Assembly: GCA_037481695.1 (NCBI GenBank)
Contig: JBBFLE010000005.1
Location: 186,001-250,000, forward strand
Length of the DNA: 64,000 nt
Source of the DNA: a bacterium
GTDB taxonomy: Bacteria > Desulfobacterota > Desulfocorpusculales > Desulfocorpusculum
Reading direction: 5' to 3'
Position 1 is the first letter of the stretch. Each line of letters opens with the position of its first letter. Below the pieces are notes generated by a model. It saw only the letters and a program-made list of their open reading frames with translations. It was not told the DNA's origin and made no database searches. Shown here piece after piece: positions 1 to 64,000 of the stretch. A program made the translations under genes and the position numbers.

Positions 1-67
1 ATGAGTTGGGCGTCACATGTTCTTTTGTGATGCCGGGAAGGGGGGAAATCCTGTGGGTGCTTCAAAG

Positions 68-97
68 TTGACAGAGTCCCCCTTTACATGGTATCCA
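68..97 (+). promoter_or_regulatory. candidate sigma70-type promoter of the transglycosylase gene
   Basis: A perfect TTGACA lies at 68-73, followed after 18 bases by TATCCA (92-97), which matches the -10 consensus only at its first three bases. It sits 40 bases before the ATG at 138. The -35 is convincing and the -10 is weak, so this is tentative. The first 137 bases hold no gene that I can support. Confidence 0.3.
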
Positions 98-137
98 GAA
101 GACTCACCCTTTCCGGGCCTTAGACCTGGATATAAAC

Positions 138-1655
138 ATGATGGAGAGGATAGGACCAAGACTCAGGCCACGGGCACTGTTGAAGCTGGTTTGTTTATGG
201 CTGGTTGCCTGTGCCTGGACCGGATGCGCGGCCAAAGGCGGTGCCAAGCCGTGGGAGGGGATTTTTTCATCCAGAGCTCTGAAGGGACATGATGCCGGGG
301 GCCAAGGCGCTTCAGAGGAAACAACCCAACAAACTGAAGGACCTTGGGAGACCGACAGCCAGTGGGATGCGCTCCAGCAAGAGTTGTGGCAGGAGGAGCC
401 CCTGGAAGGTTCATGGCCTGAGGCGGAGCTGGACCAGCCCTGGCGCAGAGCTCTCAGGAAAAGGCAAATACTGGAACTGGAGGGCCTGTATCATCCCTTG
501 GTCCAGAGCATGGCCCGAGACTACAGGTTCACTGGTGGTTCCTCAGGCAGGCGACCCATAAGTCAATCCAGCCAATACATTCCCCGCATGAAGGAGATCT
601 TCAGGGAAGAGGGGCTTCCAGAGGAACTTGTTTATCTGGCTTTCGTGGAAAGCGGCTTCAATCCATGGGCTTCTTCCTCGGGCAGATGTGTGGGCATGTG
701 GCAGTTCACGGAAGCCACGGGCCGCAGATACGGACTTCGCATAGATAACTGGGTGGATGAGCGAAGGGACCCTGAAAAATCCACCAGGGCAGCAGCCAGA
801 CACCTCAGGGATCTTTATCAGACCTTCCGTTCCTGGGACCTGGCCATCGCGGCTTACAACGCAGGGGAAAAGGCCATTCTGGACTCCCTGGCCAAGAAGG
901 AGGAGGCCAGCAGTTTCTGGGACCTCTATCCATCAGGCAGGCTCAGTAAGGCAACCAGAGAGTTCGTGCCCAAGGTCATGGCAGCCATCCTGGTGGCAAA
1001 CGAGGAGCAGGCCAGTTCCCAGCAACCTGATCAGGAGGATCAGCTTTGGCGCTTCGACAAGTTGAGGATCCAGGAGCACCTGGATCTCTCAACAGTTGCC
1101 AGGCTGGCCGGTTGCAGCGAAAAGGAACTGAGGGCACTCAATCCTCAGCTCAAGGGTTCTGTGTTGCATCCCGGAGCATCTGGTTTGGACATCAGGGTAC
1201 CGGAAGGAAAAGGTGAGGAACTAAGCAGCCTTCTATCAGAAAGAGGCCGCATGGTCAGAGCTCCCAAGGCTGATCAGGGAGACCCCACTGGGTTTCGGAC
1301 TCATAAGGTTAGGCCCGGAGACACCCTCGGGCTGATTGCAAGACAGTATGGGACCTCGGAAGAGGAACTGAGAAGCTGGAACAGACTGAGATCAGGCAGC
1401 ATGCTGAGGCCAGGAATAGATTTACTCGTGCCAGAAGGCAAATCCAATTCTGTCTCATGGAAAAGCACTCACAAAGGAGCAGTCCCAGGCAAATCAGCAG
1501 AGTCCGACTCCGTCCAGTACCATCAGGTCAGAAAAGGGGAAACCCTTTGGAGCATTGCACGCCATTACGGGGTCTCGGTGGAAGCCCTCATGAGATGGAA
1601 TGATCTCAGTGGCCCCCTGCTGAAGCCCGGCATTACACTTCGCTTGAATCCGTAA
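138..1655 (+). CDS. mltD: membrane-bound lytic murein transglycosylase with LysM repeats (MltD-like)
   Basis: Probable lipoprotein that cleaves peptidoglycan glycan strands to 1,6-anhydro products in the periplasm. Of its 505 residues, the first 30 form a basic N-terminus, a hydrophobic stretch and a lipobox-like AWTGC ending at Cys30. The SLT domain spans about 145-260, with the catalytic Glu171 in the motif VESGFNP, followed by GMWQFTEATG and the AAYNAGE motif, all typical of family 1 transglycosylases. Two clear LysM modules (starting near HKVRPGDTL and HQVRKGETL) and one weaker LysM-like module before them form the C-terminal half and should bind glycan. Length and layout match MltD. It is a single gene, 159 bases before moeA. 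The lipobox has Trp at -3, which is atypical, so lipidation is likely but not certain. Confidence 0.88.
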   Translation: MMERIGPRLRPRALLKLVCLWLVACAWTGCAAKGGAKPWEGIFSSRALKGHDAGGQGASEETTQQTEGPWETDSQWDALQQELWQEEPLEGSWPEAELDQPWRRALRKRQILELEGLYHPLVQSMARDYRFTGGSSGRRPISQSSQYIPRMKEIFREEGLPEELVYLAFVESGFNPWASSSGRCVGMWQFTEATGRRYGLRIDNWVDERRDPEKSTRAAARHLRDLYQTFRSWDLAIAAYNAGEKAILDSLAKKEEASSFWDLYPSGRLSKATREFVPKVMAAILVANEEQASSQQPDQEDQLWRFDKLRIQEHLDLSTVARLAGCSEKELRALNPQLKGSVLHPGASGLDIRVPEGKGEELSSLLSERGRMVRAPKADQGDPTGFRTHKVRPGDTLGLIARQYGTSEEELRSWNRLRSGSMLRPGIDLLVPEGKSNSVSWKSTHKGAVPGKSAESDSVQYHQVRKGETLWSIARHYGVSVEALMRWNDLSGPLLKPGITLRLNP

Positions 1656-1814
1656 GGCACCCTTACCAAAACTCCAGGAGTCTCTCCAGAGCTTTGCCCG
1701 CGATCCAGCTTCTGGTATTATCTCTAGTGGTATGCTAGTGGAAGGAGCTCTTTTGTCTTGCATCTTGAAAGTAGGCAAAGGAACCTTGCTCCAAGGCCCT
1801 GAGAGGCCCTGATC

Positions 1815-3074
1815 ATGGATCTGGTGGATCCTCTGAAGGCCTGGGAGAAACTGGGCCAATTCATTCATCCCCTGGGAAGCCATAGGGTTTCTTCGGACAA
1901 GGCCCTCGGCAGGGTCCTGGCAGAAGAGATAGTTTGCCCTGGGGAGATTCCAGCCGAAGACCGTGCCCTCAGAGACGGATATGCCATTGCCACTCCTGGA
2001 GACAAAGAGCTGCTCTTCCAGGTCCTGGGAGAGAGTGCAGCAGGCCTGCCCTGGAACCGGGAGTTGACCCAAGGCGGGGCCGTAAGGATAAGGACAGGAG
2101 CCGTGGTGCCGAAGGGGACCTTCGGGATAGTTCCCATGGAGGAGGTGCAGGAGTCCTCGGACAAATCTTGGATAAGGCTAAAGAAGGGGCTGCCTGCCAA
2201 GGGCTCTCACATACTGCCTCAAGGACATCTTTTTCGGGCGGGCTCAAGGCTCCTGCGGCCTGGGCAAAGACTTGGCCCTGGAGAGCTATCTCTTCTGGCA
2301 TCAGTGGGAGTGGAGAAAGTACGCGTCAAGAGAAGGCCCAGGGTGGTGATTCTTCCCACTGGAAGTGAACTTGAAGTCCCAGGGGCAGGTCTTGGATCTG
2401 GAAAATCATTTGTGTCCCATGGGCGCTATCTGGCCTGGAGAACAGCAGAAGAGGGGGGGCTGGGCAAGGTCTGGACTCCCATTGCGGATCTTGAAGAAGA
2501 GATATGGATGGCCATTGACAAGGTCCTGGGAAGGGCTCATCTGATTGTCACCACGGGTGGGACTGGTCCTTCGGACCGGGACCTGGTCTGCCGTTCACTT
2601 CTTTCCAATGGAGCTCAGGTAATATTCAGGCATCTTCCCGTCAGACCCGGAGGCACCATCTCGGCCTTTTTGGTGCGATCCACCCCGGTCCTGGCTCTAC
2701 CAGGAGGTGCGGGTGGGGTAGGGCTTGGCTGTGAGCTACTGCTAATTCCTGCTATACGAGCCATGCAGGGAGAAGATGAACCAGGACCAAGATGGGTAAA
2801 GTGCAGACCAGCCGTGGAAATACAGAAGGATCCCCTCTGCCACAGATTCGTGGAAGCCAGGCTCCATGTGCAGGAGGGGCTGCTCATTGCTGAGCCGATT
2901 CCCAGAAATCTTCAAGGCGGCGGGCTCATACCTTTGCGGGGAGATGGATGGATCCACGTGCCGCCGGGTGAAGGCATTGTACCAAAAGGAGCGTTGGCCT
3001 TCATGCTCCTTGGCAAATGCTTAAGAAGGGCGCGGCATGGATCCGGGGAATCCCTGGAGTCTTTGGAGAGCTGA
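1815..3074 (+). CDS. moeA: MoeA-family molybdopterin molybdenumtransferase
   Basis: A 419-residue protein with the MoeA layout. It inserts molybdate (or tungstate) into adenylated molybdopterin in the cytosol, giving active cofactor for formate dehydrogenases and related enzymes. Visible MoeA features are the N-terminal segment with DGYAIA, the GAVVPKG and VPMEEV segments of the linker domain, the LLRPGQRLGPGELSLLASVG stretch, and the MPT-binding loop VTTGGTGPSDRD. Two loops differ from the usual form: the stretch before DGYA reads AEDRALR rather than the common FDNSAM, and the TGG loop continues TGPSDRD, more like MogA/MoaB, where MoeA usually has TGGVSVGDxD. It is followed within about 25 bases by hypA, so molybdopterin and NiFe-hydrogenase maturation appear co-transcribed. 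A specialised paralogue is possible. Confidence 0.85.
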   Translation: MDLVDPLKAWEKLGQFIHPLGSHRVSSDKALGRVLAEEIVCPGEIPAEDRALRDGYAIATPGDKELLFQVLGESAAGLPWNRELTQGGAVRIRTGAVVPKGTFGIVPMEEVQESSDKSWIRLKKGLPAKGSHILPQGHLFRAGSRLLRPGQRLGPGELSLLASVGVEKVRVKRRPRVVILPTGSELEVPGAGLGSGKSFVSHGRYLAWRTAEEGGLGKVWTPIADLEEEIWMAIDKVLGRAHLIVTTGGTGPSDRDLVCRSLLSNGAQVIFRHLPVRPGGTISAFLVRSTPVLALPGGAGGVGLGCELLLIPAIRAMQGEDEPGPRWVKCRPAVEIQKDPLCHRFVEARLHVQEGLLIAEPIPRNLQGGGLIPLRGDGWIHVPPGEGIVPKGALAFMLLGKCLRRARHGSGESLESLES

Positions 3075-3099
3075 CTGGAAAAGCAGGAAGGGGGGACTC

Positions 3100-3510
3100 T
3101 TGCACGAGTTTAGCCTGGCCCAATCCGTGGTTGAGACGGTTCTGGAGGTCGCCAGACAGCATGGGGCCTCGGCAGTGGAGGAAATGAATTTGGAGGTGGG
3201 AGAGGTGGCCCTGGTCAACATGGAACAGCTGGAGTGGCACATCCGGATGCTGACCCAGTCTACTGTGGCCGAAGGGGTCCGCCTGAGGTGGAGGACTGTA
3301 CCGGCCACCATCTTGTGCCTGGGATGCGGGTACCAAGGCTTGGTGGGTCACAAGGAACTGGATCCTCAGTCCCACCTGGAGATCCCTGTTTTTCAATGCC
3401 CGGCATGTGACAGTCCCAATACCAGGATTCTATCAGGCAGGGAACTGAGGGTGGTGGACATTCATGCCAGGTTTCAGGAGCAGACTCCCGGGGAGGTGGA
3501 TCATGCATGA
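3100..3510 (+). CDS. hypA: hydrogenase nickel-insertion protein HypA
   Basis: HypA delivers Ni to the large subunit of NiFe hydrogenases together with HypB. The conserved N-terminus (M)HEFSLAQ begins at a TTG at 3100, preceded by the strong ribosome site AGGAAGGGGG. Upstream ATG codons in the frame would add an unrelated 21-residue extension, so TTG is preferred. The protein has 136 residues. The essential His2, followed by Glu, sits at the start, and the zinc site is made by CLGCG and CPACD in the C-terminal half. The end overlaps the hypB start by 8 bases, consistent with translational coupling. No hydrogenase structural gene is in the window. Confidence 0.92.
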   Translation: MHEFSLAQSVVETVLEVARQHGASAVEEMNLEVGEVALVNMEQLEWHIRMLTQSTVAEGVRLRWRTVPATILCLGCGYQGLVGHKELDPQSHLEIPVFQCPACDSPNTRILSGRELRVVDIHARFQEQTPGEVDHA

Positions 3511-4159
3511 TGTATCCAAGATTTACCTGGGCCACGATGTAATAGAAGCCAACAAGGCCCTTGGAAAACAGAACCGCATCTGGTTGGAAAAAAGAGGAGT
3601 CAAAGCCATAAACGTCATGGGGGCCATAGGCTCAGGCAAGACCTCCTTGATCGAGGTTGCCATTGAAAGGCTCAAGAAGGAGTTGGGAATGGCCGTCATG
3701 GCAGGGGACGTGATAGCCGAGTTTGACTCAGAGAGATTTCGCAAGCACGGGGTCAAGGTGGTTCCCCTCAATACTGGAAAGGAGTGCCATTTGGATGCCC
3801 ATCTGGTGCAGCATGGGCTTGAACAACTGGACTTGGATGGGGTTCAGCTTCTTTTCATCGAGAACGTGGGCAATCTCATATGCCCCAGCGACTTTTACCT
3901 GGGAGAACATTGCAGGGTGATAGTGGTGAGTGTGACCGAAGGCGATGACATAGTGGCTAAGCATCCGGTCATCTTCAGAGACGCTGACGCGGCCATCGTG
4001 AACAAGGTTGATTTGGCCGAGTTGGTCTCTGCAGATCCTGACAAGATGGTGCAAGATGCGCTGGCTGGATTGGGCCTGGCTTTCAAAACCAGCGTTCGCA
4101 CAGGGGAGGGTATAGAGGAATGGATTCGTCTGGTCAAGAGGGTTGCAACATCGGTTTGA
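3503..4159 (+). CDS. hypB: hydrogenase maturation GTPase HypB
   Basis: SIMIBI-class GTPase that powers nickel transfer into NiFe hydrogenase with HypA. Of 218 residues, the P-loop GAIGSGKTS is at 40-48. The metal-binding Cys-His pair is seen in KECHLDA and the second-site cysteine in ENVGNLICP. A guanine-recognition NKVD is present in IVNKVDLAEL. The histidine-rich N-terminal nickel store and the CxxCGC motif of some HypB proteins are absent, so this is the short form. The start is the ATG at 3503, preceded by GGGGAGGTG. An ATG at 3464 lies inside hypA and lacks the typical N-terminus. The stop lies inside the next gene if that gene starts at 4120. Confidence 0.93.
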   Translation: MHDVSKIYLGHDVIEANKALGKQNRIWLEKRGVKAINVMGAIGSGKTSLIEVAIERLKKELGMAVMAGDVIAEFDSERFRKHGVKVVPLNTGKECHLDAHLVQHGLEQLDLDGVQLLFIENVGNLICPSDFYLGEHCRVIVVSVTEGDDIVAKHPVIFRDADAAIVNKVDLAELVSADPDKMVQDALAGLGLAFKTSVRTGEGIEEWIRLVKRVATSV

Positions 4160-5037
4160 GCAAGACTGTGGCGGCCGGGAAAAAAGTTTCAGGGGGCAAA
4201 GAATCGGTACAGGAACTGCTTGGGATCCTCGTGAGAATCCAGGAGCTGGGCTTTGCCCTGATGGAGCACGATGCGGCCGAAGCCCAAAAGGGAAAAGAGG
4301 AGATCCAAAAGGCAAGGGAAGATCTGGCAGCCGGAGTTCCTCCGGAATGGCTCAGGGTGGTGGAGAGGCTGCAAAATACCGGCCAACCTGCATTGGTGCC
4401 TGCTACAGAAGGGTTTTGTTCCTATTGCCGAATACAGCTTCCCACCAGGATGTTCCAGGAGGTCATGGGCAACGCCCGCATCCATCAATGCCCTTGTTGC
4501 GCCAGAATCCTTTACGCCCCTGAGGGGGGCGGGCTTCATCTGAAGGAATCCACCCCACGAATGGGCGGTGGGGGCCTGGCCCGTTTCTCCAATCCCCAGC
4601 TGGTGATGCCAAATCTTTCGGGCCGCAACATGCCTGAGGTGCTTGAGGAGATGGTGGGAAGGCTCTCATCTTTGGGCTGGATCGCAGAGCCTCAGGAGGT
4701 ACTCAGGGCCGCAATTCAGAGAGAAGAACTGGTCAGCACTGCCCTGGGGCATGGATTGGCCTTCCCCCATGTGCGTGGGGTTGAGGGAGGGGGGCTGGTG
4801 GTGGCCGTGGGCCTGAGCCGAAGGGGTGTGCGCTTTTGCCCGGATGAGCGCAGATTCACTCGGATCTTCTTCTTTTCGGTGATTCCGCAGGCTGCCAGCA
4901 GCTTGTATTTGAGAATAGTCGGTGGGATCGTAAAAGCCCTGCGCACGGTTGAGGCTCGGAAAAGACTTCTTTCATGTAATGACTCCAAGACGGCCTGGGA
5001 AGTTCTCATACAGCTGATCGACCCCACCCTGCCTTGA
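4120..5037 (+). CDS. zinc-ribbon / PTS EIIA domain fusion protein
   Basis: 305 residues with two parts. Residues about 25-135 form a helical, probably coiled-coil segment followed by a four-cysteine ribbon (C100, C103, C124, C127), resembling the C4 zinc-ribbon (CdsZ / zf-RING_7) architecture. Residues about 160-300 match the fructose/nitrogen-type EIIA (PtsN) fold, with the phosphorylatable histidine His217 in the motif LAFPHVR. The EIIA part should accept phosphate from HPr or PtsP-type proteins and act as a regulator rather than a sugar transporter, since no permease is nearby. The ATG at 4120 has a good ribosome site (GGGGAGGG, 9 bases upstream) and overlaps hypB by 40 bases. A TTG at 4156 is an alternative start. 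Its place at the end of a moeA-hypAB operon is unusual. The role is unknown. Confidence 0.8.
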   Translation: MDSSGQEGCNIGLSKTVAAGKKVSGGKESVQELLGILVRIQELGFALMEHDAAEAQKGKEEIQKAREDLAAGVPPEWLRVVERLQNTGQPALVPATEGFCSYCRIQLPTRMFQEVMGNARIHQCPCCARILYAPEGGGLHLKESTPRMGGGGLARFSNPQLVMPNLSGRNMPEVLEEMVGRLSSLGWIAEPQEVLRAAIQREELVSTALGHGLAFPHVRGVEGGGLVVAVGLSRRGVRFCPDERRFTRIFFFSVIPQAASSLYLRIVGGIVKALRTVEARKRLLSCNDSKTAWEVLIQLIDPTLP

Positions 5038-5065
5038 CAGGAAGGGATTTCTTTTCCAAAGGGCA

Positions 5066-5101
5066 TCCCTGGCGGTCTTGCCCTTGAGCAGGGATTTTTT
5101 T
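5066..5101 (+). terminator. probable intrinsic terminator after the hyp operon
   Basis: TCCCTG (5066-5071) pairs with CAGGGA (5089-5094), directly followed by seven T residues (5095-5101). The loop is long (17 bases). An overlapping alternative stem AAGGGCA/TGCCCTT (5059-5065 with 5079-5085) is also possible. It lies 28 bases after the stop of the EIIA gene. Confidence 0.5.
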
Positions 5102-5174
5102 GTGTGCTTGGGGTTTGCATCCCCAACATGAGAAAACCAGGTTTCCACTTGTTGTGATAGAGAGGTGAAGGAAT

Positions 5175-6074
5175 TTGAAAGCCAGGGACCTGCTTCTGGT
5201 GGCAATGCAACTTTTGGGCATGGCAGGAGGCGTTGTTTTTCCCCAGTGGGCGATCCATCTGGCCCCCCTGGCCCTTTATTTCATGATGAGCATGCTCCTG
5301 CTTAGCTTTCTGCGTATTGAGCCCAGGCCCTTGGTGCGGATAAGACCCAAGGATCTTGTTGAGGTGGCTATATGGACTTTGGTGAAGCTAGGTTTGATGC
5401 CGCTTCTGCTTTGGGCTGCAGCCAGGTGGAGCCTTCCGTCTTACGCTTTGCCAGTGCTGCTTTTGGGGGGCGTTTCCACAGGAGTGGTGGCACCCTTTCT
5501 AAGCGGTTTACTGGGGGCCAACACCACCAGGGTGCTGCAGGTGGTGGTATTGAGCTCGGTTTTGGTTCCTTTTACCCTACCTGCCTGGGTGAAGCTTCTG
5601 ATGGGAGCAGAGTTTGACATTCCTTTCATGCACATGGTGAGAATGCTGGCTTTGGTGATATTCTTCCCCTTGGGAGCAGCCATGGCTGTTCGCAGATGGA
5701 TGCCCATGCTGGTCCGGGTGCTATCTAGGGCCCAATATCCCATATCGCTTCTTCTGTGCCTGCTCATCAACCTTGGGATCTTTGCGGCTTACGCCCAGTT
5801 CCTTGTCTCCAGGCCATGGGAAGTCCTCTGGGCCCTGGGCGTGGCCTGTATGATGGCCTCTGTTGCGCCCTTCATAGCATGGGTATGTGCCAGGTGGGCT
5901 CCGCACGTGCTGGACAGCCTCACTGGCTCGGTTTGTCTTACCTTCGTAAACAACGTACTCATTGTGGTTTTTTCATTTAGATTCTTTGATCCCGAGGCTC
6001 CCTTGGTGGCTGCCCTTTACATGGTTCCTTTTTTTGGCATGATCATACCCATAAGGAGGCTCCAAGGAAAATAA
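5175..6074 (+). CDS. bile acid:sodium symporter (BASS/SBF) family transporter
   Basis: 299-residue membrane protein with about nine to ten hydrophobic segments. The region LLGGVSTGVVAPFLSGLLGA, followed by a helix containing LSSVLVPFTLP, is characteristic of the SBF fold, where the crossing helices bind sodium. The C-terminal half repeats the pattern around SLTGSVCLTFVNN. Members carry organic anions, sometimes panthothenate-like or keto-acid substrates, with sodium; the substrate cannot be told here. The start is a TTG with a close GAGGTGAAGG ribosome site. The gene stands alone between a terminator and a convergent minus-strand gene. Confidence 0.72.
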   Translation: MKARDLLLVAMQLLGMAGGVVFPQWAIHLAPLALYFMMSMLLLSFLRIEPRPLVRIRPKDLVEVAIWTLVKLGLMPLLLWAAARWSLPSYALPVLLLGGVSTGVVAPFLSGLLGANTTRVLQVVVLSSVLVPFTLPAWVKLLMGAEFDIPFMHMVRMLALVIFFPLGAAMAVRRWMPMLVRVLSRAQYPISLLLCLLINLGIFAAYAQFLVSRPWEVLWALGVACMMASVAPFIAWVCARWAPHVLDSLTGSVCLTFVNNVLIVVFSFRFFDPEAPLVAALYMVPFFGMIIPIRRLQGK

Positions 6075-6199
6075 GGCCTTTCTCTGTCTTGGATTCTTGC
6101 CCTGTGAGACTGCCTCTGGGGACGAGCCTCCAAAGCAGAAAGATAAACAGTGTAAAGCCCTCTTAGTTTTTTGTGAGCCATGTGGGCCTAGAGAAACCA

Positions 6200-7117
6200 T
6201 CAGCCCCGTGCATTGGAGGCCACCCAAAGTATCCTTTGCACCATCACATGCACAAGGGCCCAAATCACATCCAAGGGTAGCTGCCTATGGATGGAAGCAT
6301 CGAAGGTGAAGGTGCACCGAGCCGGGAATTCCTCATCCGCTGGCCAAAGATGCACTGCCACAGGAACCCGTGGTAAGGGTGTCAGCTCCACAGAGGCCGG
6401 AGATATGTCGAGGCTCCTTGCCCCGAGAAACTTGGCTGCTTCCACGAATTCCCTGGGGCTGGATCCGAAGCGATCTTCCAAAGCTGTGCTTGGAAGGCTG
6501 TGGAGGTGCCTGAAAAAGAGCTCTCCTCCCGGGATCTCCTTTTCGTTAACCATTTGGTTTGCCAGAGGAATATCTGAAGCCTTCAGGAGAAACACCACCA
6601 GCACCAAAGCAAGATAAGGCTCAAAGGGCGCTTGCTCTCTATGAGGGGTCACTGTTCGGCAACGAGGATCCACCCAATAGCCTTCTCCCAGGAACTCCAC
6701 ACCGAAGCCCATCTGAGGATCCCACTGGCAGCGACATCTGGCAGCGACCTCCTCGGGTGGGAGTTGGGCCAATCTCTTCCAGTGGAGCTCGTCCACTACC
6801 ACGGGTTTGTCAAGTTTTTCTCTTGGGGGCATGGGAGCCTCCCTTCTTCTTTCCTGCATTAGAAGAAAAGCCGAGCTGAAAGGATATGGTCCACTTTGAA
6901 AAACATGGCAAGGGAATTCTCCACAGTCTCTCAAGCAGTGCTCCAGACCCCTTTTTCTGGCGCACTCCAGAATAGGGCATGGCGCTCCCAAAAGCCTCAC
7001 CTGAGCCCCGAATTTCCGGCTGGCCTCCTGGCTTGTGGCAGGTCCACAGGTGGAGCATTTCCCATCCAAGCGAAGCCTGCAAACCCCACAGTCTATTCCG
7101 CAGGCACCTGTGGCCAT
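6200..7117 (-). CDS. DUF3795/DUF3786 cysteine-rich protein
   Basis: 305 residues, recognised by domain pattern only. The N-terminal 80 residues are cysteine-rich (CGIDCGVCRL, then CSTCGP, CPILECARKRG, CLRDCGEFPC), as in DUF3795 proteins, and may bind a metal or an Fe-S cluster. The following 220 residues match DUF3786, a domain common in anaerobes with corrinoid or Fe-S metabolism and with no settled function. The two domains are fused here. It is the last gene of a minus-strand group after rarA and the TPR protein, 48 bases from the latter. Confidence 0.65.
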   Translation of the reverse strand: MATGACGIDCGVCRLRLDGKCSTCGPATSQEASRKFGAQVRLLGAPCPILECARKRGLEHCLRDCGEFPCHVFQSGPYPFSSAFLLMQERRREAPMPPREKLDKPVVVDELHWKRLAQLPPEEVAARCRCQWDPQMGFGVEFLGEGYWVDPRCRTVTPHREQAPFEPYLALVLVVFLLKASDIPLANQMVNEKEIPGGELFFRHLHSLPSTALEDRFGSSPREFVEAAKFLGARSLDISPASVELTPLPRVPVAVHLWPADEEFPARCTFTFDASIHRQLPLDVIWALVHVMVQRILWVASNARG

Positions 7118-7165
7118 TTTCCATCACCTCTGTGAGCCGAACAGTCTTTAAAAGAAAACTTTCCC

Positions 7166-8101
7166 TCAAAAACGCCATTGCAGACCCGGGACTCTGAAGC
7201 TGACTCCGTTGTGGGATGGGGAATCTGCTCCAGGCATGGGAACCTGCCCAACTTCCCTGATCCAGCGTTTTTCCTGCTCTTTGTTGTATGTTCTTGCAGC
7301 CTCGGCTGCGCTTTGGATCCCTCCCAGATACCAGCCCAGCTCCAAGAAAGAAAAGATCCCGGAGCTAATCAGACATCCCTCCTTCACACTCCACACAGAA
7401 CCTGCCAGAAAGGCAAGGTTGAGAAGAAAGGAGGTAAGCGCATCCCAAGGCTTCCCAACATAAAGATGGCCTGCTCCCGGAACGAGTGCCGAAAGCCCCC
7501 CTGCCACCCATTCATTTCGCCTGGGAAGCCAAGGTGCCTCGGTCTCCAGGCGTACCAAAAGCTCACTGGCCTCTTGGGCCTCGGGCTGCTCTGGAGAAAT
7601 CTCACGGAGAAACTCCTTGGCCTTTTCCCACTCCCTGGCAACCAGCAAAGCCTTGGCAGATGACACAAGAGCCTTTGATCTGAGGTTTCCCACGTAAGGA
7701 TCCTTGGCCAATTCATGGAAAATCTGGGCAGCCTCAAGAGGCTTTCCCGAGGCCAGCAGAGTATCTGCAGCTGCCCATCTGGGTTCAATAGCCCCGTGGG
7801 GATCTGCTTTGCTCATTGCACTGAAAAAGGCCTCCAATGCACCATCCCAGTCCTGCATGCTCTGGCGGGTTCTGCCCAGGCAAAGCCAGGCCTCTGGGGC
7901 CCTGGAGTGATGAGGGAAAAGGCTCAGAAAGGCCATGTATTCACCTTCTGCCCGGTACAAGTCTCCCCTTTCCCTGAGGTGGTGGGCAAAGCACAGCAAT
8001 CTGTCTGGATCGCCGCGCATGGGTGCCTGGGCTTGAAGCTGTCTTTGGGGAAACAGGCAAAAGGCAGCCAAAAATAGGGCAAGGATTGCCAGGCATCTCA
8101 T
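7166..8101 (-). CDS. exported TPR-repeat protein with C-terminal membrane segments
   Basis: 311 residues starting at the ATG that overlaps the rarA stop (ATGA). A longer reading frame upstream lies inside rarA and is not favoured. The N-terminus ([17 protein letters not shown]) is a signal peptide or anchor. Residues about 30-185 carry tetratricopeptide-like helical repeats (for example GEYMAFLSLFPHHSRAPEAW), as in tol-pal system YbgF-like or outer-membrane assembly proteins. After about residue 200 come two hydrophobic segments with GAGHLYVGKPWDA, a pattern seen in small TM2/P5-like membrane proteins. The specific function is unknown; it is probably an envelope scaffold. Confidence 0.6.
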   Translation of the reverse strand: MRCLAILALFLAAFCLFPQRQLQAQAPMRGDPDRLLCFAHHLRERGDLYRAEGEYMAFLSLFPHHSRAPEAWLCLGRTRQSMQDWDGALEAFFSAMSKADPHGAIEPRWAAADTLLASGKPLEAAQIFHELAKDPYVGNLRSKALVSSAKALLVAREWEKAKEFLREISPEQPEAQEASELLVRLETEAPWLPRRNEWVAGGLSALVPGAGHLYVGKPWDALTSFLLNLAFLAGSVWSVKEGCLISSGIFSFLELGWYLGGIQSAAEAARTYNKEQEKRWIREVGQVPMPGADSPSHNGVSFRVPGLQWRF

Positions 8102-9450
8102 TTTGCCGAGTGCTCCTGCTTCTTTTTCCGCCTCAGATCTTTCCAATTCCTGAGCCTCAGGGCCAGTTCCCGCTCCAAGCCCTGCTCACCAGGTTCCCAG
8201 AAGACCTCTGAACTTAGCTCCTGGGGAAGATATTGCTGATCCACGACCTTGTCTGGATCATCGTGGGGGTACCTGTAATCTTTTCCATAGCCCATTTGGG
8301 CCATGAGAGGAGACACGGGATTTCTTAAGGCCAGTGGAACCTGAAGAGGCCCTGTGCGTTTTATGACTTCCTTGAGCTTTCCATATGCCAGGTAAAGGGA
8401 GTTGCTCTTGGGGGCCATGGCCAGATATACGGCTGCCTCAGCCAAAGCCAGGAAGCCCTCGGGGGGGCCCAAGAAGTGGAAAGCCTCCTTGGCAGCCAGC
8501 GCCACCTGCAAAGCCATTGGATCAGCCAGTCCCACATCCTCTGATGCGAAACGCACCATCCTTCTGGCCACATAGAGGGGATCTTCACCCGCTTCCAGCA
8601 TCCTGGCCAGCCAATAAAGGGAGGCATCCGGATCCCCTCCTCTGAGGCTCTTATGAAGAGCGCTTATGAGGTTAAAGTGCTCCTCACCGGCTTTATCGTA
8701 AAGAAGTGGGTGCTGCTGCAGAAGTCTCTTGGCCTCTTCCAAGGATATGTGGCGTGTTCCTGTGCTGTCGGGTCTTGTACCCAAAACCATGGATTCCAGG
8801 ATGTTCAAAGCCACCCTGGCATCCCCGCCTGCGGCCTCGGCAATGGATTCCAGCACTCCTTGTTCCAAGCTGGGCTTGAGGCTTGCAAGCCCCCTTTGAG
8901 GATCCTTCAGGGAGCGAAGCATGAGGGTGAGTATATGTTCTGGGGTGAGGCTGTGTAGCACGAAGACTTGACACCTGGACAGCAGTGCCGCATTCACCTC
9001 AAAAGATGGATTTTCCGTGGTGGCCCCAAGGAAGATGATATCACCCTTTTCCACATGGGGAAGAAAGGCATCCTGCTGAGCCTTGTTGAACCTGTGTAAC
9101 TCATCCACAAAAAGTGCAGTGGGCTTCCCCTGAAGCGAGCGAATTCTCCTGGCCTCCTCCAGGACCTGCCTTACCTCCTTCATTCCGGACAGGACAGCCG
9201 AGAATGCCACCAGCCTGCATCCGGTTTCTTGGGCAAAGAGAAATGCTATGGTGGTCTTACCTGTGCCCGGCGGTCCCCAGAGGATCAAAGAGAAAGGACT
9301 TGAAGCCTCGATGGCTCTTCGAAGAGGAGCTCCTGGAGCTGTCAGATGCTCTTGGCCCACCACCTCGTCCAAGGTGCGAGGCCGCATGCGGTCGGCCAGG
9401 GGACCTTGGGAAGCCCTTTTAGCCATCTTGTCTCTTTGGAAGAGGTCCAA
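8098..9450 (-). CDS. rarA: replication-associated recombination ATPase RarA (MgsA)
   Basis: AAA+ ATPase of the RarA/WRNIP1 family that acts at stalled replication forks. It has 450 residues, close to the family length. Visible features are the N-terminal [22 protein letters not shown], Walker A GPPGTGKT at about 59-66, Walker [10 protein letters not shown], sensor 1 [11 protein letters not shown], and the C-terminal tetramerisation region ([20 protein letters not shown], ending near YPHD). The start is a TTG that gives the canonical MDLF N-terminus; an ATG eight codons later is the alternative. It is the first gene of a minus-strand unit with the TPR and DUF3786 genes. Confidence 0.93.
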
Positions 9451-9751
9451 GGAAATAACCCAGTCTAATTAACTTATAGCACAGCCTCCAGGGTCTCTAC
9501 AACCGGACACCCCCAGGCCCATAGCCTATCTTGGAGCCAGAGGTTCTGCCCAGGTATTCTTGAGAGCCGTTCGTCTTTAGTCCCACGTCACCCTCGACCA
9601 GCATTCTCAAAAGGTGTAAAGTTATCTGTCACACATGTTTGGACTCAATCATGAGCCGGGGCAACTAGGTTAGGGGCTGCTCTCCAGAGGGTGAAAATCC
9701 CGCAGCTTTGCTGCTTAGGCCATTTTTTTCAAGAATGGATCCAAGGGTGCT
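9451..9751 (+). other. 301-base divergent intergenic region with a possibly structured leader before the cyclase gene
   Basis: No gene is seen. The 3' half (about 9655-9730) is rich in short complementary segments: GAGCC with GGGGCT, CTC-TCCA-GAG, GGG-TGAAAAT-CCC and GCAGC-TTT-GCTGC, then a run of seven T about 20 bases before the downstream start. This could be a folded 5' leader or an attenuator. I see no full match to a known riboswitch. Confidence 0.35.
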
Positions 9752-10924
9752 GTGGCTATGGACTGGTCGATGGCAATTCTGGCTGACCTGCGATGGCAGG
9801 ATGTCCTGGATATACTTTTCCTGAGCTGGGTGGCCTACTGCATATACACCTGGTTCTGGGGTACCAAGGCTTTGAAAGCCCTGGTGGGGCTCCTGGGGGT
9901 GGGAGTCATCTTCGGAGTAGCCCGGCTGTGGGGCCTTTTCTTGACCAGCTGGGTCTTTCAGGTCCTTTGGCAGGTGGCTGTCTTGCTGGTGATAATCCTT
10001 TTCCAGCCAGAGCTCAGACAGATCCTGGAGAGGGTCAACCCCTTCCGATGGTTGAAACCAAGGGGTAGATCAGACACCGGGGATTGGGTCCAGGCAGTTG
10101 TGGATGCGGTTTTTTCTCTTGCCAGATCCAGGGTGGGGGCCCTCTTGATCCTGGAGAGGACTGAGAGGATCAAGGAGTGGATAGCTGGTGGGGTGCTCCT
10201 GCAGGCCCGGGTGACGGCTCCACTTCTGATGGCAATTTTTCAGAAAGAATCCCCACTGCACGATGGGGCTGCGGTGATCCACAACGGAGAGCTAAAGATG
10301 GCAGGCTGCTTTCTTCCCCTTAGCCTATCAGATGGTTTGCCGCAGCATCTGGGAACCAGGCACAGGGCAGCCCTGGGTCTTTCAGAGAGGTGCGATGCCA
10401 TGGCAGTGGCGGTCTCCGAAGAAAGGGGCACGGTTTCCTTGGCTCAGGGTGGAGAATTCAGGGAGCTTAAGGAACCTCAGGAACTCAAGGACGCATTGGA
10501 GACGTTGGGAGGAAGGCGGGATCCCACAGGCATAGGAAAGCGCACCGCTAAGGTTATCTTCAGGAGGCTTCCGGCCAAGGTGCTTTCCCTTATGATAGTG
10601 ACTTTGCTTTGGGTGGCCCTGGCAGGGAAACAGGATGTGGAGATAAGGCTGTGGGTGCCGGTGGAGGTCCGTAATTTGCCAGAACGTTGGGAGATTCTGG
10701 AACCCCATGAACCCAAGGTGCAGGTTCAGTTACGGGGCATGAGAAAAGATGTGATGACCCTGGACGACTCCAGTGTGTTTGCCGAGCTGGATCTGAGTCT
10801 TGCCCGTTTGGGCCGCAGAACCTTCCGCCTGGGCCCCAAGGAGGTGGTGCTTCCCCACGAGAGGGTGCAGGTTGTTAGAGTGGAGCCCTCGGAAATAAAG
10901 TTCCGATTCCAGGAGAGGAGTTGA
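9752..10924 (+). CDS. cdaA: diadenylate cyclase CdaA fused to a CdaR/YbbR domain
   Basis: Makes cyclic di-AMP from two ATP. Of 390 residues, the first about 90 hold three transmembrane helices, as in CdaA. The DAC domain (about 110-255) carries the catalytic DGA at 171-173 (in ESPLHDGAAVI) and the GTRHRAA motif at 201-207. Unlike ordinary CdaA (about 270 residues), it continues with a fourth transmembrane helix (about 277-291, VLSLMIVTLLWVALAG) and a roughly 95-residue YbbR-like domain. This is the layout of CdaR, the regulator that is usually a separate gene next to cdaA. The predicted topology puts the YbbR part outside the membrane. The start is GTG or the ATG two codons on. It overlaps or abuts the DHH phosphoesterase gene. 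Confidence 0.9.
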   Translation: MAMDWSMAILADLRWQDVLDILFLSWVAYCIYTWFWGTKALKALVGLLGVGVIFGVARLWGLFLTSWVFQVLWQVAVLLVIILFQPELRQILERVNPFRWLKPRGRSDTGDWVQAVVDAVFSLARSRVGALLILERTERIKEWIAGGVLLQARVTAPLLMAIFQKESPLHDGAAVIHNGELKMAGCFLPLSLSDGLPQHLGTRHRAALGLSERCDAMAVAVSEERGTVSLAQGGEFRELKEPQELKDALETLGGRRDPTGIGKRTAKVIFRRLPAKVLSLMIVTLLWVALAGKQDVEIRLWVPVEVRNLPERWEILEPHEPKVQVQLRGMRKDVMTLDDSSVFAELDLSLARLGRRTFRLGPKEVVLPHERVQVVRVEPSEIKFRFQERS

Positions 10925-10929
10925 AGGAT

Positions 10930-11946
10930 ATGGTACATTCTCCCAATTCAGGCCCCAGGCGCTCAGGTAGAACCCACAGCACCAAGGAGAATCTGAAGAG
11001 CTTCCTCGGGCTTTTCGGGCATTCGGAGAATGTCCTGGTGCTCTTGTACCCGGATCCTGATTCCATGGCAAGCGCCCTGGCGGTCAAGAGACTTCTTTGG
11101 AAACATGTTCAAAGGGTTGTGATCACTTACATAGGGGAGATCCAGCGCCTGGAGAATCAGGCCATGATGGAGCTGCTCAGGATACCCCTGGTGCGCATAA
11201 GCCAGGTGGATGTGGATTATTTTCAGAAGAAGGTTCTTGTGGATTCACAGCCTCATCATTACGAGGCATTTGGGCGTTTGAGCTATGACGCCATAATCGA
11301 CCACCATCCCCTGGTGGGGGATGTGAAGGCATCCTTTGTGGACATCCGACCTGAGTACGGAGCTACGGCCACTATACTCATTGAATATTTGAGGGCCGCC
11401 GGGATAAAGCCCTCCACCAACCTGGCAACGGCTTTGCTTTACGCCATCAAGACAGATACGGCCAATTTCGAGCGGGATGCCACCGAGCAGGATGTGAAGG
11501 AATTTCGTTACGTGTTTCAGTACGCCAACATGAATCTGCTGCGAAAGATAGAGTTGTCGGAGCTCAGGCTAAGTGACCTGAGGTATTTCCGACAGGCTCT
11601 GGAACGCATGGTGGTAAACAAAAAGGGCATATTCGCCCATCTGGGGGAAGTGGAGACTCCGGATCTGTGTGTTCAGATAGCGGATTTTTTCATGAGGGTC
11701 CACGGCATGAAGTGGACATTTGTCTCTGGTCTTTATAGAGGCAAGCTGGTGGTAATAATACGCAATGATGGCTATCGCAAGGATGCAGGAAGACTTGCCA
11801 GGAGGGCCTTCGGAGCCTTTGGCTCTGCTGGCGGTCACCGAGGAGCGGCCAGGGCGGAGGTGCCACTGGAAGCATTGAGGGAGATGGGTATGGAAACATC
11901 GGATTCCAATGTGCAGAAATTCGTGCGCGATCGGCTGGAGTTCTGA
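10930..11946 (+). CDS. DHH/DHHA1-family phosphoesterase, candidate c-di-AMP or pApA hydrolase
   Basis: 338 residues with the two-domain DHH-DHHA1 fold. Visible motifs are PDPDSMASAL at 41-50, the D105 region KVLVDSQPHH, the DHH signature IIDHHPL at 124-126, D176 in IKTDTANF, and the DHHA1 glycine motif GSAGGHRGAAR near the C-terminus. Relatives (NrnA, GdpP, the DhhP class) degrade nanoRNA, pAp or c-di-AMP. Placement directly after the diadenylate cyclase suggests turnover of c-di-AMP or its product pApA. The first motif normally carries a histidine three residues before the first proline (HxxPDxD); here that position is Leu, so metal site 1 may be altered. The ATG at 10930 has a good ribosome site (AGGAGAGGAG); a TTG at 10921 overlapping the previous stop is the alternative. 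Confidence 0.8.
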   Translation: MVHSPNSGPRRSGRTHSTKENLKSFLGLFGHSENVLVLLYPDPDSMASALAVKRLLWKHVQRVVITYIGEIQRLENQAMMELLRIPLVRISQVDVDYFQKKVLVDSQPHHYEAFGRLSYDAIIDHHPLVGDVKASFVDIRPEYGATATILIEYLRAAGIKPSTNLATALLYAIKTDTANFERDATEQDVKEFRYVFQYANMNLLRKIELSELRLSDLRYFRQALERMVVNKKGIFAHLGEVETPDLCVQIADFFMRVHGMKWTFVSGLYRGKLVVIIRNDGYRKDAGRLARRAFGAFGSAGGHRGAARAEVPLEALREMGMETSDSNVQKFVRDRLEF

Positions 11947-11967
11947 GAAAGGCTTCTGCCCCCCCCC

Positions 11968-11995
11968 TTGCATTCCGCCAAATAGTGCTTATAAG
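11968..11995 (+). promoter_or_regulatory. candidate promoter of groES-groEL
   Basis: TTGCAT at 11968-11973 and TATAAG at 11990-11995 with a 16-base spacer, about 100 bases before groES. The -10 matches 5 of 6 consensus positions and the -35 only 3. No CIRCE inverted repeat is seen in this interval, so HrcA control is not supported. Confidence 0.4.
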
Positions 11996-12096
11996 AAAAA
12001 CAGATTTTTGCTTTCATCCCCCAAGGGGATCCTTTCCAAGTGTAGCAAGGCCGTTTGGTCGGCCCTAGATCAAAATTCAGGAAGGAGGTTTCCGAA

Positions 12097-12384
12097 ATGA
12101 ACGTGAAGCCGCTGCATGACCGAGTCCTCATCAAGCGAATCGAGGAGGAGGAGAAGACAAAGGGTGGGATAATCATTCCTGACACTGCCAAGGAGAAGCC
12201 CATCCAGGGGAAGGTGATAGCTGTGGGCAAAGGGAAGGTCACAGACGACGGGAAGGTTGTACCTCTGGAGGTCAAGGAGGGCGACAGGGTTCTTTTTGGC
12301 AAGTATGCAGGCACCGAGGTCAAGATCGATGGCGAGGAGCACCTGATCATGAGGGAGGACGACATCCTGGCCATCATCACCTGA
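12097..12384 (+). CDS. groES: co-chaperonin GroES
   Basis: The 10-kDa lid of the GroEL chaperonin. It has 95 residues starting at the ATG after the ribosome site GAAGGAGG. It shows the classic sequence: [19 protein letters not shown], the mobile loop [16 protein letters not shown], the IAVGKGK turn, and the roof and C-terminal strand [12 protein letters not shown]. It is followed after 66 bases by groEL in the usual bicistronic operon. Confidence 0.98.
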
Positions 12385-12447
12385 TGAGATGATGGGTTTC
12401 AAAAAAAACCACTTGTGGACCAGACGAGAAGAAAAGGAGGGTTTTGA

Positions 12448-14076
<1,629 letters not shown>

Positions 14077-14105
14077 TATGATTTGAACCAATAATGTGGG
14101 GAAAA

Positions 14106-14131
14106 GGCCGGGGCCTCCCGGCCTTTTTTTT
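14106..14131 (+). terminator. intrinsic terminator after groEL
   Basis: A perfect 7-bp stem GGCCGGG (14106-14112) and CCCGGCC (14117-14123), with the loop GCCT, runs straight into eight T residues (14124-14131). It lies 29 bases after the groEL stop. Confidence 0.95.
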
Positions 14132-14246
14132 GTCCATGTCTGTTTTCTTGGTTGACTTGGCTTTGAGGAGTGGCTATGGTTATGGATAACCAACCGGGTC
14201 AAGACCCGTGCACAGCCCAATAATACAAAGGAAGGGACGCCCGACA

Positions 14247-14666
14247 ATGACGTCCAAGAGAAGCCTTACAGAGGAACAGATGGCACAGATAGTGGCCCTT
14301 CTCAACGAGAGGAGAAGGGCCATAGAGGAGGAACTCAGGAGGAATCTGAGTCGTGCCCTGGAGGAAGGGGGGGAGGAGACCACGGTGGTTAACGTGGAGG
14401 AAGGCGACGAGTCCAGGGTGGACGTAGGGAAAGAGACGGACTATCAAGTCATGAGCATGCGAAGTCAGGAGCTCAAACAGATCAAGGAGGCCCTCTTGAG
14501 GATCGAATCCGGGGAATACGGCCTTTGCGAGGAATGCGGGAGCGCCATCAGGTTCGAAAGGCTCAAGGCCATGCCTTTTGCTCAGCTTTGTCGCTCATGT
14601 CAGGAGGAGATGGAGAGGGCCAAACGAGACAAGCAGTGGGGTCCAAGGGCTCCTCACAGAGGCTAG
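14247..14666 (+). CDS. DksA/TraR-family zinc-finger protein
   Basis: 139 residues. RNA-polymerase secondary-channel binders of this family modulate stable-RNA and amino-acid promoters, often with ppGpp. Here a long N-terminal coiled coil (about 1-85) is followed by the C4 finger CEECGSAIRFERLKAMPFAQ...CRSC, with CxxC-x17-CxxC spacing. The acidic tip residues of E. coli DksA (DxxDxA) are not exactly kept; EEGDESRVDVGKETD lies in that area. The ATG at 14247 is chosen because AAGGAAGGG lies 10 bases upstream; a GTG at 14208 would add 13 unrelated residues. It precedes ftsH. Confidence 0.85.
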   Translation: MTSKRSLTEEQMAQIVALLNERRRAIEEELRRNLSRALEEGGEETTVVNVEEGDESRVDVGKETDYQVMSMRSQELKQIKEALLRIESGEYGLCEECGSAIRFERLKAMPFAQLCRSCQEEMERAKRDKQWGPRAPHRG

Positions 14667-14756
14667 AGTCCTGGCCGGACTGGGGAAGGAAGTTGAGGTG
14701 GTGAAAAAGGAGTCTCACAGATCTCGGATGAGGATGATGTTGCAAGGAGGGTTGGG

Positions 14757-16730
14757 ATGGCGCAAATGGTAAAAGACAAGGGTCCAAAGCCGGCCCCCCC
14801 CAACTGGATTCAGGATTTTCTTCCTGGTCAGGGCTCGGGTAGAAAAAAAATACCTCCCAAGACACACTTCAGCCTTTGGTACTTTCTGATCGTGATATCG
14901 GTCTTGATACTGTTTCAAAATCTTTACCTGGCCGGGCAGACCCAGACCATTCCATACAGCCAGTTCAAGTCTTTGGTTACTCAGGGGAAGGTGGATCAGG
15001 TGATCATAGAACCCGATGTGATCACGGGTACGCTTAAGCCCGAGGGGGCTTCGGCCAGGGGGTCCAGGTTCCGTACCTTCAGGGTGGAGGACAAGGCTCT
15101 TGTGGAAACTCTGGAACAAGGGGGGGTTATCTACTCAGGGAGTTACGAGAACAAGTTTCTCAGCGGCCTTTTGTCCTGGGTAGTGCCCATGGCGGTTTTC
15201 ATGCTCATCTGGTTCTACCTCATCAGGAAGATGGGAGGGGGAGCAGGAGTCATGTCCTTCGGCAAGAGCAGGGCCAGGATCTATGCCGAGGATGAGGTAA
15301 AGGTGACATTTCAGGATGTGGCTGGCATAGACGAGGCCAAGGAGGAACTGGAAGAGGTGGTGGAGTTCCTCAGAAACCCTGAGAAATACAGGCAGCTCGG
15401 AGGGCGGATTCCCAAAGGGGTCTTGCTGGTGGGGCCCCCTGGCACCGGCAAGACCCTTCTAGCCAGGGCCGTGGCAGGAGAGGCCAAGGTGCCCTTTTTC
15501 AGTATGAGCGGCTCGGAATTTGTGGAGATGTTTGTGGGGGTGGGAGCGGCCAGGGTCAGGGACATGTTCCGCCAGGCTCAGGAGCATGCCCCTTGCATAG
15601 TTTTTATAGATGAGCTGGATGCCCTTGGAAAGGCAAGGGGTTTGAGTCCATTAGGGGGGCATGACGAGAGGGAACAGACCCTCAACCAGCTTCTGGTGGA
15701 AATGGATGGATTTGATCCGGCCAAGGGGGTCATCATCATGGCCGCCACCAACAGACCCGAGATCTTGGACCCTGCTTTGCTCAGGCCGGGCAGATTCGAC
15801 AGGCAGGTGCTCATAGACCGTCCTGACATAAAGGGTCGGGAGGCTATTTTGAAGGTACACGTCTCCGGAGTGAAACTGGCCAAGAACGTGAATCTGCAGG
15901 AAGTGGCTGCCAGGACTCCCGGATTCGTGGGTGCGGATCTGGCCAACCTGGTCAATGAGGCTGCTCTCAGGGCGGCCCGCAGAGGCAAGAAGGCAGTGGA
16001 CATGCAGGACTTTGACGAGGCCATAGATCGGATAATCGGAGGTCTGGAAAAGAAAAACAGGGTCATGAACGCCAGGGAAAAACAGATAGTGGCTTACCAT
16101 GAAACAGGCCATGCACTGGTGGCCGAGGCAGTTCCCAATGCGGATCCTGTCAGAAAAATATCAATAATCCCAAGGGGCATAGCAGCCCTGGGTTACACCC
16201 AGCAGCTTCCTACAGAGGACAGATATCTCATGACTCGTTCTGAGCTGGAGGACCGTATTGCCGTGTTGCTGGGGGGCAGGGTGGCAGAGGAAATAACCTT
16301 TCAAGACGTCTCCACAGGCGCCCAAAACGACCTGCAAAGAGCCACTGATCTGGCCCGTTCCATGATAATGGAATACGGTATGAGCGAAAGGTTGGGACTG
16401 GTGACCTTCCAGAAGGAGCGCAGGTCCATGTTTCTGGAAAGCCCTGCTATCCCTCGGGACTACAGCGAGGAGAGGGCCCGCATGATAGACGAGGAGGTGG
16501 AGGGGATCCTGAGCCGGGCCCACGAGAGGGTCAAAGGGATATTGGAAGAAAGACGGGAGCTGCTGGATAAGGTGGCCAAGACCTTGCTGGAAAAGGAGGT
16601 GATGGAGGGAAAGGAATTACGCTCCATGATCCAGGAGGCCGGCTTCGAGGTCAGAGAAGAACCCCTGGAAAAGGAGAGATCCAGGCTCAAGAAAAAGCAG
16701 GATAGCAAGACACCATCAGCCACCGAGTGA
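14757..16730 (+). CDS. ftsH: ATP-dependent zinc metalloprotease FtsH
   Basis: Membrane-anchored AAA+ protease that degrades misfolded membrane proteins and regulatory targets. It has 657 residues with two transmembrane helices (about 40-58 and 137-156) around a periplasmic loop. The AAA domain has Walker A GPPGTGKT (226-233), Walker [10 protein letters not shown], the pore loop [14 protein letters not shown] and the second region of homology [19 protein letters not shown]. The protease site HETGH is at about 448-452. The ribosome site AAGGAGGG precedes the ATG. It converges with uvrA, with only 27 bases between the two stops and no terminator seen. Confidence 0.98.
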
Positions 16731-16757
16731 ATCCTAAGGCCTCAGGGCAGCTGGTAT

Positions 16758-19700
16758 CTATATTCTTTCCAGGTGCTTCTTGAGCCATCGGGCCGTGTGA
16801 GAAGTATCCTGATGTTCAAGGATCTCCCAGGGCGAGCCCTGGGCCACTATGCGGCCTCCATCATCTCCGGCTTCTGGGCCCAGGTCTATGATGTGGTCAG
16901 CCGAGGCAATAACGTCCAACTGGTGTTCCACAACAACCACTGTATCTCCCCTGTCCACAAGGCTTTGAAGGGTGCTTATGAGCCTTTGCACATCGGTTGT
17001 GTGAAGACCTGTGGTGGGCTCGTCGAGTACGTAAAGGTTTCTGCCGTTACTGGGCCTGGAGAGTTCCTGGGCCAGCTTCACCCTCTGGGCTTCTCCGCCT
17101 GAGAGGGTGGGGCTTGGCTGCCCCAGGGTCAAATAACCCAGCCCCAGCTCCTGGAGCAGCCTAAGAGGTCTTCGGATCTGAGGCACTGCAGAGAAAAACT
17201 CCAGGGCTTCTTCGATGCTCATCTGGAGCACCTCCCCGATGGATCTGCCCTTGTAGGTGACAGAGAGGGTTTCCCTGTTGAAACGGGCTCCCTCACAAGC
17301 CTCGCACAAGACGTAAACATCTGGCAGAAAGCTCATCTCCTTGCGCAGGATCCCCTGTCCTTCGCAAACAGGACACCTGCCTGGACTCAGGTTGAAGGAG
17401 AACCTGCCTGAGTTGTATCCCTTGGCCCTGGCTTCTGGTAGTGCGGCATAGAGCCTGCGGATCTGATCCCAGACCTTCACATAGGTGGCTGGGGTTGATC
17501 TGGGAGTTCGGCCTATGGGGGAATGGTCCACCTCCAAGACCCTTTCCAACATCTCCCAACCTTCTATGGCATCGCAGATTCCTGCTTCATTGTCCTGGGG
17601 GACCCCGTTCTTGGACAGGAGCTTCTTGAGTCCGTTGTAGAGCACGTCCTGGACCAGTGAACTCTTCCCCGAGCCTGAAACCCCCGTCACACAGGTGAGG
17701 GTGCCCAGGGGTATTTTCACATCCAATCCTTTCAGATTGTGCTGACGGGCATTGCGGATGAGCAGGTATTGCCCGTTTCTGGCTTCTCTGGCCTTACATG
17801 GGATGCCTTTGGCCCTTCTTTCCTCCAAGGCCCTAACCGTGAGGGATATTTCCTTGTCTTTCAACTGTTCCCAGGTGCCCTGGGCCAATATCTCTCCACC
17901 ATACCTGCCTGCTCCAGGGCCCAGATCCACTATCCAGTCCGCTTCCCGGATGGTGTCCTCATCGTGTTCCACCAATATGACGGTGTTGCCCCGGTCTCGA
18001 AGTTGCCTCAAACTCTCGGCCAGAAGCGCATGGTCTCTGGGGTGGAGCCCTATGGTGGGTTCATCCAGCACATAGCACACCCCCCTTAGGTTTGAGCCCA
18101 ACTGGGCCGCCAGCCTGATCCTCTGCGCCTCGCCTCCGGAGAGGGTCTCAGCCGAGCGGTCCAGCCTCAAGTATCCCACACCCAGGCGAAGCAGAGTCTC
18201 AAGCCTGGTGCTTATCTCCCTGACCAGAGGATCAGCCACCTGTTGCGCGGCTTCCCTGAAGCGTACCTCCTTCCAAAAACGGTAAGCCTCAAGGATGCTC
18301 ATGGAGACCATCTCCCCTATGCTCAGACCAAGCACCTTCACAGCCCTGGCGCTGGTGGTGAGGCGCTCTCCACCACATTGTGGACATATGCGCTTTCCCA
18401 GCTCCTCCAAGACCCCCAGGCCATCGCAGCTCGGACATGCCCCCATGGGGCTATTGAAAGAGAAGTGGCGGGGGTCCAACTCACCGAACCCCTTGAGGCA
18501 CCTGGGGCACTGGCGCCGGTTGCTAAATGTCTCCTGAAGACCCCCCTGGGGAAGCACCATGATGGTTCCTTCCCCATAGCCCATGGCGGTCTCCACCAAG
18601 TTCTGAAGCCCCGAGAGGTCTCTTGGATCTACCAGCAGATTCTGGGCCACCACCCATTCTATCCAGTGTTCCTTGTAACGATCCAACTGGGGTACTGATG
18701 GGCCAGGGTAGATCCTCCCATCCACCCTAACCGCGGGAAGCCCCAACCTGTAGGCCTGAAGAATCGTGGATTTGTGAGTGCCTTTCCTGCCCACTATACG
18801 TGGAGCCAAGAGGCATATCTGCTTGCCCTTGAACCTTTGCAACATGGCTTCCATAACCGAGGCCAGCCTTCCGGTGGAAATGGGAATGTTGCAGGAGGGA
18901 CAGTATTGCACCCCCAGCCTGGCAAAAAGGAGCCTCATGAAGTGATAGATCTCGGTTAGGGTGGCCACGGTGGATCTTCGGCCTGCTTTGGCAGTTCTTT
19001 GCTCTATGGCCACCGTGGGGGGAATCCCGGCCACCAGGTCCACGTCAGGACGATCCATGACCTTGAGATATTGGCGCACATAAGCTGGAAGGCTTTCCAA
19101 ATAGCGCCTTTGGCCCTCATTGAAAAGGATGTCAAAGGCAAGAGTGGACTTGCCAGAGCCTGAGACTCCGGTTATCACCACTATCTTGTCCCTGGGAATG
19201 TCCAAGGAGATCTCCTTGAGGTTGTGCTCTCTGGCTCCCCGCACTTGGATGGCATTGTCAAGCGGCCAGGCGGGCTCCTGTTGCCAGTGGCTGAGAGGCT
19301 CCGTAACAACCGTGGTGCTAAACCGGGAGGGTCCTTCCAGAACCGCTTTGAGGTATCTGCCTGTATGGGACTGGGTGCATTGGGCTATGGCCTCCGGAGG
19401 ACCCTGGGCAACTATGTATCCACCTGCATCGCCCCCCTCAGGCCCCAGGTCTATTACGTGGTCCGCTGATTTTATTACATCCAGGTGGTGCTCCACGACC
19501 ACCACCGTGTGGCCCATTTCCACAAGTTCCTGTAAGACCTCCAGGAGTTTTTGCACATCCTGGAGGTGGAGGCCGGTTGTGGGTTCATCCAGAAGAAAAA
19601 GAGTGCTGGGCTGCCAGGGTGTAAGAAATCTGGCCAGGCGAAGCCTCTGGGCCTCACCTCCCGAAAGGGTGCTCAGAGGCTGGCCCAGGGTGAGGTAACC

Positions 19701-22091
19701 TAAACCCATCTTGCGTAAGGGCTCCAAGGCGTTTACCACTTGTTTCTCTTTCCAAAACAGCTCGCAGGCTTCCTCCACTGTGCTCTCCAGCACGTCGGCT
19801 ATGGACTTTCCGTTCCAAAGAACATCCAGTACAGGTCCCAGGAACCTTCGGCCCTGGCAGTCGGGACACTTAAGCAAAACATCCGATAAGAACTGCATCT
19901 CCACCCTTTGAAATCCCTCGCCTTTGCAGCTCTCACAACGCCCCCCAGGCACATTGAAAGAGAACATCCCTGGACCCCAGCCTCTGGTGCGGGCCAGAGG
20001 TACCATAGCAAAACACTTTCTTATGTGCTCCCACGCCCGACTGTAAGTAGCAGGATTGGCCCTTGTGGTGCGGCCCAAACCGCTTTGGTCTACCAACTCA
20101 ACCCTGTCTATCCATTGAGCTCCATCCAGGCCCCCATGGCGTCCAGGTCTCTCCCCTGGAATGTTCTTGGCCCTTAGCAGAGCCCTGTAAAGTACGTCCA
20201 AGAGAAGGGTGCTTTTTCCTGAGCCCGAAGGGCCGGTGATGCATACCAAAGCCTGCAAGGGAATCTTCACGTCTATTGCCTTGAGATTGTTCTCCGTAAC
20301 TTCCCTCAGGAGTAGGTACCTTTCTGGGGGAGGATTTCTTCTCCTGGATGGAACCGGTATGCTTCTTCTTCCAGTGAGATAAAAGGCCGTAGGGGAATCC
20401 TCTGCCTGACCCAGAGCAGAAGGGGGGCCGCAATAGAGCAGTCTTCCGCCTCTGGCCCCAGCCCCAGGGCCCAGGTCCAGGACCAGATCCGCACTGTTTA
20501 TCAAGGAGGGATCGTGTTCTACCACCACAGCGGTGTTCCCCTGTTGCACTAGACGTCTGATGGCCTTGGCAAGGCGTTCTGTGTCCCTGGGGTGAAGCCC
20601 TATGCTGGGCTCGTCCAGTACAAAGAGGGTGTTGACCAGTCTGGAGCCCAGGGCCCTTGTAAGAAGAACCCTTTCCACCTCCCCCCCAGAGAGGCTCCGG
20701 GAGGACCTGTCCAGGGTCAGGTAGCCCAGACCTACTGCCTGAAGGTAACCCAGGCGGGCTTTGATCTCTGAGATCAACATCTGGGAAACCGCATGAAGGC
20801 TTGTGTTGTTCTCCATTTCTCTGAAGAATTCAATGGCCGCATCCACGGACATGGAGCAGATCTGTGGGAGGGTCTTGCCAAGGATTCGCCATTGGAGGGC
20901 CTCTGGCCTCAACCTAGCCCCATTACAGTCCGGACATGGCACATAAGCTCTGAAACGGGAGAGAAAGACCCTCACATGCATGCGGTAGCTCTTTTCTTCC
21001 AGCCACTTGAAAAAGCCTCTGACTCCGTAGTAACCATCAGTTCCCTCCATGATGGCCTTACGAGCCTGTTCTGGTAACTTTTTCCATGGCACATCCAGCG
21101 GAATCTTATGTGCGCGGCAGAATGCAAGCAGATCCTGGAACTCGTGGCGGGCAGCCGGCATGGAAAAAGGCTTTATGGCACCCTGCTTTATGGTTAGCCA
21201 GGGTTGCGGTACCACTAGTTCCGGATCTATGTCAATGACCCTTCCAAAACCCTTACATGTGGGGCACGCTCCCACCGGGCTGTTGAAAGAGAAGAGATTG
21301 GGCACTGGCTCTTTGACCTCAGAGGAGCAGGTAGAACATTTCCACTGGTTGCTGAGGCGAAGCATTCTGCGGTCTGGCAGAAAGGCTGCTGCCCAACCTT
21401 TACCGTAACGAAAGGCTGTCTCCAAAGAATCTATGAACCTGCCCCTGTCTGAGGAGGAGGCTGGGAAACGGTCCACCACCACATGGATTTCGGACTCATG
21501 GAAGGTGGGCTCCCATTGCTCTACTGGCAGGATCTCTCCATTGCTGAAAACCCTCAGAAAACCCATGCGAAGGAGTCCCATCCTCAGTCCCTGAGGATCC
21601 CGTTCCATTACCTGCAGTGGAAACATGATCAGCCAAGAACCTTCATGGGGCCATGTCTTGGACTCCTCCCAAAGGCTATCCGGGCTGTTCCTACGGATCT
21701 CGACCCCGCAATGGAAGCATATGGGCGAAGCCATCCTGGCAAAGAGGAGCTTGAGAAAGTCGGTCAGTTCAGTCATGGTGCCCACCGTTGAGCGGGAAGT
21801 GCGCACAGGATGGCTTCCCTCTATGGCCAGGGCAGGAGGGATGCCTGTGACCTCGTCCACAAGAGGCCTGTCCATTCTTTCCAGGAATTGGCGGGCATAG
21901 GGCGAGAAGGTCTCCACATATCTTCTCTGGCCTTCTGCATAGAGAACATCCATGGCTAGGGTTGATTTCCCAGAGCCCGATACGCCTGTAACCGTGATCC
22001 ATCTGCCTGTGGGAATCTTCAGATCAAGTCCCTTGAGATTGTGCTGGCGAACATTGACCAGCCTTATGACTTGGGTGTGCTCAGAGTCCAC
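16758..22091 (-). CDS. uvrA: double-length UvrA: two tandem excinuclease A copies in one chain
   Basis: 1777 residues, nearly twice the usual 940. UvrA dimers find DNA lesions and load UvrB. Four ABC nucleotide-binding sites are visible, with Walker A GxSGSGKST/S motifs near residues 36, 622, 975 and 1474 and four LSGGE signatures. Zinc-module cysteines occur in both halves ([35 protein letters not shown]). Copy 1 (about 1-920) keeps the insertion domain between [10 protein letters not shown] and CPDCNGARL. In copy 2 (about 950-1777) the equivalent [10 protein letters not shown] is followed almost directly by [10 protein letters not shown], so that domain is missing and the two Walker A sites are only about 500 residues apart. 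The chain could act as an intramolecular dimer. The start is GTG after GGAGGAGAACAG. No second uvrA is in the window. Confidence 0.93.
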
Positions 22092-22401
22092 CTGTTCTCC
22101 TCCAGGGCTCGTTGAATCTCTGGCCCCATATTATTCAGGGGCTTTCAAAAGGGCGTGGACCAGTGATCCTGGTCTGAAAGGCCTGCTCCATCCATTTTAA
22201 CATCAGAGCCATGGGTGTTGGGGGGGTGACCAGGCTGGGCTGGGCAAGCAGAGGAAGCTGTAGGTAGGGCCGCTCAAGGTGGCACACAGAGGGGCCTTTT
22301 GAGATAGGAGGCAGGATCTGTATTTTTTTTGGGGTTTTCTCCATAATAGACATTTCCAGTGGCTGGTGAGGGCTTATGAAAGCTACATGAGGAGGGTACA
22401 G
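22092..22401. other. 310-base divergent intergenic region between uvrA and the DUF4337 gene
   Basis: It should contain the two divergent promoters. There is a T-rich stretch near 22320-22345, but I see no convincing -35/-10 pair, no operator palindrome and no SOS box. A 12-codon GTG extension of the downstream frame reaches into this region but lacks a ribosome site. Confidence 0.4.
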
Positions 22402-22992
22402 ATGGCTGAGGTGGAACTTCCCAATCCAGAGGAGATGGAAGAGATCAAGGAGAAAAGCTTCACAAGAAAAGTGGCCATGACAACTGCCATTTATGCTGTG
22501 ATCCTGGCCATAACATCTTTGGGCGGCAACAATGCAATGAAGGAGATGCTTTTGGCACAACAGCAGGCCTCAGACCAGTGGGCTTACTATCAGGCCAAGG
22601 TGATCAGGGAGCATCTTTATAGGGTGGAGAAGATGCGCCTGGAGGCAGGTCTACTGGAGCGAGGCCAATCGGTGAGCGATGAGGTCAAAAAACACTACGA
22701 GGAGCTCCGAAAGAAGATGGAGGCTGAGGAGAAGAGATATAATGCCGAAAAAAAGGAAATCGAGGCAGAAGCCAGAAAACTTGAGCACGAGAGGGACGTA
22801 AACAGGGACAAGGACCCTTATTTTGACTACGCCGAGGTGCTCCTTCAGATAGCCATAGTCATGGCCACGGTGGCCATATTGGCCACTTCTGCCCCCATGT
22901 ACTTCTTCTCCATCATTTTGGCCTGTCTGGGAGCTATCCTAAGCCTAAACGGTTTCTTGTTGCTGGTTAGAATTCCCTTTCTTCATGGCTGA
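22402..22992 (+). CDS. DUF4337-type membrane protein
   Basis: 196 residues. A transmembrane helix follows a short cytosolic N-terminus (about 22-40, VAMTTAIYAVILAITSLGG). Then comes a long charged coiled coil (about 55-140, with EAGLLERGQ and EELRKKMEAEEKRYNAEK) and two closing hydrophobic helices. The GNNAMKEMLLAQQQASDQW segment is typical of DUF4337 proteins, whose function is unknown. The ATG at 22402 is preceded by GAGGAGGG at ideal spacing. Confidence 0.7.
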   Translation: MAEVELPNPEEMEEIKEKSFTRKVAMTTAIYAVILAITSLGGNNAMKEMLLAQQQASDQWAYYQAKVIREHLYRVEKMRLEAGLLERGQSVSDEVKKHYEELRKKMEAEEKRYNAEKKEIEAEARKLEHERDVNRDKDPYFDYAEVLLQIAIVMATVAILATSAPMYFFSIILACLGAILSLNGFLLLVRIPFLHG

Positions 22993-23062
22993 GGGAGTCG
23001 TTCTTTCCCCGGCCTTGTCCTGGCTTGAGAGACCAAAAGGGAAACAGAATGGCCCCAGGATT

Positions 23063-23530
23063 TCAGGGAGCTAAACTCCAGCCCCCTGGAGTCCTGCGGG
23101 CGCAAAATCTGCGCGCCAGATCCACGGGATGGCGCGTGCCCTCTATGTCCACCTCCACCGTGAAGCAATGGTCCGAGCGATGGAAGCGATAAGAGCCTCT
23201 GGGGAACTCCACACGGTTGGCCCCTGGCCTCAGCAGGACCCCTAGTGCCTCAGCCACGATTTCATCCCTGTCCAGAATCAAGATCCGCACATGGCCTGAT
23301 ATTGCCGAGCGGTTGAAGATGGTAACAGAGAATCTGGGTCTTTCTCCAGAAGTTATGGGATCCGGCCGCATGTCCAGATCAGTTACCCGCAGATCTCCTG
23401 GGAAAAGCCTCGGGGGTGGGCTGGGGGGAGGAGGAGGGTAGTAATATGTCTCTGCCACGCAGGCAGCAGTGCTAAGAGCAAGAAGAAAAAGGCAAAAGAG
23501 TCTGCTTCCCGATGTAAAGATGGCTTTCAT
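23063..23530 (-). CDS. predicted lipoprotein of unknown function
   Basis: 155 residues from the ATG at 23530, which follows GGAGGAGAGC. The signal peptide ends in the lipobox STAAC (Cys24). A proline-rich spacer (YYYPPPPPSPPP) follows, then a domain of about 100 residues with alternating hydrophobic strands (RFSVTIFNRS, VRILILDRDE, GANRVEFPRG) that looks like a CARDB-type immunoglobulin fold. Two cysteines occur in that domain (HCFTVEVD and RFCARR). Probably an outer- or inner-membrane-anchored adaptor. No partner is evident nearby. Confidence 0.6.
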   Translation of the reverse strand: MKAIFTSGSRLFCLFLLALSTAACVAETYYYPPPPPSPPPRLFPGDLRVTDLDMRPDPITSGERPRFSVTIFNRSAISGHVRILILDRDEIVAEALGVLLRPGANRVEFPRGSYRFHRSDHCFTVEVDIEGTRHPVDLARRFCARRTPGGWSLAP

Positions 23531-23696
23531 GCTCTCCTCCATTGAGCACCTTATTCCCAATGAGCCTTGGCAACACATGCTCTTGAAGATCTGATGGCTC
23601 CAACAAGAATAGCTTGCTCCAGAGAGGGTTTCAAGAAAATTTATTGGCCCGCAGGAATGGTGACTTCTTCACAGATGGATACCAAAGAGGCTATGA

Positions 23697-24551
23697 TTGA
23701 GATGGGAAGCCATGGTAGAGATTCTCTCATGTGAACTTTCTAAGGCCATCCAGCTGGTAGGGTTCGTAGAAAAGGATACAAGGCTTGTACCTGTCAGAGT
23801 CCTTTTTGCCCTGAGCCAAGATGGAGCTTGGGGAGATTTCACCCTAAGAGGGCTTTGGCTGACATGTGCCAACACGGTGCCACTGGAAGCACTGGAGGAT
23901 CTGGTCTCAGAGTGTCTCCCAGGTTCCTGGAAAAAGATCCCCCCTGTTGGGACAGGCAAGTGTGCTTTGTGCGGCAGGCCAGGTCAACGGCAAATAGTCA
24001 CCAGCCAAGGAAGGAATGTCTGCTGGGAGCACTTGGGCTGTCTGTGGGAGGAAATTCTGGTGACTCAGGCAGCCAGAGGAAGCATCTCGGGGAATTGTGC
24101 CAAATGTGGCCTGGCCGGAGTTGTTCTCTGGGGGGAGAAGGGTCATTGCACAAGATGCATGGTGGAAGATCTAAGGGGATTTTCCCAAGTGACCCAATGG
24201 GTACTGCTAGGGGGGTCTCCCATGCCTGCCCGTGGGCAAAAAGAGCTGGTGGCTTTCCTGGAGGCCTGGAGGAGGGTGGGGGCTTGCCCCCGCTGTGGAT
24301 CCAGGGCCATAAGGGTTCGCAGGCTGGTCATGGATTTTCCCAGGGCAAAGGGCCCCCTTTACCCTCTTTGGGATCTCACAAGGGAGGACATGAAGCCAGA
24401 GAGAATGCTGCTAAGGGACAGACAACTGCGCCTCTTCACTGAAGGCCTGATGCGTGCCACGGTGGAGTGTGCCCAGTGCGGATACATGGATCTGGAGTAT
24501 CCAGGGCTGGAGTCTTTTGATGAGGGAGAGTTCTTTTTTCCCTTATTCTGA
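23697..24551 (+). CDS. zinc-ribbon protein of unknown function
   Basis: 284 residues with at least four CxxC pairs: CALCGRPGQ, CAKCGLAG followed by CTRCMVED, CPRCGSRA, and CAQCGYMD at the C-terminus. They suggest two or three structural zinc ribbons. The N-terminal 90 residues carry no motif that I recognise. The start is TTG with AGAGG seven bases upstream; an ATG five codons later is possible. It is the first gene of a plus-strand series with a nucleoside phosphorylase and sulfur-carrier genes, 13 bases before the former. A role in RNA modification or in sulfur transfer is only a guess from context. Confidence 0.5.
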   Translation: MRWEAMVEILSCELSKAIQLVGFVEKDTRLVPVRVLFALSQDGAWGDFTLRGLWLTCANTVPLEALEDLVSECLPGSWKKIPPVGTGKCALCGRPGQRQIVTSQGRNVCWEHLGCLWEEILVTQAARGSISGNCAKCGLAGVVLWGEKGHCTRCMVEDLRGFSQVTQWVLLGGSPMPARGQKELVAFLEAWRRVGACPRCGSRAIRVRRLVMDFPRAKGPLYPLWDLTREDMKPERMLLRDRQLRLFTEGLMRATVECAQCGYMDLEYPGLESFDEGEFFFPLF

Positions 24552-24564
24552 AAAAGTGTGAGAA

Positions 24565-25362
24565 ATGGCACCGCACCAAGAGTACAGAGGCGGCAACCCC
24601 CAAGAATCGGTGGTGGAGCCCAGGAAGGGCAAAAGCGAGAAGGATGTGCCGCCGGGGATCATAATGAGCTTTACACCCCCGGATCTTAGGCTCATATTGA
24701 AGCAGCTTGGGGCTTCCAAGACTCCTTCCAGGAAACTGGACTTCTGGAGACTTTGGGTGTGTAGGACCAAAAGCCCTACCCTAGGGGTGGCTGGCCCTGC
24801 CTTTGGTGCTCCCGCGGCGGTGGTGCTCCTGGAGAGACTGCTGGCCATGGGGGCCAAGGCCATAGTGGGAGTGGGCTCTTGCGGTTCGCTGCAGAGTTGG
24901 CTTCAGGTGGGATCCGTGGTGTTACCTGACAGTGCACTGGTGGAAGAGGGGACCTCACCCCACTACCTGGCCAGCCATGTGAAGACCAGACCCCATCAGG
25001 AGTTGTTCAGGCTGCTAAAGGAAAGCTTGGAAGAAGTGGAATTGAAGCCGCGAGCTGGCCGCATTTGGACAACAGATGCAATTTTCCGGGAGACCAGGGA
25101 AAAGGTTTTGTTGTATCAGAGGGAAGGGGTCCTGGCAGTGGACATGGAGAGTTCTGCCCTCATGAGTGCTGCCAGTTTTCGAAGGGTGCCATTTGCCTCG
25201 GTAATGGTGGTGAGCGATGAACTTGGCACACTGAGGTGGCACAGGGGTTTCAAGAAAGCTGAGTTCCAAGAGAAATTGGGCCAGGCAGCCCTTGCCGCAG
25301 CAAGGTGCCTGGAGAGATGGTTGGCAGTGAATCTGAGGGAACAGGCTCAGGTTGATTTGTAG
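24565..25362 (+). CDS. PNP/UDP-family nucleoside phosphorylase
   Basis: 265 residues. Members phosphorolyse purine nucleosides, uridine, MTA or SAH derivatives, releasing base and sugar phosphate. The phosphate-loop-like GVGSCGSLQ (near 102-110) and the ribose-binding signature AVDMESSALMSAASFR are clear, as is VVSDEL, which precedes the C-terminal helix. The length suits a hexameric PNP/uridine phosphorylase type. The first about 35 residues look non-conserved, so a start at the ATG at 24664 (MSFTPPDLRL) is also plausible. Its place between a zinc-ribbon gene and DsrE/TusA genes may point to salvage linked to thio-nucleosides, which is speculative. Confidence 0.75.
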   Translation: MAPHQEYRGGNPQESVVEPRKGKSEKDVPPGIIMSFTPPDLRLILKQLGASKTPSRKLDFWRLWVCRTKSPTLGVAGPAFGAPAAVVLLERLLAMGAKAIVGVGSCGSLQSWLQVGSVVLPDSALVEEGTSPHYLASHVKTRPHQELFRLLKESLEEVELKPRAGRIWTTDAIFRETREKVLLYQREGVLAVDMESSALMSAASFRRVPFASVMVVSDELGTLRWHRGFKKAEFQEKLGQAALAAARCLERWLAVNLREQAQVDL

Positions 25363-25417
25363 CTGTGGGGGGATACAATAATTTTATGTACCTGGCATGC
25401 CACGAGAGGAGATGGCC

Positions 25418-25795
25418 ATGAGTGAGCAGCAACAGAAGCAGAAGATCCTCTATATTGCCACCCACGGCCCAGGGGATCCAGAGCGGGCCACCTTGCCCTT
25501 TGTGCTGGCCAATGCTGCTTTGGCCATGGGAGTCGAAGCAGTGGTTGCCTTGCAGGGAGATGCTGTTTGGCTTGGGGTAAAGGGCACGGCTTCGCATGTT
25601 TTTGCAGGAGGTTTACCGCCTTTGGGTGAGCTGATGGAGGGGTTCCTGGAACTGGGTGGAAGGCTCCTGATCTGTTCTCCTTGCATCCAACACCGGAAAA
25701 TGCAGCCCCAGATGCTCTTACCCCAGGCAGAGATAGTGGCTGCGGCAACCCTCACCAACGAGATCCTGACAGCCAAGGCTGTCTTAAACTACTGA
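25418..25795 (+). CDS. DsrE-family protein
   Basis: 125 residues, DsrE/DsrF-like fold. The opening (ILYIATHGPGDPERATLPFVLANAALAMG) and the strand LLICSPCIQHRKM with a CxxC pair match small DsrE-family proteins of the sulfur-transfer type, in which a cysteine carries persulfide. The start is the ATG at 25418, six bases after GAGAGGAG; other ATG codons lie at 25397 and 25412. First of six sulfur-carrier-like genes. Confidence 0.7.
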   Translation: MSEQQQKQKILYIATHGPGDPERATLPFVLANAALAMGVEAVVALQGDAVWLGVKGTASHVFAGGLPPLGELMEGFLELGGRLLICSPCIQHRKMQPQMLLPQAEIVAAATLTNEILTAKAVLNY

Positions 25796-25849
25796 TGTAA
25801 GACAAAGAAATTACAACAAGTTGCACTTTCCTTGGATTACAAAGAAGCC

Positions 25850-26092
25850 ATGGGGAGACGTATCGTGGAACCTCACAAGAAACTGGACTGCAGGGGCATG
25901 GCATGCCCCATGCCCATAGTGAAACTCAGTAAAGCCATCAAAGAGATGTCCCAGGGGGAGATTCTAGCCGTGAGCGCCGATGACCCTGGGTTCGAAGCAG
26001 ATGTAAGAGCCTGGTGCGAAACCACAGGCAATGAACTAAAGAGCCTGGAGTCTGACGGAGAAGTACGCACGGCTTACATAGTCAAATCCTAG
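25850..26092 (+). CDS. tusA: TusA-family sulfur carrier protein
   Basis: 80 residues. Carries persulfide sulfur on the cysteine of the signature CRGMACPMPIVK, which has the invariant CPxP. The rest matches the compact two-layer TusA fold (LAVSADDPGFEADVRAWCETTGNEL). The start at the ATG at 25850 gives the usual family length; a TTG at 25832 adds six residues. It lies among DsrE-type partners, as in sulfur-relay operons for tRNA thiolation or dissimilatory sulfur transfer. Confidence 0.88.
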   Translation: MGRRIVEPHKKLDCRGMACPMPIVKLSKAIKEMSQGEILAVSADDPGFEADVRAWCETTGNELKSLESDGEVRTAYIVKS

Positions 26093-26304
26093 CAAGTCCT
26101 GCCCCATAGGGTGCATGGGATCCATGACACTTCAAGGCAAGTGTGTTTCTCCAGGGAAGAACAAGGTCTTTGTCTTGTTGTCCGGGCAAGTTCATCCAAG
26201 TAACGACTCATGCCATGGAGGATGCCGGGGATGTGGGATCAGATTCTGGTCCTACTCATTTGCCTAGCATGGCCGGAGGGTGGGATTTGCGGGGAGGTCT
26301 TAGC

Positions 26305-26781
26305 ATGTCTGAGCACAGACGCATGTCTTTGATTTTGTTTTCAGGAGAGATGGACAAGACACTGGCTGCCCTTGTACTGGCTACCGGAGCTGCCAGCATG
26401 GGTTACCGGGTGACCGTCTTCTGTACATTTTGGGGTTTGAACCTCATAAAGAAATCAGAGGCCAAGGCTCATGGGGGGATGCTGGAGCGCATGATGGCTG
26501 TGCTGAATAAGGGAGGTGTGGAAAACCTGCCTCTTTCCAGGATGAACATGCTGGGGGTGGGTCCCAGATTGCTCAAGAAGATGATGAAGGGCAAGAATGT
26601 GGCAAGCCTCAAGGAACTACTAGATACAGCCCTGGAGCTGGGGGTTCAATTCGTGGCCTGCCAGATGTCCATGGATGTGATGGGACTTACCAAAGAGGAT
26701 CTGGCAGTGCCTTGTGAACTGGGGGGTGTGGCCACTTTCTTGAACGAGGCTGGCAAGTCTCAGATCAATCTCTTTGTCTGA
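26305..26781 (+). CDS. dsrE2: DsrE/DsrF-like (DsrE2-type) sulfur-transfer protein
   Basis: 158 residues. The N-terminus SLILFSGEMDKTLAALVLATGAASMG and the segment with CTFWGLNLIKK, followed by the cysteine signature ACQMSMDVMGL, are typical of DsrE2-type proteins that accept and pass persulfide to TusA. The ATG at 26305 follows GGGGAGG by seven bases; the open frame extends 54 codons upstream without a better start. The 212 bases between tusA and this gene hold nothing that I recognise. Confidence 0.82.
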   Translation: MSEHRRMSLILFSGEMDKTLAALVLATGAASMGYRVTVFCTFWGLNLIKKSEAKAHGGMLERMMAVLNKGGVENLPLSRMNMLGVGPRLLKKMMKGKNVASLKELLDTALELGVQFVACQMSMDVMGLTKEDLAVPCELGGVATFLNEAGKSQINLFV

Positions 26782-26821
26782 GGCCCTGAGAGGGGCCTTG
26801 CAGGAGCATGGGAGCTCTCCA

Positions 26822-27172
26822 ATGAAGATAGGTATCATGGTGCGAAGCGGTCCTTATGCCCAGCAAAACATAGATACGGCTTTGAACCTCTTGAACAAGG
26901 CCTTGGACATGGGACATCAGGTGGCTCTTTTTCTCTTTGAGGATGGAGTCATAAATGCCCATGCCCTGATGAGACCCACTGGGGACAGAAACATAGGACA
27001 ACAGGTTGGCGAGCTGGTTTCAAGGGGGGCCGAGGTGGCAGTTTGCGGGCAGTGTGCCAATTACAGGGGATTGCAAAAAGAGCAACTGGTACCAGGGGTG
27101 AAAAGGGCAGGAATGGGACAACTGGGACAGATGGTGGCCACCTGTGACAGGTTCTTCTCCTTGGGACCATGA
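26822..27172 (+). CDS. tusD: TusD/DsrE-type sulfur relay subunit
   Basis: 116 residues. The first of three consecutive genes that correspond to tusD-tusC-tusB (dsrE-dsrF-dsrH), whose products form a hexamer passing sulfur from TusA onward. It has IGIMVRSGPY at the start, FLFEDGV in the middle and the active-site segment VAVCGQCANYRG, where TusD/DsrE carries its catalytic cysteine. The ATG at 26822 is preceded by GGGAG. A frame extension 16 codons upstream overlaps the previous gene. Confidence 0.85.
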   Translation: MKIGIMVRSGPYAQQNIDTALNLLNKALDMGHQVALFLFEDGVINAHALMRPTGDRNIGQQVGELVSRGAEVAVCGQCANYRGLQKEQLVPGVKRAGMGQLGQMVATCDRFFSLGP

Positions 27173-27185
27173 AGGGGAAAAATCA

Positions 27186-27542
27186 ATGAAAGAAGCAGTG
27201 GTTTTGATTCGAAAAGGGCCTTATGGGGAGGCATCTGCCGCAGAGGGTTTCAGAGTGGTGATGACCCTTCCGGCAATGGGTATCAGTACTACGGTGGTTG
27301 CATTGGAGGATGGGGTTTTTTGCTTGCTTAGAGGCGGGGATGGAAGGCGTGTGGGATGGAGAGATAGCCTTTACGAGGCCTTTGCCCAGTGTTCGGATTA
27401 TGATGCCAGGCTCTTGGTGCACACGCCATCTCTGGTGGAGAGGGGAATAGAAAAGCAGGATCTGGTGGCTTGCGACGGTTGGCTTGAAGAAGAAGGGCTT
27501 AGAGAATTATTGAGAAGGGCCTCTGTGCTTCTGGCCTTTTGA
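27186..27542 (+). CDS. tusC: TusC/DsrF-type sulfur relay subunit
   Basis: 118 residues, aligning well by eye to TusC: AVVLIRKGPYGEASAAEG, the ALEDGVFCLL turn, LVHTPSLVERGIEKQDL and the C-terminal RRASVLLAF. It starts at the ATG at 27186 after AAGGGG, 13 bases after tusD, and its stop overlaps the upstream reach of the tusB frame. A non-catalytic structural subunit in known complexes. Confidence 0.85.
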   Translation: MKEAVVLIRKGPYGEASAAEGFRVVMTLPAMGISTTVVALEDGVFCLLRGGDGRRVGWRDSLYEAFAQCSDYDARLLVHTPSLVERGIEKQDLVACDGWLEEEGLRELLRRASVLLAF

Positions 27543-27556
27543 GGAAAGGAGTTTTT

Positions 27557-27847
27557 GTGGAGACTCTTTTTATTTTCAGCAAGTCGCCATGGGCCAGGAG
27601 GGACATGGAGTTTTGGCTTCCAAGGGTGGGGGAGCAGGATCAGGTGCTTCTCATTCAGGATGCTGTTTTGGCCTTAAGTGGTGAGTCATCTTCTCTTCTG
27701 GCAAGTCTTCCCCCCTTGCAGGGACGGCTTTGGGCCCTGGAGGCGGATCTGGCCGCAAGGGGAATTCGGGCCGGAGGGGCTCAAGCAGTGGACTATGGAG
27801 GGGCTGTGGAACTGATTTTGAAGGCCAAGCGGGTCCTGGCTCTTTGA
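27557..27847 (+). CDS. tusB: TusB/DsrH-type sulfur relay subunit
   Basis: 96 residues. METLFIFSKSPW, VLLIQDAVLAL, LWALEADLAARGI and VDYGGAVELILKAKRVLAL line up with TusB/DsrH. The chain contains no cysteine at all, as in E. coli TusB and unlike sulfur-oxidiser DsrH, which has one. The GTG at 27557, five bases after AAGGAG, is favoured over the TTG at 27539. It ends the sulfur-carrier series. Confidence 0.82.
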   Translation: METLFIFSKSPWARRDMEFWLPRVGEQDQVLLIQDAVLALSGESSSLLASLPPLQGRLWALEADLAARGIRAGGAQAVDYGGAVELILKAKRVLAL

Positions 27848-27892
27848 TGTCACAGACTGGGAACTTGTTTTCTGGTGTGGCTTGAAGGATGT

Positions 27893-27913
27893 GAGCCCGG
27901 GATGTGTGGGCTC
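27893..27913 (+). other. stem-loop after tusB
   Basis: GAGCCC (27893-27898) pairs with GGGCTC (27908-27913) around a nine-base loop, 45 bases after the tusB stop. No T run follows, so it is not a clear intrinsic terminator; it could slow or protect the transcript end. Confidence 0.3.
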
Positions 27914-28012
27914 CAGATCTTAACAGGTTTTGAGAAGTGTTTCCCCCAAGACCCCATTGATGGCATGAAAAGACCCAAGAGCTTCTGGCCGGGCAGCCGG
28001 AAGATATACCCC

Positions 28013-28029
28013 GCAAAATAAAATTTTGC
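28013..28029. repeat. AT-rich inverted repeat upstream of the regulator promoter
   Basis: GCAAAAT (28013-28019) and ATTTTGC (28023-28029) are perfectly inverted around AAA, ending 18 bases before the -35 box of the csoR-type gene. It may be a protein-binding site or part of a weak terminator. Confidence 0.35.
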
Positions 28030-28047
28030 TGTTGAGAAAAAAAGAGA

Positions 28048-28076
28048 TTGACAGGGCAATCTTGTTTTATTAATCT
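28048..28076 (+). promoter_or_regulatory. promoter of the CsoR/CstR-type regulator operon
   Basis: A perfect TTGACA at 28048-28053, a 17-base spacer, and TAATCT at 28071-28076 as the -10 (3 of 6 matches). TATTAA at 28068 is an alternative -10 with short spacing. The expected start would fall inside the palindromic operator just downstream. Confidence 0.5.
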
Positions 28077-28078
28077 AA

Positions 28079-28100
28079 ATACCATAGGGGGGTATGGTAT
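28079..28100. promoter_or_regulatory. palindromic operator overlapping the regulator start
   Basis: ATACCATA (28079-28086) and TATGGTAT (28093-28100) form a perfect 8-base inverted repeat around six G. The end arms ATACC/GGTAT and the G-tract core resemble published CsoR/CstR operators (ATACCC...GGGTAT type). The site spans the ATG of the regulator gene and directly follows its promoter, as expected for autorepression. Confidence 0.65.
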
Positions 28101-28371
28101 GGAAAGAGATAGAAAAGAGATCCTCTTGAGGCTCAAACGGATAGAGGGACAGGTGAGGGGCCTTGCAGGCATGATAGAGAGGAAAGCCCCTTGCCTGGAC
28201 GTATTGACCCAGGTAGGCGCCGTCACAGCAGCCATGAAAAAGGTGGGGGCAGTTGTGCTACAGGCTTACCTGGAGGAGTGTTTGGCAGGAGAGAGCTCAG
28301 CCAAGGGGGAAACAAAGGAGAACCTTAGAGAATTTCAAAGGGCTGTCTCCCGCTACATCAACTGGGCCTGA
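28099..28371 (+). CDS. CsoR/RcnR-family (DUF156) repressor, CstR-like
   Basis: 90-residue all-helical repressor. The family senses Cu(I), Ni/Co, formaldehyde or persulfide through residues on helices 2 and 2'. Visible are LLRLKRIEGQVRGLAGMIE, Cys32 in KAPCLDVL, and Cys61 in AYLEECL. In copper-sensing CsoR, a histidine lies four residues before the second cysteine; here it is Tyr57. Two cysteines without the histidine is the arrangement of CstR, the persulfide sensor. Together with sulfur-carrier genes immediately upstream and the operator over its start, a reactive-sulfur response is the best reading, but this is inference. The ATG at 28099 is chosen by the family N-terminus and the G-rich ribosome site. 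Confidence 0.85.
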   Translation: MERDRKEILLRLKRIEGQVRGLAGMIERKAPCLDVLTQVGAVTAAMKKVGAVVLQAYLEECLAGESSAKGETKENLREFQRAVSRYINWA

Positions 28372-28425
28372 AGCTGAAGGAAATCTTAATCTCAGCTGTC
28401 TGGGCCATGCTCAGGGAGGGGGAAA

Positions 28426-29418
28426 ATGAAGTCCGAAAAAGGGGGTATGAGTAGAAGGGTTTTTCTGAAAAGCGGTACTGTTGCAGCCGCAACGGGACTC
28501 GCCGTTACTGCGGGAATCCCTGGCTCAGCAAGGGCGGCTCGAGCCGGTGGGTTTGCCACCCTCATAGATCTTAGCCTTTGTGATGGTTGCAAGGGGGAGG
28601 TGATTCCCAGGTGTGTGGAGGCCTGCAGGAAAAAGAACAGTTCACGCTTTCCAGAGCCACGCAAGCCCATAAAGGATCTCTGGCCTCAGAAGACCCATGA
28701 TGACTGGTCAGACAAGAGGGATGTCATAGACACTCTGACGCCTTACAACTGGATAACGGTTCAGAGGATAGAGGTGGATGGAAAAGAGATCTTCATACCT
28801 CGAAGGTGCATGCATTGTGACAATCCTCCTTGTGCCAATCTGTGCCCCTTTGGGGCGTTGAACAAGTTCCAGGACGGCTCGGTGGTCATCAATCCAGGTA
28901 TTTGCCTCGGGGGGGCCAAGTGCAAGGCTGTTTGCCCATGGCAGATCCCCCAGAGGCAAAGCGGTGTCGGGCTTTACCTGAAGCTTCAGCCCATGCCCGC
29001 AGGAGGCGGAGTCATGTATAAATGTGACATGTGCCACGACATCATAAGCAAGGGCCAATTGCCTGCCTGTGTGGAGGCCTGTCGGAGTCGGAATCCACGG
29101 CGAGCGCCCCTTGCTTTTGGCCCCCGGGAGCAGATCCTGGAAATGGCTCACAAGAGAGCCCGTGAGATACAAGGCACGATTTACGGGGAAAAGGAAAATG
29201 GTGGTACAGCCACCATATACGTAAGCAGCAGAGCATTCGAGAAAATAAACCAGGCCATCCTTGCCTCCAAGAAAGGCCCTCATATGGGACCTGTTGAGGC
29301 CAGGCTGAAGGAGGTGAACCGATGGTCCAAGGGATTTCTCTGGGGGCCTTTGGCTGCAGGTCTGGGAGCAGTGGCCCTGATGATCCACCAAAGGGTAAAG
29401 GGCAAAAGGGAGGATTGA
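28426..29418 (+). CDS. Tat-exported four-cluster ferredoxin subunit (HybA/FdnH-like)
   Basis: 330 residues. The N-terminus has a twin-arginine signal (SRRVFLKSG at 9-17) and a hydrophobic stretch ending near ARAA. Four groups of cysteines bind four [4Fe-4S] clusters: CDGCKGEVIPRCVEAC, CMHCDNPPCANLCP, CLGGAKCKAVCP, and CDMCHDIISKGQLPACVEAC. A C-terminal transmembrane helix (about 303-322) anchors it on the periplasmic side. This is the electron-transfer subunit of formate dehydrogenase-N, HybA or related enzymes. It is followed three bases later by the cytochrome b gene. No catalytic molybdopterin or NiFe subunit is in the window, so it may serve an enzyme encoded elsewhere. The ribosome site is AGGGAGGGGG. 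Confidence 0.88.
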   Translation: MKSEKGGMSRRVFLKSGTVAAATGLAVTAGIPGSARAARAGGFATLIDLSLCDGCKGEVIPRCVEACRKKNSSRFPEPRKPIKDLWPQKTHDDWSDKRDVIDTLTPYNWITVQRIEVDGKEIFIPRRCMHCDNPPCANLCPFGALNKFQDGSVVINPGICLGGAKCKAVCPWQIPQRQSGVGLYLKLQPMPAGGGVMYKCDMCHDIISKGQLPACVEACRSRNPRRAPLAFGPREQILEMAHKRAREIQGTIYGEKENGGTATIYVSSRAFEKINQAILASKKGPHMGPVEARLKEVNRWSKGFLWGPLAAGLGAVALMIHQRVKGKRED

Positions 29419-29421
29419 GAG

Positions 29422-30279
29422 ATGAGTGAGAAAAACAAGAACGTCTCCCTAGTAAAAAGACATTCCAGGGTGGAGCTGGCCGAACATTGGCTGATGGCTC
29501 TCTCAGGCCTGGTTCTGATCTTTTCAGGTTTTGGGGAGCTTCCCATGTACAAGAGATACATGCTCACACAGCTACCGCTCTTGGGTTGGGCAGGGGATTT
29601 CCATATCCAGCTCAAGATCCATTATGTGGCCGCCATTGTTTTTGTGAGCGTGCTGCTTTTCCATTTTCTTTACCACGGAATGATGGGCCACTGGGGATTG
29701 ATCCCACGAAAGGGGGATTTGGGCGGCTCCATCCGAACCATTCTGGCCATGTTGGGGAAGGGCAGGGAGCCCGAGGCAGACAAATTCTTGCCCGAGCAAC
29801 GGCTTGCCTATGCTTATATGGTGGTCGTAGGGGTTGTCTTGGCCATAACCGGCCTCATCAAGGTGTTAAAGAATCTGGAGACCGTTTTTCTCCCTCCGGG
29901 CCTTGTCACGGGAGTCACCCTGGTGCACACGTTTGGGACCATCTTTTTTCTATTGGGCGTCATGGCGCATTTGGGAGCTCTCCTTATCAAGGCCAACCGT
30001 CCCCTTCTGAGGGCCATATTCACGGCAAAGGTAGATCTAAATTATGCCAAACAACGCCATACCATCTGGTGGGAGAGGGAACTCAGGAGCCAAGGGGTTT
30101 CTGGAATTGAGGAGCCGAACTCCGGAGGGGACCAAGCTCAAGATGCAACCTGTGGTGCCTCTGGTACAGTCCTGCCCGGGCCAGCAACTCCTGATGGGTG
30201 CCCTGCTCAACTATCTTTCCCCGATGCAGCACCAGGATACAATGGGCCTCCTGGACGGTCGAAAGCCGGTGAGCTATGA
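29422..30279 (+). CDS. cytochrome b subunit, formate dehydrogenase gamma-like (FdnI)
   Basis: 285 residues with four transmembrane helices. Histidines suited to two b hemes lie in HSRVELAEHW (helix 1), KIHYVAAIVF and LLFHFLYHG (helix 2), and LVHTFGTIFF plus MAHLGALL (helix 4). It should accept electrons from the preceding ferredoxin subunit and pass them to menaquinone. The conserved part ends near TIWWERELR (about residue 220). The last 65 residues are rich in Gly, Pro and Ser and lie antisense to the 3' end of the ABC transporter gene, overlapping it by 197 bases, so this tail may be a read-through extension rather than a domain. Confidence 0.82.
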   Translation: MSEKNKNVSLVKRHSRVELAEHWLMALSGLVLIFSGFGELPMYKRYMLTQLPLLGWAGDFHIQLKIHYVAAIVFVSVLLFHFLYHGMMGHWGLIPRKGDLGGSIRTILAMLGKGREPEADKFLPEQRLAYAYMVVVGVVLAITGLIKVLKNLETVFLPPGLVTGVTLVHTFGTIFFLLGVMAHLGALLIKANRPLLRAIFTAKVDLNYAKQRHTIWWERELRSQGVSGIEEPNSGGDQAQDATCGASGTVLPGPATPDGCPAQLSFPDAAPGYNGPPGRSKAGEL

Positions 30280-31915
30280 GCAGACAGGTCCTGCCCTGGG
30301 CCAGGAGGCCCAGGGCTCTCTGCAGCATGAGTTCGGTGGAGGGATCCACGCTGGATGTAGCCTCATCCAGCACGAGTATCCTTGGATCGTAAAGCACAGC
30401 CCTGAGAAAAGCTATGAGCTGTCTCTGACCAAGAGAGAGATTTTGCCCCCTCTCCTGTATCTCCATCTGATAGCCTCCGGGGAGGGACTGGATCCAATCA
30501 TCCAGTCCCATGTGTCGTGCAACCTCTTCTATGCGTTCCAAAGAAATGTCTTTGTTCCAGAGGCGCAGGTTCTCCAGCAGAGGGCCTCTGAACAGAAACA
30601 CCTCCTGGGGAATTACACCCACGTGTCTTCTTAGCGCCTTCAAGGGCCATTTTCGAATTTCCAGCCCGTCCACCAGGATCTCCCCGGCCTGCGGATCATA
30701 GGATCGGTTGAAGAGCCCTATGAGGGAACTCTTTCCCGCTCCTGTGGCCCCCACTATGGCCAGAGTCTGTCCATGGGGCACCGTGAAACTGACCCCACGA
30801 AGTACCCACTGCTGTGGCATGTAAGAGAACCAAAGATCCCTGACCACTATTTCCCCTCGAAGAGAGCCGGGAATTCTCGGATTTTCAGGGGAACGGACAT
30901 GGGATGGGGTGTCCAAGAGGGCAAAGACCCTCTCTGAGGAAGCCATGGCTGCCTGGAGCAGATTGTACTTCTCGGCCAGATCTCTAATGGGCTGAAAAAA
31001 TCTTCTCATGTATTGGATGAAGGCCACCAGCACTCCTGGCAACATCTGCTCTTGTACCACCCTGCCGCCCCCGTACCAGAGGATCAGTCCCAGGGCTACG
31101 GCTGCCATGACCTCCACAAAAGGGAAGAAAATAGAGCTGTAGCGTATGGCCCGAAGATGCTGCTGCCTGGTCTGACTGTTGAGTGCGTCAAAGGTCTCCT
31201 GATTCTTTTGTTGCCTTGCGAAGAGCTGGACAGTTACCATTCCGTTGAGACTTTCCTGGAGAAAACCGTTTAGCTGTGCCACCTTGCGCCTCAGCTGCCG
31301 GTATGCGTCACGAGCCCTTGATCTGTAAAGGGCTGTGGCTAAAGCAAGGGGAGGTGCCACGCAGAGGGTGACCAGGGCCAGCCTCCAATCCAGCCAAAGC
31401 AAGGCAGCGGCTATGGCCAGGAGGCTAACCAAATCTCCGAATATGACCACTACCCCCTGGGTAAAAAGTTCCTGGATGACCTCCACATCCTGAACAGCCC
31501 TGCTGAGAAGTCTTCCAACAGCCGTTCGGTCATAGAAGCTTTGGGGCAGTTCCAAGAGCTTCTCCAGGATCTGAATCCTGAGGCGAAAGACCGCCTTCTG
31601 TCCTGTGAGTTGCAGTAAAAAAGCCCTGAGGTACTGCGTCAAGGCTCCAGCTGCCAAGGCTGCCAAGTATATCAATGCCACACGGGTCAACCCGGCAATA
31701 TCCCCTCGGGCTATGTGCTCGTCGATGGCCACCTTTGTGAGATAAGGTCCCACCACGCTCAAAAAGCTGTCCATTACCAATATTCCCAAAGAAATCAGAA
31801 CCAGGCCAGCGTGCGGTCGCAGGTACAAAAGAAGGCGCGCAGCCAGTCGTGAATCGTATTGCCTTGCCTCCATCTCCTCTTCTGTAAGGGTTTCTGACAT
31901 GGCCTTGCTTCTCAT
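30083..31915 (-). CDS. ABC exporter half-transporter, consensus-site subunit
   Basis: 610 residues: six transmembrane helices (about 25-320) and an ABC ATPase domain. Walker A GATGAGKSS is near 387 and Walker B LVLDEATSSVD near 513, with the catalytic Glu and a following HRLSTV H-loop. The signature is degenerate: LSLGQRQL in place of LSGGQ. It overlaps the upstream ABC gene by four bases (ATGA), so the two should form a heterodimer of the LmrCD/TM287-288 type that exports drugs, lipids or peptides. Last gene of the minus-strand cluster. Its C-terminal 25 residues lie in the overlap with the cytochrome gene. Confidence 0.88.
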   Translation of the reverse strand: MRSKAMSETLTEEEMEARQYDSRLAARLLLYLRPHAGLVLISLGILVMDSFLSVVGPYLTKVAIDEHIARGDIAGLTRVALIYLAALAAGALTQYLRAFLLQLTGQKAVFRLRIQILEKLLELPQSFYDRTAVGRLLSRAVQDVEVIQELFTQGVVVIFGDLVSLLAIAAALLWLDWRLALVTLCVAPPLALATALYRSRARDAYRQLRRKVAQLNGFLQESLNGMVTVQLFARQQKNQETFDALNSQTRQQHLRAIRYSSIFFPFVEVMAAVALGLILWYGGGRVVQEQMLPGVLVAFIQYMRRFFQPIRDLAEKYNLLQAAMASSERVFALLDTPSHVRSPENPRIPGSLRGEIVVRDLWFSYMPQQWVLRGVSFTVPHGQTLAIVGATGAGKSSLIGLFNRSYDPQAGEILVDGLEIRKWPLKALRRHVGVIPQEVFLFRGPLLENLRLWNKDISLERIEEVARHMGLDDWIQSLPGGYQMEIQERGQNLSLGQRQLIAFLRAVLYDPRILVLDEATSSVDPSTELMLQRALGLLAQGRTCLLIAHRLSTVQEAHCILVLHRGKIVEQGTHQELLARAGLYQRHHRLHLELGPLRSSAPQFQKPLGS

Positions 31916-33702
31916 GTGGCAATATCCTCCGGCCAGGCTTCCAGCTCCTGGAGGATCCTCTGTTGGCGGGCCAAATCCGTCAAATAGCCCCCCTTTTCCA
32001 CCAGCTCAACGGGCGAGCCCTGCTCGTAGATGCGCCCATGGACCAGGACGATCACCCATTGGGCTTTCATAAGAGTGGAAAGCCTGTGGGAAACAAAGAC
32101 TTTGGTCATTTGCGGGAAGCACTTGAGAAGATTCTCCAGTATTCTGGCCTCTGTCTCAGAATCCAGGTGAGCAAATGCATCATCCAAAAGCAAAACCATG
32201 GGCTTAGCGGCCAAGGCCCTGGCCAGAGCCACCCTTTGTCTTTGCCCTCCTGAGAGCATTACCCCCCGCTGCCCCACCAGCGTGTCCCATCCTTGGGGAA
32301 GTGTATTAACATCTTTTTCCAGACAAACCAGCCTGGCCAGTTTATCCAGCATGCCCGGGTCCTCCACGGGCTTGCCCATCCATACGTTGGAGCCCAAGGA
32401 TTCAGAAAAAAGAAAAGGCTCCTGCTCAACAAGCACAACTTTTTTTCTGAGATCTTCCAGGCACAAATCCCTCAGGTCCAGCCCGTCTATCAAGACCCTT
32501 CCCTCAGTGGGATCCTGCAGGCGTGGCAGGAGTTCCAGGAGGGTGGTTTTCCCGCTGCCCACAGGCCCTGTGATTCCAACATTCACTCCAGCCCGCAGCC
32601 TCAGGTCGATCCCCTGCAAGGCCCATGCATCTGAGCCTGGATAACGAACGCTTACCTTCTCCAGGGATATTTCCCGGATGGTATTCTGCATGGGAAGCGG
32701 CCTGGCAGGGCTGGCTATAGCAGGACGGGCATCCAGCACCTCTGCTATTCTCTGAAGGGAAGCCCTGGCTCTTTGTAACAGGTTCACCATGAAGCCCAAA
32801 GACATCATGGGCCATGAGAGCATGAGCAGATAGGAGTTGAAGGCCACGAAACTTCCCAGGCTGAGCTTTTCTGCGGCCACCTTGCTGCCACCGACCCCCA
32901 GCACTATGACAAATGCCGCACCGGCCAAAAAGCCCAGCAAACCGTAGAAGATCCCTCTCAAACGGGCAAGCTCCAACTGTCTGCCCAGGTATTCCAGGCA
33001 GGAGTTCCTGTAGTGCAAACCCTTGGCCTCTTCCATGGTGTAAGACTGAATCACCCGTATGCCGCTGAGGATCTCCTGCACCTGTTGTGTAAGTTCTGCC
33101 AGCTGGGCCTGTACCTTCAAAGAGCTGGCCTTGACACGCCTTCCAAAGTACATGAAAGAGAGGGAAAGAAGCGGAAGAGGCAGCAAGGCTGCAAGGGTGA
33201 GCCCAGGATCTATCCAGGCCATGAGCGCAACACAGGAGAAAATGGTCAGGGAGCTGTCCACCACCAACAGTCCCACAAAGGCTATGAGCTCTTGGATTGC
33301 CACCAGATCATTGGTGCATCTGGACATGATGTCCCCTACGGAACGCTCTAGGTAAAAAGCCCTCTCCAGCCTTTGTAGCGAGCTGAAAAGCTCCTTTCGC
33401 AATCTGTACTCCACGTGGCGGGCTACCCCGAACAAGGAGGTTCTCCAGGCATAGCGAAAGCAGGCCTGGACAAAGGCCACAAGCACTATGAGCCCTCCAT
33501 ATCCAAGGAGTTGCCCGCTTGTGGAAGCCTTGCCCAGCCCGTCTATGGCCTCCTTCAAGATCCAGGGCCCCACCAAAGCCAGCCCATCTGCAGCAGCAAG
33601 ACACCCCAGTCCCCACAATATCCATCTGAGGTGCTCCCTGACGTAAGGTATGATTCGCCTCAGTCCTCTGGCCTGGGGCTGGATCAAAAAGCTGGAGTTC
33701 AT
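31912..33702 (-). CDS. ABC exporter half-transporter, degenerate-site subunit
   Basis: 596 residues with six transmembrane helices (about 30-310) and an ATPase domain. Walker A GPVGSGKTT is near 377 and the signature LSGGQRQRVALARA is canonical. Walker B reads VLLLDDAFAHLD, with Asp replacing the catalytic Glu. Paired with the following subunit, whose signature is altered, this leaves one consensus and one degenerate ATP site, exactly the pattern of heterodimeric exporters. The start ATG follows AAAGGAAA. It probably exports the product of the neighbouring ligase genes, or protects against it; this is inferred from position only. Confidence 0.88.
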   Translation of the reverse strand: MNSSFLIQPQARGLRRIIPYVREHLRWILWGLGCLAAADGLALVGPWILKEAIDGLGKASTSGQLLGYGGLIVLVAFVQACFRYAWRTSLFGVARHVEYRLRKELFSSLQRLERAFYLERSVGDIMSRCTNDLVAIQELIAFVGLLVVDSSLTIFSCVALMAWIDPGLTLAALLPLPLLSLSFMYFGRRVKASSLKVQAQLAELTQQVQEILSGIRVIQSYTMEEAKGLHYRNSCLEYLGRQLELARLRGIFYGLLGFLAGAAFVIVLGVGGSKVAAEKLSLGSFVAFNSYLLMLSWPMMSLGFMVNLLQRARASLQRIAEVLDARPAIASPARPLPMQNTIREISLEKVSVRYPGSDAWALQGIDLRLRAGVNVGITGPVGSGKTTLLELLPRLQDPTEGRVLIDGLDLRDLCLEDLRKKVVLVEQEPFLFSESLGSNVWMGKPVEDPGMLDKLARLVCLEKDVNTLPQGWDTLVGQRGVMLSGGQRQRVALARALAAKPMVLLLDDAFAHLDSETEARILENLLKCFPQMTKVFVSHRLSTLMKAQWVIVLVHGRIYEQGSPVELVEKGGYLTDLARQQRILQELEAWPEDIAT

Positions 33703-33824
33703 TTTCCTTTACCGACTTGCCCTGGAATCAACTCAAAAAATTACCGGGTGTAATGCACAGAGATTCTCTTGCTAAGACAAAGGCTTAGTGAAAAAGTTCT
33801 GCCAAAGATCTGCCCGGGATCCCC

Positions 33825-35201
33825 TCAGCATTCTGCACCCGGTACAGTCAACACCGCATCCGTGGCGCCGTGCACACGACTGGATTGTTCCCTTGCAGTA
33901 ATCAGAATATCAGCTAGCTTCATCCTTCCTTCTGAATCCCTGAAAAAGAAAGGGCAAAGCCTCACATAGCCTTCCATGGTGCGCATGGTACCTGAGGATG
34001 GATCCAGGTATTTCCATTCCCAGGGCCTTGAATCCACTTCCTTTTGTATGACCCAGTCACCTTCAGCCTTGGCCTTGAGACATGCTGCTTGCCACTGCCT
34101 TGAGCTTAACTGCCGGCCGTGGAAAAGAGCCCTGCTCTCATAGGATCTACCCTTCTTGAGATAATAGGTCCTCTGGGAGGTGGGCAGGTTCAACATGGGG
34201 GATATGCTTTTCGGTGTGGCCCTCCAGGTGGCAGGGATATAAGTGCGAAGCATTTGGATCTGCCTGGAGTCCATAAAGTTTCCCAAATGCTCTCCTGCCT
34301 CGGGATGGTGCACGAGGGCCAAGACTCTCTTATCCTCCAGCACATCCTTCCAGGGATTCAAGAGCCTGATTTTGTTTTGCACCAGAGCTTCCAACACTAT
34401 TGCTGCCTTTTCCCCCGAACTCCTGAAGACCCCTGGGCTTCGAAAAAGCCTGTGGATCAGGTTCACTTCTCTTCCATCGGGAAGCGCCAGGCCGCCCTGG
34501 GCAGTCCGGTTTAAGGCCAGAAGGGGGGCCACCACCAGGCCAACAGCGCTTAGATTTCTAGCCAGAAGCAGGTGCTCGTGTCTGTAGGCTGATCTCTTGG
34601 CTCCCAGCACTGCGGCCAGTCCAGATTCAGAGCCTTCAATGGCGAGCAGATTTCTTCTCAGGCAGTTCTCATACATGGGCAGGATCCCTGGCAGAGACCG
34701 GTGGGGGCCATAGGTTTGTCTTAGGGCATGAGTAATACCCAAACCTCCCATCACCACCTGGATTTCCAACACCCTGGGATGCTCTCCTTTTTCCATGGCC
34801 AGATCCAGTCTAATCATCTCCAGAGGTTTGCAACACTCCAGCTCCCAGATCATCTCTTCCTGTGGGCAGGCAGGAAATCCCAATTCCCGCCTCAAGAAGG
34901 CCGACTCTTTCAGGTGCTTCTCCAGCCCTCTCAGAAATGTCTCCAGGAGTGTGCCCATCTGTCTGATTTCATCCAGGAGAGAAACAGGGATCCTGGGAGC
35001 ATCTGGTACCACTCGCCAGTTCACCCTACCCAGGGCCTTGAAGAAGGCCCCCTGTCTTATCAGTGACTCCCAGCGCTCACAGCTAAGAGCAGCCCATGGG
35101 TCCCTGGGGGCAGCAGTGGGCCTGGGAGCCTGCAGGGCTCTTTCCACCTCCTGCATGTCCCCATAGAGATAATTGGCTTTCCAGGATTCCATGTCCAACA
35201 T
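33825..35201 (-). CDS. circularly permuted ATP-grasp-like ligase A
   Basis: 458 residues from the ATG at 35201, which has GAGG at good spacing. TTG (35333) and ATG (35303) extend the frame by up to 44 residues without a ribosome site. The order of motifs is RLDLAM (131-136), VLEIQ, NPWKDVLEDK (282-291), LKKGRSYESR, WVIQKE, a YVRLCPFF strand and HGATDAV near the end. The same order occurs in ligase B (39070-40404), and both resemble glutathionylspermidine-synthetase-like permuted ATP-grasp enzymes, which join a carboxylate to an amine via an acyl phosphate. Here the usual Asn of the (E)xN metal motif is Gln, so activity could be modified. It lies between the asparagine-synthetase-like gene and the exporter genes. 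Confidence 0.6.
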   Translation of the reverse strand: MLDMESWKANYLYGDMQEVERALQAPRPTAAPRDPWAALSCERWESLIRQGAFFKALGRVNWRVVPDAPRIPVSLLDEIRQMGTLLETFLRGLEKHLKESAFLRRELGFPACPQEEMIWELECCKPLEMIRLDLAMEKGEHPRVLEIQVVMGGLGITHALRQTYGPHRSLPGILPMYENCLRRNLLAIEGSESGLAAVLGAKRSAYRHEHLLLARNLSAVGLVVAPLLALNRTAQGGLALPDGREVNLIHRLFRSPGVFRSSGEKAAIVLEALVQNKIRLLNPWKDVLEDKRVLALVHHPEAGEHLGNFMDSRQIQMLRTYIPATWRATPKSISPMLNLPTSQRTYYLKKGRSYESRALFHGRQLSSRQWQAACLKAKAEGDWVIQKEVDSRPWEWKYLDPSSGTMRTMEGYVRLCPFFFRDSEGRMKLADILITAREQSSRVHGATDAVLTVPGAEC

Positions 35202-35335
35202 CCAACCTCGTCTTACATCTTCTTCTGACCCAGCTCCCTGACAAAAAAGCAGCGATTGACCACAAGGAAGTGTCTTCCTATCATAGCAGCGAAAGACAGG
35301 CATATCACGGGCTTGCTGGGGAAGCGGGGGCAAAA
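35202..35335. promoter_or_regulatory. divergent promoter region between ligase A and the cNMP-binding gene
   Basis: This 134-base gap separates two divergent starts and should carry both promoters. I see no convincing -35/-10 pair or operator by eye. If ligase A starts at an upstream codon, most of this region becomes coding. Confidence 0.3.
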
Positions 35336-35848
35336 ATGCTAAGCTCCATGGAGCGGGTGATACAACTAAAGAAGATCCCTTTGTTTTCAGGCCTTCAGGC
35401 CAAAGAGCTGGCTGCCATAGGAGCCATAGTCAAGGAAAGGGCCTTTGCTGCCGGGGGGGTCATCATCCAAGAGGGTGCTCCAGGAGATTCTCTTTTTCTG
35501 GTCCTCAGGGGAAGGGTGAAGGTGATCAAGGCCATGGATTCTGCCAATCCAATACAGCTCGCTGAGATAGGCCCAGAGGAATGGTTCGGGGAGATGGCTC
35601 TGTTTGACCGCCAACCCAGATCGGCCTCTGTGGTGGCCTGCGAGGACACGCAGCTTTTGGAATTGGGCCGCTTCGAGTTCGAGGAGATCATGAGGGAGTT
35701 TCCGAGCATAGCCATCCACGCCTGCCAGGTCTTTACCCGACGTCTCAGAGAGCTCCAGGAAAAATTGGGGTGGCTCAAGGAGAAAAGCCCAAAGAACGGA
35801 AGTGTTCTTTTTTCTGTTCAAGCCAGCCAAGCCAAAGCTCCAGATTGA
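35336..35848 (+). CDS. stand-alone cyclic-nucleotide-binding domain protein
   Basis: 170 residues, starting at ATG within MLSSMERVIQLKKIPLFSGL. It is a single cNMP-binding beta-barrel: LAAIGAIVKERAFAAGGVIIQEG, LFLVLRGRVKVI, and the phosphate cassette WFGEMALFDRQPRSASVVA, which retains Glu and Arg positions for cyclic nucleotide contact. A helix with REFPSIAIHACQVFTRRLRELQEKL follows, but there is no helix-turn-helix after it, so it is not a CRP-type transcription factor by itself. It is the only plus-strand gene in the cluster, and its 3' end overlaps the asparagine-synthetase-like gene by 74 bases. It probably relays a nucleotide signal through a partner. Confidence 0.82.
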   Translation: MLSSMERVIQLKKIPLFSGLQAKELAAIGAIVKERAFAAGGVIIQEGAPGDSLFLVLRGRVKVIKAMDSANPIQLAEIGPEEWFGEMALFDRQPRSASVVACEDTQLLELGRFEFEEIMREFPSIAIHACQVFTRRLRELQEKLGWLKEKSPKNGSVLFSVQASQAKAPD

Positions 35849-37562
35849 TGAGGCTCCAAAGCAACCAATCCACAGGTCGTAGGCTCTTGCTCAAGCGGGC
35901 CTTGACCTCTTTTTCCAGATGCTTTTGAGAGTAGATGGGGCGCTTTGTTTCCAGCAGCATCTGCCTGTATTTCTCCAGGTTATAATCCCTGGAATCCCTT
36001 ATCCATGTGCGAAGGGGAAATGGAAAACCAATCTTTTTCCTGTAGGCCAACTCCAATCCAAACCTCTGGGAACAGAGTTCCTTTAGGGGCTCCTTGCCTA
36101 TGCCTCTGGGGTTCCTTGCTTCCCAGCCCAAAGATCTGGACCATACCAGGAACATCTCGTTAAGAAATGGCAGTTCAAGGCTGAGGCTGCGGGTCTGAGC
36201 CACCAACTCTGCTCTGGTAAGCAGCCTTTGCCCGACGGTTCGCACATGGTAGAGAACTGCTTTTTCCATCAGGTCATCTGGCTGCGGGCTTTCCAAACAC
36301 TGCTTCCAAATCCCGCACCTGGGGCTCAGGTCCAGGGGCTGCTCCACCACCCGTTGAACCAAAAGAGGGTCGTTCAGGGTATGAGTCCTGCAATTGACAA
36401 CTATGGGGGCTGTTTTCTCAAAATCATTGCCCAGCAGATATAGGGCCTCCCTCTCATGCTGGTAAAGTCCTCCCGAGAGCCAGCCATCTGCCCCTTCACC
36501 AGAGAAGATTCTCTTTACTCGAAGCCCTTGGGCAGCCTCACACAGGATCCACCAGATCACCTGGTTGGTGCTGGTGAGCGGCATTGCTGTTTTTTCAATG
36601 GCTTGCTGCCATGCCCTGGAAAAGCTCCAAGGGCTAAGCTCTATGGGCTCCCATGGAAGCTCAAGCTCCTGGACAACCTTCGAGGCGAAGGGGCCTTCAT
36701 CATGGCGGTACCCCGGGCATGTGACAGTCATACAAGGGCAAGGAGTCCAAGAGTCCAATTCCTTAAGACCCCATGCCAGAAGGGCCGAGTCCACCCCTCC
36801 CGAAAGAAACAGACCCCTGCTAGCCCCAGACTCCCTCATGAGGCTCGTGCGGATAGCTGCCCACAGAGACTCCTTGGCCCCCCCTTTGGCCATGAGGGCC
36901 ATCTCTTGGCAATGCTCCAGCCAGCCGGGCCAAAGGCTCAATGAACGTGTTTCACCCGAGAACAGATCTCCAAGCACAAGCTCCCCTGGAAGCAGCTCCC
37001 TAACTCCCTGGTACAGGGTATTGCCTGCAGCTACACTTTGAAAAACCATGTATTCTGGAACTCTTTTCCAGTCCGGCTCTGGCAAAAAAGGCATCAGATC
37101 CAGCAAAGAGGCAATGTCTTGCGCAAAGAAGAGCCCCTGTCTTGAAGCAAACCAAAAAAGGGGCTTTAACCCTTGAGGTGCCCTGGCCATGATCCAGGTG
37201 CCCTGGGACATGTCCAGCCAAACCAGCCTGAAGGGGCCCCAATTACCTTCAAGGAATCTCCATCCCTGCCTGGGAAGCTCATTCATGAGAGTCTGCACAT
37301 CATCTGAGCATGGCCCCGAACTTTGGGCGGATTCCCTTTCTTGTGGTGCTCCCAGAGAGCCTTCCCAAGCCAGCAGCTGGGAGCCTCTTCTCCACACTGG
37401 TCCCAAAGAGATCCCATCTTGGGCAAACCAAGCCACCCATTGCAGGCTCTGGGGCTGGCTGCTCCCTTCTGGAGCCACCGCTTCAGGCCCCCTGGCTGGG
37501 GCCCTTTGATTATTTGCTTGCCCACCAAATGGTTGGTCTGCCCTGAGAATCCTGCCTCTCAA
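35775..37562 (-). CDS. asparagine-synthetase-like amidotransferase without the glutaminase cysteine
   Basis: 595 residues from a TTG at 37562 that overlaps the aminotransferase stop (TTGA) and has GGAGGT six bases upstream. The C-terminal domain is an adenylating synthetase: PP-loop SGGVDS at 254-259 and GEGADG at 355-360, with a conserved late segment ending KKIGFPFPLRTWI. The N-terminal region keeps part of the Ntn-hydrolase-like fold (GNWGPFRLVW, GLKPLFWFAS), but the chain begins MRGRIL rather than Met-Cys-Gly-Ile, so the glutamine-hydrolysing nucleophile is missing. Enzymes of this type, such as lasso-peptide cyclases and beta-lactam synthetases, use AMP activation to form an amide with an amine other than ammonia. 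Full asparagine synthesis is unlikely. Confidence 0.75.
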   Translation of the reverse strand: MRGRILRADQPFGGQANNQRAPARGPEAVAPEGSSQPQSLQWVAWFAQDGISLGPVWRRGSQLLAWEGSLGAPQERESAQSSGPCSDDVQTLMNELPRQGWRFLEGNWGPFRLVWLDMSQGTWIMARAPQGLKPLFWFASRQGLFFAQDIASLLDLMPFLPEPDWKRVPEYMVFQSVAAGNTLYQGVRELLPGELVLGDLFSGETRSLSLWPGWLEHCQEMALMAKGGAKESLWAAIRTSLMRESGASRGLFLSGGVDSALLAWGLKELDSWTPCPCMTVTCPGYRHDEGPFASKVVQELELPWEPIELSPWSFSRAWQQAIEKTAMPLTSTNQVIWWILCEAAQGLRVKRIFSGEGADGWLSGGLYQHEREALYLLGNDFEKTAPIVVNCRTHTLNDPLLVQRVVEQPLDLSPRCGIWKQCLESPQPDDLMEKAVLYHVRTVGQRLLTRAELVAQTRSLSLELPFLNEMFLVWSRSLGWEARNPRGIGKEPLKELCSQRFGLELAYRKKIGFPFPLRTWIRDSRDYNLEKYRQMLLETKRPIYSQKHLEKEVKARLSKSLRPVDWLLWSLINLELWLGWLEQKKEHFRSLGFSP

Positions 37563-38857
37563 GCCCCAACCTCCATCAATGCCCTTTCCAATGCAACAAG
37601 GCCGGCCTCCAAGTCTTCCTCGGAAATGTTCAGGGGGGGCAGAAGTCTCAACACGTTTCTGTAGAGCCCACCTGAGAGAATAAGCACCCCCTTTTCTCTG
37701 CACCTTCTGACCACTTCTCTGGCCAGTTTGGGGGCAGGCACAGGCTGGTTTGTCTTCTCCACCAGCTCAAGACCCCACATGGCCCCAAGGGCTCTGATCT
37801 CCCCCAAAAAAGGCATTTTATCCATCCAGGCCTGAGCCCTTGCTTTGAACAGAGACTCCAGTCTAAGTGCCCTTTCTGGTATGGCCTCATCCGTGAGAAT
37901 CTGCAAGAGGCAGTGGGCTGCTGCACAGGCCATGGGATTGCCCCCGAAAGTACTGCCGAAGCCGCTGGCCTGAACACTATCCATGAGTTCGGCTCTGCCC
38001 ACCACCGCTGCCAGAGGAAGACCGCCTCCCAGAGCCTTGCCTACAATCAAAAGGTCTGGGTTAACACCTTGGTGTTGCACGCAAAAGAGTCTTCCAGTGC
38101 GGCCCAGTCCGGTTTGAATCTCATCAACCACAAGCAAGATCCCGTGCCTGGAGCAAATGGCAGCCAGCTGTGGCAGGAAGTCCTCTGGGGGCACAACCAC
38201 CCCTCCTTCACCTTGCACAGGTTCCACAACCACAGCAGCCACATCCTCAGGAGGCCGCTCGAGCAGGAAGAAACGCTCCAGTGCGTTCAAACACTCCATG
38301 GAACAAGCCTTAGGGTCGTGTCCCAAGGAACATCTGTAGCAGTATGGGTATGGAATGTGATAAACCTCTGGAGCCATGGAGCCGTAACCTGTCCTGTAAG
38401 GCTTGGAACGGCTGGTCAGGGTGGCGGCCAAAAGGGTCCTTCCATGATAACCCCCGTCAAAAGCCACTATGGCGGTCTTGCCTGTGGCCGAGCGGGCCAC
38501 CTTCACCGCCCACTCCACGGCTTCGGCTCCAGAGTTGCAAAGAAACACCTTAGTGCTGCCTTGCAAAGGCGCCAGTGCGCAGAGTTTCTTGGCCAGTTCC
38601 AGATAAGGTTCATGCATCATGATGTGGGCACACTGGTGAAGGAGCTTTTCTGCTTGGGCCTTTATTGACTGCAGGATCCGCTTCTCCCCATGTCCCAAGA
38701 CCATGACACCCAGCCCGCTGGTAAGATCCAGAAACTCTCTCCCGTCAGAGGAAAACAGGTGGGTTCCGCTGGCACGAACAGCCAAACCAGGATGAAACGT
38801 ATAAAGGCCTCTTGGGACTAATTCCACAGGCTTGGTGAGCTCTTCTTTTCCCCCCAT
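37559..38857 (-). CDS. class III PLP-dependent aminotransferase (GabT/ornithine type)
   Basis: 432 residues. Transfers a distal or alpha amino group to a keto acid (4-aminobutyrate, ornithine, lysine or diaminobutyrate type substrates). It has SGAEAVE (109-115), GYHGRT (136-141), the DEIQTGLGRTG motif with Asp245 and Lys274 in VGKALGGGLP as the Schiff-base lysine. The insertion with YPYCYRCSLGH and a second cysteine pair is seen in a subgroup that includes amino-acid racemase-like members. The ATG at 38857 follows AGGAGG directly. It is coupled to the asparagine-synthetase-like gene by a four-base overlap, so it may supply that enzyme with an unusual amine or amino acid. Confidence 0.85.
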   Translation of the reverse strand: MGGKEELTKPVELVPRGLYTFHPGLAVRASGTHLFSSDGREFLDLTSGLGVMVLGHGEKRILQSIKAQAEKLLHQCAHIMMHEPYLELAKKLCALAPLQGSTKVFLCNSGAEAVEWAVKVARSATGKTAIVAFDGGYHGRTLLAATLTSRSKPYRTGYGSMAPEVYHIPYPYCYRCSLGHDPKACSMECLNALERFFLLERPPEDVAAVVVEPVQGEGGVVVPPEDFLPQLAAICSRHGILLVVDEIQTGLGRTGRLFCVQHQGVNPDLLIVGKALGGGLPLAAVVGRAELMDSVQASGFGSTFGGNPMACAAAHCLLQILTDEAIPERALRLESLFKARAQAWMDKMPFLGEIRALGAMWGLELVEKTNQPVPAPKLAREVVRRCREKGVLILSGGLYRNVLRLLPPLNISEEDLEAGLVALERALMEVGA

Positions 38858-38877
38858 ATGGCCTCCTGTGTTGGAAA

Positions 38878-39027
38878 TCATCCCCCTTTTCCTCCCATTC
38901 CAGCCAGGCTTTTCATAGGGGAGGATGATTCTGAAAAATGGCCCTGGAGCCTACAGTTTGAAAAGGCAATGACCCCCAAAGAGTCTCTGATCCTCTTTGC
39001 CTCTTCCAGAAATTCCTGGCAGTTCAA
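38878..39027 (-). CDS. small ORF in the ligase cluster, possible peptide substrate or carrier
   Basis: A 49-codon frame that fills the gap between ligase B and the aminotransferase, in the same direction. It starts at a TTG preceded by AAGGGGAG nine bases upstream, and its stop is 20 bases before the aminotransferase start. The peptide has a helical charged N-terminal part (CQEFLEEAKRIRDSLG), then HFSESSSPMKS, and ends LAGMGGKGG. Codon choice (AGG, CTG, GAG, GGA) looks like that of the neighbours. A modified peptide precursor or a carrier tail is conceivable, but no family is recognised and a chance frame cannot be excluded. Confidence 0.4.
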   Translation of the reverse strand: MNCQEFLEEAKRIRDSLGVIAFSNCRLQGHFSESSSPMKSLAGMGGKGG

Positions 39028-39069
39028 AAAAAAGGACTCCCCTTGGACCCCCTGGGGCCTTGGCAAGCC

Positions 39070-40404
39070 TCAGACCTCCACCATCAAGAAGCTCTCAGCT
39101 GATCCTGCGTGGGCATTGATGGGAATCCAGCTTCGGCCATCTAGGCCCACACGCACAAAGGCTGATTTGCCGAAGGGGCTCAAGACAAAAGGAAAAGCCC
39201 CCAAGCGTATCATATTCCCATCCCAGGCAACAAACTCCTTCCTGCAGAATCCAACTCTTCTTTGGGCCACCCACTTCCCTGGCTCCTCTTTGAGAATGCG
39301 AGGCACCTGCCTTCTTATGTCATCAGGGTCCAAGATCACATGTTTACCCCCATAAGAAGCCCTTTTCTTTAGCACAAAAGAATGACCCCTGAGGATGCTG
39401 CGGAAAAGATCAGGCTCTTGAGCCCTGATACGGTGTCCTAATATGAAGGTCTCGGGCAAGTATTCTCTGAGCTCTGGATTTTCCCTCCCAATGAGCTCTA
39501 GGATCCCCTTGTCCTGCAAGAAGGTAGAGCCCAAGGGATTCACCAGACACACCCTAGCCGCGCAGACAGACTCCCAAAGGAGCTTGGCTCCCAGGACCTC
39601 TGGCAAATCAAAACGGGAAGGCTCCTCCAGCCTGAGTCTCAGGCTTTGGGTGGAGAACTTGCGGAACACCAGGTGCACTGGCTCTCCCTTGAGAAGAAGT
39701 GCTTCGCCCTGTGTTTCCAGATCCTCCAGAGTGCCCACCCCAACCCGGTATCCTCTGTTGCGATAATGCTCGGCAATGCCTCTACACTCAGGCAGCATGA
39801 AATGCGCCTGGGCTCGGGAGGTCAACAAGGCTATGGTGGGTTTGCAGGGCATCCAGGGTCTTTTTCTCTTGAACTGCCTGTAGCACCTCAGGATGCTCTC
39901 CAAAGACTCATCTCTGGGATCCAGAAAAACACCTCTGCCTGTTTGGGGATAAGAGGCCTTTCGGTAGGCTGCTGCCACCAGTGCAGGGTCCAGTTCACCT
40001 CCGGGGCAGCCGCAGTTGATCTCCATCAAGAGCATCCGGCCTTGGGGATCCATGGCCATGTCCAGGCGTCGGATGGGGAGTCGCTCATGGAAGCCGTGAT
40101 CCAGAAAAAAGAACTCCTCTTCCAACTGGGATGAGAATTGAAGCCACTGCCTGGCCTCACTTCTCTTTCTTGCCAGGTAATCCCCTACCTGCTCCAGAGC
40201 CTGGCAGAAAAGCTCCACCAGCTTTGCCATGTTCTCGTGTTCTTCTCGGGTGAGGATCAAGGGGGTGCAAAAGGAATATATTTCTGGCTTGGGGCTGTTC
40301 AAGAATCGGAAATTCTCCTCCTCAACTAATAGGTCTCTCATGCGCAGTATCAGTGCTTCCAAGGCCTTGTTTTCCCTGGAATGAGCCAAATCTGAAGGAT
40401 TCAT
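39070..40404 (-). CDS. circularly permuted ATP-grasp-like ligase B
   Basis: 444 residues from an ATG that overlaps the ligase C stop (ATGA), with GGAGGT nine bases upstream. Motifs in order: RRLDMAM (112-118), MEINCGCPGG (127-136) with Glu and Asn metal ligands, NPLGSTFLQDK (289-299), LKKRASYGGKHV (345-356), WVAQRRV (378-384), and FVRVG near 416. The Lys and SYGG segments suit an ATP-grasp of the glutathionylspermidine-synthetase-like permuted class. It resembles ligase A in the order and wording of the motifs, and keeps the Asn that ligase A lacks. The substrate is unknown. It presumably forms an amide or ester in the cluster product. Confidence 0.65.
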   Translation of the reverse strand: MNPSDLAHSRENKALEALILRMRDLLVEEENFRFLNSPKPEIYSFCTPLILTREEHENMAKLVELFCQALEQVGDYLARKRSEARQWLQFSSQLEEEFFFLDHGFHERLPIRRLDMAMDPQGRMLLMEINCGCPGGELDPALVAAAYRKASYPQTGRGVFLDPRDESLESILRCYRQFKRKRPWMPCKPTIALLTSRAQAHFMLPECRGIAEHYRNRGYRVGVGTLEDLETQGEALLLKGEPVHLVFRKFSTQSLRLRLEEPSRFDLPEVLGAKLLWESVCAARVCLVNPLGSTFLQDKGILELIGRENPELREYLPETFILGHRIRAQEPDLFRSILRGHSFVLKKRASYGGKHVILDPDDIRRQVPRILKEEPGKWVAQRRVGFCRKEFVAWDGNMIRLGAFPFVLSPFGKSAFVRVGLDGRSWIPINAHAGSAESFLMVEV

Positions 40405-41630
40405 GGAGAACACACCTCCATTCTGGCAAGCCCCCTGAGCCTGGTAACATCTCTGCGCAAGATGTCCATATCAGCATTCACCAGTACAACGAAAAGAGGG
40501 CACCTGAAGCCATCCACGGCCCATCCCACCATCTCTCCTGGAGCCACACGTTGTTTCATGCGGTAAAAGGAGCCCAGGTCTCTTATCTCTTGGATACCTT
40601 CGATTTTTTTCAACACACCCCTTCGGGGAGGAAAAAGTTCTACCACTGCCACGCACTTTTTCCATCTGGGCTCCCATTTCACAGACTCCCCCATGGCCAG
40701 CCTCAGACTCAGAAGATCAAGGGAGCAACCCCAGGCCAGTTCCATCATCTCCGAGCGGTATCCTCCCACCCTGGGGGCTGCATCCAAGATCCATACCTTG
40801 GATCCCAGTCTCACTAGGTCTACGTGTACAGGGCTGGCTTTGAGTTCCATGGCCTTTATCAGATCCCTGACAGCTTCTTCCAGCAAGGCAGCGGTATTGG
40901 ACTCCAGATCTGGGTCCACCCACCTGACCGATACATGGAAGTCCTCCAAGCCCCACTGAATGCCTGTGTTGAGAACAACAGGAGGCGTAAATATCATCTC
41001 TCCTTCAGAGCTCACCAAGGCATCCAGAGAAAAAAGTTCTCCTTGTAGCTCCTTTTCGGCCACGAGGGTGGGCTCCAGTATTACTCCATGGCGCTTCTGA
41101 GTCTCCTGCCAGCTATTGGGTATTCTTTGCAAGGCTTCCTGCCAATCCCCTATGGTTCGGCATGCTGTGATAAGCTGGCTCTTGAAGAGGTTGCGAGGCT
41201 TGAGCAGGAAGGGAAAAGGCATGGGTGGGGGCCCTGGCCTCCAGGGATCCACCTCCCTGAAAGGGGGATTCAAATGGGCTGCTTTTTCTTCCAGGAGCTT
41301 TCTGAGGAGCAATTTGTCTCTGAAAATCCGTGCCTGCCAGGGCCGAATCCCGGGCATACCCAAAGCCTCGTTGAGAAAGGCATGTTCGGGCACCCTGCGC
41401 TCCCTGCGGTTCAGCACAGCCGCCACCCTGTGTTTCTGAGGCCATTGCTTCACCAAACCACAAAGACTTTCCAGATCAGAGGGATCATACTCGATCCAGT
41501 GATCCACCTCCCAAGGGTTAACTACTTTCTCTCCAAGCTCCCTAAGACAGGCACTGGAAAGCCCCATGGCCCTCAGTTCCCTGGCCAGCCTCTGCACCCC
41601 GGTAAATAGAACTATGGGTTCTTGCTGCAT
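40401..41630 (-). CDS. ATP-grasp ligase C (L-amino-acid ligase / carboxylase-like)
   Basis: 409 residues. A pre-ATP-grasp domain (about 1-100) is followed by FRDKLLLRKLL (103-113), the ATP lysine in FLLKPRNLFKS (141-151), GELFSLDALVS, and the C-terminal metal and grasp motif HVDLVRLGSKVWILDAAPRVGGY (in two parts, near 269-291). DAAPRVGG is the form seen in biotin-carboxylase-like and L-amino-acid ligase (BacD-like) enzymes, which make dipeptides. Start: ATG at 41630 with AAAGG four bases upstream; a TTG at 41645 is possible. It is separated from ligase D by 160 bases containing a hairpin, and coupled to ligase B. Confidence 0.72.
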   Translation of the reverse strand: MQQEPIVLFTGVQRLARELRAMGLSSACLRELGEKVVNPWEVDHWIEYDPSDLESLCGLVKQWPQKHRVAAVLNRRERRVPEHAFLNEALGMPGIRPWQARIFRDKLLLRKLLEEKAAHLNPPFREVDPWRPGPPPMPFPFLLKPRNLFKSQLITACRTIGDWQEALQRIPNSWQETQKRHGVILEPTLVAEKELQGELFSLDALVSSEGEMIFTPPVVLNTGIQWGLEDFHVSVRWVDPDLESNTAALLEEAVRDLIKAMELKASPVHVDLVRLGSKVWILDAAPRVGGYRSEMMELAWGCSLDLLSLRLAMGESVKWEPRWKKCVAVVELFPPRRGVLKKIEGIQEIRDLGSFYRMKQRVAPGEMVGWAVDGFRCPLFVVLVNADMDILRRDVTRLRGLARMEVCSP

Positions 41631-41673
41631 CTTGCCTTTGGACAACCCGTAATGTTCCCCGAACCCGGTGAGA

Positions 41674-41691
41674 TTGGGGGCTCAGCCCCAA
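41674..41691 (-). other. hairpin between ligases D and C
   Basis: TTGGGG (41674-41679) and CCCCAA (41686-41691) pair around a six-base loop in the 160-base gap. There is no T run on either strand, so it is not a standard terminator. It may be a processing or attenuation element, or part of the 5' leader of ligase C. Confidence 0.3.
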
Positions 41692-41790
41692 AGCCACCCT
41701 TACTCATTTCCAAGCCCACAGCATCAATCAGCTCACCACAGCAAATGGTTAAGCTAGCCCTCCTTGTTCACCCATCTTGGATCATGGGGG

Positions 41791-43257
41791 CTAGATGGGT
41801 TCCAGTCCCAGGCTTTGGTATACCCAGTCAATTACCCTTGTGACATCCGGTAAAAGGCTTTTGGGCCTCGGCCCCAAGATGTTCTTGAAAAAGATCAGCC
41901 GAGCCACTCTTTCCAGCTCTGATCCTTTGCGCAGCACGTGCCCAACAGGGGGTGGACCGTCCAAGAGAACAAAGTGTTCCTCTGGCACTGGTGGCACGGG
42001 AAAGGGCAGAGCTGCTCCTATTCTTCTGGCACCAGCTTCATTTCCTAGCCATCTGTAAAGACCCGAAGGAAGCTCCTGAGTTACGCGGGCTTTCCATGGA
42101 TTTCTGTGGAAAAGAAGCACCTGGGCTGCTGGTTGCAGAGTCGAGTGAGTCCCTTCCAGAAACTGGGGGTCCATCTCTGCGGGGTCTTCTTCCATCCAGG
42201 ACATCAGATGGAAAAGCTCCAGGGGAGGCAACCCCTGATGCAACTGGAGAAGGGTGAGGGTGGGGAAAGCCCCCGTGTACCTGGGATTGCACTCCAGGAC
42301 CCTGAGGGCCCTTTTGCTTTGATCCAGCAGGAAGTCAAGCCCGAAGATTCCCCTGTATCCCTCTTGGGCCATGGCCCTTCCCACCTGCTGGGTTATGATC
42401 CTGGCTGTTTGCTCCACCCAAGTTTCCCCAGGCAGGTCATACCCCCACTGGTGTCCGCAAAATCTCCCGAAACCAGTGGGAGGAAGCACCTCTGGAATGT
42501 CCACCAGCTGCAATTGCAAGGGGGACACCAAAATCCCCCAAGGAGTCACACAGCCTTCCATGCTCAAGGATGTTCCCCCTAGAAAAGGAGAGAGCATGAC
42601 TTGGCGAAAACCATGGCCCCTGTGAGTTCCGTTGCCCCAGGCTGCTCTTAGCTGAATTATCTCAGAGGGCTCCTTCACCACAAAGCTGGATCTACCTCCG
42701 CCCTGGGGGAAGCAGGGAATCTGTACTACCAGGGCTGCACCCCACCGATCCATGAGTTGGGAACATCTCTCTGGGCTCAAAAACTCCAGGTCCACACTTT
42801 CGAATTCCAAGGCCGGAAGCCCCATGCTCAGGAGCCTCTTTCTGAACCAAGATTTATGCTCCCAGGGAAGCCTCTTTTCAGGAGGGTTGGCCAAGACGAC
42901 CCATCCCTTTTGACGGGCCATCTCCTGGATCTGTGCCGTCTGTCTGTAGAGAACCAGGCGAGTGCCGGCCTTCAGGATTCCCCTGGTTTTCCACGGTTCC
43001 TCCTGGCTCAAAAGGGAATAGGTGTCCGAAGGGGGGTCAACATGGGGCATAGCCTCCTGGAAACACTCCACCTTTGCCCAGGCTCCAATATCTTCCAGAT
43101 CAAGGGTCCTGAGACTGCATATTATGTTGTAGCCAGAGGTAAACAAGGCCGGACCTGCACGGGGAAAGGCCCTTTCCCCCACGCCCACAAGCCCGCGGAT
43201 CTTGCGCAGTTTGGCACCCAGTGCTTGTTTCATTTCCGGGAAATCCAGGCTGAGCAT
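41791..43257 (-). CDS. ATP-grasp ligase D
   Basis: 488 residues. The ATP-grasp core lies at about 140-330: VVQIPCFPQGGGRSSFVV (177-194) for nucleotide binding, FLGGTSLSMEGCV (225-237), and the metal cluster YRGIFGLDFLLD followed by LECNPRYTGAFPT (Asp308, Glu322, Asn324, Arg326). The extra C-terminal 140 residues are not recognised. The overall pattern matches carboxylate-amine ligases such as those found near peptide or nucleotide-sugar pathways. It follows the importer ATPase gene after three bases, so it is co-transcribed with the peptide importer. The start codon is not strongly supported: ATG at 43257, or ATG at 43233. Confidence 0.7.
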   Translation of the reverse strand: MLSLDFPEMKQALGAKLRKIRGLVGVGERAFPRAGPALFTSGYNIICSLRTLDLEDIGAWAKVECFQEAMPHVDPPSDTYSLLSQEEPWKTRGILKAGTRLVLYRQTAQIQEMARQKGWVVLANPPEKRLPWEHKSWFRKRLLSMGLPALEFESVDLEFLSPERCSQLMDRWGAALVVQIPCFPQGGGRSSFVVKEPSEIIQLRAAWGNGTHRGHGFRQVMLSPFLGGTSLSMEGCVTPWGILVSPLQLQLVDIPEVLPPTGFGRFCGHQWGYDLPGETWVEQTARIITQQVGRAMAQEGYRGIFGLDFLLDQSKRALRVLECNPRYTGAFPTLTLLQLHQGLPPLELFHLMSWMEEDPAEMDPQFLEGTHSTLQPAAQVLLFHRNPWKARVTQELPSGLYRWLGNEAGARRIGAALPFPVPPVPEEHFVLLDGPPPVGHVLRKGSELERVARLIFFKNILGPRPKSLLPDVTRVIDWVYQSLGLEPI

Positions 43258-43260
43258 GGA

Positions 43261-44250
43261 CTAGCCATAGTGAAGAAAACAGGCCGAATAGTGTTCCTTT
43301 TCCACCTCCTGTAGCGGTGCCTCCTGCTCCTGGCAGCGTCCACTGCAGCTTGGACATCTGGCATAAAAAGGGCAGCCTGCTTTGTCTGAAGCCGCCAGAG
43401 TCTCCACAGGACAGGCAGGGGGTGGGAGTCCCTCCTTGCGGCGCTGGACCGTTGGCACAGCCTTGAGAAGGGCCTGGGTGTACGGGTGTTTGGGGTTCTG
43501 GATGATTGATTCTGCAGGCCCGAACTCCAGTACCTTGCCTTTGAATATAACGCATATTCGGTCTGAGAGGTATCTGGCCGTGGCCAAATCGTGGGTGATG
43601 AAAAGCAGGGTCAGGTTGTGACGTTCCTTGAGATCCAGCAGCATGTTCAGGAGCTGTGCCTGGATGGAGGCATCCAGCATGGACACAGGCTCATCTGCAA
43701 CCACAAAGGTAGGCTCAGGGATCATGGCACGAGCCACTGCCACACGCTGCCTTTGCCCTCCACTGAGCTGATGGGGATATCTGAACAGAAAATCCTCAGC
43801 AGGCCGCAATCCTACCTCTTCCAGCATCTGGCCTACTCTTTCCTCCCGTTGTTTGTGAGTGCCGTATCCCTGGACCAAGAGTGGCTCCACAACAGTTTGG
43901 AAGACCGTGAGTTGGGGATTCAAAGACTGGTACGGATCCTGGAAGATCATCTGAACCCTACGCCTGAACTCCTTGATCTTAGACCCTCCAATGGAGCGCA
44001 CCTCTGTGCCGTCAAATATAACCTGGCCAGAGGTGGGTTCCTCCAGGCGCACAAGCAATCTCCCACAGGTGGTCTTACCACTTCCGCTTTCCCCCACCAA
44101 GGAGAAGATCTCACCTGGCTGTATCTGGAAAGAGACCCTGTCCAAGGCCTTGACGTCTACTCCGGCTCTTCTTAGCAAAGATTGACGCCGTCTGTATAGC
44201 TTGGTCACATCCTTGAAAATCACCAGGGGCTCGTAACCTGGTCGGTTCAC
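43261..44250 (-). CDS. oppF: oligopeptide ABC importer ATPase, OppF/DppF type
   Basis: 329 residues from a GTG at 44250, placed after the oppD stop and preceded by GAGGAGAGGG. An in-frame ATG at 44346 would add 32 unrelated residues inside oppD. Walker A GESGSGKTT, Q-loop FQDPYQSLNPQ, signature LSGGQRQRVAVARAM, Walker B VVADEPVSMLD and the switch TLLFITHD are intact. The C-terminal cysteine cluster (CPFYARCP..CSGRC..) matches the Fe-S or regulatory domain of Opp/Dpp ATPases. It powers uptake with OppD and permeases OppB/OppC. Confidence 0.92.
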   Translation of the reverse strand: MNRPGYEPLVIFKDVTKLYRRRQSLLRRAGVDVKALDRVSFQIQPGEIFSLVGESGSGKTTCGRLLVRLEEPTSGQVIFDGTEVRSIGGSKIKEFRRRVQMIFQDPYQSLNPQLTVFQTVVEPLLVQGYGTHKQREERVGQMLEEVGLRPAEDFLFRYPHQLSGGQRQRVAVARAMIPEPTFVVADEPVSMLDASIQAQLLNMLLDLKERHNLTLLFITHDLATARYLSDRICVIFKGKVLEFGPAESIIQNPKHPYTQALLKAVPTVQRRKEGLPPPACPVETLAASDKAGCPFYARCPSCSGRCQEQEAPLQEVEKEHYSACFLHYG

Positions 44251-44260
44251 TTCCCTCTCC

Positions 44261-45220
44261 TCAAATTCGAATCCTGTGACACAGGGCAAAGTGATCTTTG
44301 CGGTACTCTGTCCATTGAGGCCTCTCAGGAGCACAGATTTCTCCATTCTCAGGGCATCTGGGACAGAACCTACAACCTTGGGGAGGATCCAGAAGATTGG
44401 GGGGCTCCCCAGGAATGGGCTCCAGTCTCTTCCTGGGGCCTTGGATCTGGGGATAAGACCTCATCAAACCTTGGGTATAGGGATGAAGAGGACGTTCCAG
44501 GACCTCATCCGTGGGCCCGAACTCCACTATCTGTCCGGCATACATCACTCCCATCCGGTCGCATGAGCGTGCGATGACCGAGATGTCGTGGGATATGTAC
44601 AGAATGGAAAGGCCCATGTCAACTTGCAGCCGCCTTAGCTGTCCTAGAATCTGGTCCGCCACCATCACATCCAATGCTGTGGTAGGCTCGTCGGCGATGA
44701 GGATGGAAGGGTGGCAGGACAAGGCCATGGCTATGACCGCTCTTTGTCGCATTCCTCCGCTGAACTGATGTGGATAGTCTTTCATTCGGGCAGGATCCAG
44801 CCCTACCATGGCACAAAGCTCTTCCAGTCTCTTGAGAGCCTCCTGCTCTGTTATCTGACCGTCATGGATTCGTATTGCCTCCAGGATCTGTTCTCCCACT
44901 CTGTGCACAGGATTCAAGGCATTCATGGCAGCCTGGAAGACCATGGCTACTTTCTTCCATCTAAGAGCTCTCATGGTCTCTGGGTCCAGGGAAAACAGAT
45001 CCCTGCCTTCCAGAAGAATCCTTCCTCCCAGGATCTTAGCATTGGGTGCCAGAAGCCCCAATATTGCCATGGCCACTGTGGTCTTGCCGCAGCCTGACTC
45101 CCCCACAAGCCCCAAGGCTTCGCCGGATCTAAGCTCCAGGAAAACCTTCTCCAGGGCTTTTACGGAGCCTCTTGCAGTCAGATAGTGTACGGTGAGCTCT
45201 TGGATCTCAAGTGGTTTCAT
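44261..45220 (-). CDS. oppD: oligopeptide ABC importer ATPase, OppD/DppD type
   Basis: 319 residues. Walker A GESGCGKTT, Q-loop MVFQAAMNALNPV, signature FSGGMRQRAVIAMAL, Walker B LIADEPTTALDV and ILYISHD are all canonical. The C-terminal CPRCPENGEICAPE cluster is typical of this pair. It overlaps the oppC stop by four bases. Confidence 0.93.
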   Translation of the reverse strand: MKPLEIQELTVHYLTARGSVKALEKVFLELRSGEALGLVGESGCGKTTVAMAILGLLAPNAKILGGRILLEGRDLFSLDPETMRALRWKKVAMVFQAAMNALNPVHRVGEQILEAIRIHDGQITEQEALKRLEELCAMVGLDPARMKDYPHQFSGGMRQRAVIAMALSCHPSILIADEPTTALDVMVADQILGQLRRLQVDMGLSILYISHDISVIARSCDRMGVMYAGQIVEFGPTDEVLERPLHPYTQGLMRSYPQIQGPRKRLEPIPGEPPNLLDPPQGCRFCPRCPENGEICAPERPQWTEYRKDHFALCHRIRI

Positions 45221-46170
45221 TGCTCCAGGACCTCCTTGCGGAGCCTGGGATTGAGCACTTCATCCATGGCCCGGCCCACCAGGTAGAAGGATAGGGTTAT
45301 GAGGGATATGCATATGCCAGGGGGTAGAAGCCAGTAAGGAGCCCGAAACATATGGCCGGTCTTCCAGATCCACTGAAGCATCATGCCCCAGGACACAGTG
45401 GATGGATCTCCGAAACCCAAGAAAGACAAGGCTGCCTCGATCAATATGGCAGAAGTAACCCCAAAGGTCATGTATAGAAAAGAAAGAGGCAATACATTGG
45501 GCAGGATGTGACGCAAGAGGATCCTGCGGTGAGAGGCCCCTGCCACCTTTGCTGCCTCAACGTACGGCCTTACCTTCAGGGAAAGGGTCTGGGATCTGAT
45601 GACCCTGGAAACCCCTGCCCATTTGAGTAACCCGATTATGATGACCAGGTTCCAAACCGAAAGCTGTCCCAAGACCGAGGAGAGGATCAATATGACCAGC
45701 AGCCCAGGAAGAACCATCACGATATCCGCCAGACGCATCAGGAGAGTATCCACGGCTCTACCGAAGTAACCTGCCACCATTCCCACCAGCGTGCCTATGG
45801 CCACGGCCATGAAAGCAGCAGAGACACCTATGAGAAATGCCACCCTGGCGCCCGTGAGAAGCTGTGAGAGAATATCCCTTCCCATGAAATCCGTTCCGAG
45901 CCAGTGCCTTGCAGTGGGACCTACAGATCTGTCGATTTCTGGGTCCACTCCGCTCATGGGATGGTACATGGGATCTATCATGGGGGGCACAAAACTGAGC
46001 AAGGCCATCAAAGCGAACATGCCCAGAAGACCCAGCCCTATCAAGCCCATGGGATTTCTTCTGTAAATCTCCCAGTTTTCACCCAGATGGCGAAGCCAGT
46101 GAAGGCCCGGTTTGTGATATTCGCGGTGCGATTTCCCCCCCTTAGGGGATGCAGTTGAAGGACTGCTCAT
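45217..46170 (-). CDS. oppC: oligopeptide ABC importer permease, OppC/DppC type
   Basis: 317 residues, six transmembrane helices. The N-terminal NPMGLIGLGLLGMFALMALL segment and the periplasmic stretch HWLGTDFMGRDILSQLLTGA are the conserved OppC marks. The EAA-like loop EAAKVAGASHRRILLRHILPN contacts the ATPases. Its first about 35 residues are basic and cytosolic. Confidence 0.93.
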   Translation of the reverse strand: MSSPSTASPKGGKSHREYHKPGLHWLRHLGENWEIYRRNPMGLIGLGLLGMFALMALLSFVPPMIDPMYHPMSGVDPEIDRSVGPTARHWLGTDFMGRDILSQLLTGARVAFLIGVSAAFMAVAIGTLVGMVAGYFGRAVDTLLMRLADIVMVLPGLLVILILSSVLGQLSVWNLVIIIGLLKWAGVSRVIRSQTLSLKVRPYVEAAKVAGASHRRILLRHILPNVLPLSFLYMTFGVTSAILIEAALSFLGFGDPSTVSWGMMLQWIWKTGHMFRAPYWLLPPGICISLITLSFYLVGRAMDEVLNPRLRKEVLEQ

Positions 46171-46185
46171 GTTTCCAGAATCACC

Positions 46186-47163
46186 TCAATATCTGATCCT
46201 TGGGTCCAGATAAGCGTAGATAATGTCCACCAATAGATTGGAAACCAGCACAAAAGCGGCTATGAGTAAGAAGGCTGCCTGGGCCAGGGGATAGTCTCCC
46301 TGGGCCACAGAGGAAACCAGCTCTCTTCCCAGCCCTGGCCAGGAAAATATGGTTTCCGTCAAAGCCCCACCATTTATGGAAAAAGCCAGGCTCAAACCCA
46401 GACTGGTCACAACCGGCAGGGAGGCATTGGGGGCTGCATGGCGGTTGCGTATCAGCTTTTCTGGGAGCCCCTTGGCCCTGGCTGTCAGAATATAGTCCTC
46501 CCGCAGGGTCTCCAGCATGGTGCTTCTCATGACCAGGGTGTAGCCTCCGAAATGGGTCAAGAACAAGACACCCATGGGCAAGGCCATGTGGTGGAGCACA
46601 TCCAGGGTCTTACGTACAAGGCCTGAGTCAGGATCCAACCAAACTTCTGGTGAGACTATTCCGTTTAGAGGGAACCATCCCAGCTGGTAACCGAAAACCC
46701 AGATCATAAGCAGAGCCAGCCATGGCAAGAAAAAGGTGTGTGTCAGGAGTCCCAGGAAGCTCATTCCCGTGTCCAGAAGAGTCCCTCTTTTCCATGCCAG
46801 TATTTTACCCAGTGATATGCCTGCCATGGCATACAGCACGGTCACGGTGGTGAACAAAAGGGCAGTCTTGGGGAGTCTGTCTGCAAGGATCTCCACCACG
46901 GGTTGGCGGTAGTGGAAAGATGTGCCGAACTCTCCTCTGATGAAATTCCAAAGATACAGTAGAAACTGCCTATGAAGAGGTTGATCCAAACCGAACTGAA
47001 CCTTGAGGATTTCTACTTCCTCTTCAGTCATCAAGGGATCCGCTATGGTGGAAAGGGGGTCTCCAGGAGCCATGCGGAAAAGCACAAAAAGCAGGGTCAG
47101 GATGATGAAAAAAGTAAGCAGTATCTGCCAGGAGCGCACTATGAGAAACTTGCGAAGATTCAT
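46186..47163 (-). CDS. oppB: oligopeptide ABC importer permease, OppB/DppB type
   Basis: 325 residues, six transmembrane helices. Typical are FRMAPGDPLSTI, the LGLDQPLHRQFL-like stretch, FGTSFHYRQPVVEILADRLPK (in parts) and the loop EDYILTARAKGLPEKLIRNRH. It ends IIYAYLDPRIRY, the usual OppB C-terminus. It lies between the binding-protein and oppC genes. Confidence 0.93.
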   Translation of the reverse strand: MNLRKFLIVRSWQILLTFFIILTLLFVLFRMAPGDPLSTIADPLMTEEEVEILKVQFGLDQPLHRQFLLYLWNFIRGEFGTSFHYRQPVVEILADRLPKTALLFTTVTVLYAMAGISLGKILAWKRGTLLDTGMSFLGLLTHTFFLPWLALLMIWVFGYQLGWFPLNGIVSPEVWLDPDSGLVRKTLDVLHHMALPMGVLFLTHFGGYTLVMRSTMLETLREDYILTARAKGLPEKLIRNRHAAPNASLPVVTSLGLSLAFSINGGALTETIFSWPGLGRELVSSVAQGDYPLAQAAFLLIAAFVLVSNLLVDIIYAYLDPRIRY

Positions 47164-47191
47164 CCAGTCCCAATTCCCCCCTTTTTTGCTC

Positions 47192-48991
47192 TCACTTCTT
47201 GTTGGGCTTAACCTTCAAGAACGTCCACAGATTGCCTATGCCACCTGGCATTTCCACCCACCCTGTGAACTTGTCCACTCGTACGGCCTCCAGGTTCATG
47301 GGCACATAAAGGGGTAAATAAGGCAGATCCTGCATGAGGATTTTTTGAAGCTCCATGATCATATCGCGCCTTTTCTCCAGGTCCATGGTTTCAGCTTGCA
47401 GGTCTGCCAGCCTGTCGAACTCTGGGTTTCTGTAACCGCAAGAATTCTTTCCTCCTGGTACATCGGCCTTGGAATGGAAAAAAGATCGCAAATAATCTGG
47501 ATCATGTCCCAAAGCTCCCCAACCCGACACAAACATGTCAAAGTCCCTGTCAGATTCCACTTTTTTGGTCAGGGCCGCAAAGGCCATGGGCCGCCAATTT
47601 ACAGGAACTCCGAAATCCCTCAACCATTGCTGTATGAGGTTTCCTGTCTGGGCTCTGTGGGCATCATAATCTGCCGGGGGTGTCAGAAGATTCAATGGCG
47701 GCACGGGCTGGCCATCGGGGAGCCTGAGTCCACTTCCCTGAACAGAGAACTGTCCTGGAAAATTTCCCCCAACGGGCTCCACCTGCCAGGTATAGCCGGC
47801 CTCTTTAAGAAGGCCCTTGGCCTTCTCCACCCGTTGCTTCCAACTCAAGCCTTCTCCATAGGTGGGAGGCTTTTGAAGGCAAAACTGTACGTTGTCCGGC
47901 TGTATCAGGGTGTCCAATTTGCAGCCCTGGTCATGCAGGATTCTCTGAACCACGAAGTCCTTGTCCACAAGGAAGGCCACCGCACGCCTGAAAGACAAAT
48001 CGGACATGGGGGCTTTGCGCAGGTTGAAACCCAGGTAACGATAACCGCTTTTCAAGGCCGAAAACATGCGTATGTTGGGATTGGATTTCAAATCCTCCAG
48101 ATATCCGGATTCTATACCCCACCAGAGGTAGTCTATATCACCCTTTTTCAAAGCCAAAACAGCCGTGTCGTTGTTGGCGTAAATCTTGAATATTATTCCA
48201 TCCACAAAAGGGCCCACATCCTGTCCTGCTATCTGCTTCTTGAGTCCGAAGAACCTCCCGTTTCGCGCCAGGTGTATGTAAGCCCCCTTTTGCCATTGTT
48301 GCAGCACAAAAGGGCCCAGGCTCTCGGGCTTGGTAACAGGGTGGGTAGTCAAGAATTCCAAGGGCTTGGCTAGAGCCAGGCGATAGGCCTCCTCTGGAGA
48401 CTTGCCAGAGGCTTCCTGGGCCTTGAGACTCTCTTGGAGCAATTGCTCCGCTTTGTCAAAGAGGGGTTTCCAACGTTTCTTTTGAATCACTATGGAGGTC
48501 AGGGTCCTTTCCCACAAGATGGCCATGGGTCTTTGTAGAACCAAGCGCACTGTCCTGGGATCAGGGGTTTCCACCCTCTCCACAAAATTCCAGTTGTTCC
48601 AATAGGCTGGAATTCTAAACTTACGAATGACATCTGCGGTGAAGGCCACATCCTCTGATGTAAAAGGTGTACCGTCGTCCCATTGTGCATCCCTGAGACG
48701 GAAGGTGACGGTCTTGGCTTCAGGGTCCCAAACCGCTTTCTCCGAAGCAAGCCACGGGATCAACTCCTGACCTGAAGGCTCTCGATAGTAGAGCCTTTGA
48801 TAGGAAAACAACAAGACTTTGGAAGCCCAGATGTCTTTGGCTCCCAAGATGTTGAGCGTCTTGGGCTCTTCCATGAGTCCCACTTTGAGCAACCCTCCCT
48901 CAGCCGCCCAGGCTGAGCCTGGAGAGCAAATGGCCACAATCATCAATAAAACCCACGGAAAAGCCCGATTAAAAGCGAGTATGCTCCTCAT
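47192..48991 (-). CDS. peptide-binding protein of the ABC importer (SBP family 5)
   Basis: 599 residues with a cleavable signal peptide ending AWAAEG. The binding fold has the family 5 marks VTFRLRDAQWDDGTPFTSEDV, GYLEDLKSNPNIRMF and YLGFNLRKAPMSDLSFRRAV. The long form (about 600) with the extra region around SGKSPEEAYRLALAK is common in peptide, nickel-chelate or glutathione importers. Which solute it binds is not visible. Its start overlaps the GshB-like gene by four bases, so the importer is coupled to a ligase. Confidence 0.88.
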   Translation of the reverse strand: MRSILAFNRAFPWVLLMIVAICSPGSAWAAEGGLLKVGLMEEPKTLNILGAKDIWASKVLLFSYQRLYYREPSGQELIPWLASEKAVWDPEAKTVTFRLRDAQWDDGTPFTSEDVAFTADVIRKFRIPAYWNNWNFVERVETPDPRTVRLVLQRPMAILWERTLTSIVIQKKRWKPLFDKAEQLLQESLKAQEASGKSPEEAYRLALAKPLEFLTTHPVTKPESLGPFVLQQWQKGAYIHLARNGRFFGLKKQIAGQDVGPFVDGIIFKIYANNDTAVLALKKGDIDYLWWGIESGYLEDLKSNPNIRMFSALKSGYRYLGFNLRKAPMSDLSFRRAVAFLVDKDFVVQRILHDQGCKLDTLIQPDNVQFCLQKPPTYGEGLSWKQRVEKAKGLLKEAGYTWQVEPVGGNFPGQFSVQGSGLRLPDGQPVPPLNLLTPPADYDAHRAQTGNLIQQWLRDFGVPVNWRPMAFAALTKKVESDRDFDMFVSGWGALGHDPDYLRSFFHSKADVPGGKNSCGYRNPEFDRLADLQAETMDLEKRRDMIMELQKILMQDLPYLPLYVPMNLEAVRVDKFTGWVEMPGGIGNLWTFLKVKPNKK

Positions 48992-50010
48992 CTAATTTGC
49001 CCCTTTTGCTTATGGAATATGGTGGAGCCCTTTCTTCGGAATACCTCCTCCTCCACGAAATCTATTACTTTTTTCTCGGCCTGGATACCGTACAATCGGT
49101 CCAGATATGCTATGCCGCCTGGACTGATGGAGTTGATTTCTATCAGTTTATCACCTATGACGTCTATGGCAACAAAGTAAAGCCCATCTTGAATCAGCCT
49201 CTCCCTAACTCTGTTACAGATGTGCAGATCCGAGGCTGTAAGAGTATGAGGTTCTGCTCTGGCTCCAGCAAAGAGGTTTGTGCGGAACTCCCCCGGACAC
49301 GGAATACGGCGCATGGCCCCCAAAACCTCTCCGTTGAGCATCATGATCCTGACATCACCGCCTCTAACCTCTTCCAAGAACTCCTGCACGATGACCGGAT
49401 TCCTGTCTTCATACTTCTTGGTGCTGTCCACGTAGAAATTGAGAAGAGAATTGAGATTTTCAGGGTCTTTATTGCTGAGTTTTATTACTCCAGTTCCTCT
49501 AAATCCTATGGTGGGCTTCATGATTACATCACCACCAAACTCGTCTATGATTTTCCTAAGACGGGCAGGATCCCTGGAAACATGTGTTTCTGGAATGATG
49601 TCAGGAAAATTCAAAGTGTATAACTTACTTGATGCCTTTATCTGCCCCTGGATGTCGTTTATGATAAAAACATCGTCTTTTACAAACTGAAGAAAATCTA
49701 TGGTCCTAAAGTTGACAGGTGGATTTTTCCTCAGAAAAAGAGCGTCAAGCTCTGTTATATCTTCGAAGACTCTCTTTTCTTGCATAACGTCCTGAATAAA
49801 GATTCTCCAGGTCTCTTGCCTGGAAAGACCCGGGGGGGCTGTGAGCTCCTTCATGCGGGCCCTGATTCTATTGCTCTTTATGTACAGATCGTGGGGCTCT
49901 AGAAAATGGATTTCATGTCCCCTTTGCACACACTCGTACATCAAGTGGGCCGTGGTGTCTTTGAGGGGATCCAGTTCCTCCAACGGATCCATGAGAAAAG
50001 CTATGCGCAC
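48988..50010 (-). CDS. glutathione-synthetase-like ATP-grasp ligase (GshB-like)
   Basis: 340 residues from a GTG at 50010 that gives MRIAFLMDPLEEL, matching the GshB N-terminus; TTG two codons upstream is the alternative. The GshB marks are LDALFLRKNPPVN, IMKPTIGFRGTGVIKL, GGDVRIMMLNGEV, CPGEFRTNLFAGARAEPH and the metal motif AIDVIGDKLIEINSISPGG. True GshB adds glycine to gamma-glutamylcysteine, but no gshA is visible and the context is a ligase cluster, so another amine may be used. The region is visibly more AT-rich than its neighbours, which could mean separate acquisition. First gene after a terminator-like hairpin. Confidence 0.82.
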   Translation of the reverse strand: MRIAFLMDPLEELDPLKDTTAHLMYECVQRGHEIHFLEPHDLYIKSNRIRARMKELTAPPGLSRQETWRIFIQDVMQEKRVFEDITELDALFLRKNPPVNFRTIDFLQFVKDDVFIINDIQGQIKASSKLYTLNFPDIIPETHVSRDPARLRKIIDEFGGDVIMKPTIGFRGTGVIKLSNKDPENLNSLLNFYVDSTKKYEDRNPVIVQEFLEEVRGGDVRIMMLNGEVLGAMRRIPCPGEFRTNLFAGARAEPHTLTASDLHICNRVRERLIQDGLYFVAIDVIGDKLIEINSISPGGIAYLDRLYGIQAEKKVIDFVEEEVFRRKGSTIFHKQKGQIR

Positions 50011-50150
50011 TTCCAAACCTCTGGTTTCGAGATATTAGCCATCATGATCCATATAAAGCTGGCCATGAGAGCCATGATACGCCTTAGCTGGCATGGTTGT
50101 CTCGGAAAATCAGATGATCCTTACTCTTATCCTCCAGCAAAAGATCAATT

Positions 50151-50196
50151 AAAACAAGTTACTTGAGGGCTTGGAGCCTGAGGCTCCATCAAGCCC
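50151..50196 (-). terminator. strong hairpin at the end of the RimK-like gene, probable terminator
   Basis: In minus-strand transcript order GGGCTT, a three-base bulge, GGAGCC, loop TCA, GGCTCC and AAGCCC form a 12-bp stem (50167-50196). A small CAAG-TAA-CTTG hairpin and TTTT follow. It overlaps the stop codon of the RimK-like gene and should separate its transcript from the gshB-like operon. The short T run makes termination probable, not certain. Confidence 0.55.
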
Positions 50197-51079
50197 AAGA
50201 AGAGTTCTGAGAAGCTCTTTTCACTGCAGCCTTGATTATCTCAGAGGCCACATCAACACCTGTGACCCGCTCAAGCTCTCTGAAGCCCGGGGTGGTGTTC
50301 ACCTCCAGCACCAATGGCCCCCTCGGGCCTTCCAGCATGTCCACGCCTGCCACGCTTAATTCCAATACCCGGGCTGCCATCACGGCCATCTCCAGCCAAT
50401 TCAAGGGAGGCTCCCACACGATGCCCCTGCCTCGTAGATGCACGTTGGATCTAAACTCGCCCTTCCTGGGCACTCTTCGCATGCAGGCCACCACTTTCCC
50501 CTCCACAACCACCACGCGCACATCCCCGAGAGAGGCCTGGGGCAGGAATTCCTGTAGCAACACTGCCTGGATGGGGTATGGGGGGTGGAGTGCAACATAC
50601 CTGGCGAAATCCTGATCCTGAATCCTCTCCACCGCGGTACCTTGCCTTCCCCTGAGGCCTTTGGCCACCAAAGGAAATCCTCCCAGAGCTTCCACTGCAT
50701 CAGGTATCTGAGCCGGATCCTGGATCATCACACTCCTGGGCACCGGGATCTTGTGAGACTCCAGTTTCCTCAAAGACAGGAACTTGTCCCTTGCCACCAC
50801 CAAGGCCCTAAAACTGTTTAGACAGGGGATGCCTTGCTGTTCAAGGTGGAAAAGCGCAGCCAGCTCGTGGTCCTCCATGGTAGAGCCTATGCGAGGCACC
50901 AGCACATCAAAGGCCTTTTCCATGGCCTGCCCCGTTCCAATTCGGGGCACAACAGAGCGAGGATGAAGCAAGAAGCTTTCATGTCCCATGGCTTGGGCAC
51001 TTTCCATGAGCCTGCGGTTGGGATGATATCTTCTATCCCTGGTGCTCAGGATGGCCACTCGTACTTTTTTCCCCTTCAC
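50189..51079 (-). CDS. RimK-family ATP-grasp ligase
   Basis: 296 residues. The ATP lysine lies in LVAKGLRGRQG (137-147), followed by GDVRVVVVEGKVVACMRR (185-202), the substrate loop GEFRSNVHLRGRG and the metal motif AGVDMLEG..LEVNTTPGF (Asp247, Glu259, Asn261). RimK-family enzymes add glutamate or other amino acids to proteins, to amino-group carrier proteins (LysX) or to small molecules (MptN, CofF), and the same fold makes graspetides. It overlaps the radical SAM gene by four bases, so the two likely act together. Substrate unknown. Confidence 0.85.
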   Translation of the reverse strand: MKGKKVRVAILSTRDRRYHPNRRLMESAQAMGHESFLLHPRSVVPRIGTGQAMEKAFDVLVPRIGSTMEDHELAALFHLEQQGIPCLNSFRALVVARDKFLSLRKLESHKIPVPRSVMIQDPAQIPDAVEALGGFPLVAKGLRGRQGTAVERIQDQDFARYVALHPPYPIQAVLLQEFLPQASLGDVRVVVVEGKVVACMRRVPRKGEFRSNVHLRGRGIVWEPPLNWLEMAVMAARVLELSVAGVDMLEGPRGPLVLEVNTTPGFRELERVTGVDVASEIIKAAVKRASQNSSWA

Positions 51080-52938
51080 GGCCCCAGCCCTTCCCAGGAG
51101 CCCTCTAGCCCTGTTGAGTCAAAACCCATGGCCGCAGTAGGCCCTGCTCCGAATCGATCCAGATAAAGCTGAAGGTATTCACGCAGCTTAAGATGATACC
51201 AGAAAGGCTTTCCCCCCGGGCCTTCCAAAAGCATCTTCTTGGCCCTTTGCGCCAGCTGGGCGGTTTCCCTCTGACTCATGCCAGTTGCCGTAGAGTACTC
51301 AAGAAGATCAAAAAAGGGGGTCTCCTTTCGTGTGACTTCGTGGATGGAGAATTTCCGAAGGTTGGCGAAAATATAAGTGTTTTCATAAAGCACAAAGGGA
51401 TAGAGTATGAAGGAATGGATCCTGCCTTTCTGGGATCTCAGAAACTCAATGGTGGTCTGGGCCTCTTGCTGGGTCTCGGTGGGGAATCCCAGGATGAAAC
51501 AGGCATGGTTCCATATTCCTGCCCTTTGGGAACGGTTCAAGACCTCTTTCATGGCAGGTACTGTGGTGCCTTTTCGCATGAGCTTCAGAACCCTGGGATG
51601 GGCTGATTCCACCCCCCAGCGGATCTGGCGGACTCCGGCCTTGGCCATCTTCTGGAGCCTCTTGAATGTAAAGCCTGATACGGGCTTTGCCCATATGAGC
51701 ATGGAAACCTTCAAGCTTCTTCGCAGGATTTCCTCACAAAGCTCCTCCCAATACTCTGGAGGCATGCAGTCGTCGTTGACCGTGAAGTCCCTGACCCCAT
51801 AGAGGTCTCCAAGCCTTTGGATTTCCTGGGCCACCTTGGCAGGTGCCAAGAAATCCACCTTCTCGGTCCCATACCTTATACAAAATGTGCATTTACCCCA
51901 ATAACAACCCCTGGACATGCGCAGTGGGGCATAGGGACGGGGGATGAGGTAGTCTTGCCAGGAAACATCAGAAAAATCCGGCGCTGGAAGTTTATCCAGA
52001 TCCACAGGTGGTTTGGGAGGATTCATACGGGGGGTGCCGTTTTGCATGCAGACCAAGCCTGGGATTGATCCTATTTCTTTCCCTGAGGTTAGATTTTCCA
52101 GGAGCATGGCCAGGGGTTCCTCACCCTCGTGGAGTACAGCGCTGTGAAAATACTCCTCAAAGAAGAAGGGATGTCTGGTGAGCTTATCCTGTATTCTGAG
52201 CAGATGCTTGCCTCCCACCACCACATGGGTCTGTGGAATTCTTTCCCTGAGCAGTCTAGCCAGAGTCATGGCCGAGATGAACTGATGTACGCTGGAGATG
52301 GAAATGCCCACCAGGGCAGGTCTAAGTCTTGTGATGCGCTGCATCACAACATCTTCCCAAAATGGGAGGAAAACATTGCGCTTTGGGTCCTGGCAAAGAT
52401 CTGCCAGATCCTGCCTGCTCCAGATATCTCCTCGCCTGTAATAGTTGAAGGAGATCCTGCCAGGCCAGCCTGAGAGGCTGGCCATTTCCATCAATTGATA
52501 AAGGCCCTCTATGGCTGGCAGGACCCGGTTGGGATTGAAGAAAAGCTCTTCCTGTCTCAGGACCCCCTGGAAATCTTGGACTCTACTGACGCATTCTTCC
52601 CAGTATCCCAATCTACCTAGAGCCTTTTGTTTGAGCTGTTGGGGAAGGCCATCAGATTCTGCACCCAGGCGCAAACGCAGTCCTTCCAAGAGAAACCTCA
52701 AGGTCTTTTGGGTCAGAAGATAATCCTTGAAGAATTCCAAGTTGGCATCCAGTGGAAATACCGTATGCCCTTTTTCCCTAAGGTAAGCCGTCAGAACCGG
52801 TAGGGCCAGATGCGGTACAATGGGCAACCAAACAGGGGGAAAAACCAGTACAACAGGTCCGTGCTTGCCAGGAGCTTGGCACGAGCCAGAAGTATTCAGT
52901 GAGGAGGATCTCGAAGAACCAAGAGTTCTTTCAGTCAT
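51076..52938 (-). CDS. B12-binding-type radical SAM enzyme
   Basis: 620 residues. Residues about 25-300 have the cobalamin-binding-like fold (PPVWLPIVPHLALPVLTAYL, then IPQTHVVVGGKHLLRI). The radical SAM core follows, with SRGCYWGKCTFCIR at 343-355. Cys345, Cys350 and Cys353 give CX4CX2C spacing, one residue longer than the classical CX3CX2C. Other marks are VNDDCMPPEYWEEL, WAKPVSGFT, IRWGVESAHPRVLKLMRKGT and FILGFPTETQQEA. The class includes methyltransferases and ring-forming enzymes acting on unactivated carbons, many in peptide or lipid pathways. Coupled to the RimK-like gene and overlapping the upstream small exported protein gene by eight bases. Confidence 0.83.
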   Translation of the reverse strand: MTERTLGSSRSSSLNTSGSCQAPGKHGPVVLVFPPVWLPIVPHLALPVLTAYLREKGHTVFPLDANLEFFKDYLLTQKTLRFLLEGLRLRLGAESDGLPQQLKQKALGRLGYWEECVSRVQDFQGVLRQEELFFNPNRVLPAIEGLYQLMEMASLSGWPGRISFNYYRRGDIWSRQDLADLCQDPKRNVFLPFWEDVVMQRITRLRPALVGISISSVHQFISAMTLARLLRERIPQTHVVVGGKHLLRIQDKLTRHPFFFEEYFHSAVLHEGEEPLAMLLENLTSGKEIGSIPGLVCMQNGTPRMNPPKPPVDLDKLPAPDFSDVSWQDYLIPRPYAPLRMSRGCYWGKCTFCIRYGTEKVDFLAPAKVAQEIQRLGDLYGVRDFTVNDDCMPPEYWEELCEEILRRSLKVSMLIWAKPVSGFTFKRLQKMAKAGVRQIRWGVESAHPRVLKLMRKGTTVPAMKEVLNRSQRAGIWNHACFILGFPTETQQEAQTTIEFLRSQKGRIHSFILYPFVLYENTYIFANLRKFSIHEVTRKETPFFDLLEYSTATGMSQRETAQLAQRAKKMLLEGPGGKPFWYHLKLREYLQLYLDRFGAGPTAAMGFDSTGLEGSWEGLGP

Positions 52939-53269
52939 AAGAGCGCCTCTTATCCACCACTTTTCCCTTTTCCAAGATTATCGTGGTAGTGATCTTCTGA
53001 CCAGAGGCGGGATTGGTTCCTGTGTAGATCAACCTCTTGATTCGCACCTTTCCACAGGCTCTCTTGGATCTGCCACACTCTGAGCTTTTCTGCTTTTCCT
53101 GAACCCTGTCAGGTGGACCCAGACGTTCTATGACCTCCTTTTCCTTCATGCCGGTCTGAATGTTTCCATATTGGACCGTGTCCACCATGCCGGCCTCTGA
53201 TGGGACAGGGGTGGCCTTCAAGAAAAAAAGCAAAAGCATGGCAAGGCTCCAAGACCCAAGCAGGCCCAT
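52931..53269 (-). CDS. small exported BamE/SmpA-like protein
   Basis: 112 residues from the ATG at 53269. A signal peptide (MGLLGSWSLAMLLLFFL) ends near PSEAG. The mature part has the pattern YGNIQTGMKEKEVIERLGPP, seen in the SmpA/OmlA/BamE fold, followed by a beta strand pair ending KITTTIILEKGKVVDKRR. Two cysteines flank SECGRSKRACG. It has no lipobox, so it should be soluble in the periplasm. It is upstream of, and overlaps, the radical SAM gene. Any relation to that pathway is unproven. Confidence 0.55.
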   Translation of the reverse strand: MGLLGSWSLAMLLLFFLKATPVPSEAGMVDTVQYGNIQTGMKEKEVIERLGPPDRVQEKQKSSECGRSKRACGKVRIKRLIYTGTNPASGQKITTTIILEKGKVVDKRRSYD

Positions 53270-53557
53270 TCTTGCACAACTTATCCTAGATCCATACAAG
53301 TTGGCTTGCTCCTTGTGATCCAAGGGCAACTTTGATCACATCTGCCCAGACCCGGATCCTGAATCTTATCTTTTTGCCGAGGCCAAGTGCCATCCTCCCT
53401 CCAGTATCTTTCCGGGTTCTGCCTGGGGCCTTAACCAGCCTGTGGATAGCAGGGTGCTTCTCTGGTATCATCTCAGTCTACCTTCCTGATGAAACCCTGG
53501 AAGGCCACTTTAAGGGATGGAATCCATGCGGGTCAAGAGGCCCTATGGAGGAAACAG

Positions 53558-54445
53558 ATGAACTCCAAAGCAGGGCCTTTGAGCAAACCTGGCACCCTGT
53601 TTCTGGTGGGAACTCCCATAGGAAATATGGAGGACATCACCCTTCGGGCCATACGGGTGCTGGGCCAGGTGGACCTGGTGGCCAGCGAGGATACCAGGAG
53701 AACCAGGAAGTTGCTTTCGGCTTACTCCATCAAGACCCCAACAGTCAGTTACCACGAGCAAGGTGAATCCTGGGGTAGGAAGGCCCAGAAGCTTGTGGAA
53801 ATGCTGATGGAGGGGAAAAACCTGGCCCTGGTCAGTGAAGCTGGAACCCCAGGGCTTTCGGATCCTGGTTACGGGCTTGTAAGGCTCTGCATCGAGAGAA
53901 ATATTTCCATAGATGTAGTGCCAGGGCCATCGGCCATCCTGGCTGCCCTTGTTCTGAGCGGGTTGCCTACACACCGTTTCGCCTTTGAGGGGTTTTTGCC
54001 CAGGAAGAAGCAAGAACGCCGCAGGATGCTAGAGGCCCTGCGCCGGGAAAACAGAACCCTGGTATTCTTCGAGACACCCACAAGACTCCTTCCCACCCTT
54101 GAGGAGATGAGCAGGATCCTGGGCCAAAGAAGGGCAGCGGTGGTAAGGGAGATCACCAAGATGTTCCAGGAGGTAAGAAGGGGAAATTTGCAAGAACTTC
54201 TTGTGTGGGCAAATCAAGCCCAATTAAGGGGGGAGATCACCTTGGTCGTGGAGGGTTGCGAAGAAAAACAAGCATCCTCGCAAGGCCTGGAGCAAAGAGT
54301 AGAATTCTTGCTAAGGCGTTGCTCCTTGAAGCCCAGAGATGTTCTTAGGATCCTTCGGGAGGAAACAGGACTGCCCAAGAAAGTTCTTTATAAGGCAATA
54401 ATGCACAGCCAAGAGGAAAGGGTCAAAACAGGTCAAGGGGACTGA
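53558..54445 (+). CDS. rsmI: 16S rRNA (cytidine1402-2'-O)-methyltransferase RsmI
   Basis: 295 residues from the ATG at 53558, after GGAGGAAACAG; an ATG at 53489 gives an unconserved extension. It methylates C1402 in the ribosomal P site. Signature segments are GTLFLVGTPIGNMEDITLRA, VASEDTRRTRKLL, VSEAGTPGLSDPG, VVPGPSAILAALVLSGL and FFETPTRLLPTLEEM, with the C-terminal extension domain ending KVLYKAIM. The full family length is present. Confidence 0.96.
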   Translation: MNSKAGPLSKPGTLFLVGTPIGNMEDITLRAIRVLGQVDLVASEDTRRTRKLLSAYSIKTPTVSYHEQGESWGRKAQKLVEMLMEGKNLALVSEAGTPGLSDPGYGLVRLCIERNISIDVVPGPSAILAALVLSGLPTHRFAFEGFLPRKKQERRRMLEALRRENRTLVFFETPTRLLPTLEEMSRILGQRRAAVVREITKMFQEVRRGNLQELLVWANQAQLRGEITLVVEGCEEKQASSQGLEQRVEFLLRRCSLKPRDVLRILREETGLPKKVLYKAIMHSQEERVKTGQGD

Positions 54446-54470
54446 ACTTCCAATTACATGTCAGATCAAA

Positions 54471-55004
54471 TTACTTGGATTTTTTCTCATCTTCTCCTGA
54501 AGGGGAGATGTGTATCCTGGCAGCCTGTGGATCATCCAATATCTCTATTTGATACAGGGAATTTCTGGTTTGAACAAAGGCTCCTGATATTCGGGTCAGC
54601 GGTGAGGTGCGAAGTACCCTCCCGCCTTCCTGGAAGATCAGATAACTTTTTCCCACCCTAGGTTCCTCGTTTTCCCAGCCTTCTATGATTCTGTGCGTCT
54701 CACCCTTGCCCCCGCCCAGTCTTGTAAGACGTATCCTACGGCGGCCCATCTGCTGCCCACTGCTTCCCCGCTGGGCCACATTACAGGCTATGGCCCCCAC
54801 GGTGACGCAAAGGGCTTCTCCCAACTCACGGTCCTCCTTGCGCCGTCCAAGCTGGTCTTTGAGCCCCACCAGGTCTGCGTAAGCCTCTGTGAAATCAACC
54901 TGCTCACCTCTTGAGAGCTTTTCCACCACACGAAGGATCTCAAGTATCTTCATCAAGATGCGATCCGATTCCCTACGCTGCTCCTTGCGCCTCTCTGCAG
55001 CCAT
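54471..55004 (-). CDS. hypothetical protein with a coiled-coil N-terminus
   Basis: 177 residues, not recognised. The N-terminal 60 residues are highly charged and helical (AERRKEQRRESDRILMKILEIL in part). The middle has RRIRLTRLGGGKGETHRIIEGW, and the C-terminal 70 residues alternate hydrophobic residues (SYLIFQEGGRVLRTSPLTRI, then NSLYQIEIL), which suggests a small beta-barrel. No signal peptide. It converges with rsmI, with 25 bases between the stops. Confidence 0.5.
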   Translation of the reverse strand: MAAERRKEQRRESDRILMKILEILRVVEKLSRGEQVDFTEAYADLVGLKDQLGRRKEDRELGEALCVTVGAIACNVAQRGSSGQQMGRRRIRLTRLGGGKGETHRIIEGWENEEPRVGKSYLIFQEGGRVLRTSPLTRISGAFVQTRNSLYQIEILDDPQAARIHISPSGEDEKKSK

Positions 55005-55283
55005 GGCCCGAGCTCCTCGCCCAGCTTTAAGAACTGCCTTGGAAAAGCCTTTTAGCCCTCATGGTTGACAGGCCCACAAGAAATGCCGGCTGATCCCTCC
55101 ATACCCATCAGTCCGTGTCCAAAAGCTCTGGGCTCTCCTTTTGTTCCAAGCCCCAGCCTGTTAAAGATCAAAGCACTCTTGGGCCTGGAATGCAAGAGGC
55201 CCAGGGGCCTGCTTTCCGCAATGTGGGAGCCCTGGTAGTGTACGACTTCCAGCATGGCAACACCCGGGCACATTGCCGGATTC

Positions 55284-56540
55284 TCACTCATATCTGAGTA
55301 TCTCCACGGGGTCCAAGCGGGCTGCTCTCCAAGAGGGGTAGATGCTTGCCACAAGGGTAATCAAGAGAGTGGTCCCCAGTATGAGAGCCAGATCAAGCGG
55401 ATCTGACCTGGAGGTGAGTTGGCCTATATAGTAAACCTCTTCCGGCAGAAATCGGACCTGAAATGCTCTTTCCACCAATCCAATTATGCGCTCCAAATTC
55501 CATGAGAGCAGCAACCCCCCGGTGCAGCCCAACATGGTGCCCAAAGAGGACACCATGAGGCCGTGAAAAACGAATATCCTCATGACTTGTGTGGATCTGG
55601 CCCCCATGGCCTTTAATATGGCTATGTCCCTCTGTTTTTCCATGACCATCATGACCAATATGCTAATGACCAGAAGGGCTGCTACTCCTACTATGCAAAG
55701 CAAAATGACAAAAATCACCCTCTTTTGCATGGCCAAAGCGGTCATGAGGCTTCTGTTCACCTGTGTCCAATCCTGAGCCAAATATCGCAGGCCCAGGTTT
55801 GACTCCTGTATCAGCTTCCTGATCCTGGGAGCCTGGTAAGGGTCCTGGGTCTTGAGCTCAATGCCCGTGACCCTTCCTGGGATCTCAAAGATCTGCTGGG
55901 CTGCCCAAATGGAAATGAAAGCCACCTTGGAGTCGAAGTCCCAGTACCCAGCGTCGAAGACCCCTTTGACTTTAACCTTTCTCCACTTGGGCAGATTCCC
56001 CCAGGGTGTGAGAGTGCCTTCAGGGGATACCAGCACCACCGAATCCCCCACCCGCACCTTGAGGTCCCTCAGAAGAGCCCTGCCCACTATGATCCCAGGG
56101 GGCTCTCCTCGGACCTGCTTGGAGAGGTCCTCCAGGCTTCCCTCTCTCAGGATGTTGGCCAGAGGCACCGTGGTTTCCACAGTGGCTGGATCCACGGCCC
56201 GCAGCACCACTTGAATGCTTCTGGCAGGGGCCTGCAAGAGCACCTCTCTCAAGACAAAGGGGGTTGCTCCGGCCACTCCAGGCACCTGGAGGAGCTGCTG
56301 GCGAACCTCCTCATATTGCATCATCTCTTGACCGCGCTCGAAAACGGTAACATGAGCCGTAAGCCCCAGGATCTTATCTCTCAAATCTTCGTTGAAACCA
56401 TTTATGGCCGAAAGAACCACTATCAGGGCCGTCACCCCTACGGCAACTCCCAGAATGGAAAGGGAAGTGACTACAGAAATCGCAGCCTGTTTTTTCTTGG
56501 CTCTCAGAAAGCGGAAACTGAGCCACCACTCATAGCGCAT
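55284..56540 (-). CDS. lolC: lipoprotein-releasing ABC permease LolC/LolE
   Basis: 418 residues with the MacB/FtsX-type layout: one N-terminal transmembrane helix after FRFLRAKKKQAAISVVT, a large periplasmic domain (about 50-260), and three C-terminal helices. ISILVMMVMEKQRDIAILKAMGA, after the second helix, is the permease loop that contacts LolD, and IYPSWRAARLDPVEILRYE is the typical C-terminus. It releases lipoproteins from the inner membrane to LolA. No LolD ATPase gene adjoins it. The downstream minus-strand gene is a hypothetical protein 279 bases away, and I see nothing in that gap. Confidence 0.93.
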   Translation of the reverse strand: MRYEWWLSFRFLRAKKKQAAISVVTSLSILGVAVGVTALIVVLSAINGFNEDLRDKILGLTAHVTVFERGQEMMQYEEVRQQLLQVPGVAGATPFVLREVLLQAPARSIQVVLRAVDPATVETTVPLANILREGSLEDLSKQVRGEPPGIIVGRALLRDLKVRVGDSVVLVSPEGTLTPWGNLPKWRKVKVKGVFDAGYWDFDSKVAFISIWAAQQIFEIPGRVTGIELKTQDPYQAPRIRKLIQESNLGLRYLAQDWTQVNRSLMTALAMQKRVIFVILLCIVGVAALLVISILVMMVMEKQRDIAILKAMGARSTQVMRIFVFHGLMVSSLGTMLGCTGGLLLSWNLERIIGLVERAFQVRFLPEEVYYIGQLTSRSDPLDLALILGTTLLITLVASIYPSWRAARLDPVEILRYE

Positions 56541-56745
56541 GAGGTCTTGATCCCCCGGCCAAGCCTATCTCACCCCTGCCCCCAGAATGCCAGGCTCCAG
56601 AGCTCTTCTTAGCCCCAGGAAGTTGCTGGGATTGCCATTTCACCACTGAGCTGTAATTTATGGGCGCACGGGCGGCTCCTGTAAGGAGATGGCAGTTTTT
56701 CAAAACCCTGAATACAGCCGAAGAGGCTTTTGAAAAAAATACGAT

Positions 56746-57195
56746 TCAGTAATAGAGCACTTTCTTGATCACCCATTTTTCTCCATTTTTCATCATGGAG
56801 AACTTGGTCGGAAGCCTCTCCTGGCCGAAGGTGGACACAACTTCCAATACAGCCTTGTCCCCTCCATCCAGCACCATGAAAATCGTGGGTTCTCCCAATG
56901 CCATCTTGGGAAATCTTTCCATGGCCGAGGAAAAGGCCTCTGAAACCTCTTTGTCCAGGCTTTCTCCTGGGGAAAAGACTCCCCCCACCTCTGCCACCAG
57001 TATGGGCTTTTCATGAAAGCAGCGCCCCAGTGCTGTCTTGTCTTTGGTGTTGTAAGCCTGCTCGAAACTCAAGAGCACCTGGCAAACCTGGCTTTGGACC
57101 TCGCCTTTGGGGGAGTAATCTTTCAAGGTGCCGTAACAGCCGCCCAATGCCACACAAGCCACGAGGCTGCAAAAAAAATAAAAGTTTCTGGCCAT
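56746..57195 (-). CDS. predicted lipoprotein with an NTF2-like domain
   Basis: 149 residues. The signal peptide ends in the lipobox CVALGGC (Cys20). The mature part (LLSFEQAYNTKDKTALGRCF, then VLEVVSTFGQERLPTKFSMMKNG) looks like an NTF2-like or SnoaL-type cone fold. Function unknown. It has a good ribosome site (GGAGAAAAGC) and is transcribed away from the rrf2 gene. Confidence 0.6.
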   Translation of the reverse strand: MARNFYFFCSLVACVALGGCYGTLKDYSPKGEVQSQVCQVLLSFEQAYNTKDKTALGRCFHEKPILVAEVGGVFSPGESLDKEVSEAFSSAMERFPKMALGEPTIFMVLDGGDKAVLEVVSTFGQERLPTKFSMMKNGEKWVIKKVLYY

Positions 57196-57263
57196 GCTTT
57201 TCTCCTTCCCGCAGCTCTTATGTACTGATTTGAAAATGAACTGTGAGCCGATGGTCCAGCATG

Positions 57264-57278
57264 CTCTCGATTCGAGAG
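57264..57278. repeat. 15-base palindrome, possible operator for the lipoprotein gene
   Basis: CTCTCGA (57264-57270) and TCGAGAG (57272-57278) are exact inverted arms around one T, 69 bases before the lipoprotein start. The size and symmetry suit a dimeric repressor site. No known consensus is recognised. Confidence 0.35.
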
Positions 57279-57452
57279 GAATCTGGTAAATTTTAGGCCC
57301 AGGCCCCCGGGTGGCACTGCTTTTCCCTCAACATTGCTGTCACCTCTGCAGGAGCCATGTGCATGGTAACCCAGGAGTTCTAAACACGCAATCCGGTGAG
57401 TTGATCACGCATCAGGATCTCTGAGCAGTCAAGCTTTGGCTCCACCCTTGGG

Positions 57453-57477
57453 GAAGGGGCTTATACATCACCCCTTC
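57453..57477. promoter_or_regulatory. inverted repeat with a -10-like centre upstream of rrf2
   Basis: GAAGGGG (57453-57459) and CCCCTTC (57471-57477) form a perfect 7-base inverted repeat with an 11-base spacer that contains TATACA (57462-57467), a -10-like sequence. This could be an autoregulatory site for the Rrf2 protein or a stem-loop. No T run follows. Confidence 0.35.
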
Positions 57478-57584
57478 GGTTGTACATTGACAAAAGGCTC
57501 CAGCTTTGGTTCCATAGCCCAAGTATTTGCTCAGATTGAGTGTGCTCTGTTTCATGGTACAGGGGCTTGGAAGGAGGTCATTGC

Positions 57585-58013
57585 ATGAAACTTTCTACCA
57601 AAGGACGCTACGGGGTGAGAGCTGTTTTCGACATGGCCTACTACGGAAAGGGCCGGCCGGCTCAGATCCGCACCATTGCCGAGCGCCAGGAGATACCCAT
57701 AAGGTACCTGGAGCAGATCCTGAACCGTCTCAGGAGGGCCGGATTGGTGCGCACCATCAGGGGGCCCAAGGGAGGATACTTTCTGGGGAAGAACCCTGAT
57801 CAGATAACCGTGGCAGACGTTGTCAGGGCAACTGATGGGCCCTTGAATTTAGTTAGATGCAAGGAGGCACGCCGCAAAGACCTGCAGTGCCACAGGGCTC
57901 CTAAGTGTGTTGTGCGCCAGGTTTGGGAGGAAGCCAGTAAGAGACTAAACGATTATCTGGATTCAGTGACCATTGGAAATCTTTGCTCTGAAGCCGAGAA
58001 GATGGAGCTTTGA
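57585..58013 (+). CDS. Rrf2-family transcriptional regulator
   Basis: 142 residues. A winged helix-turn-helix (MKLSTKGRYGVRAVFDMAYY, IPIRYLEQILNRLRRAGLV, GPKGGYFLGKNP) is followed by the dimerisation helix. Three cysteines (C-x9-C-x5-C, in RCKEARRKDLQCHRAPKC) lie where IscR and NsrR bind an Fe-S cluster, although IscR spacing is C-x5-C-x5-C. It may sense Fe-S, redox or cysteine status. The start ATG follows AAGGAGG. It precedes khpA by 131 bases. Targets are not visible. Confidence 0.88.
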   Translation: MKLSTKGRYGVRAVFDMAYYGKGRPAQIRTIAERQEIPIRYLEQILNRLRRAGLVRTIRGPKGGYFLGKNPDQITVADVVRATDGPLNLVRCKEARRKDLQCHRAPKCVVRQVWEEASKRLNDYLDSVTIGNLCSEAEKMEL

Positions 58014-58144
58014 AATCCGCCCCATATGGCTGAGATGAGTCTTTGAGGCTTAACCGAGGGGGAATCTTGAAGTCAACAAGAGGATTTTCAGATTGATTTT
58101 AGAAGGAGGGACGGCAGTTGGAGCGATATAGAGGTGATGTCTCC

Positions 58145-58375
58145 ATGAAGGAGCTGGTGCGAGTGGTGGCTTGTGCGCTTGTGGATCGCCCCGAGGAGGT
58201 GGAGGTGGTAGAGGTCACAGGCGGAAGCACTTCTGTGATAGAGCTGAGGGTAGCCAAGGAAGATGTGGGAAAGATCATTGGCCGACAGGGACATACGGCC
58301 AATGCCATCCGCACCATTCTAAACGGAGTGGCGGCCAAGCTAAAAAAAAGGGCGGTGCTGGAGATAGTGGAATAG
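58145..58375 (+). CDS. khpA: KH-domain RNA-binding protein KhpA
   Basis: 76 residues, the exact family size. Single KH domain with the GxxG loop in [17 protein letters not shown]. KhpA, with KhpB or alone, binds many RNAs and affects cell division and translation. The ATG at 58145 is preceded by GAGGTGATG; a TTG at 58118 would add nine residues. In many genomes khpA follows rpsP; here its neighbour is an rrf2 gene. Confidence 0.92.
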
Positions 58376-58428
58376 AAGGGTTGCGGCGGTCTCAATTGGC
58401 TTTTTGGATCTGCGCCCGCAGCAAGGAT

Positions 58429-58860
58429 TCAAAAATGACGCCTGAGCCTGGACCAGATTCCTGTGCCCACCATGCTTCGGGCCACCTTCAATATGGCTTT
58501 GATGACCCCGAGCACATCCTGGTTGCCTGCCCAATGACGCCGCAGTAATTCTGGATCCAGCTCATTGAGGATGGACCCCAGCACGTAGGCTGCCAGGGCC
58601 ACGTCATCGGCATAGGCAGCAGGGCCAAAAACCGCTTCTGGAATCAGATCCAAGGGGGATATGAAATAGGCTATGGCCACCAACAGCCTTGCCTTGATGT
58701 GATGGGGTACTTGGGGGTCTAAAGAGAGGCGCCACAGCAGGTGAAAAAGATCAGGGGCCCACATGAGGTACTCTATCCACCTGTGGGAACCTCCTGCTGT
58801 TTCGGCCCAGTGGTGTATGCGCCCACGAAGCCTTTGATAGAAATCCTCTTCTGTGGACAT
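58429..58860 (-). CDS. DUF1232 (YkvA-like) membrane-associated protein
   Basis: 143 residues from the ATG at 58860, with GGAGG ten bases upstream. The DUF1232 core is HIKARLLVAIAYFISPLDLIPE followed by GPAAYADDVALAAYVLGSI, a hydrophobic helix pair of unknown function. It is preceded by a segment with RLRGRIHHWAET. It sits just downstream of, and probably in operon with, the Nudix gene. Confidence 0.8.
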   Translation of the reverse strand: MSTEEDFYQRLRGRIHHWAETAGGSHRWIEYLMWAPDLFHLLWRLSLDPQVPHHIKARLLVAIAYFISPLDLIPEAVFGPAAYADDVALAAYVLGSILNELDPELLRRHWAGNQDVLGVIKAILKVARSMVGTGIWSRLRRHF

Positions 58861-58864
58861 GGAT

Positions 58865-59446
58865 TCAGGCCTCCAGGTCCTTGAAGCCATAGATCTTTGG
58901 GGCTTCCATGCCCCCCAGGAAGTCCCGAAGAGCATCCCTGGTGCTGGGAAAAGCAAGTTCCTTCCATGGTATCTGGGCCGGGGCGAAGGCGGCCACCTCT
59001 AGGGCCTCGTCCCCTGCCTTGAGTTCCCCACCCAAGATTTCAACCCTGTAAACTATCACTATGACTGGTCTCCCTGGGTAGGAATACACATTGAGAATTC
59101 CCGCAGGCCTCACCTTGAGATTGACCTCTTCCATGGTCTCTCTCACGGCGGCAGCCTCTACGGTTTCTCCGCGGTCCACAAACCCTCCGGGGAATACCCA
59201 CTTGCCATACCCTGGATCTATGGCTCGTCTAAGGAGCACAACGCGGCCCTGCAAAATGGGAATAGTGCCCACAGCCACCTTGGAATCCAGATAAAAGATG
59301 AAACCGCAGGACTTGCAAACCAGTCTTTCAGGCTCCCCGGCCTTGATGAGCCTCTTTTCCAGCTCATGACCGCATTTGGGGCAAAACCTGTAACCAGGAT
59401 CCAGGGGATGATGTTGTTCGTGCTGGGTGTCCATGGGCAGGTTCAA
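58865..59446 (-). CDS. Nudix hydrolase with N-terminal zinc ribbon
   Basis: 193 residues. A ribbon of four cysteines (CPKCGHE and CKSCGF) precedes the Nudix domain, whose box reads GGFVDRGETVEAAAVRETMEEVNL (match GX5EX7REUXEEXGU with Asn for the final Gly neighbourhood). Zinc-ribbon Nudix proteins include NudC-type NADH/NAD-cap pyrophosphatases and ADP-ribose hydrolases; this one is shorter than NudC and lacks its SQPWPFPxS segment, so ADP-ribose or a related nucleotide sugar is more likely. Start TTG at 59446 or ATG at 59434. Confidence 0.85.
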   Translation of the reverse strand: MNLPMDTQHEQHHPLDPGYRFCPKCGHELEKRLIKAGEPERLVCKSCGFIFYLDSKVAVGTIPILQGRVVLLRRAIDPGYGKWVFPGGFVDRGETVEAAAVRETMEEVNLKVRPAGILNVYSYPGRPVIVIVYRVEILGGELKAGDEALEVAAFAPAQIPWKELAFPSTRDALRDFLGGMEAPKIYGFKDLEA

Positions 59447-59555
59447 TATACCAAAGCCTCACCATCCAAGCAAATCGCCAAATGTCTATTGGCCATGTAA
59501 GCACACTGAATCTCCCTCTGGGGCAGTGAGATCCTTGTGGTCCACGGGATAGGCT

Positions 59556-61286
59556 TCAGGCTTGCTTTTTCCAGTAAAGTAGTCTTTGAAGCTGTTTCTT
59601 TCTTTCCCCTTGAGTCCTGGCTACATATATGGGCTCTTGGGAAGAGGGGTCCAGCCCGCTTAAGTACATGGCCGTAGCCATGGTCATGGGGGTTGGAAGA
59701 AAAAGCTGTACCTGCCTGGGCCTAAGGCCTGACTCGCGAAGCCTGCGCTCCAGTATGTCCATGTCTTTGATGGTGCAGCCCGGAAAGCCTGCCATGAGGT
59801 AGGGCACAAGAAAAAAATTCTTTCCGACTTTCTGGGTCAGGTTTCGGAAAGCTTCCTGAAAATCTCGATAGATGGACCAAGATGGTTTTCTCATCCTGGC
59901 CAAGACAGCTGTGCTTGCGTGCTCTGGAGCCACCTTGAGGTATCCTGAAACATGGTGTTTGATCAGCAATTCCAAGAACTGGGGATCCCTCAAGGCCAGA
60001 TCATGACGTATACCGCTGGAGACAAAAACATGTCTGACCCCAGGGACCTTTCTGGCGCTTTCAAGCAGCTGCATGAAGGGCTCCTGGGTGGCGGGCAGAT
60101 GAATGCAGATGTTTGGAAAGAGGCAGGAAGCCCTGGAGCATTTTCCTTTCTTGAAGCCTGCATTGCAGCCCAGCCCGTACATGTTGGCCGAGGGTCCTCC
60201 AAGATCGCTTATGGTGCCCGAAAAGCTCCTGGATCTTGCAATCCTGCCTATCTCTTCAACTACTGATTCCTTGGATCTGCTCTGAAGCGCTCTTGACTGG
60301 TGCAGGCCTATGGAGCAAAAGCTGCAGCCTCCTGCGCAGCCTCTCACCACGGTCACGGAATCCTTTACCATGGTGTAGGCCGGTATCTCCCCTTTGTAAC
60401 GTGGATGAGGCCTTCTGGAGAAAGGAAGGGAGTAAATCCTGTCCATTTCATGGGCTGTGAGAGGCCTGGCTGGTGGAAACAAGATCAGAACCCGGTTGTC
60501 AGCCTTTTGCAGGAGAATCCTTTGGGACCAGGGCTGGCTCTGCTGTTCCAAGAGTCTCGTGAGTTCTAAAAGCCTCTGCGGGGACTCCTCCAGTTCCTCG
60601 TGAGCCGCAACCCAAAGAGCCCCCGGGTAGCGGGCAGGCTGGAAGCTTGCCTGTCCTCTGTAAATGGCTGTGCCGGGAATGCCCTCCAGGTCCTGGCCTG
60701 CCTCCAGACGCCGGGCGATTTGTTCCACTGCCAACTCCCCCATCCCGTAAACTAAGATGGTGGCTTTGGAATCCAGCAATATGGATTTGCGGATCTCATG
60801 ACTCCAAAAATCATAGTGGCTGACCCTCCTTAAGCTTGCCTCCACACCCCCTATTACCACACTCACTCCAGGCATGGCCTGTCTTATGCGGTTTACGTAT
60901 ACTAGCACCGCCCTGTCAGGACGAGCTCCCGGCAAGCCATGCTCGCAATAGTGGTCCTGGCGCCTTGGCTTTCCCAAAGAGGTGTAGCGGTTCACCATGG
61001 AATCCATGGCTCCTGAGGTTACACCCACAAAGAGTCTGGGCACCCCCATGGACAAGAAGCTCTCGGGGGTCCTCCAATCCGGCTGTGGTAAGATGCCCAC
61101 CTTGTAACCCAAAGATTCCAAGTAACGGCCTATGAGGGCAGCTCCAAAAGAGGGGTGATCCACATAAGCGTCTCCGGTGACCAGTAGGATATCCAATTGC
61201 TTCCACCCCAGGGACAACATCTCCTGCTTGGTGGTGGGGAGAAAGGGGGCCGGTTGTTTTGGTCTTTTCACTGGTTGGCCTGACAC
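59556..61286 (-). CDS. YgiQ-family radical SAM protein
   Basis: 576 residues. N-terminal YgiQ region (DILLVTGDAYVDHPSFGAALIGRYLE, GVTSGAMDSMVNRYTS) and the radical SAM motif CAGGCSFC, with CX3CX2C near 313-320. Other marks are SDLGGPSANMYGLGC, ICIHLPATQEPFMQLL, KVAPEHAS and VPYLMAGFPGCT. YgiQ (UPF0313) proteins are widespread; the function is not settled. Starts at GTG or ATG close to 61286. Divergent from ispG across 195 bases in which I see no clear promoter. Confidence 0.93.
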   Translation of the reverse strand: MSGQPVKRPKQPAPFLPTTKQEMLSLGWKQLDILLVTGDAYVDHPSFGAALIGRYLESLGYKVGILPQPDWRTPESFLSMGVPRLFVGVTSGAMDSMVNRYTSLGKPRRQDHYCEHGLPGARPDRAVLVYVNRIRQAMPGVSVVIGGVEASLRRVSHYDFWSHEIRKSILLDSKATILVYGMGELAVEQIARRLEAGQDLEGIPGTAIYRGQASFQPARYPGALWVAAHEELEESPQRLLELTRLLEQQSQPWSQRILLQKADNRVLILFPPARPLTAHEMDRIYSLPFSRRPHPRYKGEIPAYTMVKDSVTVVRGCAGGCSFCSIGLHQSRALQSRSKESVVEEIGRIARSRSFSGTISDLGGPSANMYGLGCNAGFKKGKCSRASCLFPNICIHLPATQEPFMQLLESARKVPGVRHVFVSSGIRHDLALRDPQFLELLIKHHVSGYLKVAPEHASTAVLARMRKPSWSIYRDFQEAFRNLTQKVGKNFFLVPYLMAGFPGCTIKDMDILERRLRESGLRPRQVQLFLPTPMTMATAMYLSGLDPSSQEPIYVARTQGERKKQLQRLLYWKKQA

Positions 61287-61481
61287 CTTGTTTTCTGGGA
61301 TCTCTGTACCATCCTAGGGATGCTGCTGGAGGCCCGTCAAGTCCATGGGCAGGCCCGCACTTCTTGACGCATAAGGCCCCCTCTCCTATACTCAGGCCAG
61401 AATCTGCCTTTTTTCAAAGAGGTTGTACAAAGAGGACCTGCCTGTCTGAAAAATTCGGCCTCCCTGAGGGGTATCCTGCTG

Positions 61482-62582
61482 ATGAGCACAAGAAAGTTTA
61501 CAAGAGCTGTGCGTCTAGGGAATGTGGTAATAGGGGGCAGCGCTCCTGTGGTGGTTCAATCCATGACCAATACGGACACCAGGGATACGGCCTCAACCGT
61601 GGCCCAGGTAAGGAGGCTGGAGGCCGCCGGGTGCGAGGTGGTCAGGGTGGCGGTGCCGGACATGGAGGCGGCCAGGGCTCTTGGAAAGATCAGAAGGCAG
61701 ATTTCAATACCACTGGTTGCGGACATACATTTTGATTACAGACTTGCCCTGGAAGCCCTGGCACAGGGTGTGGACGGACTGCGCATAAACCCAGGCAACA
61801 TAGGAGGGTCAAGGAAAGTAAGGGAGGTTGTGGCAGCTGCCAGGGAAAGGATGGTTCCCATACGCATAGGGGTCAACTCAGGTTCCCTGGAGAAGGACAT
61901 AATGGAGGCACATGGCGGTGTGACGGCCCAGGGCATGGTGGAAAGTGGGCTGCGCCATGTGAGGATCCTGGAAGAGATGGGGTACCAGGAGATCAAGATA
62001 TCTCTGAAGGCTCCGGACGTCAGGATGACCTGCGATGCCTACCGCCTCATGTCCCAGGCCGTGGAATATCCTCTTCATTTGGGGGTCACGGAGGCAGGCA
62101 CCCTGCTTTCAGGAGCAGTGAAGTCCTCGGTGGGCCTGGGTATCCTTTTGAATGAGGGCATAGGGGACACCATAAGGGTTTCGCTTACGGCCGATCCCGT
62201 GGAAGAGGTTAGGGTGGCCTGGGGCATTCTAAAGGCCCTGGGCCTGAGACAGAGGGGAGTGGAACTGGTATCTTGTCCCACTTGCGGAAGAACCCAGGTG
62301 GAACTGATCGCAGTAGCCATGGAGGTGGAAAAAAGGCTCCTGCATGTGGATGTGCCCTTACAGGTGGCTGTAATGGGTTGTGCAGTAAATGGTCCCGGGG
62401 AGGCAAGGGAGGCTGATGTGGGCATATGCGGAGGCAAGAAGCACTGGCTGCTCTTTAGAAAAGGGAAGGTCATACGCAAGTTGAAACCCCAGGAGGCCGT
62501 TGAGGTTCTGGTCCAAGAAGTTGAGGAGGAAGTTTCTGCCCGCAAGAGGGATTCCTCCCGGTCCCTGGATGGATCCTTATAA
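61482..62582 (+). CDS. ispG: 4-hydroxy-3-methylbut-2-enyl diphosphate synthase IspG
   Basis: 366 residues. Fe-S enzyme of the methylerythritol phosphate pathway, converting MEcPP to HMBPP. N-terminal TIM barrel with [26 protein letters not shown] and RINPGNIGG, and C-terminal domain with the cluster cysteines in [11 protein letters not shown] and [14 protein letters not shown], and the final GKVIRKL. Full length with a poorly conserved C-terminal extension. Directly followed by proS, an arrangement known in several Deltaproteobacteria. Confidence 0.97.
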
Positions 62583-62605
62583 TTGACTATGAAGCAGGAG
62601 GAAAT

Positions 62606-64000
62606 ATGCGTCTTTCAGAGTTCTTTCTCCCCACCGAGAAAGAGGATCGTTCCGAGGCTGTGGTGGCAAGTCACCGCCTCATGTTAAGAGCTGGCATGAT
62701 CAGACAACTCACCTCCGGGGTTTACTCATATCTGCCCCTGGGCCTCAGAGCTGTTCGAAAGGTGGCTCAGATAGTGAGGGAAGAAATGGACAGAGCTGGA
62801 GCTCAGGAGTTGCTGCTGCCTGCACTACAACCAGCCGATCTTTGGAAGGAAAGCGGGCGGTGGGATCACTTCGGGCCTGAACTGGTGAGACTGCGAGATC
62901 GCAATGAGAGGGAATTCTGCCTGGGTCCCACCCATGAGGAAGTAATCACGGATCTGGTGCGCAAGGAAGTTCGTTCATACAGACAGCTGCCCTTGATCCT
63001 CTATCAGATTCAGACCAAGTTCAGGGACGAGAGAAGGCCCAGGTTCGGGGTCATGAGGGCCAGAGAGTTCACCATGAAAGATGCTTACAGCTTTGACTGC
63101 GATGATTCAGGTGCTGAGCAAAGCTACAGGAGGATGTACCAGGCTTACAGCCGTATATTCAAAAGGAGCGGTCTTCGCTTCAGGGCAGTGGAGGCTGAAA
63201 CAGGAGCCATTGGGGGCAGTTTCAGCCACGAGTTCATGGTCTTGGCCGACTCGGGGGAGGACGCCATAGCCAGTTGTGACAGCTGCGATTATGCGGCCAA
63301 TGTTGAGAGGGCTGAACTTCCGCCGCTTTTGGTCAAGCAGCAGCCAGATCCCCGGTGCGCTGCCGTGGAGCTGGTGTCTACTCCAAACATGCGCACCGTG
63401 GAGGAAGTTTGTGCATTTCTGGGCAGGGATCCCTCCAGTTTGATCAAGACCCTCCTTTTCCTCGCAGACGGCAAACCAATTGGTGTGCTGGTGAGGGGTG
63501 ACAGGGAGGTAAACGAGGCAAAGCTCAAGAGAGTCCTTGGATGTGAGGAGTTGATTCTGGCCGATGAGCAGACCGTGATGAGTCTGACAGGGGCGCCGGT
63601 GGGTTTTGCTGGGCCTGTGGGACTTGGAAAACCAGGGGCGGGAATTCGGATCCTGGCGGATCAGGAGGTGATGCTGGTGGTGGATGGTGTCACAGGGGCC
63701 AACAAGGCTGATGCCCATCTTGTCCATGTCAGGCCCGGCAGGGATTTCCAGGTGGATGGGGTGGGGGATTTAAGGACAGCAGTGGCCGGAGATGGATGCC
63801 CCAGATGCGGCAGGGGAAAGCTTGAGATATGGAGGGGAATTGAGGTGGGCCACATCTTTAAGTTGGGCACCAAGTACAGCAAGGCCATGGGGGCTACCTT
63901 CCAGGATGAGAAGGGAAGGGAATGGCCCATGATCATGGGATGTTATGGGATCGGCATAGAAAGAACGGTGGCGGCTGCCATAGAACAGAATCATGACCAG
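62606..64000 (+). CDS. proS: prolyl-tRNA synthetase ProS, 5' part
   Basis: Open frame from the ATG at 62606 (ribosome site AGGAGGAAAT) to the window edge, 465 codons. Class II synthetase marks: motif 1 [23 protein letters not shown], motif 2 [30 protein letters not shown] (in parts), and the editing insertion domain with CDSCDYAAN and later CPRCGRG. The catalytic end and anticodon domain lie beyond the window, so length and completeness cannot be judged. Confidence 0.97.

Follow-up and report, generated by a model that had tools for sequence, protein, structure and literature searches.

A predicted CdaA-type diadenylate cyclase fused to a single YbbR domain is an additional cyclase gene in a Desulfobacterota genome and is conserved among its relatives

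Introduction

Why would a bacterium carry a diadenylate cyclase joined in one chain to part of a CdaR-type regulator, and does such a protein take the place of the usual cyclase or stand beside it? The question is raised by one gene in the window, by which we mean the whole stretch of 64,000 nucleotides of Desulfobacterota DNA analysed here. CdaR has been reported to bind CdaA via the membrane region (PMC8573169), and a CdaA-CdaR-GlmM complex has been described, with the mode of action of CdaR on CdaA stated to be unclear (PMC8573169 and PMC6368335, available excerpts). The CdaR proteins of lactic acid bacteria have three or four YbbR domains, and in some streptococci CdaA and CdaR are fused (A5LQF8, E1M7C3 and V8IIN0, termed “large fusion proteins”), according to the part of PMC10243994 available to us. 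On the strength of these streptococcal cases, the CdaA-CdaR fusion is a kind already known. The available excerpts of PMC12974146, PMC7288161 and PMC8316131 added nothing on such fusions. A literature search (titles and abstract openings) returned no description of the fusion in Desulfobacterota; we also found no dedicated c-di-AMP study of this bacterial group and no publication joining c-di-AMP, diadenylate cyclase and glycogen phosphorylase.

Results and Discussion

The features of the fusion gene and of the gene that follows it are collected in Table 1. The fusion starts with GTG, with an ATG two codons downstream. Pfam recognised CdaA_N at residues 12-87 (26.9 bits, cut-off 23.8) and DAC with 128.2 bits (E 1.5e-37, cut-off 27), and against the NCBIfam CdaA model TIGR00159 the protein scored 188.7 bits, 0.1 bit short of the cut-off of 188.8. 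The full-length AlphaFold model (pLDDT 82) shows two domains and four membrane helices, at residues 15-37, 40-60, 63-83 and 273-291, with a beta domain at 295-388; its pTM of 0.49 makes the packing of the domains unreliable. The last of these helices agrees with the claim of the sequence-only reading that a fourth transmembrane helix follows the DAC domain. In a Foldseek search with this model, the best PDB matches were CdaA, DacA and related cyclase domains, which the DAC part resembles.

Table 1. Position of the fusion gene, its parts and the adjoining DHH gene in the window
Feature	Position	Strand	Description or evidence
CdaA-YbbR fusion gene	9752..10924	+	one uninterrupted ORF, 390 aa
N-terminal membrane helices (three), CdaA_N domain	9794..10000	+	AlphaFold, Pfam
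DAC (diadenylate cyclase) domain, residues 118-235	10103..10456	+	Pfam, Foldseek
DGA motif	10262-10270	+	within DAC domain
RHR motif	10358-10366	+	within DAC domain
Transmembrane helix 4 (residues 273-291), CdaR anchor homologue	10568..10624	+	AlphaFold, hydropathy, hhalign
One YbbR domain (by Pfam 302-383; beta domain of the model 295-388)	10634..10921	+	Pfam, hhalign, PDB profile, Foldseek
DHH-family phosphoesterase-like gene, 341 aa, possible partner	10921..11946	+	Pfam, closest solved structure

The motifs DGA and RHR, which we take to be the catalytic motifs of diadenylate cyclases, are well preserved among the aligned fusions: the first is kept in 57 of 57 and the second is intact in 54 of 57, so that the protein is likely to be active as a diadenylate cyclase. 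The net charge before helix 4 is positive in 49 of the 57. Together with the four modelled helices, this fits a cytoplasmic location of the chain before helix 4 and a predicted YbbR domain outside the cytoplasm. A frameshift, a chimera or an assembly artefact as the origin of the single chain was ruled out, the joint being common to 41 distinct short loci (defined below) in 28 genera.

The identity of the tail required more care. In the whole chain YbbR scored 19.4 bits, under the Pfam cut-off of 22.3, and it rose to 23.0 bits for the C-terminal 122 residues by themselves (23 bits in the genome scan as well); only 23 of the 57 fusions match Pfam YbbR at E 0.01. Because this score is borderline, three further tests were made, based on a profile of the 41 short-fusion C-termini, window included, and on a structural model. 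Aligned by hhalign with three canonical CdaR proteins of the same order, the profile gave a probability of 98.3% (E 1.9e-14) over CdaR residues 7-127, that is, the anchor and the first domain; run as an HMM against the genome's own CdaR it scored 65 bits over residues 7-124. Among PDB sequences it matched the YbbR chains 2kpu, 2l3u and 3lyw (E 1.6-2.4e-4), and beyond these three nothing below E 0.6. Modelled by AlphaFold on their own, the C-terminal 123 residues (pLDDT 89.3) show a helix at residues 6-24 of the model, and the six best Foldseek matches of that model are all YbbR structures, Listeria lmo2119 among them.

Both the alignment and the modelled helix place the anchor directly before the first YbbR domain, as in CdaR. 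The tail has one YbbR domain only and the genome's own CdaR has three YbbR matches. By its sequence, then, the tail is equivalent to the CdaR helix plus the first YbbR domain and not to the whole regulator. The proposal made from the sequence alone, that cyclase and CdaR/YbbR-type domain are covalently joined with one YbbR per cyclase, is borne out by the Pfam, profile and fold matches, and the outcome that would have spoken against it, a C-terminus that profile searches fail to match to YbbR, was not obtained.

Besides the fusion, the window's genome (G000; 100% complete, 4.1 Mb in 52 contigs) contains a second DAC gene. The latter lies in an ftsH-folP-cdaA-cdaR-glmM-pdxJ-nnr locus, the gene names being ones that we assigned by recognition of the translations, and there CdaR is a separate protein. 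The fusion locus is not of the cdaA-cdaR-glmM type. It reads rarA (on the minus strand), fusion, DHH, groES, groEL, a dksA/traR-type zinc-finger gene and ftsH, and the canonical locus lies elsewhere in the genome. The presence of canonical cdaA-cdaR-glmM in the same genome makes the fusion an additional cyclase gene rather than a replacement, and it would add a c-di-AMP input beside the usual one. The idea that it might be the genome's only cyclase is ruled out by the second DAC gene. Of the cyclase-regulator fusion put forward in the sequence-only reading, the covalent link therefore stands; the fusion is no stand-in for a separate CdaR, which this genome also has. As a further observation, ftsH occurs twice in this genome, near the fusion (14757-16730) and again beside canonical folP-cdaA-cdaR-glmM (L007, 8666-10552). 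The minus strand of the window at 16758-22091 holds an ORF of 1777 aa.

Both cyclase forms are also present in two further genomes of the same order. Among the 22 genomes examined for DAC, the fusion is the only cyclase in five. Twelve of the genomes examined have the short fusion: three also have a canonical CdaA, three a long fusion, three nothing more than partial or short additional DAC matches, and three no other DAC. As to how the fusion gene is controlled, no Rfam match was found in the window between 8000 and 17000 and no c-di-AMP riboswitch in the window's genome, and riboswitch control of the fusion was rejected on these results. Promoter and terminator scans gave no usable signal.

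Taken together, we consider it probable that the product of the gene is a second diadenylate cyclase, bound to the membrane, in which a CdaR-type helix and YbbR domain form part of the same chain and which would provide a separate c-di-AMP input. The three N-terminal helices would anchor a cytoplasmic DAC domain that would join two ATP into c-di-AMP, and helix 4, of the CdaR anchor type, would return the chain across the membrane to the external YbbR domain. Helix 4 may pack against helices 1-3 in the way that CdaR packs on CdaA; the YbbR domain may read an envelope or turgor cue and thereby tune the cyclase; and the fusion may in this way supply c-di-AMP apart from the GlmM-coupled input.

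The tail could also be a mere membrane anchor or dimer clamp that senses nothing, the fusion being then a constitutive spare cyclase. In favor of this reading, just one of the usual YbbR domains is retained, and the role of YbbR/CdaR is itself disputed, both activator and repressor functions having been reported and none being conclusive in Staphylococcus aureus (PMC8573169 and PMC6368335, available excerpts). However, mean column identity of the tail across the 41 short loci is 51%, with G62, R64 and D66 and the juxtamembrane residues A24, G25 and Q27 invariant (tail numbering), and this conservation exceeds the needs of a bare anchor. We hold a purely structural tail to be unlikely.

A survey across Desulfobacterota, as had been suggested from the sequence alone, found the fusion to be common. 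The fusion protein has a match somewhere in 353 of 395 genomes. Among the matches listed, those of at least 103 of the 395 genomes extend over cyclase and YbbR parts alike, to query position 360 or further, in an uninterrupted frame, and those of at least 29 more extend over both with an internal stop; the two counts of 103 and 29 were tallied by hand and are lower bounds. The homologue scan that used a single protein as query found two loci only.

We sorted the loci by identity and length, the labels being our own. The short form (388-427 aa, one YbbR) is represented by 41 distinct loci including that of the window, to which the others are 42-52% identical. Eight loci, with about 40% identity to the window protein, make up a middle form. 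The long form, mostly about 475-500 aa with apparently two YbbR domains, comprises 36 loci and nine added later, and includes L129 and L244 although these are only about 400 aa; two more loci were classed as other. The long two-YbbR fusions of the same phylum have the same domain order and joint as the window fusion, at 29-39% identity. They differ from it in an extra YbbR-like domain at the end, the window fusion having one, and they fall on separate tree branches.

A tree of the CdaA parts was built from 98 sequences (41 short, 8 middle, 29 of the 45 long with 16 omitted, 18 canonical and 2 other). In this quick tree, rooted by choice on the canonical group and containing two long branches, canonical and fused CdaA parts are split at an SH-aLRT of 100, and the short fusions form one group at 98. 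Of the 18 canonical loci, 16 have ftsH, folP, cdaA, cdaR and glmM; of the remaining two, L126 has no folP match and L227 is at a contig edge. The fused CdaA parts make up one side of the tree by themselves, and from this the fusion appears to predate the split of the present genera. The loci with an internal stop indicate how it may have come about. Eight of the 29 were checked (L250-L257), and in every one cdaA and cdaR share a frame within a canonical operon and are parted by a stop that falls exactly at the fusion joint; L257 has three stops. Loss of one stop codon would thus be a simple route to a fusion. Most likely, neighboring in-frame cdaA and cdaR genes were joined by such a loss before today's genera separated. 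The alternative that cdaA and cdaR of this very genome had fused recently and locally was ruled out, the canonical locus being intact and the fused parts standing apart from all 18 canonical ones.

The gene directly downstream of the fusion starts with TTG and overlaps the fusion stop by four bases, with an ATG three codons downstream. Its product matches Pfam DHH (35.1 bits, E 1.8e-8, cut-off 28.1) and more weakly DHHA1 (16.7 bits, below the cut-off of 25.9), and among solved structures the DHH/DHHA1 phosphodiesterase TmPDE comes closest (E 6e-6). With DhhP-type phosphodiesterases such as TmPDE it shares, besides these matches, the DxD, DHH and GGH motifs. It differs from them in the motif-I His, which we presume to be the expected metal-site residue of DHH enzymes: this residue is absent from the window protein and its near relatives and present in more distant ones. 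The gene may possibly encode a phosphodiesterase.

One might then think of the fusion and the overlapping DHH gene as a make-and-break pair for c-di-AMP or pApA in this genome. The overlap in the window has a counterpart in genome G058, which has the same rarA-fusion-DHH-groES-groEL order and an ATGA overlap; the closest solved structure, TmPDE, is a phosphodiesterase; no PgpH-type 7TM-HD phosphodiesterase was found in the window's genome; and DhhP-type enzymes of the stand-alone kind break down both c-di-AMP and pApA (PMC9960051, available excerpt). However, the fusion and the DHH gene are adjacent in only 2 of the 41 short loci, which rules out the DHH gene as a fixed partner of the fusion. 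Genome G020 keeps the DHH gene beside groES without the fusion, so that it may belong with groES instead, and the missing motif-I His also speaks against a working pair. A make-and-break pair in this genome is accordingly conceivable but rather doubtful. We note that the DHH protein is 82% identical in G058 and the adjoining fusions only 51%.

The neighborhoods of the short fusions in relatives point in another direction. Co-directional glgA, glgB, glgP or malQ genes lie within 700 bp, a limit picked after the loci had been seen, at 11 of the 41 short loci and at none of 73 comparison loci (45 long, 8 middle, 18 canonical and 2 other; Fisher p 4.9e-6), and alpha-glucan genes lie within 9 kb in any orientation at 11 of the 41 short loci and 7 of the 73 others (6 of the 45 long; p 0.03), both p-values being inflated by shared descent. 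The glycogen-linked short loci fall in 9 of 28 genera, and the arrangements vary in families f1, f33 and f49. With gene names from NCBIfam, the orders are malQ-fusion-glgP (L101, L183, L186, L190 and L193), glgA-fusion (L102 and L103), fusion-glgP (L099 and L184), glgA-glgB-fusion (L107) and glgP-GpgS-like-glgA-fusion (L104).

Other neighbors were observed as well. At L167, L168 and L179 the short fusion is flanked by two different GpgS-like glycosyltransferase genes, whose scores fall far short of the NCBIfam cut-offs. At L172, L173 and L175, in genera g253 and g264, it lies directly upstream of what we take, by recognition, to be mraZ-, rsmH- and ftsL-like genes of a dcw-type division and cell-wall cluster. 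At L105 and L106 it is followed by a gene for an MscS-type mechanosensitive channel and one for a CorA-type transporter.

These neighborhoods would be explained if the short fusion were a cyclase devoted to carbohydrate storage and compatible solutes, with its c-di-AMP acting on the adjoining glycogen and alpha-glucan enzymes and on GpgS-like glycosyltransferases. The co-directional neighbors, their spread over genera and their varied arrangements argue for such a role, as do the GpgS-like transferases flanking other short fusions. It has a precedent in cyanobacteria, where c-di-AMP, SbtB and GlgB have been described and c-di-AMP-dependent regulation of GlgB is known (PMC10117731, in the part available). 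However, 30 of the 41 short loci lack such a neighbor, some of them on short contigs, and the looser proximity within 9 kb is not special to the short form. In addition, the search for an alpha-glucan phosphorylase in the window's genome found none, and the window itself holds no glg gene; a GpgS-like gene with 65% identity is present in this genome, elsewhere from the fusion.

In our estimate such a storage role is improbable. In it, the fusion would act in a way loosely comparable to that of c-di-AMP and SbtB on cyanobacterial glycogen, and the window's genome would have kept the cyclase without the glycogen phosphorylase branch. Because this genome lacks an alpha-glucan phosphorylase, the glycogen link is a lead on the family and leaves the window locus unexplained; as an explanation of that locus we set it aside as unsupported.

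It remains to compare the window fusion with the known systems. With the cdaA-cdaR-glmM system (CdaA/DacA and a separate CdaR/YbbR) it shares the CdaA_N helices, DAC, DGA and RHR, and its tail corresponds by homology to the anchor plus first YbbR domain of CdaR. It differs in being one chain, in having one YbbR domain instead of several, in coexisting with the canonical set, and in its surroundings, where there is no glmM, folP or ftsH1-type locus. The streptococcal CdaA-CdaR fusions, compared by their description in the available text of PMC10243994, likewise hold cyclase and CdaR-type regulator in one chain; unlike what that description conveys of them, the window fusion keeps a single YbbR domain and is an extra copy.

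Conclusions

The single-chain CdaA-YbbR cyclase is real and conserved, and in the window's genome it is an extra copy. It belongs to a known kind, of which the one-YbbR form is a variant, and the short fusions that adjoin glycogen genes in relatives, an observation new here, give the family a suggestive context. One could go further and propose that the one-YbbR fusion represents a signalling branch of its own among Desulfobacterota-like bacteria, in which an envelope-facing sensor-cyclase chain would control adjoining glycogen, alpha-glucan and compatible-solute enzymes independently of the GlmM-coupled CdaA. We regard this as a long shot; if it were true, glycogen control by c-di-AMP would reach beyond cyanobacteria. 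Of the cyclase-regulator forms seen here, the natural one-YbbR chain is the smallest, and it would make the action of CdaR testable in one protein, and the glycogen and GpgS-like link in relatives offers a concrete hypothesis for the role that c-di-AMP may have in a large bacterial group.
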